Source of the DNA: an uncultured Mediterraneibacter sp.
Lineage (GTDB): Bacteria; Bacillota; Clostridia; Lachnospirales; Lachnospiraceae
Direction of reading: 5' to 3'
Length of the DNA stretch: 39,359 nt
NCBI GenBank assembly: GCA_944384505.1
Contig: CALWTQ010000033.1
Location: 1-39,359 of the forward strand
Shown piece after piece: positions 1 through 39,359 of the stretch; the stretch's first letter is position 1; every line of letters starts with the position of its first letter. Position numbers and translations under genes: made by a program. The notes below the pieces were generated by a model, which worked only from the letters and a program-made list of their open reading frames with translations, was not told the DNA's origin and searched no databases.

Positions 1-145
1 TTTCTGTACGTAGGCTCAAGAGCTTTGCTACACCACTTCCTTCACCCATACCATTACTGGATACCGGCTTGTGGTTCACTACACTTGGCGGTAAATACCC
101 GTGACTGGACTTTCACCAGTAAGATTAGTGCCATGCTCGGCACAC
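1..145 (-). mobile_element. Group II intron, 5' end (domain I), truncated by window edge
   Basis: Read on the minus strand, the segment starts GTGTG at 145, the usual 5' boundary form of group II introns (GUGYG). It continues with GGTGAAAGTCC paired to flanking CTGG/CCAG and, further in, GGTGAAGGAAG, all typical of group II domain I. The remainder, including any reverse transcriptase, lies outside the window. The 5' exon is the repeat at 146-766: the intron sits just after a GC-rich inverted repeat followed by TTTGCATT, which is how bacterial class C introns choose stem-loop targets. No protein is encoded in the visible part. Seen: boundary and motifs. Inferred: class C. The open frame crossing this region on the plus strand is spurious. 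Confidence 0.72.
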
Positions 146-766
146 AATGCAAAGCGGCGCTCCGGGCAACTCGCTGCGCTCAGACAATCCCTGCGCGCCA
201 CTTAACAACATCTCTCCGCCCTTCAAGATTTTCAGCGGATTCCTCCAAAGTCACATCTCCCGGCTGCCCCCTTTCCCAGAAAGTATACTCAAACCACCCG
301 CTCCGCTTCCTGCGCATTTCCAGACGGAAGTGTTATTGCCCTAAACAGGCTGTAAAGCACAACTGGCGCGGCTTGTGGGCTTTCGACTGCGAAAGTCTTC
401 CGGCCGCGCCTGCTTCTCGCAGCAGCTATATATTCACTGACTGCCGGCCTGAAAAAGCCCAGAAAACAGCCCTATTTCAAGAAAAATTCTGCGGGGATGG
501 AGGATGGCGACGGGCGCCTTCGGAAGGGGATTAGGGAAAGTTAAAGCTGCGGTGACAGACGTTAGGGCTGACGGTGGAATTGTCTGAGCGGATGCGAGTT
601 GTCCACCGTCAGCCCTTGCATTTAGTCTGTCGCCGCAGCTTTTAGTTTCCCTTATCCCCTGGAGCGAAGCCCAGAGCCGTCCTCCATCCCCGCAGAATAC
701 GTCTTTGGAATAGTCGCTGTTTTCGGACGTTTTGCAAAAGGACGTTAGTGAACTTTATAGCTGAAC
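146..766 (+). repeat. Giant hairpin dispersed repeat, copy A (left arm cut off by intron)
   Basis: About 620 bases that recur at 36825-37442 with roughly 85 percent identity and in inverted form at 39039-39359. Visible parts: the loop and right arm of hairpin 1 (about 146-345), a small GC-rich hairpin (about 365-410, GGCGCGGC with GCCGCGCC) and hairpin 2 (about 487-704, arms of about 95 bases, base pair ATTCTGCGGGG with CCCCGCAGAAT). It ends in TATAGCTGAAC, as copy B does. The open frames inside shift relative to copy B, so they are unlikely to be coding. The right end lies 6 bases past the stop of the cysteine hydrolase. Function unknown; it could be a MITE-like element or a structured RNA. 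Confidence 0.85.
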
Positions 767-772
767 AGTTCT

Positions 773-1303
773 TTATTGGATATCTATCTGGCACATTTTC
801 ATAGCCTCCAGCGCCTGCATATGACTTTCCGGCGTCACGCCCGCACAGCAGGAAGCTTTCACCCTCACTGCCGCTTCCGGGAGATATGCCTTCAGCAGAA
901 GTGCATTGGATATCACGCAGATATCTGTACACAGGCCAATCAGGGTGATCTCTTCAACCGTCTCTTCTGTCTGATCCAGCTTTTTGACATATTCTCCCAG
1001 CTCCACGCTTCCGAAAGAAGGCTTGTCTATTATGAGACTGTCCGCCCGGGACATAACAGCTTCTTCTACTTCTCTTCTGAGTTCCCAGCCTTTTGTTCCC
1101 TTTACGCAGTGTACAACAGGAAGCTTCTTCCCCTCAGCTGTATCCAGGTAATCCGGCCCGTGTGTATCCCTGGTTGCGATCACTTTTCCTTCAAATTTTT
1201 CAATTTCCTCCACCACCCCCGGGACAATGGATACAGCCTCCCCGGTTCCAAGGGATCCGCCGATAAAATCATTCTGCATATCTACAACAACTAATACTTT
1301 CAT
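773..1303 (-). CDS. Cysteine hydrolase (isochorismatase/nicotinamidase family)
   Basis: A 176-residue single-domain protein of the isochorismatase-like hydrolase superfamily. The start KVLVVVDMQNDFI carries the family catalytic Asp (VVDMQNDF), a Lys lies mid-protein, and LIGLCTDICV holds the nucleophile Cys. This order of Asp, Lys and Cys matches nicotinamidase-type amidohydrolases, which cleave amides such as nicotinamide; the true substrate is not shown. I chose the ATG at 1303 because AAAGGAAAG lies 5-8 bases upstream; an upstream in-frame ATG at 1339 lacks a ribosome site and overlaps the terminator. The stop lies just outside repeat copy A, so the 3' end appears intact. The gene stands alone between two terminator-like structures. 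Confidence 0.85.
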   Translation of the reverse strand: MKVLVVVDMQNDFIGGSLGTGEAVSIVPGVVEEIEKFEGKVIATRDTHGPDYLDTAEGKKLPVVHCVKGTKGWELRREVEEAVMSRADSLIIDKPSFGSVELGEYVKKLDQTEETVEEITLIGLCTDICVISNALLLKAYLPEAAVRVKASCCAGVTPESHMQALEAMKMCQIDIQ

Positions 1304-1323
1304 CTTTACTTTCCTTTCTTTAC

Positions 1324-1361
1324 AAAAACGGATGTGCACTTAAGTACGCATCCGTTTTTTT
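1324..1361. terminator. Bidirectional intrinsic terminator
   Basis: A stem AAACGGATG / CATCCGTTT with a short loop is flanked by A-runs and T-runs on both strands. It ends the FeoA-domain transcript (minus strand) before the cysteine hydrolase start. Confidence 0.7.
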
Positions 1362-1384
1362 ACCTTCCGCATGTCTTCTTTCAT

Positions 1385-1597
1385 TTACACCTTGATCCGA
1401 TCAGCCACTTCACTTCCGATCACAAGCCTGATATCGTGGACTCCGATGATCACACTGTCCCTGCACTGACCAATCACCCGGACGGTGCTTCCTTCCTCCA
1501 CGTGGCGGCTACGCAGGAATTCTATCACTTCCGGCAGTCCGAACATCCACTTGATCGTGTAGCTTTCCCCCGCTCTTGCATTTGACAACGCCTGCAT
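1385..1597 (-). CDS. FeoA-domain protein
   Basis: A 70-residue protein with the SH3-like FeoA fold pattern: an N-terminal AGESYTIKWM strand, a helix GLPEVIEFLRSRHVEEG, then a hydrophobic barrel VRVIGQ...VIIGVHDIRLVIG and the closing VADRIKV. FeoA-domain proteins act in the cytosol, usually with FeoB in ferrous iron uptake or as the C-terminal domain of DtxR regulators. No feoB is next to it; the feoAB pair is at 34-36.5 kb, so this is a stand-alone paralogue. The start at 1597 is set by AAAGGAGG six bases upstream; an in-frame extension to 1636 has no such site. The upstream region (1620-1645) has TTGACTAACC on the minus strand, which resembles half of the palindromes seen at the feo genes. 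Confidence 0.82.
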   Translation of the reverse strand: MQALSNARAGESYTIKWMFGLPEVIEFLRSRHVEEGSTVRVIGQCRDSVIIGVHDIRLVIGSEVADRIKV

Positions 1598-1642
1598 AGT
1601 ATCCCTCCTTTTCTTCATTTTAAGGAGCCATGACAAGGTTAG

Positions 1643-1822
1643 TCAATCGCAATCTTTGTTGCACGGGGATGACATTTGTAAGCCGCCACGCACTCTGATT
1701 TCCAGGCCCCCCGGAATATCTGTAATGTACCCGGTACAGCCGGAATTCATCCGGCACAAGGCGAAAAATTTTCTCATTAAGGGCAAGCCGCCTCCCAGTC
1801 CCACACAGATCACGCCGGCCAC
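1643..1822 (-). CDS. Possible small Cys-containing protein (59 aa)
   Basis: An open frame with a GTG start at 1822, four bases after the nitroreductase stop, reading in the same direction. GAGGTGA, which overlaps the nitroreductase stop, is a good ribosome site four bases upstream. The product is 59 residues with a glycine-rich start (VGLGGGLP), a basic helix, four or more cysteines and an ending CNKDCD. I do not recognise the family. The evidence is the coupled ribosome site and the absence of any other content in this 190-base gap; chance cannot be excluded. If real it would be translated with the nitroreductase. Confidence 0.35.
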   Translation of the reverse strand: MAGVICVGLGGGLPLMRKFFALCRMNSGCTGYITDIPGGLEIRVRGGLQMSSPCNKDCD

Positions 1823-1826
1823 AGCT

Positions 1827-2354
1827 TCACCTCACGTAGACAATGTAATCGTCTTTTCTGGGCTTAGCTTCCGGGACAGCTCCGTCCGCCGGATATCCGA
1901 GAATACAGTGCCCTACGCCGATGTAATCGCCTTCAATGCCCCACTTTTTCAGAAGCGCTTTTCCCTCTTCTGAGTCAAACACTTCCCTTGCGCGGTGAAT
2001 CCAGCAGGAACCCACCCCCACTGCATAAGCGGCGTTCATCAGATTTCCCATCACAAGAGAGCCGTCCTCCACACAGGTAGGGCGCTCTCTGGACGCCAGA
2101 ACCACAAGGACTGTGGGTGCACCGTAAAAGGGATCATCCACAGGGCCGCCGAAATATTCTGCATTTAGTTTAGAAAGGTAATCTCTCGTCTCCTTGTCCT
2201 GTACTACTACAATCTTCGGGGACTGCATTCCCATTCCGGTCGGTGCATATGTCCCTGCCTCAAGAATCTTCTGAAGCTCTTCTTCCTTTATCTGCTCCGG
2301 CTTATAAGAACGAATACTCCTTCTTCCTTTCAGATCCTTTAATGTTGATTCCAT
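1827..2354 (-). CDS. Nitroreductase family protein
   Basis: A 175-residue FMN-dependent nitroreductase-like protein, near the usual size of the short clostridial group. It begins with LKGRRSIRSYKPEQI, where RRSIRSY is the FMN phosphate-binding segment, followed by APTGMGMQSPKIVVV, then MNAAYAVGVGSCWIHRA and a C-terminal GVGHCILGYP. Members reduce nitro groups, quinones or flavins with NAD(P)H in the cytosol; the physiological substrate cannot be read from the sequence. The ATG at 2354 has GGAAGGAG about 8 bases upstream. It follows the small CxCxxC protein in the same direction, 85 bases away, so a shared transcript is possible. Confidence 0.87.
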   Translation of the reverse strand: MESTLKDLKGRRSIRSYKPEQIKEEELQKILEAGTYAPTGMGMQSPKIVVVQDKETRDYLSKLNAEYFGGPVDDPFYGAPTVLVVLASRERPTCVEDGSLVMGNLMNAAYAVGVGSCWIHRAREVFDSEEGKALLKKWGIEGDYIGVGHCILGYPADGAVPEAKPRKDDYIVYVR

Positions 2355-2439
2355 AATATCAGTCTCCTTCCGCTGTCCTGTATTGATCTGTCTTTTCTAA
2401 ACCTGTCTGTCAGGCCGTTTTCCCAGCCGCCTGCAATGG

Positions 2440-2802
2440 TCAGGCAAGAATCTCTTCCTTTTTCTCCAGGATCTTCTCGACAGCCGCACACGCCGGGCAG
2501 TCGCAGTATTTTCCACCTTCTGCCTTGATCTTTTTTGCATGATCCGCCACTCCTGCTGCCGCTTCTTTTCCTCCGAACACACCCGCTCCGGCTTCGGATT
2601 CTGCAAAGCTGATAAGCATGTCAATCGGCATAATATCTCCTTCCAGATCAGCAATATATTTCTTTGTAGACTCTGCTTCCTGATCTGTCCCCACAGCCGC
2701 AAGCCATGCCTCTGCCGATGCTTTTGTCTCGCTGTTGCAGGATGGCGCCTTAATCAGTTCCTGAGTTTTTTCCACTACATAGTCCAGTATTTTCTTATCC
2801 AT
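2440..2802 (-). CDS. Small acidic protein with CxCxxC motif
   Basis: A 120-residue soluble protein, largely helical and acidic, with no signal peptide or membrane segment. The N-terminal half carries two helices around APSCNSETKASAEAWLAA; the C-terminal part has KYCDCPACAAVEKIL, a CxCxxC cluster that could bind metal or be redox active. I recognise this as a type common in Lachnospiraceae and often given chaperone-like names in databases without evidence I can see here. The start is fixed by AAAGGAGG upstream of ATG 2802. It lies 49 bases downstream of the iron alcohol dehydrogenase on the same strand and may be cotranscribed. Function unknown. Confidence 0.72.
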   Translation of the reverse strand: MDKKILDYVVEKTQELIKAPSCNSETKASAEAWLAAVGTDQEAESTKKYIADLEGDIMPIDMLISFAESEAGAGVFGGKEAAAGVADHAKKIKAEGGKYCDCPACAAVEKILEKKEEILA

Positions 2803-2851
2803 TGATAATTCCTCCTTTTGATTAAAAATCTCAGCAATTCAGCAATGTACC

Positions 2852-4033
2852 TTATCCCCAGGCATTCTTGTAAATCTGATAGATATCGTCTCTGTCCAGC
2901 TTCTTTACACAGCCGATGGTTCTCTGTCCGAAGAAGCTGCATTTCTCAGCCAGTTCCTGCATCTGCTCCTCTGTCATCTCGATTCCCATGTCTTTTACGC
3001 ATACCGGCATCTCAACAGAGCGGTAGAACTCTTCCATGGCACCGATCCCCTTCAGTGCAGTCTCCGTATCATCCGCTCCCGGTTCCACGCCCATAACATT
3101 TACCGCAAAACGCGCGAAGCGTTCCGGGCGTGCATCCAGCACATATCTTGCCCAGCTGCCCCACACAGCCGCAAGGCCTGCGCCGTGAGCCACGTCAAAC
3201 ATGCCTCCCAGTTCATGCTCAAGCTGATGGCTCGCCCAGTCCCCGCCGTCGGTTCCGCATCCGGTCAGCCCGTTGTGGGAGAGGCTTCCCGCCCACATCA
3301 CCTCAGCTCTGGCGTCATAATTATCCGGCTCGTTCATCAGGATCTTTGCATTCTTCATAACCGTGCGGATCAGGTGCTCGCTGATACCGTCAGTCAGTTC
3401 CATATTATCGCTCTGATTGAAGTATCTCTCCATCGTGTGCATCATAATATCCACACATCCGCTGGCTGTCTGATACTTTGGAAGAGTCATAGTAATCTCG
3501 GGATTCATAACGGCAAATTTTGCTCTTCCGTAATCTGTATTGCATGACCTCTTAAGCCATCCTTCCTCTTTTGTAATAACTGAAGAATTGCTCATCTCTG
3601 ATCCCGCCGCTGAAATCGTGAGGACAACCCCGACCGGCAGACATCCTGTCGGCATGCGTTTCCCCTCATAGAAGTCCCAGACATCTCCCTCGTTTGCCAT
3701 GCCGTATCCGATGGCTTTGGCCGAGTCTATCACGCTTCCGCCGCCTACGGCAAGGATAAAGTCCACGCCCTCTCTCCGGCACAGCTCAATCCCCTCATAC
3801 ACAAGAGACAGCCTCGGGTTGGGCACAACACCGCCGAGAGACACATAGGAAACTCCCGCCGCGTCCAGGGAGTTGTAAATCCGGTCCAGAAGTCCGCTTC
3901 TCTTCACACTGCCGCTTCCATAATGCACGAGAACCTTACTGCATCCCTGCTCTTTTACCAGAGCTCCTGTCTCACCTTCCGTTCCTCTTCCGAAAACAAC
4001 TTTTGTCGGTGTGTAGTAATTAAAATTCTCCAT
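2852..4033 (-). CDS. Iron-containing alcohol dehydrogenase (butanol dehydrogenase-like)
   Basis: A 393-residue group III alcohol dehydrogenase. It starts NFNYYTPTKVVFGRG, the standard opening of the YqhD/BdhA-like branch. The dinucleotide-binding strand-turn VDFILAVGGGSVIDSAKAIG (about residues 92-111) is complete, and the metal ligands are visible as the Asp near DIMMHTMERY and the His residues of SHQLEHELGG and DVAHGAGLAAV. It reduces aldehydes to alcohols with NAD(P)H in fermentation; chain length and cofactor are not evident. The start at 4033 has AAAGGAGAG upstream. The leader contains a -10 box and a palindrome described separately. Confidence 0.93.
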   Translation of the reverse strand: MENFNYYTPTKVVFGRGTEGETGALVKEQGCSKVLVHYGSGSVKRSGLLDRIYNSLDAAGVSYVSLGGVVPNPRLSLVYEGIELCRREGVDFILAVGGGSVIDSAKAIGYGMANEGDVWDFYEGKRMPTGCLPVGVVLTISAAGSEMSNSSVITKEEGWLKRSCNTDYGRAKFAVMNPEITMTLPKYQTASGCVDIMMHTMERYFNQSDNMELTDGISEHLIRTVMKNAKILMNEPDNYDARAEVMWAGSLSHNGLTGCGTDGGDWASHQLEHELGGMFDVAHGAGLAAVWGSWARYVLDARPERFARFAVNVMGVEPGADDTETALKGIGAMEEFYRSVEMPVCVKDMGIEMTEEQMQELAEKCSFFGQRTIGCVKKLDRDDIYQIYKNAWG

Positions 4034-4061
4034 CGCTTCTCTCCTTTTTATGTTTTTTTCC

Positions 4062-4129
4062 GTAACAGTTCAGCCATAGGACTGTTACTTTCTTTCATTT
4101 CACGCTTTCCCGTGCTACCTGCAATTATA
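4062..4129 (-). promoter_or_regulatory. Promoter -10 and palindromic operator candidate of the alcohol dehydrogenase
   Basis: On the minus strand a perfect TATAAT lies at 4124-4129, with only a weak -35. Downstream, in the leader, is a perfect inverted repeat GTAACAGT-N11-ACTGTTAC (4062-4069 and 4081-4088). A second partial copy, GTAACGGTTCAGCC, lies at 4184-4197. The position suggests an operator or RNA leader structure; no regulator is identified. Confidence 0.45.
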
Positions 4130-4133
4130 GCAC

Positions 4134-4162
4134 AAAATCCGGGCAGTACACTACCCGGATTC
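4134..4162 (-). terminator. Terminator of the cobalamin-riboswitch operon
   Basis: On the minus strand, AATCCGGG and CCCGGATT form an 8-pair stem around a 12-base loop, followed by TTTG. It lies 92 bases past the stop of the ECF S component and overlaps the probable -35 area of the next gene. Confidence 0.65.
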
Positions 4163-4253
4163 ACTGTTTTATCCATATAAAAAGTAACGGTTCAGCCCAC
4201 GCCATTCGTAAAACCGCACTTCTTGCTTATCGTGGCTGCCGCCGCTGTTTTAC

Positions 4254-4772
4254 TCATTGGCGGCCCCAGTCCGCCGCCTTCTCCAGCACGCGGCGGACAG
4301 GCTTAAACAGCACCAGGCACAGAGCAAAATTTCCCCCGCAATGCAGCAGATCAAAGGGGATTCCCGCAACCCACCAGGACGCCATCATAACCGGTCCCCC
4401 GATAAACAGATAGGGAATGGCGCACAGCGCGCCAAATCCCAGTCCGAAGGCTCCGCTGATCACCGCATAGGAAAGAGCGGAGTCCGCCCCTCTCTTCCTG
4501 GCGAAAAGAGTCACTGCCACGAGAAACGGCCAGACATAGAGATAATTGATTATCCACAGGCCCATTCCCCAGATCAGGCACTCGACTCCGACAAATGCGA
4601 AAGCGGCCGCAAATGTCTTTCTTCCGAACACCAGTGTGTAGATAATAAGCAGGAAGGACACCAATTCAATATTAGGAAGAAAGGCGAGAGCCGTCTTGGA
4701 CGCTTCCAGGGTGGCAGTCATCACTCCAATCACCGCAATATCCCCCGCTCTCCAGCTTCTCTCCTTTTTCAT
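4254..4772 (-). CDS. ECF transporter S component, probably for cobalamin or a corrinoid
   Basis: A 172-residue integral membrane protein with about five to six hydrophobic segments and the positive N-terminus MKKERSWRAGDIAVIGVM, where a conserved small-residue helix resembles S components of energy-coupling-factor importers. S components bind a vitamin and dock on a shared EcfAAT module, which is not in the window. The gene follows the DUF4430 gene with overlapping stop and start region, and both lie behind a cobalamin riboswitch, so a corrinoid ligand is the best inference. I start it at ATG 4772 because GGAGAG is then 8 bases away; the overlapping GTG at 4778 would be too close to it. Length matches the family. 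Confidence 0.8.
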   Translation of the reverse strand: MKKERSWRAGDIAVIGVMTATLEASKTALAFLPNIELVSFLLIIYTLVFGRKTFAAAFAFVGVECLIWGMGLWIINYLYVWPFLVAVTLFARKRGADSALSYAVISGAFGLGFGALCAIPYLFIGGPVMMASWWVAGIPFDLLHCGGNFALCLVLFKPVRRVLEKAADWGRQ

Positions 4773-4777
4773 CCACA

Positions 4778-5200
4778 CTACTCTCCGGCACTCACTTCAT
4801 ACGCCAGGCGGAAGACATCTCCGTCCGCAACCGGCTGGAGGTCCGCACTGTACTGACCATACTCGCCGTTTACATAGATTGACCAGTATGCACCGTCCGT
4901 ATTATAGTCAGCAGTAAGACCGTTTACAGTATCTATATACAGACCATAGTCGCCCTCTGTGCCCTCATACGAAAAGTCTCCCTCCTGGGCCAGTTCATCC
5001 ATTACGTCTCTTAGATATTCCGCATCTGTGGTTCCCTCATAAGTTTCAGTCTCCCCATTGTCGTCCACTACTTCCAGCGTATAGCTCTTGCTTCCCGCCT
5101 GTGCCTTTGGTCCGGCAATCATGTAGACTGCCGCAAATATTACCGCCACCAGCACCAGAATCGCAGCTCCGATCCATATTTTCCTTGTGTTTTTCTTCAT
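4778..5200 (-). CDS. Membrane-anchored DUF4430 (transcobalamin-like) protein
   Basis: A 140-residue protein with a basic N-terminus, one hydrophobic helix (about residues 9-30) and an extracytoplasmic domain ending GDVFRLAYEV. The pattern YTLEVVDDNGETETYEGTT..YLRDVMDELA...GLYIDTVNG....DGAYWSIYVNGEYGQYSADLQPVADGD is that of DUF4430, which is related to the C-terminal corrinoid-binding domain of transcobalamin. It could capture a corrinoid outside the membrane and pass it to the S component encoded next. The transmembrane helix has no lipobox Cys, so it stays as an uncleaved anchor. ATG 5200 has AGAGGAGAAG upstream. It is the first gene behind the riboswitch at 5470-5635. Confidence 0.85.
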   Translation of the reverse strand: MKKNTRKIWIGAAILVLVAVIFAAVYMIAGPKAQAGSKSYTLEVVDDNGETETYEGTTDAEYLRDVMDELAQEGDFSYEGTEGDYGLYIDTVNGLTADYNTDGAYWSIYVNGEYGQYSADLQPVADGDVFRLAYEVSAGE

Positions 5201-5288
5201 TTTCTCTTCTCCTCTCTAAAGTCACTCTCGCCCTCAGCTCAGGACAGCTGCTCCAAAAGCCGAAAACATCTGCAATCAGCCGGATACG

Positions 5289-5318
5289 AAAAAACCCGTT
5301 TCCTTACAGAAAACGAGT
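5289..5318 (-). terminator. Riboswitch-controlled intrinsic terminator
   Basis: On the minus strand CTCGTTTTC and GAAACGGG pair around a 6-base loop and are followed by six T residues. It sits between the cobalamin aptamer and the first gene, so it is the likely expression platform. Confidence 0.75.
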
Positions 5319-5469
5319 ATAAACAGCCGCTGGCAGGACATCAGAAGGCGCAGAAGCAAAGCCGGATCTCCGACACACATCTCTGATATGACGGATCTCC
5401 GAAGACGTTTTGATCCCCCCGGATCAACGTACAGCCAATTACTCGTGGCCTGGAATCATTTCCTGTACA

Positions 5470-5635
5470 GCAGCAGGCAGGTCTCCTGGCTCTCAGTTCC
5501 CCGTACAGTTCCGCCTTCCCGGTCTCCCAGTGGCATATCCGGATCTGTACTCCCTGATCACAGTGACGAGTTCGCACAGGACTTTCACCTGTTTCCCTTT
5601 TCACCAGACCCTATGGGTCTGACACCTTCCGCTTT
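5470..5635 (-). ncRNA. Cobalamin riboswitch (aptamer)
   Basis: Reading the minus strand, the order of conserved blocks is that of the B12 element: GGTG near 5630, GGGAA then GGTGAAAGTCC at about 5583-5600, GCCACTGGG (the B12 box) at 5525-5535, GGGAAGGC, and GAGCCAGGAGACCTGCC at about 5478-5494. Downstream come peripheral hairpins and the intrinsic terminator. It should repress the DUF4430 and ECF genes when adenosylcobalamin or a related corrinoid is plentiful. Confidence 0.93.
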
Positions 5636-5654
5636 CCGTATTCAACTGTATTCC

Positions 5655-5683
5655 TTTATAACATACACAGTGTAAAAACGCAA
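5655..5683 (-). promoter_or_regulatory. Promoter of the cobalamin riboswitch operon
   Basis: On the minus strand TTGCGT (5678-5683) and TATAAA (5655-5660) are 17 bases apart and lie just upstream of the aptamer. Confidence 0.55.
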
Positions 5684-5914
5684 GAAATAACCGTTGAATT
5701 TCTTTTGCATACGTGTTACACTCCATTCAAAGCATATTTTCTTTAATTTCAAATGAACCGGCCATGCCGTTCTTTCAGATGAGTCTATGCAGCCTTTGAT
5801 TCGAGGACTGCACCTTTCAGAAAATTCATGCTTTTGATGTTCCCACATTTATCAGCAGGAGTTTTCCGGAAGGATTGGAAGCTTCCTGCATATTCAATTA
5901 AAAAGGAGGTTTTC

Positions 5915-6880
5915 ATGACAGAAGAAAAGCGAAAGACCCTGCGATGGCATCCCGCGTTTTATGCCGGGATTCAGATTGAATTCCGGGAAGAGGCTGACTG
6001 CCTCGAATTTATCCAGGAGCACACGCTCGGAACAGAACCGGTTCGCACAGATATGCTGATTGTCAAAAAGTCCGGCAGCCGGCCGCTCCAGAAAAATATC
6101 GGCAGAATCTTCCGGACGTACAATGTAATCGAGTACAAAAGCCCGAACGACAGCTTATCAATTGACGCATTTTACAAAGCATATGGATATGCTAATTTTT
6201 ACAAGTCACTGACAGGCGGCCCAGATCAGGTAAAGATAACGGAAGTGACGCTCACCCTCGTGTGTTCCCACTATCCCAGGAAACTGATCCGCCATCTGAG
6301 AGAGATCCGCGGCTACCAGACATCCCCGGTTTTCCCGGGAATATATGAAGTTACCGGGGACATTATCCCCATTCAGATTCTGGTAACGACAAAATTGGCA
6401 GAGGAAGAAAACCTCTGGCTTAGAAACTTAACAACTCATATTACAGGAGCCGATTCGATCAGCCATTTGCTGGCAGATTACGGTTCACACAAAACAAATC
6501 CGCTATACCGCACTGTTATGGACATTATCGTGCGGGCAAATCAAAAGGTATTTAAGGAGGTGCAGCCTGAGATGTGTGATGCTTTAATGGAACTGATGAG
6601 AGATGAATTAAAAGATGAATTTGATAAGATACGGGCCGACGCACATACTGCCGGAGAGACACTCGGAATGCAGGAAGGACTTGCCGCCGGACGCAGGGAG
6701 GGCCTTTCTATTGGACGCAGAGAAGGCCAGGTTCGGGAGCGCCAGGAAGGAATAAAAGCTCTCATTGAGACGTGCAGAGATCTGAATGCTTCTAAAGAGA
6801 ATACTGCATCTCAGCTTATGGTCAGATACTCTATGGATCAGAAGTCAGCCAGGGAATGTGTTGAAAAATACTGGGGATAA
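5915..6880 (+). CDS. Rpn/PD-(D/E)XK nuclease-like protein
   Basis: A 321-residue protein. The N-terminal part contains RTDMLIVKKS followed about 30 residues later by NVIEYKSPND, a D...ExK arrangement typical of the PD-(D/E)XK fold used by Rpn (transposase_31-like) proteins and related Lachnospiraceae families. The C-terminal region has MRDELKDEFDKIRADAHTAG and then repeated Gly-Arg-Arg-Glu-Gly units (GRREGLSIGRREGQ), the glycine-spaced helical tail that ends many of these proteins. ATG 5915 is preceded by AAAAAGGAGG; the frame opens further upstream without a ribosome site. DNA cleavage is inferred from the family. It stands alone between the riboswitch operon (divergent) and a strong hairpin, and such genes are often present in many genomic copies. 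Confidence 0.7.
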   Translation: MTEEKRKTLRWHPAFYAGIQIEFREEADCLEFIQEHTLGTEPVRTDMLIVKKSGSRPLQKNIGRIFRTYNVIEYKSPNDSLSIDAFYKAYGYANFYKSLTGGPDQVKITEVTLTLVCSHYPRKLIRHLREIRGYQTSPVFPGIYEVTGDIIPIQILVTTKLAEEENLWLRNLTTHITGADSISHLLADYGSHKTNPLYRTVMDIIVRANQKVFKEVQPEMCDALMELMRDELKDEFDKIRADAHTAGETLGMQEGLAAGRREGLSIGRREGQVRERQEGIKALIETCRDLNASKENTASQLMVRYSMDQKSARECVEKYWG

Positions 6881-6904
6881 ATTGCGCATAAGTAATTTAT
6901 CGTT

Positions 6905-6978
6905 CAAAGACAGGGAGACTGCCGGGAAAAGTACAGTAATAAAGCTGCTGCTTATTCCCGGCAGTCTCTTTGTCTTTG
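6905..6978. terminator. Long hairpin, likely bidirectional terminator
   Basis: Arms of 24 bases (6905-6928 and 6955-6978) pair almost completely, core GAGACTGCCGGGAA / TTCCCGGCAGTCTC, around a 26-base loop. It lies between the convergent Rpn-like gene and ROK kinase gene. The stem is much longer than a normal terminator and there is no clean T-run, so it may also be a repeat element. Confidence 0.5.
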
Positions 6979-7048
6979 ATACAAACTATCTTTATGCGCA
7001 GCTGCTTTTCTCTTTGTTTTCAGAAAGTCTTTTATCTTCAGCGCGCCA

Positions 7049-7948
7049 TCACGCATGTGTCATCGGAAGCATTGCGGCGCCTACGATTCCCGGCTCTTCA
7101 AGTTCAGCCTGTTTAAATACTACAGACTGCATGCCCGCATGAATCATATCGCGATAATACTTCTCCATCTTATCAAAGAATACATCCTTTCCCTTCATAA
7201 CGCCGCCGCCCACGACAAACACGTGAGGGTCTATTACGTGGGCAATAGCAGAAAACATCATTGCCAGATCATATGCCATATCATCCACGATTTTTAATGC
7301 CTTCTCATCTCCTGAACGCGCCAGGTCAAATACATCCCCTGCGTGACGAATCTTATCTTCCCCGAACACTTCTTTTCCCTTACGGGTAACAGCTGTTCCG
7401 CTGGCCTCATTTTCCACTGCTCCCACATTGAGAATATTGTATTTCTTGCGGTTTCTGTCGATGCAGATATTCCCAATCTCACCTGCATGTCCGTTCTGGC
7501 CGCTGATTACTTTCTTGTCAATCACAAGTGCTCCGCCGATTCCTGTTGAAATCGTAACATAATACACGATTGGGTAGCCCTTCCCGCCGCCGAGAACAGC
7601 TTCGCCAAGAGCAGCCACTTTCACATCATTATCCATATATGTGGGTTTATGGAAATGGTTCTCAATATATTCCGCAATAGGGAAGCCTATAAGCTTCGGC
7701 AGATTTGTAGATACGATAATTTTTCCGTTAATTGTGTCAATGGGGCCGGGAATTCCCATTCCGATTCCCTCGCATTCCTCAAAACCTTCCAGACTTTCAA
7801 TCAGAGAGATCATCGTCTCCATTACCGCCTCAGCTCCGCGATCCGGATGGCTCTCGCTCTTTTTCATGGAGAGGATCTGTCCATCCTCCTGCACGATAGC
7901 GGCACGGATATTCGTTCCCCCGAGATCAACCCCTATGTACTTTTTCAT
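7049..7948 (-). CDS. ROK family sugar kinase
   Basis: A 299-residue protein of the ROK family. The N-terminal phosphate-binding loop is YIGVDLGGTNIRAAI; GIGMGIPGPID, YMDNDVKVAALGEAVLGGG (with the catalytic Asp of DNDV) and TISTGIGGALVI follow, and GHAGEIGN holds the conserved His and Glu. ROK kinases phosphorylate hexoses or N-acetylhexosamines with ATP. Unusually, the Cys-rich zinc-binding segment (CxCGxxGCxE) is replaced by a cysteine-poor stretch ending VGAVENEASGTA. In this locus the likely role is phosphorylation of the sugar released by GH112 or the glycosidases, for example GlcNAc or GalNAc; this is inferred. ATG 7948 has GAGGTG upstream. It is divergent from the AraC gene. Confidence 0.88.
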   Translation of the reverse strand: MKKYIGVDLGGTNIRAAIVQEDGQILSMKKSESHPDRGAEAVMETMISLIESLEGFEECEGIGMGIPGPIDTINGKIIVSTNLPKLIGFPIAEYIENHFHKPTYMDNDVKVAALGEAVLGGGKGYPIVYYVTISTGIGGALVIDKKVISGQNGHAGEIGNICIDRNRKKYNILNVGAVENEASGTAVTRKGKEVFGEDKIRHAGDVFDLARSGDEKALKIVDDMAYDLAMMFSAIAHVIDPHVFVVGGGVMKGKDVFFDKMEKYYRDMIHAGMQSVVFKQAELEEPGIVGAAMLPMTHA

Positions 7949-8140
7949 GTCAGCACCTCATTTCTTTTTTTAGATATTTTGTCTTTATTCTTGCATTTTT
8001 GCTTTTTTTGTTCTATTGTTAGTATAATAACATATCACTTAAAAAATATAAAGCAGTAGGATTTAATCTTTACCCTGAAGTCAGGCAGTTACTATTCATG
8101 CCCTACGTCAAATAATGCTAAAAACAGAAAGGAAAATCAG

Positions 8141-8971
8141 ATGAGCCACAGTCAGCATTCGGTAAACCAGAACTCTATTCCTAAATTAAACGCCCGGCTT
8201 TTGTCCATTGCATTATCCAAGGACGAGCAGGACTGGCAGAGTGTTTTTCACACCCATCATTTTACTGAAATTTTCTTCGTACTTGAAGGGCAGGGCAATT
8301 TTCTTTTTCGCGAAGGGACACGCTCCATCCGAACAGGGGATTTAATTGTGATCCCCCCGTACATTGAGCATACAGAACAGTCCATACCCGGCACTGCTTT
8401 AAAATATTACGTCCTGGGCATTGACGGAATTACCTTCCAGACAAAATATGACGCCGCAGCTGCGCAGATTTACTGCAATTTTGATAACCATTCCATAATC
8501 GCTAATCTTTTCGATCAAATTTATTATGAAATTAAAGGGGAACAGTACGGTTCCGATCAGATTTGCCAGCATCTGCTTGAAGTTCTACTGCTTCGTATTG
8601 TCCGGGCAAAACAGCTTATTCCTATTCCCATGAATTCCGTAAAGATGTCCAAGGAGTGTGCGCAGATAAAAGAATTCCTTGATACAAACTATGCATCTCA
8701 CATCACTCTTGACACGTTAACTAAGCTGACTCATATGAACAAATACTATATGGCACATTCATTTACAAAGTTTACAGGGTTGTCTCCAATCCAATACTTG
8801 AACCAGCGGCGCATTGCGGCAGCCTGCCATCTTCTGACCAATACAGATCACTCTATTTCAGATATTGCAGCACTTACCGGATTTTCCTCTCAGTCCTATT
8901 TTACGCAGACTTTCCGGAAATTTCATAACATTACGCCGATTAAGTACCGACAGCTCCGCTCAAAGTCCTGA
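8141..8971 (+). CDS. AraC family transcriptional regulator with cupin sensor
   Basis: A 276-residue regulator. The N-terminal cupin-like domain reads HTHHFTEIFFVLEGQG then GDLIVIPPYIEHTEQS, the sugar-sensing fold of AraC. The C-terminal region has two helix-turn-helix units: ITLDTLTKLTHMNKYYMAHSFTKFTG and ISDIAALTGFSSQSYFTQTFRKFHNITPIKYR, the standard AraC signature. It lies divergent from the ROK kinase and next to the GH112/ABC operon, so it likely activates this locus on binding an oligosaccharide or its breakdown product. A candidate target is the inverted repeat at 14500-14527, although AraC sites are more often direct repeats. ATG 8141 is preceded by AAAGGAAAA. Confidence 0.9.
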   Translation: MSHSQHSVNQNSIPKLNARLLSIALSKDEQDWQSVFHTHHFTEIFFVLEGQGNFLFREGTRSIRTGDLIVIPPYIEHTEQSIPGTALKYYVLGIDGITFQTKYDAAAAQIYCNFDNHSIIANLFDQIYYEIKGEQYGSDQICQHLLEVLLLRIVRAKQLIPIPMNSVKMSKECAQIKEFLDTNYASHITLDTLTKLTHMNKYYMAHSFTKFTGLSPIQYLNQRRIAAACHLLTNTDHSISDIAALTGFSSQSYFTQTFRKFHNITPIKYRQLRSKS

Positions 8972-8979
8972 TTCTGTAT

Positions 8980-9025
8980 AAAAGCCACTAAGATGGCCGG
9001 AATTCCGGCCATCTTTATGGCTTTT
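8980..9025. terminator. Convergent bidirectional terminator
   Basis: AAAAGCCA...AGATGGCCGGAA pairs with TTCCGGCCATCT...TGGCTTTT across 46 bases, with A-run and T-run on either side. It separates the AraC gene from the end of the GH112 gene. Confidence 0.85.
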
Positions 9026-9028
9026 CCA

Positions 9029-11191
9029 TTAAATCTCATACCACTTGATTTCATTTGCATTGAGATCCAGTTCAAAACTGGAGCCGTCGCCCTTATAAAC
9101 CGTTGTGCTCTGCGGCTCATAAGTATTATTTACAACGCAGTATTTTCCATTTTTTACATATGCATGAACTTCTACATTAAAGTTTGTGCTGAACCACTTA
9201 TGCAGGTTCTCCTCATCATGTGACGCCCAGATGATCGAACGGTAGAGAATACGGCTGTTCTCAAAGCTGTACGGAAGTCCGCTGATATATACACAGCGTC
9301 CGCTTCCGAACTCATTGACAGCCATCTGCACTTCCTTATTGCGCTGCACAAGAATCTGAGTTCCGTCAAGAGCGTAAATATTCTTTTCTCCTTCTCCGAA
9401 ATCAATCTCTTTTGTACAGTCTTCTTTGATAAAGTGATCATGCTCATCCCAGTTGTATTTATCCATATTGAGAGTAAATCCATTCTCTCTCTCCACTCCC
9501 ATCACAGTTGCAAGCTGGAAGAAATGGCCTTCGTGCTGATGAGCTGCAGGCTCACCTACACCGATAAAGCCGCCGCCTTCATAGATGAATTTTTTGACAG
9601 CGGTTATAACCGTCTCGTCAAGCCAGTTGTCTCCGCCGGTATATGCCGTATCTGCGTCACCGATATTCATCAGCACATCAATGTCATCCAGAATAGCCGG
9701 ATTATTTCTGATGTCATCAAAGCTGATAAACTTCACATCGAACGGCGCACCGCTGAGCGCTTCAATAATCCCCGCATAGGAATATGTCTCCCTGTGGTAG
9801 ATCGCATGGTGTACCATATGATTGCCCCATGCACGCATCTTGCCCCAACAGTTTAAAATTGCGACTTTCTTAATACAGTACGGAGTTGTTCCTTTAATAT
9901 TATCATAAAGTTCGCGAAATTCATCACATACACTTTCCACATAATCAATAAATTCCGGGAACTTCAAAGCAAGTTTCAGATATCCTCCATATCCGATCCG
10001 ATCAATCGGCTTTCTTAAAATCGCACGTCTTGCTGTCACCCAGTTTACCTTCGCCTCTTTCACCGGATCTCCGCCCTCACGGAATACATCTGGGAAAAAG
10101 TATGGCAGCAATCGTCCTTCTCTGTAATTTACTCCTTCTATATCGCTAATCAAGCGCAGTGTGGAACCATTACCGACACTTCCGACAACAGCGTCCAAAC
10201 CGATTGTTTTAAATTCATCCATAAACGGCTCCATACCGATCCAGTGATCTCCCAGGAACATCATTGCTTCTTTGCCGCCTTCGTGTGTGATATCCACCAT
10301 TTCTTTGGCAAGCTTTGCAACTTCCCTCCTCTGGAAAGTCTGGAAATCTGTAAACTCCTTGGACGGAATACGATAAGGGTTGTTCATGTACCCCTGATCA
10401 ATAATAAATTCCGGACGGAACTTATATCCCACTTCTTTCTCAAACTGATCCAGAATATACGGGCTGACGGATGCGGAATAACCATACCAGTCTACGTACT
10501 TTTCTCTTGCCAGCTCGTCAAATATCAATGTAAACTGATGGAAAAATGTTGTATAACGGATTACATTGATATGCGGATTATCCTTGATAAACTTTCTCAG
10601 ACGCTCCATCGAATATTTATGTGTCTTCGGCTGGCGGACATCAAATGTAATCTGCTTTTCAAAGTTTGTCCATCCGTTTGTCACCGCATTATACATATGA
10701 ACCGGATCCCACATGATATAAGCCAGAAAGCTTACTGTATAATCATGAAACCGTTTCGCACCATGAATTGTCACATTTCCCGTTTCCTCATCATAACTCC
10801 ATTCAGATACAGGTACAATTTCTCCTGTAGTACGGTCAATCACTTCCCACCATCTTGTAATGTCATCATGATTATTCACTTTGAGCATATCCGGATACAG
10901 ATGATTCATCAGATGAACGGACAGTTCATTTTCTGTTGCCGTATAAAATGGCGTCATAATATACATCTGCTGAATTTCATCCGGATTTGCTTTTGCCCAT
11001 GCATTATCTTTTCTTGTTGTGTAATAAGTAGAATAGACCTTTGCATCCACATTTTTTAATTCTTCGGGATAATCAGTTCCGTCGCAATCGCGAATTGCAT
11101 CCGCTCCCCATCGCTTTAACAGCTCAAGAGTCTCTGGTACTACATCCACATCAGTTGGAATAGTAACCCTTCCTTTAGAATGTTCTTTCAA
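9029..11191 (-). CDS. gnpA: GH112 beta-galactosyl-N-acetylhexosamine phosphorylase
   Basis: A 720-residue cytosolic enzyme of GH112, full length for the family. The opening KGRVTIPTDVD...LLKRWGADAIRDCDGTDYPEEL and the catalytic segment KEAMMFLGDHWIGMEPF, with the general-acid Asp at residue 315, match lacto-N-biose/galacto-N-biose phosphorylases; GSVGNGSTLRLISDIEGV and GRLLPYFFPDVF are also conserved. The reaction is phosphorolysis of Gal-beta-1,3-GlcNAc or GalNAc to galactose 1-phosphate and HexNAc. GH112 also includes Gal-beta-1,4-rhamnose phosphorylases, and I cannot separate the specificities. The start is TTG 11191 with AAGGAG seven bases upstream; the ATG between them runs into a stop. 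It is the fourth gene behind the ABC importer, so its substrate enters intact. Confidence 0.92.
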   Translation of the reverse strand: MKEHSKGRVTIPTDVDVVPETLELLKRWGADAIRDCDGTDYPEELKNVDAKVYSTYYTTRKDNAWAKANPDEIQQMYIMTPFYTATENELSVHLMNHLYPDMLKVNNHDDITRWWEVIDRTTGEIVPVSEWSYDEETGNVTIHGAKRFHDYTVSFLAYIMWDPVHMYNAVTNGWTNFEKQITFDVRQPKTHKYSMERLRKFIKDNPHINVIRYTTFFHQFTLIFDELAREKYVDWYGYSASVSPYILDQFEKEVGYKFRPEFIIDQGYMNNPYRIPSKEFTDFQTFQRREVAKLAKEMVDITHEGGKEAMMFLGDHWIGMEPFMDEFKTIGLDAVVGSVGNGSTLRLISDIEGVNYREGRLLPYFFPDVFREGGDPVKEAKVNWVTARRAILRKPIDRIGYGGYLKLALKFPEFIDYVESVCDEFRELYDNIKGTTPYCIKKVAILNCWGKMRAWGNHMVHHAIYHRETYSYAGIIEALSGAPFDVKFISFDDIRNNPAILDDIDVLMNIGDADTAYTGGDNWLDETVITAVKKFIYEGGGFIGVGEPAAHQHEGHFFQLATVMGVERENGFTLNMDKYNWDEHDHFIKEDCTKEIDFGEGEKNIYALDGTQILVQRNKEVQMAVNEFGSGRCVYISGLPYSFENSRILYRSIIWASHDEENLHKWFSTNFNVEVHAYVKNGKYCVVNNTYEPQSTTVYKGDGSSFELDLNANEIKWYEI

Positions 11192-11215
11192 CTCATTTCT
11201 CCTTTCTTATACAAA

Positions 11216-11246
11216 CGGATCGGTACAGATACACTATCCCGATCCG
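11216..11246 (-). promoter_or_regulatory. Intercistronic hairpin between permease and GH112 genes
   Basis: CGGATCGG and CCGATCCG pair around a 15-base loop in the 82-base gap before GH112. There is no strong T-run, so it may be an RNA-stabilising or attenuating stem rather than a full terminator. Confidence 0.5.
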
Positions 11247-11273
11247 CTATTTTACACAAACAAATATACTGTC

Positions 11274-12146
11274 TTAACCTTTGACACCGCCACCGGTAAC
11301 ACCAGCGATAATCTTCTCTGACAGGAAGATGTAGAGAAGGAATGTCGGCAGGAATACGATAATAACTGAAGCAAAAAGGCCTCCATAATTCCCTGTATAT
11401 TTCATGGAATTTACAATCTGCAGAAGTCCAACTCCAACCGGCGTTGTTTCCGTCGAGGTTGCAAAAATGAGAGCCATAAAGAACTCATTCCAAACACTCA
11501 TGAAATTGAATATCGTAACAGTTACAATCGCTGGCTGCACAAGCGGAAGCATGATCTGCCAGAATGTTTTGGCTGGCGTACATCCATCGATCGCCGCCGC
11601 CTCCTCGTAACTCCTTGACAAGCTTGCAAAAAAGTTAAGCAGATATGTTGTCGTAAAGGGTACCCGGAGAAGGATGTATAATATAATCAGCAAAATTCTT
11701 CCTCTGATATGATACTGTGCTGTCAGGGAATAGATTGGCATAATAATCATAACTTCCGGAATGCTCATGGCCAGAACAAGGCTAGTCTTGATTCCCTTAT
11801 TTCCAAGGAATGTAAATCTTGAAAGCACATATGCTGCAGGCGCTGAAATCAAGATTACAAAAACACAGGTAACTGTCGCATACAGCAGCGAATTCAAAAA
11901 GTATACGGAAACATTACCAGTATTCCATGCATTAATATAATTTTCAAAATGGAATCCGGATTCAAACTTAAATACCGAACCGGAAAAAATTTCTCTAGAT
12001 GTAGACAAACTGGCTCCCAAAATCCAAAACAGAAAAGCTGCCGTAAATAGAACCCATATTATAACAATCAGATAGCCTGGCAAAAGAGCCGCTTCTTTTT
12101 TCCAGTTAATTTTCTCTTTATATACCACTTTGTTCTCTTTACTCAT
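11274..12146 (-). CDS. Carbohydrate ABC transporter permease (CUT1, MalG type)
   Basis: A 290-residue inner-membrane protein with six predicted transmembrane helices. The cytoplasmic loop EEAAAIDGCTPAKTFWQIMLPLVQPA is the EAA motif that docks to the ATPase. The N-terminal part (helix around LPGYLIVIIWVLFTAAFLFW) and ending are typical of MalG-type partners. It follows the first permease by 21 bases and precedes GH112. No ATPase gene is in the operon, as is usual in Firmicutes where a shared MsmK-like ATPase energises many importers. ATG 12146 has AAAGGGTGAG upstream. Expected to carry the oligosaccharide bound by the lipoprotein at 13135-14412. Confidence 0.92.
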   Translation of the reverse strand: MSKENKVVYKEKINWKKEAALLPGYLIVIIWVLFTAAFLFWILGASLSTSREIFSGSVFKFESGFHFENYINAWNTGNVSVYFLNSLLYATVTCVFVILISAPAAYVLSRFTFLGNKGIKTSLVLAMSIPEVMIIMPIYSLTAQYHIRGRILLIILYILLRVPFTTTYLLNFFASLSRSYEEAAAIDGCTPAKTFWQIMLPLVQPAIVTVTIFNFMSVWNEFFMALIFATSTETTPVGVGLLQIVNSMKYTGNYGGLFASVIIVFLPTFLLYIFLSEKIIAGVTGGGVKG

Positions 12147-12167
12147 TTTCTCACCCTTTCCTGCGGA

Positions 12168-13061
12168 CTAGAATTCCAGATCATCATCTTTGAGCAGTTT
12201 ATTCATTACGAAATATATCACTCCTACAATAATTGCAAGCACTACGCCAATTGCTGCTCCGGCCCCGGCATCGCGTTGAACGTTTCCAACGGTGCCGAAA
12301 ACCGTATCATATAAATAAACTACCGGCACAACCGTTGAAGCCTCTGTACTGACGGGCGAAAACATTTTCGACCAGAGGAAGAAAGTCAGACAGTTTACAC
12401 TCCAAAAGGTAATATTAGTCTTAAAAATACTGCGAAGTAACGGAAGCGTAATTTGGAAAAACTGCTGTACCTTATTTGCGCCATCAATCGTTGCAGCTTC
12501 TCCAAGATCCGCCGGTATTCTTTCAATGCCGTTAATAAAAATCAGCATATAATAACCAACTGCACCAAAGCAGAACGCCCCCAGCATGGCCCAGAACTTC
12601 ATATCCGTACCCAGCCAGTTCTTTCCTTCCAATCCTAATGTACTCAGAATTTGATTTAAAAGTCCGTAATCCTGATTGTAAATATACTGAATCCACATTG
12701 TTGCCAAAGCAACAGCACTAATAATATTAGGCATGTAAATAGCCGCGCGGAAAAACTTTTTGAACCTGATGCCGCTTGTAAGGATAACGGCAAAAAGCAG
12801 TGCAATTGAAAGAATAATAATCCCGCCGATTATCCATATTATCAGAACATTTCGCATTGCTCTTTGAAATGTTGGGCTGGTAAAAATCTTTATATAATTA
12901 TCTATTCCATTAAATGTCCAGTTTGACACATCGGACGTAACGCTTTCAATTCCGAAAAAGCTCATAGCAACTGTACGGACTACCGGATACAAATACATAA
13001 CAAACAGGGCAAGCAGGCAGGGAAGGATAAAACCTATAATAAAAATCCTATTTTTCTTCAT
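12168..13061 (-). CDS. Carbohydrate ABC transporter permease (CUT1, MalF type)
   Basis: A protein of about 297 residues with six transmembrane helices, opening IFIIGFILPCLLALFVMYLYPVVRT. The EAA loop is DLGEAATIDGANKVQQFFQITLPLL. It pairs with the MalG-type permease encoded directly downstream. The start is uncertain: ATG 13061 gives a normal MKKNR N-terminus with GAGGTG about 12 bases away, while an in-frame GTG at 13076 overlaps that ribosome site. A small hairpin (13093-13115) separates it from the binding-protein gene, a common arrangement that keeps the binding protein more abundant. Confidence 0.9.
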   Translation of the reverse strand: MKKNRIFIIGFILPCLLALFVMYLYPVVRTVAMSFFGIESVTSDVSNWTFNGIDNYIKIFTSPTFQRAMRNVLIIWIIGGIIILSIALLFAVILTSGIRFKKFFRAAIYMPNIISAVALATMWIQYIYNQDYGLLNQILSTLGLEGKNWLGTDMKFWAMLGAFCFGAVGYYMLIFINGIERIPADLGEAATIDGANKVQQFFQITLPLLRSIFKTNITFWSVNCLTFFLWSKMFSPVSTEASTVVPVVYLYDTVFGTVGNVQRDAGAGAAIGVVLAIIVGVIYFVMNKLLKDDDLEF

Positions 13062-13092
13062 CTTCCTATATTTCACCTCTTCGACAAAATAA

Positions 13093-13115
13093 GGTGACGC
13101 TAAATTAGCGCCACC
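13093..13115 (-). promoter_or_regulatory. Intercistronic stem-loop after the binding-protein gene
   Basis: GGTG-A-CGCTAA and TTAGCG-C-CACC pair around a very short loop. The stem lies between binding-protein and permease genes and lacks a T-run, so it probably protects the upstream RNA and lowers read-through. Confidence 0.6.
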
Positions 13116-13134
13116 CTGCGACTTTCAGCTAATT

Positions 13135-14412
13135 TTAGTACAAAGCATCCATAGCCGCCGCAAAATCTGCGCCTGTAGCATAGCTGCCCTCATACAGTTT
13201 TACTACTGTCTCCTGAATAACAGACATCAGATCTGCATTTTCATTCAGACCCATATTCCAGGTAAGCGGTGCATCTGTTGCCTCAAGTACCTCTGTTGTA
13301 CCAGCCTGAGAAGCCGGAGCTGTATTATTCGGATCAGCCGGGATCTGGTTAGCCAGGTCTGCTTTATTCTGATCCTGTTCGCCTGTTACAATATACATAG
13401 CGAAATCAAATGCTGCCTGCTGATTCTCGCTGTAGCTTGTAATAGCGATTGAGTTAGCGCCTGCAAATGTACTTGTAGAATCAGCGCCGTTCTCAACTGT
13501 CGGATATGCAAACAGTCCCCAGTTCAGTTCTGTGCCAGAGTTCTGATTTACCTCAGATGTTACATAGTTTGCGCAAACAACCATTGCAACATTCTGCTCA
13601 ATACCCATCTTGTTCTGGCTTGCCGGGTACTCATCAGGTGCACCGTCTGCAAGGTATCCCGCATTTACAAACTCAATAATGTCATCTGCTGCCTGAATAA
13701 CCCCTTCATTCTGGCTCCATCCACCATTTACTGCAAGATCAGCTGTCGCATCTTCACCAATTGTTCTTGCAAGATGATATCCGAACCAGAACGGAGCGTA
13801 TGTGCTGTCCAAAGCCATCGGCTGGTAGCCATTATCCTTCATGGTCTGGCAAGCTTCCATAAACTCATCCCAAGTCGTTGGTGTCTCTGTAATGCCGCAG
13901 TCATCAAAGATGTCTTTATTGTAGAACACACCGCCTACAGATGGCTGCTCTGTTACGCATGCGAGGAATCCGGCGTTCTCATTTACTACATCATTGAATA
14001 CCTGATAGCTCTTGTCGGCATATCCTGCAGCGTCAGCCATCTCTGTAAGATCCGCCACATAATCCACATAGTTTCCTGTGATTCTTGTGTAGTCGTCCTC
14101 GAACAGGTCAAAAGACTCTTCGCTTTCCAGGGCTGACGAAAGAATATTTTTGATATCGCGCCCTTTCCACTCGAAAGTTATATGAGCGCCTGTTTCTTCC
14201 TCAAAAGCATCCGCCGCTTCCTGAAGAGCCTGTCCCTGCGGTTCTGCGCTTGTCCACATAGACCAGTATGTAAGTTCTACGCCGTCATACTGTTTTCCGC
14301 CCTCGTCTGATGAACCGCTGTCGCCGCCACTTCCGCTTGAGCTTCCACATCCGGCAACAAGCCCCGTTACCATAGCCGCTGCAAGCAGTACACTGATTAC
14401 TTTCTTTTTCAT
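13135..14412 (-). CDS. Sugar ABC transporter substrate-binding lipoprotein
   Basis: A 425-residue extracellular lipoprotein. The signal peptide MKKKVISVLLAAAMVTGLVAGC has a lipobox LVAGC with Cys 22, followed by a Ser/Gly linker. The mature part has the family 1 binding-protein pattern: VELTYWSMWTS near the start, ADAFEEETGAHITFEW, and GGVFYNKDIFDDCGITETPTTWDEFMEACQTMKDNG. It is the first gene of a minus-strand operon with two permeases and GH112, so it should bind a Gal-HexNAc-containing or sulfated oligosaccharide; the ligand is inferred from context only. ATG 14412 has AAAGGAGGAAG upstream. The upstream 350 bases hold an inverted repeat at 14500-14527. Confidence 0.93.
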   Translation of the reverse strand: MKKKVISVLLAAAMVTGLVAGCGSSSGSGGDSGSSDEGGKQYDGVELTYWSMWTSAEPQGQALQEAADAFEEETGAHITFEWKGRDIKNILSSALESEESFDLFEDDYTRITGNYVDYVADLTEMADAAGYADKSYQVFNDVVNENAGFLACVTEQPSVGGVFYNKDIFDDCGITETPTTWDEFMEACQTMKDNGYQPMALDSTYAPFWFGYHLARTIGEDATADLAVNGGWSQNEGVIQAADDIIEFVNAGYLADGAPDEYPASQNKMGIEQNVAMVVCANYVTSEVNQNSGTELNWGLFAYPTVENGADSTSTFAGANSIAITSYSENQQAAFDFAMYIVTGEQDQNKADLANQIPADPNNTAPASQAGTTEVLEATDAPLTWNMGLNENADLMSVIQETVVKLYEGSYATGADFAAAMDALY

Positions 14413-14499
14413 TTTACTTCCTCCTTTTCATATGTTATTTAAATTATATTTCTTATTCTTCACTATTTCAAGCTTGATCTTGTCCTGTTTTTTATATTT

Positions 14500-14527
14500 A
14501 TTGTCATTTTTACCACCGTATGACAAT
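14500..14527. promoter_or_regulatory. Perfect inverted repeat, operator candidate
   Basis: ATTGTCAT-N12-ATGACAAT lies about 88 bases before the binding-protein start, in the divergent region shared with the sulfatase gene. The 28-base dyad fits a dimeric regulator. No other copy was noticed in the window. Confidence 0.5.
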
Positions 14528-14654
14528 ATTGTTTAAATTTTCCCGTTATTTCACACAATTTTTCTTTTCCCCTCTGACATTTTTTTACATTTCTTACAAT
14601 TTTATAAGATCCTGCTCTATTTTATCTGCATCCTGTCTTTTTGATTCCTATTTC

Positions 14655-14683
14655 TTGATTTTGTACTTTGCATGCACTATCAT
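14655..14683 (+). promoter_or_regulatory. Promoter of the sulfatase pair
   Basis: TTGATT (14655-14660) and TATCAT (14678-14683) are 17 bases apart, 78 bases before the first sulfatase start. The rest of the 14413-14760 gap is AT-rich with no gene seen. Confidence 0.45.
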
Positions 14684-14760
14684 AAAAGCAAATATCGCAC
14701 TACATATTTAATTCATTCTCTGTGTCTCAATGATGTCAGAGGAAGAAAAGGAGTGATAAG

Positions 14761-16233
14761 ATGAAACATCCAAATATTGTTCTGATCATGACAGATCAGT
14801 TACGCGGAGACTGTCTTGGGTATGCCGGCCACCCAGATGTAAAAACTCCCTACCTGGACACACTTGCTTCAACCGGCGTTATGTTTTCCCGCGCTTACAG
14901 TGCGTGTCCAAGCTGTATCGCCGCACGCGCAGCTCTTCATACCGGAATGGCACAAAGCCATCATGGACGGGTAGGCTATAAAGATGGTGTTGCGTGGAAT
15001 TACGAGCACACCATGGCAGGGGAACTCTCCAAAGCCGGGTATTATACCCAGTGTGTCGGAAAAATGCATGTATATCCATTAAGAAATTACCTTGGATTCC
15101 ATAATGTAGAACTCCATGACGGATATCTGGGTGCAGCACGGCGTGCTTCCCTTCCCTATCAAGAATCACAGCTTGTAGCCGACGATTATTTTCACTGGCT
15201 CAAGCAGGAGCTCGGAGTAACGGCCGATGTTACAGAAACCGGTATCGAATGCAACAGCTTTATCTCCCGCCCGTGGATGCACGAAGAAAAATATCATCCT
15301 ACAAACTGGGTTACAGAACGGAGCATTGACTTCTTAAGGAGAAAAGATCCGAGGAAACCCTTTTTCCTGATGGCCTCTTACCTGCGCCCCCACCCTCCGT
15401 TTGATGCGCCGCAGCACTACTTTAATCTTTATAGCGATAAACCACTTCATCCCCCCTATATCGGCACATGGGAAACAGATGAATACTTAAAAAGAGACGG
15501 ACGTCTCTATGATTCAAAGTCCGGCCCGATAGATCCCGAATTGATGCGGCAGGCTCAGATTGGCTATTATGCATGCATCACACATCTTGATCACCAGATC
15601 GGGCGCCTGATTCTTGCATTAAAAGAATATGGCGTTTATGACGATTCTGTCATTCTCTTTACTTCCGATCATGGCGAGGAACTGTGTGACCACCACATGT
15701 TCAGAAAGGCCCGCCCGTATGAGGGAAGCTGCCATATACCTCTGATCATTACAGCCGGGAAGAATGTACTGACTGATATTGCTTCATCCTCTGTCTGCAC
15801 AGATGTGGCAGAATTACGCGACATAATGCCAACGCTTCTTGACATAGCCGGAGCTCCGATTCCGGATACAGTGGATGGACACAGTCTTCTCCCATTGGTA
15901 CGTGAGCCTGAGAAATCACTGAGGAGCTGGCTCCATGGAGAGCATTCTTTTGATGAATTTTCAAACCACTGGATTGTAACCAAACGAGATAAATATATCT
16001 GGCATTCCTGGACAGGAAAAGAACAATATTTCAACCTTGCCGACGACCCCCATGAGCTGACCGATCTCATAAATGATCCTGACTGTCAGGACAGGATCTC
16101 AGAACTGCGGGGACATCTCATCGAAGCCCTGTCAGATCGCCCCGAGGGATATACGGACGGACAGCATCTTATTGCAGGACGCGAAGGTCTTAATGTTCTT
16201 CCCGAATATACGGAGAAACCTCATGTCTTATAG
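14761..16233 (+). CDS. Cytosolic sulfatase (S1 family, Cys type)
   Basis: A 490-residue type I sulfatase. It opens NIVLIMTDQLRGD, with the metal-binding Asp residues, and has the formylglycine site C-I-A-A-R at Cys 52 (CxAxR, the form modified by anaerobic maturases). GKMHVYP gives the conserved Lys-His, RPHPPFD and LFTSDHGEELCDHHMF the later metal and sulfate contacts. There is no signal peptide, so it acts on imported glycans, removing sulfate esters. The substrate position is unknown. It is followed 51 bases later by a second sulfatase, and the maturase gene is at 21615-22757. ATG 14761 has AAAAGGAG upstream. Transcribed divergently from the ABC operon. Confidence 0.93.
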   Translation: MKHPNIVLIMTDQLRGDCLGYAGHPDVKTPYLDTLASTGVMFSRAYSACPSCIAARAALHTGMAQSHHGRVGYKDGVAWNYEHTMAGELSKAGYYTQCVGKMHVYPLRNYLGFHNVELHDGYLGAARRASLPYQESQLVADDYFHWLKQELGVTADVTETGIECNSFISRPWMHEEKYHPTNWVTERSIDFLRRKDPRKPFFLMASYLRPHPPFDAPQHYFNLYSDKPLHPPYIGTWETDEYLKRDGRLYDSKSGPIDPELMRQAQIGYYACITHLDHQIGRLILALKEYGVYDDSVILFTSDHGEELCDHHMFRKARPYEGSCHIPLIITAGKNVLTDIASSSVCTDVAELRDIMPTLLDIAGAPIPDTVDGHSLLPLVREPEKSLRSWLHGEHSFDEFSNHWIVTKRDKYIWHSWTGKEQYFNLADDPHELTDLINDPDCQDRISELRGHLIEALSDRPEGYTDGQHLIAGREGLNVLPEYTEKPHVL

Positions 16234-16284
16234 GGTTTGCAGATATTCAAAAACAGACAACATTCTGACAAGGAGATTATATAA

Positions 16285-17790
16285 ATGAAAAAACAGGTAA
16301 TTCTTATAATGACCGACACGACCCGTAAAGATATGCTCGGATGTTATGGTAATCCTAAAATGATTACGCCTAACCTGGACCGGCTGGCCCAGGAAGGCAT
16401 CCGCTATGAAAATGCCTATACATGCCAGCCAGTGTGCGGGCCGGCACGTTCTGCGATCTTTACCGGAACATTTCCTCATACAAATGGCGTTGTAACAAAC
16501 TCTGTTGCAATGTGTGAGAATGTAAAAACAATCGGTCAAAGACTTCGAGATAACGGATTTCATTGCGGCTATATTGGAAAATGGCATCTGGATGGATACG
16601 ATTACTTTGGAACAGGATGGTGTCCAGACGGATGGGACGATAAATATTGGTATGATATGCGCAGATATTTAGATGAATTAAGCGAAGCTGACCGTATCAG
16701 ATCCAGAAAATCAGATACTTCGTTTGACAGTGATATGACAGAAGAATTCACTTATGCATACCGATGCTCCAAACGGGCAGTTGATTTTATTGAAGAATAT
16801 AAAGATGAGGACTTCTTTCTTACAGTTTCTTATGACGAGCCTCACGGACCCTATATCTGCCCTGCACCTTATAACACAATGTATTCCGATTTTTCTTTTG
16901 ACGACAATCCGAACTATGAGGATGATTTAAGTCAGAAACCGTTTATGCAGAGACTTTGGGCCGGAGACGGGCTGAACAAATCAAAGGAAGAGCTCAACAA
17001 ACCCTCAAAAAAGCTGGCGTTATTCCTGGGCTGCAACTCTTTTGTAGACAGTCAGATCGGAAAAGTACTTGATAAAATCCGTGAAGCAGTACCGGATGCC
17101 ATGGTAATCTATACGTCTGACCACGGCGACATGCTCGGAAATCATCGCCTGTATAACAAAGACGCCGCCTGCTATAAGGAGATCGCGAATATTCCTCTGC
17201 TGATTAAGGGAGGAGAGTCCGGAAAGGTTGTTACGGCTCCGGCTTCTCATATAGATCTTGCTCCGACAATCCTGGAGTATATGGGGGTGCCGATCCCGAA
17301 ACTGCTGGAAGGAAAGAGTATGCTGCCTCAGATTTATGATACTTCTGTGCGCATAAACGATGTTGTTTATACGGAATTCACCCGCTACGAAGTGGATCAC
17401 GACGGATTCGGAGGGTTGCAGATTATGCGTTCTATAATCAGTGACCGATACAAACTGGTCATTCATCTGCTCGACAGTGACGAATTTTATGATATGAAAG
17501 AAGACCCGTATGAAGTTCATAATCTGATCAACGACGAAAAGTACGCCGAAATTCGTAATCAGCTTCATGACACGCTGCTGGAACATATGAATCAGACCCG
17601 CGACCTGTATAGAGGATATCAATGGGCCTGCAGGAGTTGGCGTCCGGATAAGGTTCCGACATGGGCGAATGACGGCTACACCCGTCAGCGCGAAAATGAA
17701 GAGTATGAGCCGAGACAGCTTGACTACGATACCGGCCTTCCTATGGAGCACGCTGTCCGAAAAAAAATCGCTAAAAACGTAAAGAAATAG
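16285..17790 (+). CDS. Cytosolic sulfatase (S1 family, Cys type)
   Basis: A 501-residue type I sulfatase distinct from its neighbour. ILIMTDTTRKDMLGCYG carries the first metal Asp, C-G-P-A-R at Cys 51 is a canonical formylglycine site, GYIGKWHLDGYDYFG has the Lys-His pair, and YTSDHGDMLGNHRLYNK is the C-terminal metal segment. No signal peptide is present, so it works in the cytosol. The gene ends at a strong convergent terminator. Different spacing and substrate-side sequences from the first sulfatase suggest that the two remove sulfate from different positions of the same glycan. ATG 16285 has AAGGAG upstream. The exact S1 subfamily cannot be fixed by eye. Confidence 0.93.
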   Translation: MKKQVILIMTDTTRKDMLGCYGNPKMITPNLDRLAQEGIRYENAYTCQPVCGPARSAIFTGTFPHTNGVVTNSVAMCENVKTIGQRLRDNGFHCGYIGKWHLDGYDYFGTGWCPDGWDDKYWYDMRRYLDELSEADRIRSRKSDTSFDSDMTEEFTYAYRCSKRAVDFIEEYKDEDFFLTVSYDEPHGPYICPAPYNTMYSDFSFDDNPNYEDDLSQKPFMQRLWAGDGLNKSKEELNKPSKKLALFLGCNSFVDSQIGKVLDKIREAVPDAMVIYTSDHGDMLGNHRLYNKDAACYKEIANIPLLIKGGESGKVVTAPASHIDLAPTILEYMGVPIPKLLEGKSMLPQIYDTSVRINDVVYTEFTRYEVDHDGFGGLQIMRSIISDRYKLVIHLLDSDEFYDMKEDPYEVHNLINDEKYAEIRNQLHDTLLEHMNQTRDLYRGYQWACRSWRPDKVPTWANDGYTRQRENEEYEPRQLDYDTGLPMEHAVRKKIAKNVKK

Positions 17791-17810
17791 TATTACTATC
17801 TCATCAGGTC

Positions 17811-17856
17811 AAAAATCGGAAGTCCTCCGCAGCTTAGCGGCAGACTTCCGATTTTA
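17811..17856. terminator. Strong convergent terminator
   Basis: AAAATCGGAAGTC and GACTTCCGATTTT pair completely around a loop that itself contains CCGC/GCGG. It serves both the second sulfatase and the beta-helix gene. Confidence 0.88.
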
Positions 17857-17869
17857 TTGAATGAAAGTA

Positions 17870-20515
17870 TTACTGTGATGGCAGTTCAACATCCAAATAC
17901 TCTATATTGGGCGTAATATGGACGGATCGTTTTTCCGCGTTCTTTCCTTCCAGAACAATTCGAATATAATCCCCCTGTTCAACAGAAATAGGCGAAATAT
18001 TATTCCATCCTTCTGCGACACTAAAACTTTCTGTCATATCTGATGCTTTCACAATCGTATCATTAACATAAAGACTCAATGTAATCGTTCCTGTATTTCC
18101 TGCCTGACGAATATACGGCTCTCCACTCTTAACATCAAACTTCACCGTTCCGCTCTTTGGTGCGCGAAATGCCATTGCGGTTATCATTGTAGAAGCTCCT
18201 TTTGCTTTCGGAGCCGCAATCAGGCCATGAGTCTCTGACGTTATTTCTGAACCATACGAAGCGTCCAGTCCTACTCCATGATATTCGTCAGCTCTCCACG
18301 TATCATATAACGTATGGAAAACAGTAATGTTCTCCCACTCCCCATCTGTACCGGTTTTCTTCTGAGCAAACCAGACGTTTCCCTGCTGTGCTATAACAAA
18401 ATCAGACGCCCAGTTATAACTATTCTTCTGATGAATCGAAATTTCCGCATAATCTCCGCTCTCTGCTGTAATTTTAAGCACATTTCCTTCACCAATCAGA
18501 GCAGTATCCGATAACTCAGTTCCGCCTGTTTCACTCAACACAGCGATTGTGGCTTTATCGGCAACTGTAATATTTGCCTTAAACTCTCCGACAGTTGTTG
18601 GATTTTTTGATGTGTACGGCACATAAATTCCATTATCATTTGTTATATAAACCGTATCATGTATAGAACAATCCTCTGATAATGTATTATACTCTACAGC
18701 TCCAATATCCGGCGCATCTATAATCGGATTGCCAAAGAAGTCATGTTCCACAACATTTCCGTTCTGATCTGTAATCACTTTTCCGGCATTAACAACCGGA
18801 GAATTCGCTGATATTGGCTTGTAGCCGTCAAAATCCGCAGACATTCCTTCTGTTCCGCTCTCATGATTTCTCGCTTTATGATCTTCAGATACTGTCGTCG
18901 GTCCGGTTCCCGGCGCGGCCAGTACTGCGGTGCCTGCCGAAACTTGAATAGGATTGGAATCTACTGCCGGAACATTCGCATAATTATAGTACAGATTATT
19001 CGTATACAGCCTGATGTTCGCTCCGTTGCTGCTTCCTCTGTATGTTTCCTGCTTAGGTGTATCCCCTGAATAGTAAAAAATATTATTTTCTATTGTTGCA
19101 GAAGCGTTTCCGTATCCCATACGTGTTCCGATAATCGCAGTATTTTCAGGAACATAAAACGTATTGTTATAAATATGAGCATCTGGATTCTGAGCAAGAG
19201 AAAGAATCCCAATATTCTCCCCTGAACCGTCATTCTGGCTGATATTATATCGGAATGTACTATTCACAGCCTTCTGCAAGCAAAACATAACCGCTCCGCC
19301 GGTATTTCCGTGACTGTAATTGTACTGATATAATGTCCCGTCTCCGGTATCTGCATCCCATGCCTGTCCGTCTCCATTTCCATGCGCCGCATTTAATGTA
19401 TCAAAACTCTCATTATACTGGAATACTGCATCCTTACATGTCCACGGCCAGATTGCAGCCGCAACACGTCCATTTGTCCGCAGATAATCTGTCGTATTCA
19501 TCTGTTTTCCGGCTTCTTTTGCTACATTATACTGCACAATCGGCTTATAACAGTACTGCGGAGTAATCGCATCTCCGCCCGCACCCTCCACATAATTATT
19601 CTGGATAACTACGTTCGTAGCCCCGTACTGCATCATCAGCTCTGCCGGAATTTCTGTAATAGAGCCAAATTTCTCGGAACCATATGCGGTAAACGCACAT
19701 CCGATTCCTTTCCGATTCACATCTTTCAGATAACAGTTTTGAATCAACACATCATTATACCGGGCGATTCCTGTCTCCTGCTCATTTTCGGGAATACACG
19801 CAATAAAATAGATTCCTCCATTTACTGTCTGTTTGTTATAAACATTCCCCTGAACGTCATGAATATAGAGGTTGTCCAGAACGATACAGTCCAGTGTACC
19901 ATTATTTCTTGCTACAGATGCAACGCCTGTACGATCCAGTGCATTCTGATCATTATATTCGAGTCCGTCGTCATACGCATTCCCATCTATCCTGCGATTT
20001 GTAATCTCCAGGTCACTGACTTTTATATATTCCATATCAGTAAGAAGCAGTGCCGTTGAGACTGTTTTCCCAGCTGCCGGAACATCCCCGGTTTCTCTTC
20101 CATAATCCTGATGCCACTGACCTGCGCCATTCGCATTAATCTGAGGCATAGATTCGCTGTCATCCCCATAATCTGAAACCACTATGTAAGCCGCTGCGGT
20201 TCCGCTCCCCTTAAGGTGAAGATATTGTTCATTAAAAACTGATCCTCTTTCCAGCAAAACTTGATCTCCCGGCCCCAGTGTAAGTTCATTAATTTTACTC
20301 AGACTTTTAAAAGCATTGCTCTCAGATTTTCCGTCATTATTGTCATTTCCATTTTCTGAACTCACATAATAAGTAGTCCCTGTTCCCTGACCCGGCATAC
20401 CGGTATTTTGTTCTTCTGCTTCAGCCGGTAAAGACGGCTGGCTCGAAGCCAGAATCAGCACCGCCATCACTGCTGCCAGAGCTCTGAATCGTTTCAATTT
20501 GTTTCCGGTACTCAT
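17870..20515 (-). CDS. Secreted right-handed beta-helix glycan-active protein
   Basis: An 881-residue secreted protein. A basic, hydrophobic signal peptide (about residues 1-33) precedes TYYVSSENGNDNNDGKSESNAFKSL, the usual entry to a parallel beta-helix. Repeated coils with Asn/Tyr ladders (VVIQNNYVEG, PIVQYNVAKEAG, AVFQYNESFD, TLYQYNYSHGN) run to about residue 490. An acidic cluster HGNGDGQAWDADTGDG carries Asp 382, 387 and 389. After an ADIGAVEY-type helix end come two beta-sandwich regions. Families with this fold include PL6-type lyases and GH136 lacto-N-biosidases. GH136 fits the GH112 partner and the helical protein encoded next; a lyase fits the GH88 gene. I cannot decide. ATG 20515 has AAAGGAGGAG upstream. 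Confidence 0.8.
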   Translation of the reverse strand: MSTGNKLKRFRALAAVMAVLILASSQPSLPAEAEEQNTGMPGQGTGTTYYVSSENGNDNNDGKSESNAFKSLSKINELTLGPGDQVLLERGSVFNEQYLHLKGSGTAAAYIVVSDYGDDSESMPQINANGAGQWHQDYGRETGDVPAAGKTVSTALLLTDMEYIKVSDLEITNRRIDGNAYDDGLEYNDQNALDRTGVASVARNNGTLDCIVLDNLYIHDVQGNVYNKQTVNGGIYFIACIPENEQETGIARYNDVLIQNCYLKDVNRKGIGCAFTAYGSEKFGSITEIPAELMMQYGATNVVIQNNYVEGAGGDAITPQYCYKPIVQYNVAKEAGKQMNTTDYLRTNGRVAAAIWPWTCKDAVFQYNESFDTLNAAHGNGDGQAWDADTGDGTLYQYNYSHGNTGGAVMFCLQKAVNSTFRYNISQNDGSGENIGILSLAQNPDAHIYNNTFYVPENTAIIGTRMGYGNASATIENNIFYYSGDTPKQETYRGSSNGANIRLYTNNLYYNYANVPAVDSNPIQVSAGTAVLAAPGTGPTTVSEDHKARNHESGTEGMSADFDGYKPISANSPVVNAGKVITDQNGNVVEHDFFGNPIIDAPDIGAVEYNTLSEDCSIHDTVYITNDNGIYVPYTSKNPTTVGEFKANITVADKATIAVLSETGGTELSDTALIGEGNVLKITAESGDYAEISIHQKNSYNWASDFVIAQQGNVWFAQKKTGTDGEWENITVFHTLYDTWRADEYHGVGLDASYGSEITSETHGLIAAPKAKGASTMITAMAFRAPKSGTVKFDVKSGEPYIRQAGNTGTITLSLYVNDTIVKASDMTESFSVAEGWNNISPISVEQGDYIRIVLEGKNAEKRSVHITPNIEYLDVELPSQ

Positions 20516-20554
20516 TTTTCTCCTCCTTTTCTGCATTAATAATATATTACACAA

Positions 20555-20584
20555 ATTGTATCCTCAGCTTATCAGGGATTTCAA
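20555..20584 (-). promoter_or_regulatory. Promoter candidate of the beta-helix gene
   Basis: On the minus strand TTGAAA (20579-20584) and TACAAT (20555-20560) are 18 bases apart, 40 bases before the start. The rest of 20585-20735 is very AT-rich and shows no gene. Confidence 0.4.
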
Positions 20585-20735
20585 TCGTTATATTGGTTCA
20601 TTTTTTATTATTTTTGCTATTTTTGTGTATTTTTACATATAATATATTGTATATCATGCATTTTATTCGTGATAATATACGATTTATTATTGATATATTA
20701 TCTAAAATTATTTATTTTGAATAATAATCGGATTT

Positions 20736-20777
20736 AAAAAAGACGAATCAGACTATCATTAATCTGTTCGTCTTTTT
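20736..20777. terminator. Bidirectional intrinsic terminator
   Basis: AAAAAGACGAA-CAG and CTG-TTCGTCTTTTT pair around a short AT-rich loop. It ends the GH88-maturase-helical protein operon on the minus strand and separates it from the beta-helix gene. Confidence 0.85.
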
Positions 20778-20802
20778 CTTTAATCTGTAGACCGCTTCCT
20801 GC

Positions 20803-21543
20803 TTACTGTAAATTAGTTTTTGTAAGCTGGTATAATTCTTCCCTATCCACTGTCACTTCCAGTTCCGCGACTTTCTGCTCTACAATTTCATCATATTTTA
20901 CCTTCCTCAGTTCCTGTTCAACAGCAGTCCTGACCGAACCCAGATCCGCTTCATTTTCTCCTACAATCCATTCCGTACTGTTATAGTATTCTTGTACTTC
21001 CTTTTCTGTAAGATTCATTCCCCTATTTGACTCATCCTGACAGTACTGTTCTTTAAGCCTGCTCATCTCATAATCCATATAAGTGTCGATAGAATATTCC
21101 GTCAGCCCATATACAATCCCACCATTTTCAAGCTCTTTTCTGCGGCGCTCATTCTCTGCTTCCATGCGTTCCAGCATACTGCTGTAGGATGCATCCGGCA
21201 CATATCCGCATTCATTCGCTATCTCATATACGGCATGAATCTTTTTCAGCTCCTCAATCGTAAAGTCTGCAAGTTTTTCATAAGGAACAACCCCATCTGC
21301 CGGCTTTTCCCAAAATTCCCGCTCTGAGGAATCTAAGCCAAACTTCTCCTGTAGCCATATTGCAGTGTCATATTTCTGGCTCTCCATACATTGTAAATAT
21401 TCATCTGCACTTATTTCCTCGGCTCCGATTTTCAAATTTATCCAGGACTCTGGCTGTTTCAAAAAAAACATAGTTAAAACTACTGTTAAAATGCCGAGAA
21501 TAAGTATAACTATTCCAATTACAGCATATTTTTTCTTTTTCAA
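20803..21543 (-). CDS. Membrane-anchored helical protein, SurA/PrsA- or LnbY-like chaperone candidate
   Basis: A 246-residue protein with a basic N-terminus and one transmembrane helix (about residues 7-29), then an extracytoplasmic, almost fully helical domain rich in Glu, Lys and Tyr. The layout of helices, ending in NLTEKEVQEYYNS...VRTAVEQELRKVKYDEIVEQKVAELEVTVD, resembles the N-domain of SurA/PrsA foldases, but no isomerase domain is present. It is the last gene behind GH88 and the sulfatase maturase and lies next to the secreted beta-helix gene. GH136 beta-helix enzymes need a helical helper (LnbY/subunit I), so a dedicated chaperone role is inferred. The start is a TTG at 21543 with AGGGAG eight bases upstream. 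Confidence 0.62.
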   Translation of the reverse strand: MKKKKYAVIGIVILILGILTVVLTMFFLKQPESWINLKIGAEEISADEYLQCMESQKYDTAIWLQEKFGLDSSEREFWEKPADGVVPYEKLADFTIEELKKIHAVYEIANECGYVPDASYSSMLERMEAENERRRKELENGGIVYGLTEYSIDTYMDYEMSRLKEQYCQDESNRGMNLTEKEVQEYYNSTEWIVGENEADLGSVRTAVEQELRKVKYDEIVEQKVAELEVTVDREELYQLTKTNLQ

Positions 21544-21614
21544 GCTTTACTCCCTTCTCCCATACCTGCACATATATCCTGCCTTCAGCTTTCTCCTTCT
21601 TACAGATCCCCCGT

Positions 21615-22757
21615 TTATCTCCTTTGTTTTCTCATAAACTCAGCAATCTCCGCCATCCGCTCCCCGCACTTTTCAAAAAATTCTCTGTATCCTTCACAGA
21701 AGTAATTCCTAAGCCCGGCATCTTCCCCGACTTCTTTTCCCTCCGCCTGCGCCGCGCGGTGTCTCCTGCATCCGTTCCTGCACAGGGAATACCAGGAGCA
21801 GTCCCCGCACTCCGCCGGCGTCTTCACGGAGTCCTTCACAAACCGCTTCGCCACATCGGTCTGAAGCATCTCCGCCACCGTGTTTTCATTATAGTTCCCC
21901 ATCCGGTATTCATCCAGCACATAAAAGTCACAGGGATAAGCGTTTCCGTCCGCCTCTGCCACACACTGGGCCGTGCACACGCCCCTCTGCTCGCAGGACT
22001 CCGGCGGATAGCCCAGGAGGATCCCGATATAGTTCTCAAACTGGCGGATATAAGGAGCCTTCCCCTTCCTCCAGTCCTTCTCCCAGAGGCGGAACAGCTC
22101 TGTAAGAAACTTTCCGTACAGGCCGGGCGTCAGAGAATACTCCCGCTGCCCCGGCTCTTCTCCTATGGGATCGAGGCACGCAATATACTGCTGGTACATC
22201 CACCCGTTCTTCTTATATTCTCTGTAGATCTCATCAATATGCTCCGCCGTCTGCCTGGTGACAACCGTGAGAATGTTGTACTCCACTCCATGCTTTTCCA
22301 GAAGCGCAATGTTCTGCCGGATCCTGTCATAAGTGGGGTTCCCGGAAGCGTCGTGCCTGTGGCTGTCATGGATTACTTTCGTTCCGTCCACAGAGACGCC
22401 GATCAGGAAATCATTCTCCTTAAAAAAGGCGCACCACCCATCGTCAAGGCCAAGTCCGTTTGTCTGCAGAGTATTCATCACCCGCACACGATTCCGGTTG
22501 AACCGCTGTTCAAACTCCAGCGCCTTCCGGAAGAAATCTATCCCCCGCAGGGTAGGCTCCCCTCCCTGAAAGGCAAAGCAGATCTCTCCCTGCGCCTGAA
22601 ACATGGCCTTCTTCACCAGATTTCTGAGGGTCTCTTCCGTCATCATCCCCCGGGAGGCCTCCTCCCGCTTCTCCATCTCGTCACAGTAAAAACAGTAGTC
22701 ACAGCGCATATTGCACAGCCCTGATGCAGGTTTAATCAAAATAGTATGTAAAGGCAT
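21615..22757 (-). CDS. Anaerobic sulfatase-maturating enzyme (radical SAM/SPASM)
   Basis: A 380-residue radical SAM enzyme. The SAM-cluster motif is C-N-M-R-C-D-Y-C (Cys 15, 19, 22), followed by the GGEPTLRG loop. The SPASM half has GVCTAQCVAEADGNAYPCDFYVLDEYRMGN and a final CGDCSWYSLCRNGCRRHR, giving the two auxiliary clusters of anSME. It oxidises the active-site Cys of sulfatases to formylglycine without oxygen, in the cytosol, which is where both sulfatases of this locus reside. ATG 22757 has AAGGAGGAG eight bases upstream. It lies 15 bases after GH88 in one operon. Length and motif order match the family. Confidence 0.95.
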   Translation of the reverse strand: MPLHTILIKPASGLCNMRCDYCFYCDEMEKREEASRGMMTEETLRNLVKKAMFQAQGEICFAFQGGEPTLRGIDFFRKALEFEQRFNRNRVRVMNTLQTNGLGLDDGWCAFFKENDFLIGVSVDGTKVIHDSHRHDASGNPTYDRIRQNIALLEKHGVEYNILTVVTRQTAEHIDEIYREYKKNGWMYQQYIACLDPIGEEPGQREYSLTPGLYGKFLTELFRLWEKDWRKGKAPYIRQFENYIGILLGYPPESCEQRGVCTAQCVAEADGNAYPCDFYVLDEYRMGNYNENTVAEMLQTDVAKRFVKDSVKTPAECGDCSWYSLCRNGCRRHRAAQAEGKEVGEDAGLRNYFCEGYREFFEKCGERMAEIAEFMRKQRR

Positions 22758-22772
22758 CCCTGTTACTCCTCC

Positions 22773-23900
22773 TTACCAGTAAGGCTCCCAGTCCGGATCG
22801 CACACTCTGCAGAGCGCTTCCATATAGAAATAATCGCCCCAGAGATCCGGCTCATCCACGCCCTTTCCTTCCGCGTACGCGTAGACGCCGTGAAGGAGCA
22901 GGCCTTCTGTCTCATCTCTGTCCGACGGTGCGGCCAGCGCTTCCAGTGTACGGAGCATCTCCATGCCCCGCTCTCTCCTCCCCGCCTCCAGCAGGCCGCA
23001 GGCCGCGATGGCAAGAGAAGAACTGTCTCTGGGCTGCCCGGATCCGTCCCGGAAAATCAGATCCCAGTATGGCATCCCGTCCGCCGGGAGATGATCCTCA
23101 AAATAGCTTACAACATTTTCATATGTCTCCGCTTCTCCGGCGCTCATCGCCTCCCCTGAAACACGCGCGTGCAGGGGCATCCCGAGGATCGCCCACGCCT
23201 GCCCCCGGGCCCAGCAGGACTGATCCGAAAAGCCCTGGTGCGTGGCGCCGTGATCAGGCTTTCCGGTCTCCGGGTCAAAGTAGAATGTATGATATGTAGA
23301 ATAATCATCCCTGATAATATTTTCAATCACATTTTTATAATGGCAGTCCGCCATGCTCCGGTAAGTATTGTCCCCCGACAGCTTAGACGCCCGGTACAGA
23401 AGCGGCAGATTCATCAGGGAATCAATGATCAGGCGGTACTCACCCCGCGCGCCTTTCTTCCTCCACGCCTGGATGAATCCCCCTTTTTCCTGAAAACGGT
23501 CTGCCAGCGCATCCGCCGCCTTAAGAAGCACCTCTCTCAGACGTTCCTCTCCCAGGATCCTGTAACCCCCTCCAACGGAAAGGCTGTACAGGAAACCGAT
23601 ATCGTGATGATCCAGAACAACATGCTCTGCAAGCCTCTTTTCAAAGCTCTTAAGATTTTCGCAGGCAAGGCATTTAAACTTCTCTTCTCCCGTATACTGA
23701 TATGCCATCCAGAGCATTCCTGTCCAGAATCCGTTTGTCCAGTCGTCATTTTCTGTTACTTTGTAGACTCCATTCTCAGCACATGCAGAGGGAAATTTTG
23801 TACCAAAACGCTCCATATTCTTCTCAATCACACCGCAGACCCTGGTCAGCTCCTCTGTCACCCACTGCGGGGCCTGCTCCCGGTTTAATAGTTTTTCCAT
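22773..23900 (-). CDS. GH88 unsaturated glucuronyl hydrolase
   Basis: A 375-residue alpha/alpha-barrel protein of GH88. NDDWTNGFWTGMLWMAYQYTG is the family entry motif, LDHHDIGFLYS contains the conserved Asp (residue 100) and LIIDSLMNLPLL the second catalytic Asp (residue 160), matching the two Asp residues known from Bacillus UGL. Such enzymes remove the 4,5-unsaturated uronic acid left at the non-reducing end after a polysaccharide lyase has cut. There is no signal peptide. It implies that the glycan used here contains uronic acid and meets a lyase, perhaps the secreted beta-helix protein or one encoded elsewhere. ATG 23900 has GGAAAAGG upstream; first gene of the operon. Confidence 0.92.
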   Translation of the reverse strand: MEKLLNREQAPQWVTEELTRVCGVIEKNMERFGTKFPSACAENGVYKVTENDDWTNGFWTGMLWMAYQYTGEEKFKCLACENLKSFEKRLAEHVVLDHHDIGFLYSLSVGGGYRILGEERLREVLLKAADALADRFQEKGGFIQAWRKKGARGEYRLIIDSLMNLPLLYRASKLSGDNTYRSMADCHYKNVIENIIRDDYSTYHTFYFDPETGKPDHGATHQGFSDQSCWARGQAWAILGMPLHARVSGEAMSAGEAETYENVVSYFEDHLPADGMPYWDLIFRDGSGQPRDSSSLAIAACGLLEAGRRERGMEMLRTLEALAAPSDRDETEGLLLHGVYAYAEGKGVDEPDLWGDYFYMEALCRVCDPDWEPYW

Positions 23901-24033
23901 ATCCTTTTCCTTTCTGCATTAAGGCGCATTTTTCTATCTGCCTCCGCTAATCAGAGTATAGCAGTCATTTTGAATTCTGTCTTGTACTTTTTTGATTCGA
24001 ATATAGAATTTCATGAACTGTATATATTTAGCA

Positions 24034-24083
24034 TTGACAGCTATGACAGTCTATGCTATTCTGTACATGTCAGATAAGTACAG
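24034..24083 (+). promoter_or_regulatory. Promoter and dyad operator of the GntR/ABC operon
   Basis: TTGACA (24034-24039) and TATTCT (24057-24062) are 17 bases apart. An inverted repeat CTGTAC-N11-GTACAG (24061-24066, 24078-24083) starts inside the -10 box. It is a likely site for the GntR protein encoded third in the operon. The opposite strand of the gap holds a TATACT -10 (23955-23960) for GH88. Confidence 0.5.
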
Positions 24084-24161
24084 TAATGACATATTTTCAG
24101 ATCAGCAGGGACATGTCCGGTCTTCCCCGGACCGTACATTCCCGGAAAAGGAGTGACTCAG

Positions 24162-25013
24162 ATGAATCAGGAATATATCTCGATCAGCCATTTATCGAAA
24201 AAATTCAACAAAGACTTTGTATTAAAAGACGTAAACGCCGTACTGCCAAAGGGAGAGATCCTCGGTTTCTTAGGGCCGAGCGGCGCGGGCAAGACCACGA
24301 CCATCAAGATTCTGACCGGACAGCTCAAGCCCACTTCCGGCGAGGCATACGTGCTCGGCATTGACTGCACTCATATTGACGAACGGATTTATGAGCAGAT
24401 CGGCATCGTCACAGACGTAAGCGGGGTATATGAGAGGATGAGCGTATATGACAATCTGAAATATTTCGCCCGGCTCTTAAACGCCCCGGTATCCGGCATT
24501 GATCCGCTTCTGAAGCGGATCGGCCTCTATGAGCACCGGAAGAAGCCGGCAGGCAGACTCTCAAAAGGTCAGAAACAGCGGCTCATCCTCGCCCGGGCCG
24601 TCCTCCACAGGCCGAAAGTGCTCTTCTTAGACGAGCCAACCAGCGGTCTGGATCCTTCCACCGCCCTGGAGATCCACCGTCTCCTGCTGGAGCTCAAAGA
24701 CGAGGGGATGTCCATCTTTCTCACCACCCACAATATGGAGGAGGCCACAAAGCTGTGCGGCCGGGTGGCGCTGTTGAATGAGGGCGTAATCGTTGAGTAC
24801 GGGACGCCGGAGGAAATCTGCTTAAAGTATAACCGCACGAAAAAGTACCGGGTTCAGCTCACGGACGGCACGAAGCACACACTCATGCAGGGAGACGGCA
24901 CTGTCGCGCGCATTGCGGACTGGATAGAAAAGGATCAGATTGAGACGCTCCACACCTGCGAGCCTACGCTGGAAACCGTATTTTTAGAAGTTACAGGGAG
25001 GGAATTACAATGA
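24162..25013 (+). CDS. ABC transporter ATP-binding protein
   Basis: A 283-residue ATPase of the ABC-2 (drug/lipid/peptide export) type. Walker A is GPSGAGKTT, the signature LSKGQKQR, Walker B VLFLDEPTSGLDP and the switch His is in LTTHNMEEATKLCGRV. The C-terminal part (about residues 215-283) is the accessory domain seen in exporters. It overlaps the permease gene by four bases, so the two form one transporter. The ATG at 24162 has AAAAGGAG nine bases upstream; a GTG at 24153 overlaps that site. First of five genes in an operon regulated by its own GntR protein. Cargo unknown. Confidence 0.92.
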   Translation: MNQEYISISHLSKKFNKDFVLKDVNAVLPKGEILGFLGPSGAGKTTTIKILTGQLKPTSGEAYVLGIDCTHIDERIYEQIGIVTDVSGVYERMSVYDNLKYFARLLNAPVSGIDPLLKRIGLYEHRKKPAGRLSKGQKQRLILARAVLHRPKVLFLDEPTSGLDPSTALEIHRLLLELKDEGMSIFLTTHNMEEATKLCGRVALLNEGVIVEYGTPEEICLKYNRTKKYRVQLTDGTKHTLMQGDGTVARIADWIEKDQIETLHTCEPTLETVFLEVTGRELQ

Positions 25014-25804
25014 ACAACACACAGAAACATACAGGCAGATCCGCAGTGGCACCTGCCGTCACTCTTCCAAAGAGAAAGCTCATTCATATCAGAAAGCTTT
25101 CCGCCATACTGGAGATGAAAAGCACAGCTCTTTTTTCGAAAAACTTTATCATCGGTCCCATCTTTGCCATCGGATTCGCCTTCCTGATGGACCGGGTCTA
25201 CAACGTCATCACAGACGGGGCCGTGGATATGAGCGGCATGGCCCTGGCCATGGGAGTGCTCATGAATATCTGCATGACCGGCGTCTACGTGACCGCCGCC
25301 TGCCTTGCAGAGGAGAAGGAAAAATACACGCTCCGCACCCTGATGACCTCCTCGGTAAACGGGCTGGAATTCTGTCTGGGCAGTCTCATCCCGGTGATCG
25401 TCATGCAGGCCGTGGTCAACGTGCTGTGTGTCTTCGCCTCCGGCTTCTCCATGAACCCCGGAGAATGGGCCGCTTACCTGGCAGTCAGCACAGCCTGCGC
25501 CATCATCGGTTCCGTCATCGGCATGATCTTCGGAATCTTCGCGAAGAACCAGATGTCCGCGGGCACTATCACCACACCGGCTCTTCTTGTGCTGATGATG
25601 ATCCCCATGTTTTCTTCCATGATCGGGGCAATGGAGAAAGTCTCCTCCTTCCTCTTTACGGGAGTGGTCTATGACGCCATCTTAAAGATCAGCATGGGCG
25701 AACCGCCGCTGGAGGCAAAAGGCATTGTGATTCTCCTGGCGGAAATCCTGATCTCGGTTGTTCTGTTTCTGGCGCTCTACCGTAAAAACGGATTAGAGAG
25801 GTAA
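25010..25804 (+). CDS. ABC-2 type permease
   Basis: A 264-residue membrane protein with about six hydrophobic helices: FIIGPIFAIGFAFLMDRVYNV, MALAMGVLMNICMTGVYVTAACLAEEKEKYTLRTL, FCLGSLIPVIVMQAVVNVLCVFA, then two central helices and a last one near the C-terminus. The EEKEKYTLRTLMTSSV segment after the second helix is the coupling motif of ABC-2 permeases. Start overlaps the ATPase stop in ATGA form. Together they should export an unknown compound. The gene is GC-richer than the neighbouring glycan genes, as are the other four genes of this operon. Confidence 0.88.
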   Translation: MNNTQKHTGRSAVAPAVTLPKRKLIHIRKLSAILEMKSTALFSKNFIIGPIFAIGFAFLMDRVYNVITDGAVDMSGMALAMGVLMNICMTGVYVTAACLAEEKEKYTLRTLMTSSVNGLEFCLGSLIPVIVMQAVVNVLCVFASGFSMNPGEWAAYLAVSTACAIIGSVIGMIFGIFAKNQMSAGTITTPALLVLMMIPMFSSMIGAMEKVSSFLFTGVVYDAILKISMGEPPLEAKGIVILLAEILISVVLFLALYRKNGLER

Positions 25805-25809
25805 CGCCC

Positions 25810-26184
25810 ATGGAGATTATCTTAAGCAGTGCAAGCGACCGTCCAATCTATGAACAGATCACTTCCCAGATCAAGGAGATGATCATGAAAGGGGAATTAA
25901 AGCCCGGGGAGGCCATGCCTTCCATGCGAAAGCTGGCAAAGGATCTTCACGTCAGCGTTATCACTACGCAGAGAGCCTATGATGACCTGGTAAAAGACGG
26001 CTTCATCGTCACCGTACCCGCAAAGGGGACTTTCGTCTCCGCGCAGAACCAGGACTTCATAAGGGAAGAAAACCTGCGCAGAATCGAGAAGCTGCTCAGC
26101 GACGCGGCTTCTCTCGGGCGGGAGAATGGGTTATCTCTGGAAGAATTAGAAAAAACACTAGAACTTGTCTACACGGAGGACTGA
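25810..26184 (+). CDS. GntR family regulator (YtrA type)
   Basis: A 124-residue protein with only the winged-helix domain and a short helical tail, the build of the YtrA subfamily. RPIYEQITSQIKEMIMKGELKPGEAMPSMRKLAKDLHVSVITTQRAYDDLVKDGFIVTVPAKGTFVS is a near-consensus GntR DNA-binding domain. YtrA proteins repress their own operons of ABC exporters and respond to cell-envelope stress or small effectors. It lies between two ABC modules, five bases after the permease and six before the second ATPase. The dyad at 24061-24083 is a likely target. ATG 25810 has GAGAGG upstream. Confidence 0.92.
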   Translation: MEIILSSASDRPIYEQITSQIKEMIMKGELKPGEAMPSMRKLAKDLHVSVITTQRAYDDLVKDGFIVTVPAKGTFVSAQNQDFIREENLRRIEKLLSDAASLGRENGLSLEELEKTLELVYTED

Positions 26185-26189
26185 CAGAT

Positions 26190-27053
26190 ATGGAACATGC
26201 AATACAGGTGAAGAACCTGACGAAAACATACAAAGATTTCACACTGGATCACATTTCCTTTGATCTGCCCCGCGGAACCATCATGGGCCTGATCGGCGAG
26301 AACGGAGCCGGAAAGTCCACGCTCATCAACGCCATCCTCGGCATATCCGGTTCCGAATACGACCAGGCGGACATCCTTGGATACGATATATCCACACATG
26401 GAAGATATGCCAGGGAGGACGTGGCGGCCATCTTCTGCGATTCCCATTTCGATCTGGAGTTCACGCCCCTCTTCCTCGGGAAGATGCTCTCAAAAGTGTA
26501 CAAAAACTGGGATCAGAAGACATATATGGACTATCTGGAGAAATTTGACCTTCCTTTTAAAAAACGGCTAAAAAAGATGTCCACCGGAATGCGCGTGAAA
26601 GTGGAGTTTGCCGCCGCGTTGAGCCACCGGCCGAAGCTTCTTGTTCTCGACGAGGCGACCAGCGGCCTGGATCCTGTATTCCGCGATGAACTTCTCGATA
26701 TCCTGCGGGATTTTACGGAGGATGAGGATCACTCGGTATTTATCTCCTCCCATATCACCAGCGATCTTGACAAGATCGCGGACTACATCGCATATCTGCA
26801 CGAGGGGAAGCTGCAGTTTGTCTCATCCTATGACGATCTCCGGAACAACTACGGCATTATCAGCTGTGGGCAGCAGTTCTTTGACGCCCTGAGCCGTGAA
26901 GACATCGCGGCGTACCGGAAGGAGGCGTACAGCTACCGGGTACTGATCAACAACCGGCAGAAACTGCGGCAGGTATTTCAGGATATTCAGATAGAAAACG
27001 CATCCATTGAGGACATTATGGTATTTTATGTGAAAGGGGAAAAAGTACAATGA
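26190..27053 (+). CDS. ABC transporter ATP-binding protein (YtrB-like)
   Basis: A 287-residue ATPase. Walker A GENGAGKST, Walker B LLVLDEATSGLDP and the switch region FISSHITSDLDKIADYI are complete, but the signature reads KMSTGMRVKVEFAAAL, the altered form common in YtrB/BcrA-like proteins that follow a GntR regulator. The C-terminal 80 residues form an accessory region ending IEDIMVFYVKGEKVQ. It overlaps the next gene by four bases. With the small permease downstream it makes a second ABC module, probably distinct from the first one in the operon. ATG 26190 has GGAGG upstream. Confidence 0.9.
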   Translation: MEHAIQVKNLTKTYKDFTLDHISFDLPRGTIMGLIGENGAGKSTLINAILGISGSEYDQADILGYDISTHGRYAREDVAAIFCDSHFDLEFTPLFLGKMLSKVYKNWDQKTYMDYLEKFDLPFKKRLKKMSTGMRVKVEFAAALSHRPKLLVLDEATSGLDPVFRDELLDILRDFTEDEDHSVFISSHITSDLDKIADYIAYLHEGKLQFVSSYDDLRNNYGIISCGQQFFDALSREDIAAYRKEAYSYRVLINNRQKLRQVFQDIQIENASIEDIMVFYVKGEKVQ

Positions 27054-27697
27054 AAGGAATTATACTCAAAGATCTCTATGACAACTTCCGGGTCGGAAAG
27101 AACCTGGCGTCCTACATCTTCGGAGGAGGGTTCATCGTTATCCTGGGACTGCTGATCAATACAAAGTTTAATTTTCTGTGGGTTACGCTGATCACCGCGA
27201 CGGTTTTCTCCTCCTGCACCATTGAATCTGCCTGTGAGCAGGACGAACGGGCGAACTTTAACCGTATGATGATGTCGTTTCCCCTCTCCAAATCCCAGAT
27301 CGTGGCCGCCAGATACCTGCTGGCGCTCTGCTGCGCCGCTGTGACAAACCTGCTGACATTTCTGTATCTTTTATACTGCGTCTTCCTGCGGCACATTCTC
27401 TCCTTCCGGGAGGCAGCAGAATTCTGGGGCATAGCGCTTAGCTTCAGCATCTTTTTCTCAGGGCTGACTCACATTACATATTATCTGTTCGGGAAAAAGC
27501 TCGCCACCATCATCTATGTCATCCTGTTCCTTATTGTGGGCGTGACCTACAGCTTATTTGTAGTCGTCCTGGGTCTGACAGACATCCTCACGGTGAACAG
27601 AACGGTTCTGCTGATTGCCTCCTTTCCGCTTTCCCTTGGATTCTTTGGATTAAGCTATCTGATCTCCGTACAGATATATAAAAGGAGATACGCGTAG
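27050..27697 (+). CDS. ABC-2 family permease (ABC2_membrane_5-like)
   Basis: A 215-residue membrane protein with six hydrophobic segments, beginning MKGIILKDLYDNFRVGKNL and containing SACEQDERANFNRMMMSFPLSKSQIVAARYL, the conserved region after helix 2 of this permease group, where the DERANFNRMMMSFPLSKSQI stretch is diagnostic. It is the partner of the YtrB-like ATPase and the last gene of the operon. Its stop codon lies inside the loop-stem of the operon terminator. Start overlaps the previous stop. Cargo unknown. Confidence 0.88.
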   Translation: MKGIILKDLYDNFRVGKNLASYIFGGGFIVILGLLINTKFNFLWVTLITATVFSSCTIESACEQDERANFNRMMMSFPLSKSQIVAARYLLALCCAAVTNLLTFLYLLYCVFLRHILSFREAAEFWGIALSFSIFFSGLTHITYYLFGKKLATIIYVILFLIVGVTYSLFVVVLGLTDILTVNRTVLLIASFPLSLGFFGLSYLISVQIYKRRYA

Positions 27698-27712
27698 TAT
27701 CTCCTTTTAATC
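27680..27712. terminator. Terminator overlapping the stop codon
   Basis: AAAAGGAGATA (27680-27690) and TATCTCCTTTT (27698-27708) form a perfect 11-pair stem with a 7-base loop that contains the TAG stop of the permease gene. T-rich sequence follows on both strands, so it also serves the convergent SGNH gene. Confidence 0.85.
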
Positions 27713-27745
27713 AAAGGCCTTCAGGCTGTGTTATAGCTTTCCGCT

Positions 27746-28315
27746 CTATATGTTGTTATTCTTTACTTTCCGTACTGTAAATATTGTCACTGTTCCGATT
27801 AACGAGAGCATTATAAGAGCGATCCAGAGTCCGGTATTTCCATTGTCGCCGGTCTGCGGGCTTCCGGCCTGAGCAGTACTGCTTCCGGCTGTTCCATTCG
27901 CTCCGGCTGTGCCGTTCGTCCCGGACGTTCCATTCGCTCCGGCTGTGCCGTTCGTCCCGGCCGCTCCATTTGTTCCGGCCGCGCTGTCCGTTCCGGCTGA
28001 ACTGTTATTATCGCCGGTTGTGCCGCCGTCTGTAACCGGCGGTTCAGCTGCAGCAGGGATCTCCATAGTCAGCATGCTGCTCATATTGCCCGCGGCATCT
28101 CTGGCAATAATATAAATACTCTTAGCGCCTTCAGTAAGCCCGCTAAGGGATATCGTGTTCTCCCCTGCCGTACAGGTACTTCCGGTTCCCGAAGCGTCAA
28201 GATCCGGAAGCGTCCCCTGCTCGGCAACGGCATAATAATATGTACCATCCTCACTGCTGGTAAAGCTTACAACGGCCTCAGCGTTGCTGATACGGCTTAC
28301 ACTGCCCGCGGTCAC
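27746..28315 (-). CDS. C-terminal part of a wall-anchored SGNH protein, apparently split by frameshift
   Basis: A 189-residue frame that starts with GTG inside the end of the SGNH gene, in another frame. It begins TAGSVSRISNAEAVVSFTSSEDGTYYYAV, which is the middle of a bacterial Ig/FN3-like domain whose usual first strand (DTTAPVL-) is found at the very end of the upstream frame. One missing base restores a single frame there. After the domain come repeated (A/T)G(T/A)NG(T/A) hexapeptides, a SPQTGD sorting motif, a hydrophobic helix and the basic tail RKVKNNNI, a sortase anchor. No ribosome site precedes the GTG. It is most likely the 3' half of one gene. Sequencing error and real decay cannot be separated here. 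Confidence 0.8.
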   Translation of the reverse strand: MTAGSVSRISNAEAVVSFTSSEDGTYYYAVAEQGTLPDLDASGTGSTCTAGENTISLSGLTEGAKSIYIIARDAAGNMSSMLTMEIPAAAEPPVTDGGTTGDNNSSAGTDSAAGTNGAAGTNGTAGANGTSGTNGTAGANGTAGSSTAQAGSPQTGDNGNTGLWIALIMLSLIGTVTIFTVRKVKNNNI

Positions 28316-29220
28316 ACCGGCGCTGCGGTGTCCGGCTCAGGCTCCGGCAGAACCGGCTGCACCTGTGCCTCCATCACGCCGGCAATCAGCTCGTGGCCGT
28401 AAGCGTTCGGATGAAAATCCAGATTCATGGCAGTAAAGTCAAATGATGCGTTGCAGGGATTTTGTTCAGCATTCTGAAACGCTGTATACACATCAGCAAC
28501 CGCATATCCGCCCACTGTACTTCCCATCTGAATCGCCGCGTTCAGCTGCCGGACTCCCGCGTCAAAAGCTTCGCTGATCGCAGACGCATATTGAGCAAAA
28601 AGGCCTGTCGCCTCCCCTGCCGCATATGCATAAGGGTTATACTGCGTTGCCACTATAAGCTGAACGTCCGGGTTCAGGCTTTTGATCGCGCTGACAGCAG
28701 ATGTAAAATTTGCCGCGGCCGCAGTAAATGCCGCAGCTGCCTGGTCGGAACCGGCGAACGAAGGAACCGTTCCCGCCGCAAACACAAGAAATTGTGTATA
28801 CATAGGATCGGAGCTGTCCATCAGGATATCCCTCACCTGATCAGCGGTAAGTTCGCCTCCATTATATTCTGCCGCCAGAAATTCATACAGCGCAGCCATC
28901 AGGTCATTGCCGCCAATAGTAACGGTAATCACATCCGCCTCCATCAGCGCGGAGCTGTTGTCGGTGTTCTGAACCTGGGCGAGCAGGTCAGCTGTTGTCG
29001 CGCCGTCCCGGGCCATTGTATCATTCAGTGTGCAGCCGATATTTGCCGCAAGCAGATCTGCAAAGGACGGTTCTCCGTTCAGCCCGTATCCCGTCGTAAT
29101 GCTGTCCCCCAGCGCGACATAGGACGCAGCCGCATCCGATGCCTGCGCTGTGGCAGGAGCCATTCCTGCTGCCAGCGCCACACTGAGGAAGACGCCTAAA
29201 ATACGTTTCATTATTCTCAT
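28312..29220 (-). CDS. Secreted SGNH/GDSL hydrolase
   Basis: About 302 residues: signal peptide MKRILGVFLSVALAAGMAPATAQA, then block I SYVALGDSITTGYG with the nucleophile Ser, block III TVTIGGNDLM with catalytic Asn, and block V DFHPNAYGHE with the Asp-His pair. The fold is that of GDSL esterases, which remove acyl groups from glycans, lipids or wall polymers. The frame ends DTAAPV and stops exactly where an Ig-like domain should continue; the rest is read in the frame 27746-28315. I start it at ATG 29220, with AAAGGAA ten bases upstream; ATG 29256 behind AGGAGG is an alternative. Location outside the cell; substrate unknown. Confidence 0.85.
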   Translation of the reverse strand: MRIMKRILGVFLSVALAAGMAPATAQASDAAASYVALGDSITTGYGLNGEPSFADLLAANIGCTLNDTMARDGATTADLLAQVQNTDNSSALMEADVITVTIGGNDLMAALYEFLAAEYNGGELTADQVRDILMDSSDPMYTQFLVFAAGTVPSFAGSDQAAAAFTAAAANFTSAVSAIKSLNPDVQLIVATQYNPYAYAAGEATGLFAQYASAISEAFDAGVRQLNAAIQMGSTVGGYAVADVYTAFQNAEQNPCNASFDFTAMNLDFHPNAYGHELIAGVMEAQVQPVLPEPEPDTAAPV

Positions 29221-29363
29221 CACATTTCCATTCCTTTCCTGGCGCATTGGCGCCATAACATTATTTTGCCCTCCTTTCCGCAAAATCAGCCTAAAAAACC
29301 TTCATTTATATAGGTACATTATTTTTAAAAAACTCTCACCTGAAGTTAAAAATTTCATGATTT

Positions 29364-31460
29364 TTACAACCCGTTTTCCACCTCCTCTGGCAGAAGGTTT
29401 CTCATGCTGCCCAGGCTGATGGCCAGTGTGGATGTATTGTGCAAAAGCGCCGACGTAGTCGGCTGGATCACTCCCGCGACTCCCAGGCCGATAAGTCCTG
29501 AATTGATCCCCACGATTCCTCTGTAATTTGTCCGGATCCGCCTCACCATCGCGTTGGAGAGTTTCTTCAGCGTCACGATCCTGCGCAGATCTTCCGCCGC
29601 CACCGTGATATCCGCGATCTCTCTGGCGATCTCCGCCCCGTCGCTGATGGCAATTCCCGCGTCTGCGGCAGAGAGAGCAGGCGAATCATTGATGCCGTCG
29701 CCGATCATAATCACCCTGCGCCCCGCTGCTTTTTCCTTCTCCACAAATCCGGCCTTATCTTCCGGAAGAACTTCCGAATAATACTCATCCACGCCTACAC
29801 GCTTTGCAATAGAGGCGGCCGTGCGCTCACTGTCCCCTGTCATCATAACGACCTTGGAGATTCCCTCCGATCTTAACAGACGGACCATCTCCGCCGCTTC
29901 CTCCCGGAGGGGATCTTCGATACAGATCACCGCGGTCAGCGCCCCGTCAATGGCAAGATATAGATGGGAGTATTCCCCGGGCAGATTGTCAAACATCTCC
30001 CGCATTCCTCCCGGGACCGTACATTTCTCGTCTTCAAACACGAAATGGCTGCTTCCGATCACAACCCGCTTATTTTCTATATAAGAGGAAATGCCGTGTG
30101 CCACAATGTACTCCACTTTCGAGTGCATCTCTTCATGGGCCAGGCCGCGCTTCTTCGCCGCGTCCACCACGGCTTTCGCCATAGAGTGGGGGAAGTGCTC
30201 CTCCAGGCAGGCCGCAATACGGAGAGACTCTTCCTCAGAGTAATCCCCGAATCTGACCACATCTTTCACAGTAGGCTTAGCTTTGGTAAGCGTTCCTGTT
30301 TTGTCAAAGACAATGGTATCCGCCTCAGCCACAGCCTCCAGATACTTTCCTCCTTTAACTGTTATGCCGTATTCCCCCGCTTCCCGGATGGCCGAGAGCA
30401 CTGCAATGGGCATGGCAAGCTTTAACGCGCAGGAGAAATCCACCATAAGCACAGACAGAGCCTTTGTGGCATTGCGTGTCACAAGTCCTACAATCCCGGT
30501 CCCCAGCAGTGTATAGGGCACCAGACGGTCCGCCAGGTGTTCTGCCCGGCTCTCCAGAGCAGATTTCAGTTTCTCCGAGTCCTCAATCATGGTCACGATC
30601 TTTTCATATCGCGTGGAACCGGATACTGCCTTTACAAGAACCTCAATCTCTCCTTCTTCCAACACAGTTCCCGCATAGACAGTCTGCCCCTGCGCTCTGC
30701 GTACCGGAAGGGATTCCCCTGTAAGGGAAGCCTGATTGACCATCCCCTCGCCGCCGGATACTTCTCCGTCAAAAGGAATCACATTGCCCATATGGACAAC
30801 CACCACGTCTCCCGGCCTGATCTCTGACGTGCGGACCAGCACCTCCTGATCCCCTCTCTTTAACCAGACCTTCTTCACATTCAGGGACATGCTCCGGGCC
30901 AGGTCGCCCACGGATTTCTTATGAGTCCACTCCTCTAAGATCTCACCGACGCCCAGGAGAAACATAACGGATCCTGCAGTGTCAAAATCCCCGCGCAGAA
31001 CAGACACTCCGATTGCTGTGGCGTCCAGCACCGGGACTTCAATCTTTCTCTTTTTCAGGCAGCATAATCCTTTCCAGATATAGCGCATGGCTTTCACAGT
31101 AAGCCATATTTTCCTCACAGGATAAGGGATAAACAGCTTTCCGCCATAGTGCAGGATCACTTTCGTAATCAATTTCTCTCTGTACGCCAGGTTCAGCTCT
31201 CTCCCAGAGCTTGCCAGGACATTGTCCGGAACCTTCGTATTCTCATAGGAAAAGGAGCGCAGTGTACAGAGCAGCTCTTCCCGGTCTCCCGTATAACAGA
31301 TGACGGCGTCTGCGGTGCGTTCATATACCTTTGCATCTGTTACACAGCTCTGCTTCTCAAGAAACCAGCAAAGAGTATCCGCCTGCGCACATGTCATCCT
31401 GCCCTGGACGGCATGTATACGCAGGCGGCCTTTTATCTCGTGCTTTATGATAAATTTCAT
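29364..31460 (-). CDS. Heavy-metal P-type ATPase (P1B), possible iron or manganese exporter
   Basis: A 698-residue P1B-type ATPase. An HMA-like N-terminal region (HEIKGRLRIH, without CxxC) precedes the membrane domain. TGES is at 248-251, the phosphorylation site DKTGT at Asp 386, the P1B His-Pro as HFPHSMA and the hinge GDGINDSPALSAADAG. The metal-site helix reads SCALKLAMP (Cys 344) rather than CPC, so it is not a classical copper or zinc type. The gene overlaps a DUF6110 gene by four bases and lies among feo, DtxR- and Fur-type genes, which suggests export of ferrous iron or manganese; this is inferred. Confidence 0.9.
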   Translation of the reverse strand: MKFIIKHEIKGRLRIHAVQGRMTCAQADTLCWFLEKQSCVTDAKVYERTADAVICYTGDREELLCTLRSFSYENTKVPDNVLASSGRELNLAYREKLITKVILHYGGKLFIPYPVRKIWLTVKAMRYIWKGLCCLKKRKIEVPVLDATAIGVSVLRGDFDTAGSVMFLLGVGEILEEWTHKKSVGDLARSMSLNVKKVWLKRGDQEVLVRTSEIRPGDVVVVHMGNVIPFDGEVSGGEGMVNQASLTGESLPVRRAQGQTVYAGTVLEEGEIEVLVKAVSGSTRYEKIVTMIEDSEKLKSALESRAEHLADRLVPYTLLGTGIVGLVTRNATKALSVLMVDFSCALKLAMPIAVLSAIREAGEYGITVKGGKYLEAVAEADTIVFDKTGTLTKAKPTVKDVVRFGDYSEEESLRIAACLEEHFPHSMAKAVVDAAKKRGLAHEEMHSKVEYIVAHGISSYIENKRVVIGSSHFVFEDEKCTVPGGMREMFDNLPGEYSHLYLAIDGALTAVICIEDPLREEAAEMVRLLRSEGISKVVMMTGDSERTAASIAKRVGVDEYYSEVLPEDKAGFVEKEKAAGRRVIMIGDGINDSPALSAADAGIAISDGAEIAREIADITVAAEDLRRIVTLKKLSNAMVRRIRTNYRGIVGINSGLIGLGVAGVIQPTTSALLHNTSTLAISLGSMRNLLPEEVENGL

Positions 31461-31798
31461 TCCTGAGCCTGTCTCGCTTCTCTGAAGTCTTCCGCACCGG
31501 TCTGTTTCTCTTCGGATTCCTCTTCGGCCTCTCCGGCCTCGTCCTCCTGGACTTTTGCCTCTTCCTCAGCTTCTCTCTCCTCGTTGATCTGCTTTGCCTC
31601 CGCCAGGATATCCTCCGCGTTCTCCTGAACCGCCGTGGCTGTTTTCATCACGCAGTCCTTCGCTCTGAGCGCCGCTGCCGTACAGTTTGTATATACTTTC
31701 TTCGCGTCTTTGCTGGAGAGGACTTTGACGCCCGCTGTCCCGAACAGAACTCCTCCTGCGAATAATCCGATCTTTTTCATTGTTGAAACACTTATCAT
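31457..31798 (-). CDS. DUF6110 family membrane-associated protein
   Basis: A 113-residue protein whose N-terminal half, MKKIGLFAGGVLFGTAGVKVLSSKDAKKVYTNCTAAALRAKDCVMKTATAVQENAEDI, is the DUF6110 pattern: a Gly-rich membrane-inserting helix followed by an amphipathic helix with two Cys. The C-terminal 50 residues are a highly acidic Glu-rich tail, likely disordered. It overlaps the P1B ATPase start by four bases, so translation is coupled and a role as a small partner of the pump is likely. AGGAGG lies ten bases before ATG 31798; an internal ATG (residue 7) is also possible. Function unknown. Confidence 0.85.
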   Translation of the reverse strand: MISVSTMKKIGLFAGGVLFGTAGVKVLSSKDAKKVYTNCTAAALRAKDCVMKTATAVQENAEDILAEAKQINEEREAEEEAKVQEDEAGEAEEESEEKQTGAEDFREARQAQE

Positions 31799-31897
31799 AA
31801 TTAAAATACCTCCTGTTATTATGTCTGATAAAATGCAGCACTTCCGCCCGTGCCAGTCATAAAACCGCCCCGTGCGCTTACCTTATCTGCCGGCTGT

Positions 31898-31978
31898 TTA
31901 CTTATGTTTATAACCTGTATAGAACAGCATCATAAAGCAAAAAACCGCAGCCCACGCCCAGAATTTATGTTGTTTCAC
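31898..31978 (-). CDS. Small single-pass membrane peptide (26 aa)
   Basis: A 26-residue frame with a GTG start at 31978 and AAGGAG ten bases upstream. The product VKQHKFWAWAAVFCFMMLFY followed by TGYKHK has a basic N-terminus, one Trp/Phe-rich transmembrane helix and a basic His-Lys end. I recall similar peptides in gut Clostridia near metal pumps, but I name no family. It lies upstream of the DUF6110 gene on the same strand, 100 bases away. The strict charge-helix-charge layout and good ribosome site support it. The rest of 31979-32109 shows no gene. Confidence 0.62.
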   Translation of the reverse strand: MKQHKFWAWAAVFCFMMLFYTGYKHK

Positions 31979-32109
31979 AGCCTTACCACTCCTTTGTTCA
32001 TAATATGCAGTCTTCCTGCAATTGTTCAAATTTCCCGGGTTCTGTCACATAATAGCAGTCCGTTTTCCGGGTAGTCAATTCTAACACCTTTTGTCGATAA
32101 ATCTTATCA

Positions 32110-32508
32110 TTAGTTTTGAACATTTATTTTTGCTATGTTCTGATTTTTCAGATAACCGCACTGCTTCATGCCTTCTCTAACCACACGGTTCCAGTTTCCG
32201 GGAGAAAGATGGCAGACGGTATCGTCATCCAGTACGATCTCGCATCCGCCCCGGGACGCGCATTCTTCGGAGCATTCTACTTTGTACATATTTTTCCGGC
32301 TGATCGCGCCGATCTCTTCCAGCGCGTTAATCATGCGGTAAACCGTCGCCACACCGATCTTCGTGTCTGCCTTAGACGCCTTGTAAAAAATCTCCTTGCA
32401 GCTTGAACAGTCATTTTCCAGGATGATATCAATCAGCATAAGACGCTGTTTCGTGATGCGGCATCCATTCTCTTTCAGTTTTTCAATAATCTGCTCTTTC
32501 TTACCCAC
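32110..32508 (-). CDS. Fur family metal-responsive regulator, atypical
   Basis: A 132-residue protein with the Fur winged-helix: GCRITKQRLMLIDIILENDCSSCKEIFYKASKADTKIGVATVYRMINALEEIGAISR. The recognition helix GVATVYRMINALEE is intact. The C-terminal half is unusual: no HHH-type metal site and no paired CxxC; instead there are scattered Cys in ECSEECASRGGCEIVLDDDTVCHLSP. It may sense a different metal or redox state. The start overlaps the stop of the HMA gene by eight bases, so it is expressed with the feo-linked operon. ATG 32508 has GGAGG upstream. Confidence 0.87.
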   Translation of the reverse strand: MGKKEQIIEKLKENGCRITKQRLMLIDIILENDCSSCKEIFYKASKADTKIGVATVYRMINALEEIGAISRKNMYKVECSEECASRGGCEIVLDDDTVCHLSPGNWNRVVREGMKQCGYLKNQNIAKINVQN

Positions 32509-32890
32509 AGCCGCCTCCTGACCTGTCTATCCCCGTCACCTGAAACCCGGCTTTCTCAACAGCTTTTCTCAGTTCTTCGTCCGAAATGGCCCGGTCAAAT
32601 GACACTTCCGCCGTTCCTCTGTGCAGGTTCACTTTTGCAGACGCTCCGTCCAGCGCATTGACCGCCCGCGTCACACTGTTGACGCAGTTCTGGCAGTGCA
32701 TCCCCGAAATGTGGATCACACACCATCCGGTCACCGGGCCGTCCAGCTTCTTTTTCTTTGGCTTCGGAATTTTAACTGATCCGGATCCTCCTCCGCAGCA
32801 CGCGCCTTCTCCTCTGAAATGTTTAATCGAACCCTTTAGAGCGAAGCAAAGTATCACGATTACAATAAGTACAATAACTGCATTTGCCAT
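32501..32890 (-). CDS. Membrane-anchored HMA domain protein
   Basis: A 129-residue protein: one N-terminal transmembrane helix (ANAVIVLIVIVILCFALKG), a Cys/Gly cluster (GEGACCGGGSGS) like FeoB-associated proteins, a Lys/Pro linker KIPKPKKKKLDGPV, then an HMA domain with metal motif GMHCQNC and the sequence AKVNLHRGTAEVSFDRAISDEELRKAVEKAGFQV. It ends in a Gly-Gly-Gly-Cys tail. HMA domains pass soft or transition metals between partners. It is a diverged copy of the next upstream gene, 25 bases away, and precedes the Fur-like gene. It may deliver metal to FeoB or the P1B pump; inferred. Confidence 0.88.
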   Translation of the reverse strand: MANAVIVLIVIVILCFALKGSIKHFRGEGACCGGGSGSVKIPKPKKKKLDGPVTGWCVIHISGMHCQNCVNSVTRAVNALDGASAKVNLHRGTAEVSFDRAISDEELRKAVEKAGFQVTGIDRSGGGCG

Positions 32891-32915
32891 AATGACCCCT
32901 CTTTAATCCTGAATT

Positions 32916-33293
32916 TTACCGTGAGATACCACTGACTTTATATCCTATCTTTTCCACTGCATTTCTCAGGACATCATCACTTACTTCCCTGTCGCAGGAA
33001 ATTTTAGCCGTACCCTTTGAAAGACTGACTTTCGCCCGTACTCCGTCAATCTGATTCAGCATATATGTCACGTTCACCGCGCAGTGTTCACAGCTCATCC
33101 CCGAAATTTTCATTGTCTTTCTGCTGATCACCGGGCCGTCCAGCTTCTTTTTAGGCAGGGATCTGCTGCTCGGGCAGCTTCCTCCCGCGGGACACCCGAT
33201 ACACTTTACGCCGCTCTGCTTCGCATGAACGATGTATGCGACAGCTCCGCCGACTAAAAGCAGCAGGATAAGAAGTACAATAAGATCTGTCAT
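32916..33293 (-). CDS. FeoB-associated Cys-rich protein fused to HMA domain
   Basis: A 125-residue protein. The N-terminal TDLIVLLILLLLVGGAVAYIVHAKQSGVKCIGCPAGGSCPSS is the FeoB-associated Cys-rich membrane protein pattern; a Lys-rich linker KKKLDGPV leads to an HMA domain with GMSCEHC. It is homologous to the next gene, but keeps a fuller Cys cluster (CIGCPAGGSC). I start it at ATG 33293, where GGGAGGAATGG is upstream. The right end of an IS200-like element lies about 15 bases before the start, so the original link to feoB has been broken and the gene may now use element-borne or read-through transcription. Confidence 0.9.
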   Translation of the reverse strand: MTDLIVLLILLLLVGGAVAYIVHAKQSGVKCIGCPAGGSCPSSRSLPKKKLDGPVISRKTMKISGMSCEHCAVNVTYMLNQIDGVRAKVSLSKGTAKISCDREVSDDVLRNAVEKIGYKVSGISR

Positions 33294-33522
33294 AAACACC
33301 ATTCCTCCCATTTAGTCAGGACCACCGGCTCAGCCGGTGGCTTGCTCTGCCCCTATAAGGGGCTATTACCTGCTTGCGCCCGGAAGGCGCACTGAAGGCC
33401 TGCCAACTGCACCACATCCACAGCCGCCCCTAAAGGGGCTTATTCAGTGCTTCCTTACTCCGGCGCAGCCCCAAAAGGGGCTTGCTGGTTTGCTTTGACT
33501 TCCTACTACCACTCCAAGTGGT

Positions 33523-33996
33523 TTATTTCTTGTTTTTCTTCACCGGCTCACCCGTAAACGGGTCGATGTACTCTACTAATGACATCTGATCATACTCTAA
33601 ATCTTCTTTCAGTTGATTTTGAATATACGCCTTAATTGCAGCTGTGTTCTTTCCTACTGTATCTACATAATATCCACGGCACCAGAAATGTCTATTTCCA
33701 TACTTGTATTTCAAATTCGCATGCTTTTCAAATATCATCAGCGAACTTTTTCCTTTTAAGTACCCTACAATTTCTGATACGGAATATTTTGGCGGAATCT
33801 TTACCAACATATGGATATGGTCACTACAACACTCCGCCTCAACAATTTCTATCCCTTTTCTTCTGCATAATGTTCCCAGTATTTGTCCCACATCTGCTTT
33901 TATATCTTTGTAGATTACCTGCCGGCGATATTTTGGTGCAAAAACGATGTGATACTTGCATTCCCATTTTGTATGGGCTAAACTATTTACGTCCAT
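33523..33996 (-). CDS. tnpA: IS200/IS605 family transposase TnpA
   Basis: A 157-residue Y1 HUH transposase, normal size for the IS200 group. It begins AHTKWECKYHIVFAPKYRRQVIY, contains the HUH motif HIH at residues 60-62 (CSDHIHMLV) and the nucleophile Tyr 124 in AAIKAYIQNQ. It cuts and joins single-stranded DNA at hairpin ends. No TnpB is present. The gene appears intact. AGGAGG precedes ATG 33996, but this ribosome site is buried in a hairpin (34006-34061), as in other IS200 elements where translation is kept low. Confidence 0.95.
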   Translation of the reverse strand: MDVNSLAHTKWECKYHIVFAPKYRRQVIYKDIKADVGQILGTLCRRKGIEIVEAECCSDHIHMLVKIPPKYSVSEIVGYLKGKSSLMIFEKHANLKYKYGNRHFWCRGYYVDTVGKNTAAIKAYIQNQLKEDLEYDQMSLVEYIDPFTGEPVKKNKK

Positions 33997-34005
33997 TCTT
34001 TGGAC

Positions 34006-34061
34006 CTCCTGTGCTATTTTATTTGTGGTTTTGCAGACCCACTTTTATTCTAGCACAGGAG
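34006..34061 (-). promoter_or_regulatory. RBS-sequestering hairpin of tnpA
   Basis: On the minus strand CTCCTGTGCTA (34051-34061) pairs completely with TAGCACAGGAG (34006-34016), which contains the AGGAGG ribosome site of tnpA. A smaller GTGG/CCAC pair closes the loop. This is the known IS200 way of damping transposase synthesis. Confidence 0.8.
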
Positions 34062-34184
34062 CTCATACTTATATCTAAAGATCTGCCCTCCCCCTGCATA
34101 GCAGGGGGTTTATTTTTACTGTGACACAATCAGGCAATGGACAAAGTATCTGCATACTCTGCCCATTGCTCATGTCTCTAAATA

Positions 34185-36197
34185 TTATTTACCCGCTGAA
34201 GCCGCATGCAGGCTGTATTCCGATGCGAACTCTTTGTCTGATTTGCGTATTCTCCATATAATAATAGCAGCAAATACAAGAATTGCAATCAGTCCGGGAA
34301 CAAACGCAGTTCCAAGAGCCCCCGTCGTAGCAAGTGTACCGATCTGGTATACAAGGAATGCTACGGTATATCCGGTTGCAAGCTGGAGGCAGATACCGCC
34401 AAACAGCCATTTTCCGCTCTTCATCTCTGAGTTCATCGCTCCAAGAGCCGCAAAGCACGGCGGTGTATACAGGTTGAACATCAGATACGCAAGGGCTGCC
34501 ACCTTTGTAAGCCCCATGATGGTCGCCACTTCGTTTCCGCTTCCGACCAGAGCCAGCTCCTCTGTATCGATCAGGTTCGTAACTCCGTAAACAACTGCCA
34601 GAGTACCTACTACGTTCTCTTTTGCGATAAATCCTGTGATTGCCGCTGCGGCCAGCTGCCATACTCCGAATCCAAGCGGGATGAACAGGATCGCAAACGG
34701 ATGTGCGATGCCCGCCAGGATAGATGTGCTCTCAGCGCCTTCTTCCACGAGCTGGAACTGCCAGTTGAAGCTCTGCATAATCTGCACGACTGTGTTGCAC
34801 ACCAGGATAATAGTTCCCGCTTTTACGATATATGCTTTTCCGCGCTCCAGCATGGAAACGCACGCTCTCTTTAAGCTCGGAATCTTGTATTCCGGAAGCT
34901 CAATGATAAAGAATGATTTCCGGTATTTCTGGCCTGTGATTCTTTTTACGAGCAGCGCCCCTAACAGGACAAGCAGAATACCAACCAGGTACATAGTAGC
35001 GGATACCCACCACGCATCTGCGAAGAACGCGCCTGCGAACAGGGCGATAACCGGGATCTTGGCTCCGCAGGGCATAAACGGTGTGAGCATCGCGGTTGTC
35101 CTGCGCTCCCTTTCGTTGCGGATTGTACGGGAAGCCATGACTCCCGGGATCGCGCATCCGGTTCCGATTACCATCGGGATAACGGATTTTCCGGAAAGAC
35201 CAACTCTCTTGAAAATCGGATCCAGCACAACAGTTGCCCGCGCCATGTAACCGCAGTCCTCAAGAAGTGCGATCAGGAAATACATAACCATAACCAGCGG
35301 CAGGAAGCCGACTACCGCGCCGACGCCGCCAATGATACCGTCGACCAGAAGTGCGTACAGCAGCGGATTCGAATTTTCCATCAGGCCGCCGACCCAGTTC
35401 TGAAACGTCTCAATCCAGCCGACCAGCCAGTCTGCGATCCACGTTCCCAGAGTAGTCTGAGATATGTAGAATACAAGGAAGATCACAACAACGAAAATCG
35501 GAATACCGATAATCTTATGTGTGATAATGCTGTCGATTTTGTCCTGGAAATTTTTATCCTTTGTAAAAACTTTTCTCTTCTCAACCTGCTTTACAATTCC
35601 GTTGACAAACTCGAAACGTTTTCTATCCGCGGCCTCTACCGCCGCTTTGTCGCGCAGGTCAATATCCGCCTGGACATAAGGCGCTTTCTGTCCCTTTCCG
35701 CTTAATGCGGCAGCTGCGGACACTGCCTCTTTAAGACCTTCATGGCCTGAAGATGTAGAAACTGTCTTAATCACAGGGCAGCCCAGTTTCTCAGAGAGAA
35801 GTTTTTCATCAATTCTGGTCTGCTTCTTATCTGTGATGTCACTCTTATTTAACGCCACAACAACCGGAACCCCAAGCTCCAGAAGCTGAGTCGTAAAGAA
35901 CAGGCTCCGGCTTAAATTCGTTGCGTCCACAATATTAATGATCGCGTCCGGATGTTCATTTTTCACATAACTGCTGGTGATGCTCTCCTCGGAAGTAAAG
36001 GGAGACATAGAATAAGCGCCCGGAAGGTCCACTGCTACCAGTTCCTCCGCCCCGTCATAATAAGCCTTCTTAATCAGGCTTTCCTTTCGCTCTACCGTAA
36101 CACCGGCCCAGTTTCCAACACGTTCATTTCTTCCTGTAAGCGCATTGTACATGGTCGTCTTACCGCTGTTCGGATTTCCTGCAAAAGCGATTCTCAT
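34185..36197 (-). CDS. feoB: Ferrous iron transport protein B
   Basis: A 670-residue FeoB. The cytosolic G domain has G1 GNPNSGKTT, the GNWAGVTVE switch, G3 DLPGAYS and G4 NKSD, followed by the helical regulatory part and a membrane domain with the two Gate regions, including the Cys-containing ATVVLDPIFKRVGLSGKSVIPMVIGTGCAIPGVMASRTI. It imports Fe(II) across the membrane. ATG 36197 has AAAGGAGGA nine bases upstream; a TTG two codons earlier is less likely. feoA lies 116 bases upstream behind a terminator-like stem, and a DtxR-type palindrome lies between. The C-terminus runs to 34185, so the gene is intact despite the IS200 element 70 bases further on. Confidence 0.96.
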   Translation of the reverse strand: MRIAFAGNPNSGKTTMYNALTGRNERVGNWAGVTVERKESLIKKAYYDGAEELVAVDLPGAYSMSPFTSEESITSSYVKNEHPDAIINIVDATNLSRSLFFTTQLLELGVPVVVALNKSDITDKKQTRIDEKLLSEKLGCPVIKTVSTSSGHEGLKEAVSAAAALSGKGQKAPYVQADIDLRDKAAVEAADRKRFEFVNGIVKQVEKRKVFTKDKNFQDKIDSIITHKIIGIPIFVVVIFLVFYISQTTLGTWIADWLVGWIETFQNWVGGLMENSNPLLYALLVDGIIGGVGAVVGFLPLVMVMYFLIALLEDCGYMARATVVLDPIFKRVGLSGKSVIPMVIGTGCAIPGVMASRTIRNERERRTTAMLTPFMPCGAKIPVIALFAGAFFADAWWVSATMYLVGILLVLLGALLVKRITGQKYRKSFFIIELPEYKIPSLKRACVSMLERGKAYIVKAGTIILVCNTVVQIMQSFNWQFQLVEEGAESTSILAGIAHPFAILFIPLGFGVWQLAAAAITGFIAKENVVGTLAVVYGVTNLIDTEELALVGSGNEVATIMGLTKVAALAYLMFNLYTPPCFAALGAMNSEMKSGKWLFGGICLQLATGYTVAFLVYQIGTLATTGALGTAFVPGLIAILVFAAIIIWRIRKSDKEFASEYSLHAASAGK

Positions 36198-36223
36198 ATA
36201 CAAATCTCCTCCTTTTAATTAGA

Positions 36224-36237
36224 TTAGTAATAACTAA
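36224..36237. promoter_or_regulatory. DtxR-type box candidate upstream of feoB
   Basis: TTAGTAATAACTAA is a near-palindrome matching the feoA-promoter box TTAGTTTAAACTAT at ten outer positions. It lies 27 bases before the feoB start. Confidence 0.45.
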
Positions 36238-36246
36238 CCAATTTAT

Positions 36247-36278
36247 AAAAAAAATAGCACACTAAGTCACTATTTTTT
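36247..36278 (-). terminator. AT-rich terminator after feoA
   Basis: On the minus strand AAAAAATAG and CTATTTTTT pair around 12 bases and run into further T residues. It would reduce read-through from feoA into feoB. Confidence 0.5.
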
Positions 36279-36312
36279 CTCTTAAATAAACTTGTCACAG
36301 TAACATTTCAAC

Positions 36313-36525
36313 TTATATTGAAATAGCTTTCGCTAAATCAGTATCAATATTGTACCTTCCATCTTTAATGGAAACCACGCAGCCGCCTCTCACACGAGAG
36401 ACAACAGTGATAGGCTCTCCACTGTAGCATCCCAGAGAAAACAGGAAAGCCTCCAGCTCCTCATCATCTGTGACAATCTCCTTGACAATATATTCTTCGC
36501 CTTCTTTAGCATCCAGTAAAGTCAT
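36313..36525 (-). CDS. feoA: Ferrous iron transport protein A
   Basis: A 70-residue SH3-like FeoA protein: TLLDAKEGEEYIVKEIVTDDEELEAFLFSLGCYSGEPITVVSRVRGGCVVSIKDGRYNIDTDLAKAISI. The LxSLGCYxGEPITVV turn and the DGRYNID closing strand are typical. FeoA is cytosolic and stimulates FeoB. ATG 36525 has GAGAGGG eight bases upstream. The gene has its own promoter with an overlapping palindrome (36620-36649), which suggests iron repression by the DtxR-family protein encoded 1 kb away. It differs clearly from the FeoA-domain protein at 1385-1597. Confidence 0.93.
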   Translation of the reverse strand: MTLLDAKEGEEYIVKEIVTDDEELEAFLFSLGCYSGEPITVVSRVRGGCVVSIKDGRYNIDTDLAKAISI

Positions 36526-36617
36526 AATCCAAACCCTCTCATTACAATAAGATATGTCAGTGTGCAGTCTTTCAGTCTGTTATATCTATTCCAGGCTCTT
36601 CACTTCATCTAACAGAA

Positions 36618-36649
36618 GATAGTTTAAACTAACACATCTCATTTGTCAA
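36618..36649 (-). promoter_or_regulatory. feoA promoter with overlapping DtxR-type palindrome
   Basis: On the minus strand TTGACA (36644-36649) and TAAACT (36621-36626) are 17 bases apart. The perfect palindrome TAGTTTAAACTA (36620-36631) covers the -10 box, so a bound repressor would block it. Likely iron- or manganese-responsive. Confidence 0.6.
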
Positions 36650-36677
36650 TCCTTTTTAATAATTTTTTTCAGTCCAA

Positions 36678-37442
36678 CAGCTATTTAGCGCAATAACAGT
36701 TCCCGACGAAATGTGTCCGGAAGCGGAGCGGATAGTTTGCGATACGTATTCTGTGAAAGGGGACAGCCGTGCGATGTTCCGTTCCAGAATCCGGAAAATC
36801 TAGCAGGCCGAAGAGATGTTTAAATACAAAGCGGCGCTCCGGGCAACTCGCTCCGCTCAGACAATCCCTGCGCGCCGCTTAACAACATCTCTCCGCCCTA
36901 AAGATTTTCAGCGGATTCCTCCAAAGTCACATCTCCCGGCTGCCCCCTTCCCCAGAAAGTATTCTCAAACCATCCGCTCCGCTTCCTTCGCGTTCCCTGT
37001 CGGAATGTCATTGCCCAAATAGGCTGAAACGCACAACTGGCGCGGCTTGTAGGCTTTCGGCTGTGAAAGCTTTCCGGCCGCGCCTGCTTCTCGCAGCATC
37101 TATATATTCACTGACTCCCGGTTTGAAAAAGCCCAGAAAACAGCCCCATTTCAAGAAAAATTCTGCGGAGATGAAGGATGGCGATGGATGACTTCGGAAG
37201 GGTATTAGTGAAGCTTAGAGTTCCAGCGAGGGACGTTAGGGCTGACGGTGGAATTGTCTGAGCGCAAGCGAGTTGTCCACCGTCAGTCCTTGCATTTAGT
37301 CCGTCACTGGAACTCTTAGTTTCACTTATATCCCTGGAGCGGAATCCAGAGCTATCCTTCATCCCCGCAGAATACGTCTCAGAAATAGCCTCTGTTTTCG
37401 GACGTTTTGCCTGCGGAAGTTAGTGAACTTTATAGCTGAACC
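36678..37442 (+). repeat. Giant hairpin dispersed repeat, copy B (complete)
   Basis: The only full copy, about 765 bases in the gap between feoA and the DtxR gene. Hairpin 1: arms of about 140 bases (36680-36818 and 36882-37023) with strong blocks such as GGAAGCGGAGCGGAT / ATCCGCTCCGCTTCC and GAGATGTT / AACATCTC. A small GC hairpin lies at about 37040-37085. Hairpin 2: arms of about 100 bases (37155-37252 and 37276-37372). The ends CAGCTAT and ATAGCTG are also complementary. No conserved frame is found when compared with copy A. Whether it is transcribed is unknown. It could be an inert MITE-like element, a DNA cruciform site or a structured RNA. Confidence 0.85.
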
Positions 37443-37544
37443 GCCACATTTATACTTTTTTTAGAATTGTCTTTGGTGTTCCCCCAGGTTTTATGATATA
37501 CTTGTATAGAATATTGAAATGACTAATTTGATCGAGGTGAAACT

Positions 37545-37904
37545 ATGCATACAAACGAATCTTCTGAAAACTATCTGGAAACTATTCTTATTCTCAGTCA
37601 GCGGCTTCCAGTGGTTCGCTCAGTGGACATTGCTACAGAGCTGGATTTTAAGAAATCAAGTGTCAGCGTAGCGATGAAAAAATTGAGGGAAAGCGGGCAT
37701 ATCATTGTATCCCCGGAAGGATATATTACGCTTACCGAGTCCGGAAAAGAAATTGCGGACTGCATTTATGAACGTCACACTCTTCTCTCCAGCTGGCTCA
37801 CCCGTCTGGGGGTTGATCCGAAAACAGCCGTAGAAGATGCCTGCCGGATTGAGCATGTTATAAGTTCTGAAAGTTTTGAAGCAATTAAAAAGCACATTAA
37901 ATAA
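37545..37904 (+). CDS. DtxR/MntR family metal-dependent regulator
   Basis: A 119-residue winged-helix protein: ESSENYLETILILSQRLPVVRSVDIATELDFKKSSVSVAMKKLRESGHIIVSPEGYITLTESGKEIADCIYERHTLLSSWLTRLGVDPKTAVEDACRIEHVISSESFEAIKKHI. The DNA-binding helix KKSSVSVAMKKLRESG and the metal-site region (ERHTLLSSWL, EDACRIEHVIS) are those of iron/manganese-dependent repressors. It lacks the C-terminal SH3/FeoA domain, so it is of the short MntR/IdeR type. It is divergent from feoAB, separated by repeat copy B, and is the likely binder of the TTAGT-type palindromes. ATG 37545 has GAGGTGA upstream. Confidence 0.92.
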   Translation: MHTNESSENYLETILILSQRLPVVRSVDIATELDFKKSSVSVAMKKLRESGHIIVSPEGYITLTESGKEIADCIYERHTLLSSWLTRLGVDPKTAVEDACRIEHVISSESFEAIKKHIK

Positions 37905-37935
37905 CACGGGCGGTTCCGATCAAAGAACCGCCCTC
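37905..37935. terminator. Convergent terminator
   Basis: GGGCGGTTC (37908-37916) and GAACCGCCC (37925-37933) pair perfectly around an 8-base loop between the regulator and lactate dehydrogenase genes. T-runs are short. Confidence 0.75.
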
Positions 37936-37936
37936 G

Positions 37937-38893
37937 TTATGTCTGCGAGTATCCGATTGTGGTCAGAACTTCTTTTAGCTCTTCCGCCGATCTCTCCAGT
38001 TTTTCCATCTCTTCTCTACTGAAACCGATCTCAAGGATCTGCTCTGCCCCGCCCCGGCCGATCACTGTTGGGATACTAAGTGAAAGCCCCCTTAATCCGT
38101 ACTCGCCATTCAGGGAAACTGAGACAGGAGCAACCGTATGACTGTCACGTACTATGGACTCAGCGATCTTTGCCGCTGCCATCCCAATCCCATAGTATGT
38201 TGCCCCCTTGCGTTCAATGATCTCATACGCGCTGTCTCTGACCCCGCGGTAAATCTCATCTTCCTCCTGCCTGAAATCCACGCGCTCACGAAGTCTCGCG
38301 AACTCTTCTAATCCGATTCCGTAGATGTTGGCACAGCTCCATGCTGCAAGCTCACTGTCCCCATGCTCTCCTACAATGAATGCATGTACATTTCTGCTGT
38401 CAACATTTAATTTCTCGCTGATCAGATATTTCAGCCGGGCTGTATCCAGCACAGTGCCAGAACCAATCACCCGCTCTTTCGGAAAGCCGGACTCCCTTAA
38501 GGCTACCTCGGTCAGAATATCCACCGGGTTAGACACAATCAGAAGAATCCCTTCGCATTCCACCCTTTTAATCTCACTTATGACAGACCGCATTATTTTC
38601 GCATTTTTCTGAACCAGATCAAGCCTTGTCTCTCCGGGCTTCTGGTTCGCTCCCGCAGTGATAATCACGACCGCTGCGTCAGCGATATCCTCATAGCTTC
38701 CCGCCCGGATATCCATGGCATGGGAAAACGGCAGGCCATGGCTGATATCCATCGCCTCGCCCTCTGCCTTCGCATGGTTAGCGTCCAGAAGCACCATCTC
38801 CGAAAATAAGCCTTTCTGCATCAATGTGTACGCAATCGTTGATCCTACGAATCCACATCCGATTACCGCTGCTTTTTGTATATTTACCATCAT
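37937..38893 (-). CDS. ldh: L-lactate dehydrogenase
   Basis: A 318-residue NAD-dependent L-lactate dehydrogenase. The Rossmann entry KAAVIGCGFVGSTIAYTLM, NAD-selecting Asp in VLLDANHAKAEGEAMDISH, the substrate loop Arg in GETRLDLVQKN, the SNPVDILTEVA segment and the catalytic His in IVGEHGDSELAAWS are present. It reduces pyruvate to lactate to regenerate NAD in fermentation; the allosteric FBP site is plausible but not verified. I start it at ATG 38893 with AAAGGAGG six to seven bases upstream; the frame extends to 38935 without a ribosome site. The leader carries the palindrome at 38938-38954 just below its promoter, so repression by an unidentified regulator is likely. Confidence 0.94.
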   Translation of the reverse strand: MMVNIQKAAVIGCGFVGSTIAYTLMQKGLFSEMVLLDANHAKAEGEAMDISHGLPFSHAMDIRAGSYEDIADAAVVIITAGANQKPGETRLDLVQKNAKIMRSVISEIKRVECEGILLIVSNPVDILTEVALRESGFPKERVIGSGTVLDTARLKYLISEKLNVDSRNVHAFIVGEHGDSELAAWSCANIYGIGLEEFARLRERVDFRQEEDEIYRGVRDSAYEIIERKGATYYGIGMAAAKIAESIVRDSHTVAPVSVSLNGEYGLRGLSLSIPTVIGRGGAEQILEIGFSREEMEKLERSAEELKEVLTTIGYSQT

Positions 38894-38937
38894 AGTATCC
38901 CTCCTTTTTGAGAACCAATATAATTCCAGATTCATTC

Positions 38938-38954
38938 CCTAGTATTTTACTAGG
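38938..38954. promoter_or_regulatory. Perfect palindrome in the ldh leader
   Basis: CCTAGTATTTTACTAGG (7-base arms, 3-base centre) lies 16 bases downstream of the -10 box and 45 bases before the ldh start. It does not match the Rex consensus (TTGTTAA-N4-TTAACAA). Confidence 0.6.
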
Positions 38955-38969
38955 AATTCATCTGCCTTT

Positions 38970-38997
38970 ATTATATAAGAATGTCCTGAAAAAGCAA
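38970..38997 (-). promoter_or_regulatory. ldh promoter
   Basis: On the minus strand TTGCTT (38992-38997) and a perfect TATAAT (38970-38975) are 16 bases apart, followed by the palindromic operator candidate. Confidence 0.6.
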
Positions 38998-39038
38998 GAG
39001 AATCACTGGTATTTTTTTCCATACACATTCCAGTAGCA

Positions 39039-39359
39039 GTTCAGCTATAAAGTTCACTAATGTCTGGATGCAAAACGTTCGAAAACAGGGGCTGTTTTCT
39101 GGGCTTTTCAAGCCGGAAGTTAATGAATATATAGCTGTTACAAACAGCACGCGCGGCCGGAAGACTTTCGCAGCTGAAAGCCCACAAGCCGCGCCAATTG
39201 TCGCTTCGGCCTGTTTAGACAATAACACTTCCGTCTGGAAATACGCAGGAAGCGGAGCGGATGGTTTGAGTATACTTTCTGGGGAAGGGGACAGCCGGGA
39301 GATGTGACTTTGGAGGAATCCGCTGAAAATCTTTAGGGCGGAGAGATGTTGTTAAGCGG
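39039..39359 (-). repeat. Giant hairpin dispersed repeat, copy C (inverted, hairpin 2 missing, cut by window end)
   Basis: Inverted relative to copies A and B. It begins with GTTCAGCTATAAAGTTCACT, the reverse of their right end, and runs to the window edge inside hairpin 1. Between GAAAACAG and CTGTTTTCTGGGC the 215-base hairpin 2 is absent and only GGG remains. The small GC hairpin (about 39148-39197) and one arm of hairpin 1 are kept. The open frame here is not conserved. Confidence 0.82.

Follow-up and report, generated by a model that had tools for sequence, protein, structure and literature searches.

A high-copy repeat of two giant hairpins in Mediterraneibacter, possibly spreading as a folded single strand

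What kind of element is a DNA repeat with two very long stems, in which the sequence of both arms changes while the pairing is kept? The question is raised by the window, the whole stretch of 39,359 nucleotides that was analysed, whose own genome (G000) comprises 3.95 Mb in 141 contigs and belongs to the genus Mediterraneibacter (family Lachnospiraceae). The repeat is real, abundant and mobile, and it is undescribed in the literature searched. It is dispersed in high copy number, its complete copy in the window is absent from that site in relatives, it holds no conserved open reading frame (ORF), and its stems covary, with covariation between distant and not between close copies. On balance, the repeat is probably a non-autonomous mobile element of the MITE/REPIN type whose spread depends on a folded single strand, a reading held with slightly better than even confidence.

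The window contains one complete copy and two incomplete ones, and their parts are given below. R1 denotes a covariance model of the apical 150 nt of hairpin H2, which combines 13 sequences from five genomes within the genus with 4 from genome G195.

36678..37438, plus strand: copy B, a complete element of 761 bp; bounds common to other G000 copies, element absent at the same site in 28 of 28 loci of relatives
36678..36697, plus strand: left terminal inverted repeat (TIR) CAGCTATTTAGCGCAATAAC; pattern CAGCTATWWAGNNCANTAAC found 140 times forward and 140 times reverse in G000, reversed control 0
37419..37438, minus strand: right TIR, CAGCTATAAAGTTCACTAAC when read on the minus strand; same search for ends in G000
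36678..37026, minus strand: giant hairpin H1, loop strand minus; fold, R1 match at 36924-36777 minus (E = 4e-22), wobble on the minus strand
37039..37084, plus strand: small central hairpin GGCGCGG...CCGCGCC; fold, conserved in other species
37097..37438, plus strand: giant hairpin H2, loop strand plus; fold, R1 match at 37194-37344 plus (E = 1e-38)
146..763, plus strand: copy A, left part missing, interrupted at 146 in the tip of H1; R1 matches at 520-669 plus (5e-41) and 204-146 minus (3e-9)
1..145, minus strand: probable 5' part of a group II intron inside the H1 tip of copy A; match to RF02001 (group-II-D1D4-3) at 63-1 minus
39042..39359, minus strand: third copy, truncated where the contig ends and lacking the H2 core

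The original prediction had placed two long-stem copies at 146-766 and 36678-37442. Both are present, with 88% identity over 146-766, and their right bounds were revised to 763 in copy A and 37438 in copy B, which begins with CAGCTATTTAG and ends with CTTTATAGCTG. The paired segments named at that time were recovered in place: GCTGCGG (546-552) with CCGCAGC (633-639), and AGTTCCAG (37219-37226) with CTGGAACT (37307-37314). Positions 1-145 are foreign to copy A and are probably the 5' part of a group II intron inserted beside the apical hairpin of H1; the RF02001 match (24 bits, E = 0.003) is below the gathering threshold (32) and is cut by the contig end. An IS200-like insertion in another locus (L174) lies at nearly the same spot of the H1 tip, and because the two nearly coincide, this tip may be an insertion hot spot.

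Folded as RNA, copy B reaches -365 kcal/mol, compared with a mean of -235 kcal/mol for 20 shuffles (z = -17.4); its fold as DNA gives z = -17.8, and that of copy A gives z = -12.2. The H2-derived model R1 also matches H1 on the minus strand, so the element consists of an inverted hairpin, a small hairpin and a hairpin. H1 and H2 are homologous hairpins of ~340 bp, inverted around the small hairpin and closed by imperfect TIRs of ~20 bp. An Rfam search with the element and its hairpins gave nothing above the gathering threshold, and the one match, to a eukaryotic miRNA, was weak (31 of the 168 bits needed). A literature search, mostly outside subscription journals, found no description of these hairpin repeats. 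Both results agree with the earlier view that the repeat is undescribed, and the absence of a conserved frame was likewise borne out: the longest stop-free stretch (87-232 codons) is spread over all six frames among 35 copies. With no conserved ORF in these copies, there is no transposase gene within the element.

The 280 exact ends in G000 (140 in each direction, compared with 0 for the reversed pattern) indicate a large repeat family. Among 45 complete elements of this genome, 34 left and 34 right ends fit the pattern exactly, which leads to an estimate of ~370 ends, roughly 185 copies and ~3% of the genome, contig breaks and collapsed repeats not being allowed for. This set leaves out three pairings of 353 bp, which join internal ends of H1 and are not elements (hence 45 rather than 48). 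The length is 757-771 bp in 35 of the 45 elements and 403-598 bp in the other 10; the short forms are internal deletions with differing end points in which both ends are kept. It is probable that the copies break the short-read assembly of this genome.

Within the genus, exact ends were found in 3 of 58 genomes (280 in G000, 12 in G005, 1 in G021; the other 55 have none), although diverged ends are missed by this pattern. A search of 61 genomes with the full element gave matches in eight, the window's own genome included, all of them in the genus; the copies in G026 are diverged (about 73%) and have the same architecture. With a conserved 20-mer, 37 stretches were found, including single matches in three other MAGs. 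Most of the named relatives found in this way belong to Mediterraneibacter (Ca. M. merdavium, M. vanvlietii, M. stercoripullorum and uncultured MAGs), together with Ruminococcus turbiniformis. A search of phages and plasmids, from which records close to the window's own genome may be missing, gave no match, and no viral contig matched the conserved 20-mer of H1.

The site of copy B was compared with 28 loci of relatives, and no R1 match was found in any of them. Both flanks are found in 25 loci (one flank is missing in three), and none of these 25 matches the element by blastn. The flanks lie 28-158 bp apart in 23 of the 25, compared with 89 bp in the window minus the element, and in the remaining two the flanks enclose other sequence (L124, 304 bp; L125, 574 bp). 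In principle, the absence of copy B from relatives could also represent loss. The flanks of the G000 elements display only a weak lean to AACAGTT, and a target duplication is absent from the 45 elements at every shift from -6 to +7. A TIR-like unit adjoins 8 of 119 ends, compared with 0.4 in shuffles. Among 29 elements with usable flanks, 16 lie at -19 to +24 bp from the 3' end of a neighbouring ORF and none is spanned by an ORF, all ORFs being called mechanically.

The compensatory changes that had been noticed between the two copies are genuine, and the covariation is strong by shuffle and slide tests. In the A1 alignment (17 sequences, 41 pairs), 93.8% of cells pair, compared with 75.2% after shuffling, and 136 cells are double-changed, compared with 41.9 after shuffling (0 of 500 shuffles) and with a maximum of 32 when the pairing is slid. 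In G000 (35 copies, 279 pairs), 53 pairs are represented by two or more Watson-Crick types, each of them seen in two or more copies. The excess of double changes depends on the distance between copies. The 110 copy pairs with 79-82% identity show, per pair, 39.5 single-sided and 20.1 double changes, where independent arms would give 6.8 double changes, whereas the 8 copy pairs with 92-95% identity show 23 single-sided and 0.5 double changes per pair, where 0.6 would be expected; the latter figure comes from little data, since only nine copy pairs exceed 92%. As close copies change their arms independently, residents seem to decay, and we read the pairing as maintained in the copying lineage.

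A pooled count over whole elements (437 G.T, 420 A.C) had suggested no strand preference. This was rejected, because the two hairpins have opposite polarity and the preference becomes visible once they are split. Mismatches common to at least 6 of 35 copies are 4 G.T and 15 A.C in H1 and 11 G.T and 2 A.C in H2 (p = 8e-4). Taken together and read on the loop strands, they amount to 26 G.T to 6 A.C, and unique mismatches lean the same way, though less (41 to 27). When the tips were folded on both strands, the loop strand gave 160 G.T to 21 A.C in H1 (an excess in 35 of 35 elements) and 180 to 34 in H2 (34 of 35). Among 28 genomes, each represented by a single hairpin, 23 have the more stable fold on the loop strand (p = 9e-4); these 28 hairpins hold 107 G.T and 59 A.C, with G.T exceeding A.C in 17 and falling short in 6. 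The lean is only 46 to 34 in 14 hairpins of other genomes, and genome G127 is an exception (19 to 21, no wobble preference). By these comparisons, the strand that carries GTCTGAGCG..GCGAG is the better-pairing one in each hairpin. The G.T excess could partly reflect strand-biased mutation, since unique mismatches lean likewise.

Since one strand pairs better, a folded single strand is what selection appears to see. A cruciform, or symmetric repair between the arms, predicts no strand preference, so a double-stranded cruciform is disfavoured; of the options proposed for the element at the outset, the MITE-like one is supported and the cruciform-forming site is not. The original prediction had also allowed either selection or arm-to-arm repair. 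Because close copies lack an excess of double changes and shared mismatches are strand-specific, selection on the folded single strand during copying is favoured, and ongoing repair in resident copies is not.

Relatives of the hairpins occur well beyond the genus. A gapped pattern of the loop has 163 matches in G000 and also turns up in 4 of the 298 further Lachnospiraceae genomes searched (control 0), and the exact 16-mer loop is present in 9 of 200 genomes, G000 included. Folding of 14 loci from five more genera placed the loop at a hairpin tip in all 14, with 47-125 pairs spanning it, and the stems of these hairpins are unlike those in the window. The covariance-model search of Lachnospiraceae that had been put forward as a check finds the family: with E up to 1e-5, R1 matches 26 of 299 genera, G000 included (10 candidates scored per genome, shortened calibration). 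The loop is carried within three mismatches by 23 of the other 25 genera; it is altered in G188 and not confirmed in G179. In a class-wide draw, R1 matches 8 of 391 genomes, five of them outside Lachnospiraceae, and these matches are weak (36-44 bits), with the loop within two mismatches in all eight loci. By sequence comparison, then, it is the loop and the bulges that are conserved across genera, and not the stems. In one locus of another genus (L285:1171-1583), two hairpins of the family adjoin in inverted orientation, as H1 and H2 do. In G195 (L258, L261-L266), copies that share up to 95% identity at the tip have very different basal stems of ~26 bp, each of which nevertheless pairs almost perfectly. 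The loop also occurs in four viral contigs, where RNA folds of ~320 bases around it gave no giant hairpin; in three of these (L254, L255, L257) it lies inside a similar short sequence (AAGACCCTAGA, the loop, then GATCTT or near).

In a set of 29 genomes that excludes G000, each represented by a single hairpin, 24 have a tip of the form GC-GNA-GC. In G000, a GNA loop caps H1 in 22 of 35 copies, 18 of them with two G-C pairs, and H2 ends in GNA in 9 of 35 and in GNNA in 10 of 35. GNA and GNNA loops with at least two G-C pairs are described, in the part of the source available, as extraordinarily stable DNA mini-hairpins (PMC4686876).

G127, a single-contig genome, holds nine copies, whose long basal stems vary between copies and pair almost fully: 999 pairs are Watson-Crick, 41 are G.T, 26 are A.C, 34 are other and 16 have a gap. 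Across 36 copy pairs, the double differences comprise 829 that are compensated and 102 others, and a further 405 differences are single-sided. Direct repeats of 8 bp border the G127 ends (GTTACNGTT) and match at 8 of 8 positions in five of the nine copies by script. The other four score 6, 4, 3 and 2 of 8, while wrong pairings give a mean of 3.5 and a maximum of 7; in the two that score 3 and 2, the left end was misplaced by the script, and the alignment gives them 8 and 7 matching positions. Target duplications in G127 but not in Mediterraneibacter possibly indicate two modes of insertion or a misjudged end.

No mobilising enzyme was found in G000, its relatives or the other hosts examined. 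Y1 genes of any kind occur in 49 of 58 genomes of the genus, and of nine hairpin-bearing genomes from other genera, four lack a Y1 transposase. A single RAYT-like gene, judged by length and a weak Y1 match, is present in each of G000 and G026. RAYT was rejected as the mobiliser, as these two loci are flanked by unrelated 40-nt REPs of their own, and four further RAYT-like loci of the genus (L164-L167) contain no element of the giant-hairpin family. In L162 (2199-3141) and L163 (1803-2788), the RAYT-like gene lies, by eye, between glyS-like and aminopeptidase-like genes and is flanked by REPs of ~40 nt (GGGGACGTAGTAAAAT), a second, unrelated palindrome family. Autonomous copies were also sought. 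In L175, TIRs 1.4 kb apart enclose a Y1 gene, and this candidate was set aside, as its flanks look like an IS200-like insertion into the repeat; L174 likewise looks like a nested insertion. In the loci examined, and among the first 100 of the 280 G000 ends, one nested IS200 is the only gene found enclosed by a TIR pair 0.8-8 kb apart. No autonomous copy was seen in small contigs of G000 (TIR positions in 20, ORFs in three of them), and in G342 the genes between neighbouring hairpins look, by eye, like housekeeping genes.

These results suggest the following route of spread. A factor supplied in trans would recognise the folded strand by its GNA/GNNA tip, the GTTA bulge against TGCTTTTA and the TTAG internal loops, and it would then copy or move the element. 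Only copies that fold would propagate, and inserted copies would subsequently decay and lose their hairpin cores. We lean slightly towards ssDNA rather than RNA as the folded strand, as most tips belong to the d(GCGNAGC) class of mini-hairpin. This lean is weak, since GNRA-like loops are stable in RNA too and the loop was itself part of the model by which the genomes were found. More tentatively, the repeats may form a separate class of mobile DNA in Clostridia, defined by very long folded ssDNA, an ultra-stable d(GCGNAGC)-type cap and a hairpin-reading enzyme, in which the stem sequence would be free and only the fold, the loop and the bulges would have a heritable function.

Strand-specific wobble and conserved bulges are also RNA-like, and the repeat might be a structured non-coding RNA, its hairpins transcribed outward and the RNA selected, for example as a cofactor of mobilisation or a substrate of RNase III. 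This is doubtful. Promoter-like sites of the type searched show no excess in 36600-37600 (2 compared with 1.5 in shuffles), no fixed orientation to mechanically called ORFs is evident in 25 loci of other genera, and the sense strands of the two hairpins of one element are opposite; the independent arm changes in close copies and the apparent decay of residents also speak against it. A fixed host element, such as a terminator or a chromosome-organising site, would suit the many copies that abut gene ends. However, it is most improbable given the absence of the element from the copy B site in all 28 loci, the restriction of exact ends to three genomes of the genus and, again, the seeming decay of residents.

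The repeat could be an ordinary DDE-type MITE with TIRs and target duplications, its palindrome kept only by correction (template switching or hairpin mismatch repair). The G127 copies fit this, with direct repeats in five of nine copies by script and a sixth on the alignment reading, 829 compensated double changes to 405 single-sided ones, and no wobble preference. Nevertheless, it is rather unlikely for the family, as near-identical G000 copies show no excess of double changes, the loop and bulges are kept across genera while stems are not, and wobble is strand-specific in G000 and most other sets. Prokaryotic MITEs such as QMITE2 and ERIC are characterised, in the portion of the source seen, by TIRs, no ORF, intergenic location and stem-loop formation (PMC10969869). 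The giant-hairpin element shares TIRs, the lack of an ORF, intergenic location and stem-loop formation, and its G127 relatives have direct repeats. It differs in its 761 bp, two giant hairpins and single-strand fold conserved across genera, in the lack of direct repeats in Mediterraneibacter copies, and in that no parent IS was found in the loci examined. REPINs, as parts of PMC3116915 describe them, are non-autonomous, extragenic, inverted palindrome doublets that form within-genome populations and show compensatory stem changes. The element is also a non-autonomous, extragenic inverted palindrome doublet in high copy with compensatory stem changes, and it could be pictured as a very large REPIN that relies on a RAYT (Y1) transposase for its movement. 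This is very unlikely: the two RAYT-like loci examined carry different REPs and show no link to the element, and Y1 is missing from 4 of 9 other hosts. The element also has a conserved loop and bulges and is several times longer than a REPIN. In elements of the IS200/IS605 type, ssDNA hairpins are the recognition signal, there are no TIRs, and the target is a fixed tetranucleotide. Derived palindromic elements (PATE) resemble the Mediterraneibacter copies in the lack of target duplication, but the giant-hairpin element has TIRs, its flanks show no more than the weak AACAGTT lean, and the two IS200-like genes adjoining it look nested.

The repeat offers a natural data set: an estimated ~185 copies in one genome, with dozens of relatives, make selection on the fold separable from neutral decay. 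Although instability is expected of long palindromes, here they occupy an estimated ~3% of the chromosome of this gut bacterium. The loop, common to more than 25 genera, offers a handle for finding the enzyme. If ssDNA is indeed the functional form, single-strand transposition would extend to elements far larger than REPs.

Several minor observations accompany these results. The window also contains an IS200-like (Y1_Tnp) gene at 33523-33996 on the minus strand (Pfam PF01797, E = 3e-42), a cobalamin riboswitch at 5459-5644 on the minus strand, and an array of 18-bp repeats at 27885-28010, which overlaps an ORF at 27746-28315 on the minus strand. In L124 (genome G080), the copy B site is occupied by a different insert of ~200 bp with no match to the element or R1. 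It starts with AACAGTTCAGCC, ends with GGCTAAACTGT and looks self-complementary, and its ends resemble the AACAGTT lean of the flanks and the ends of the G127 copies.
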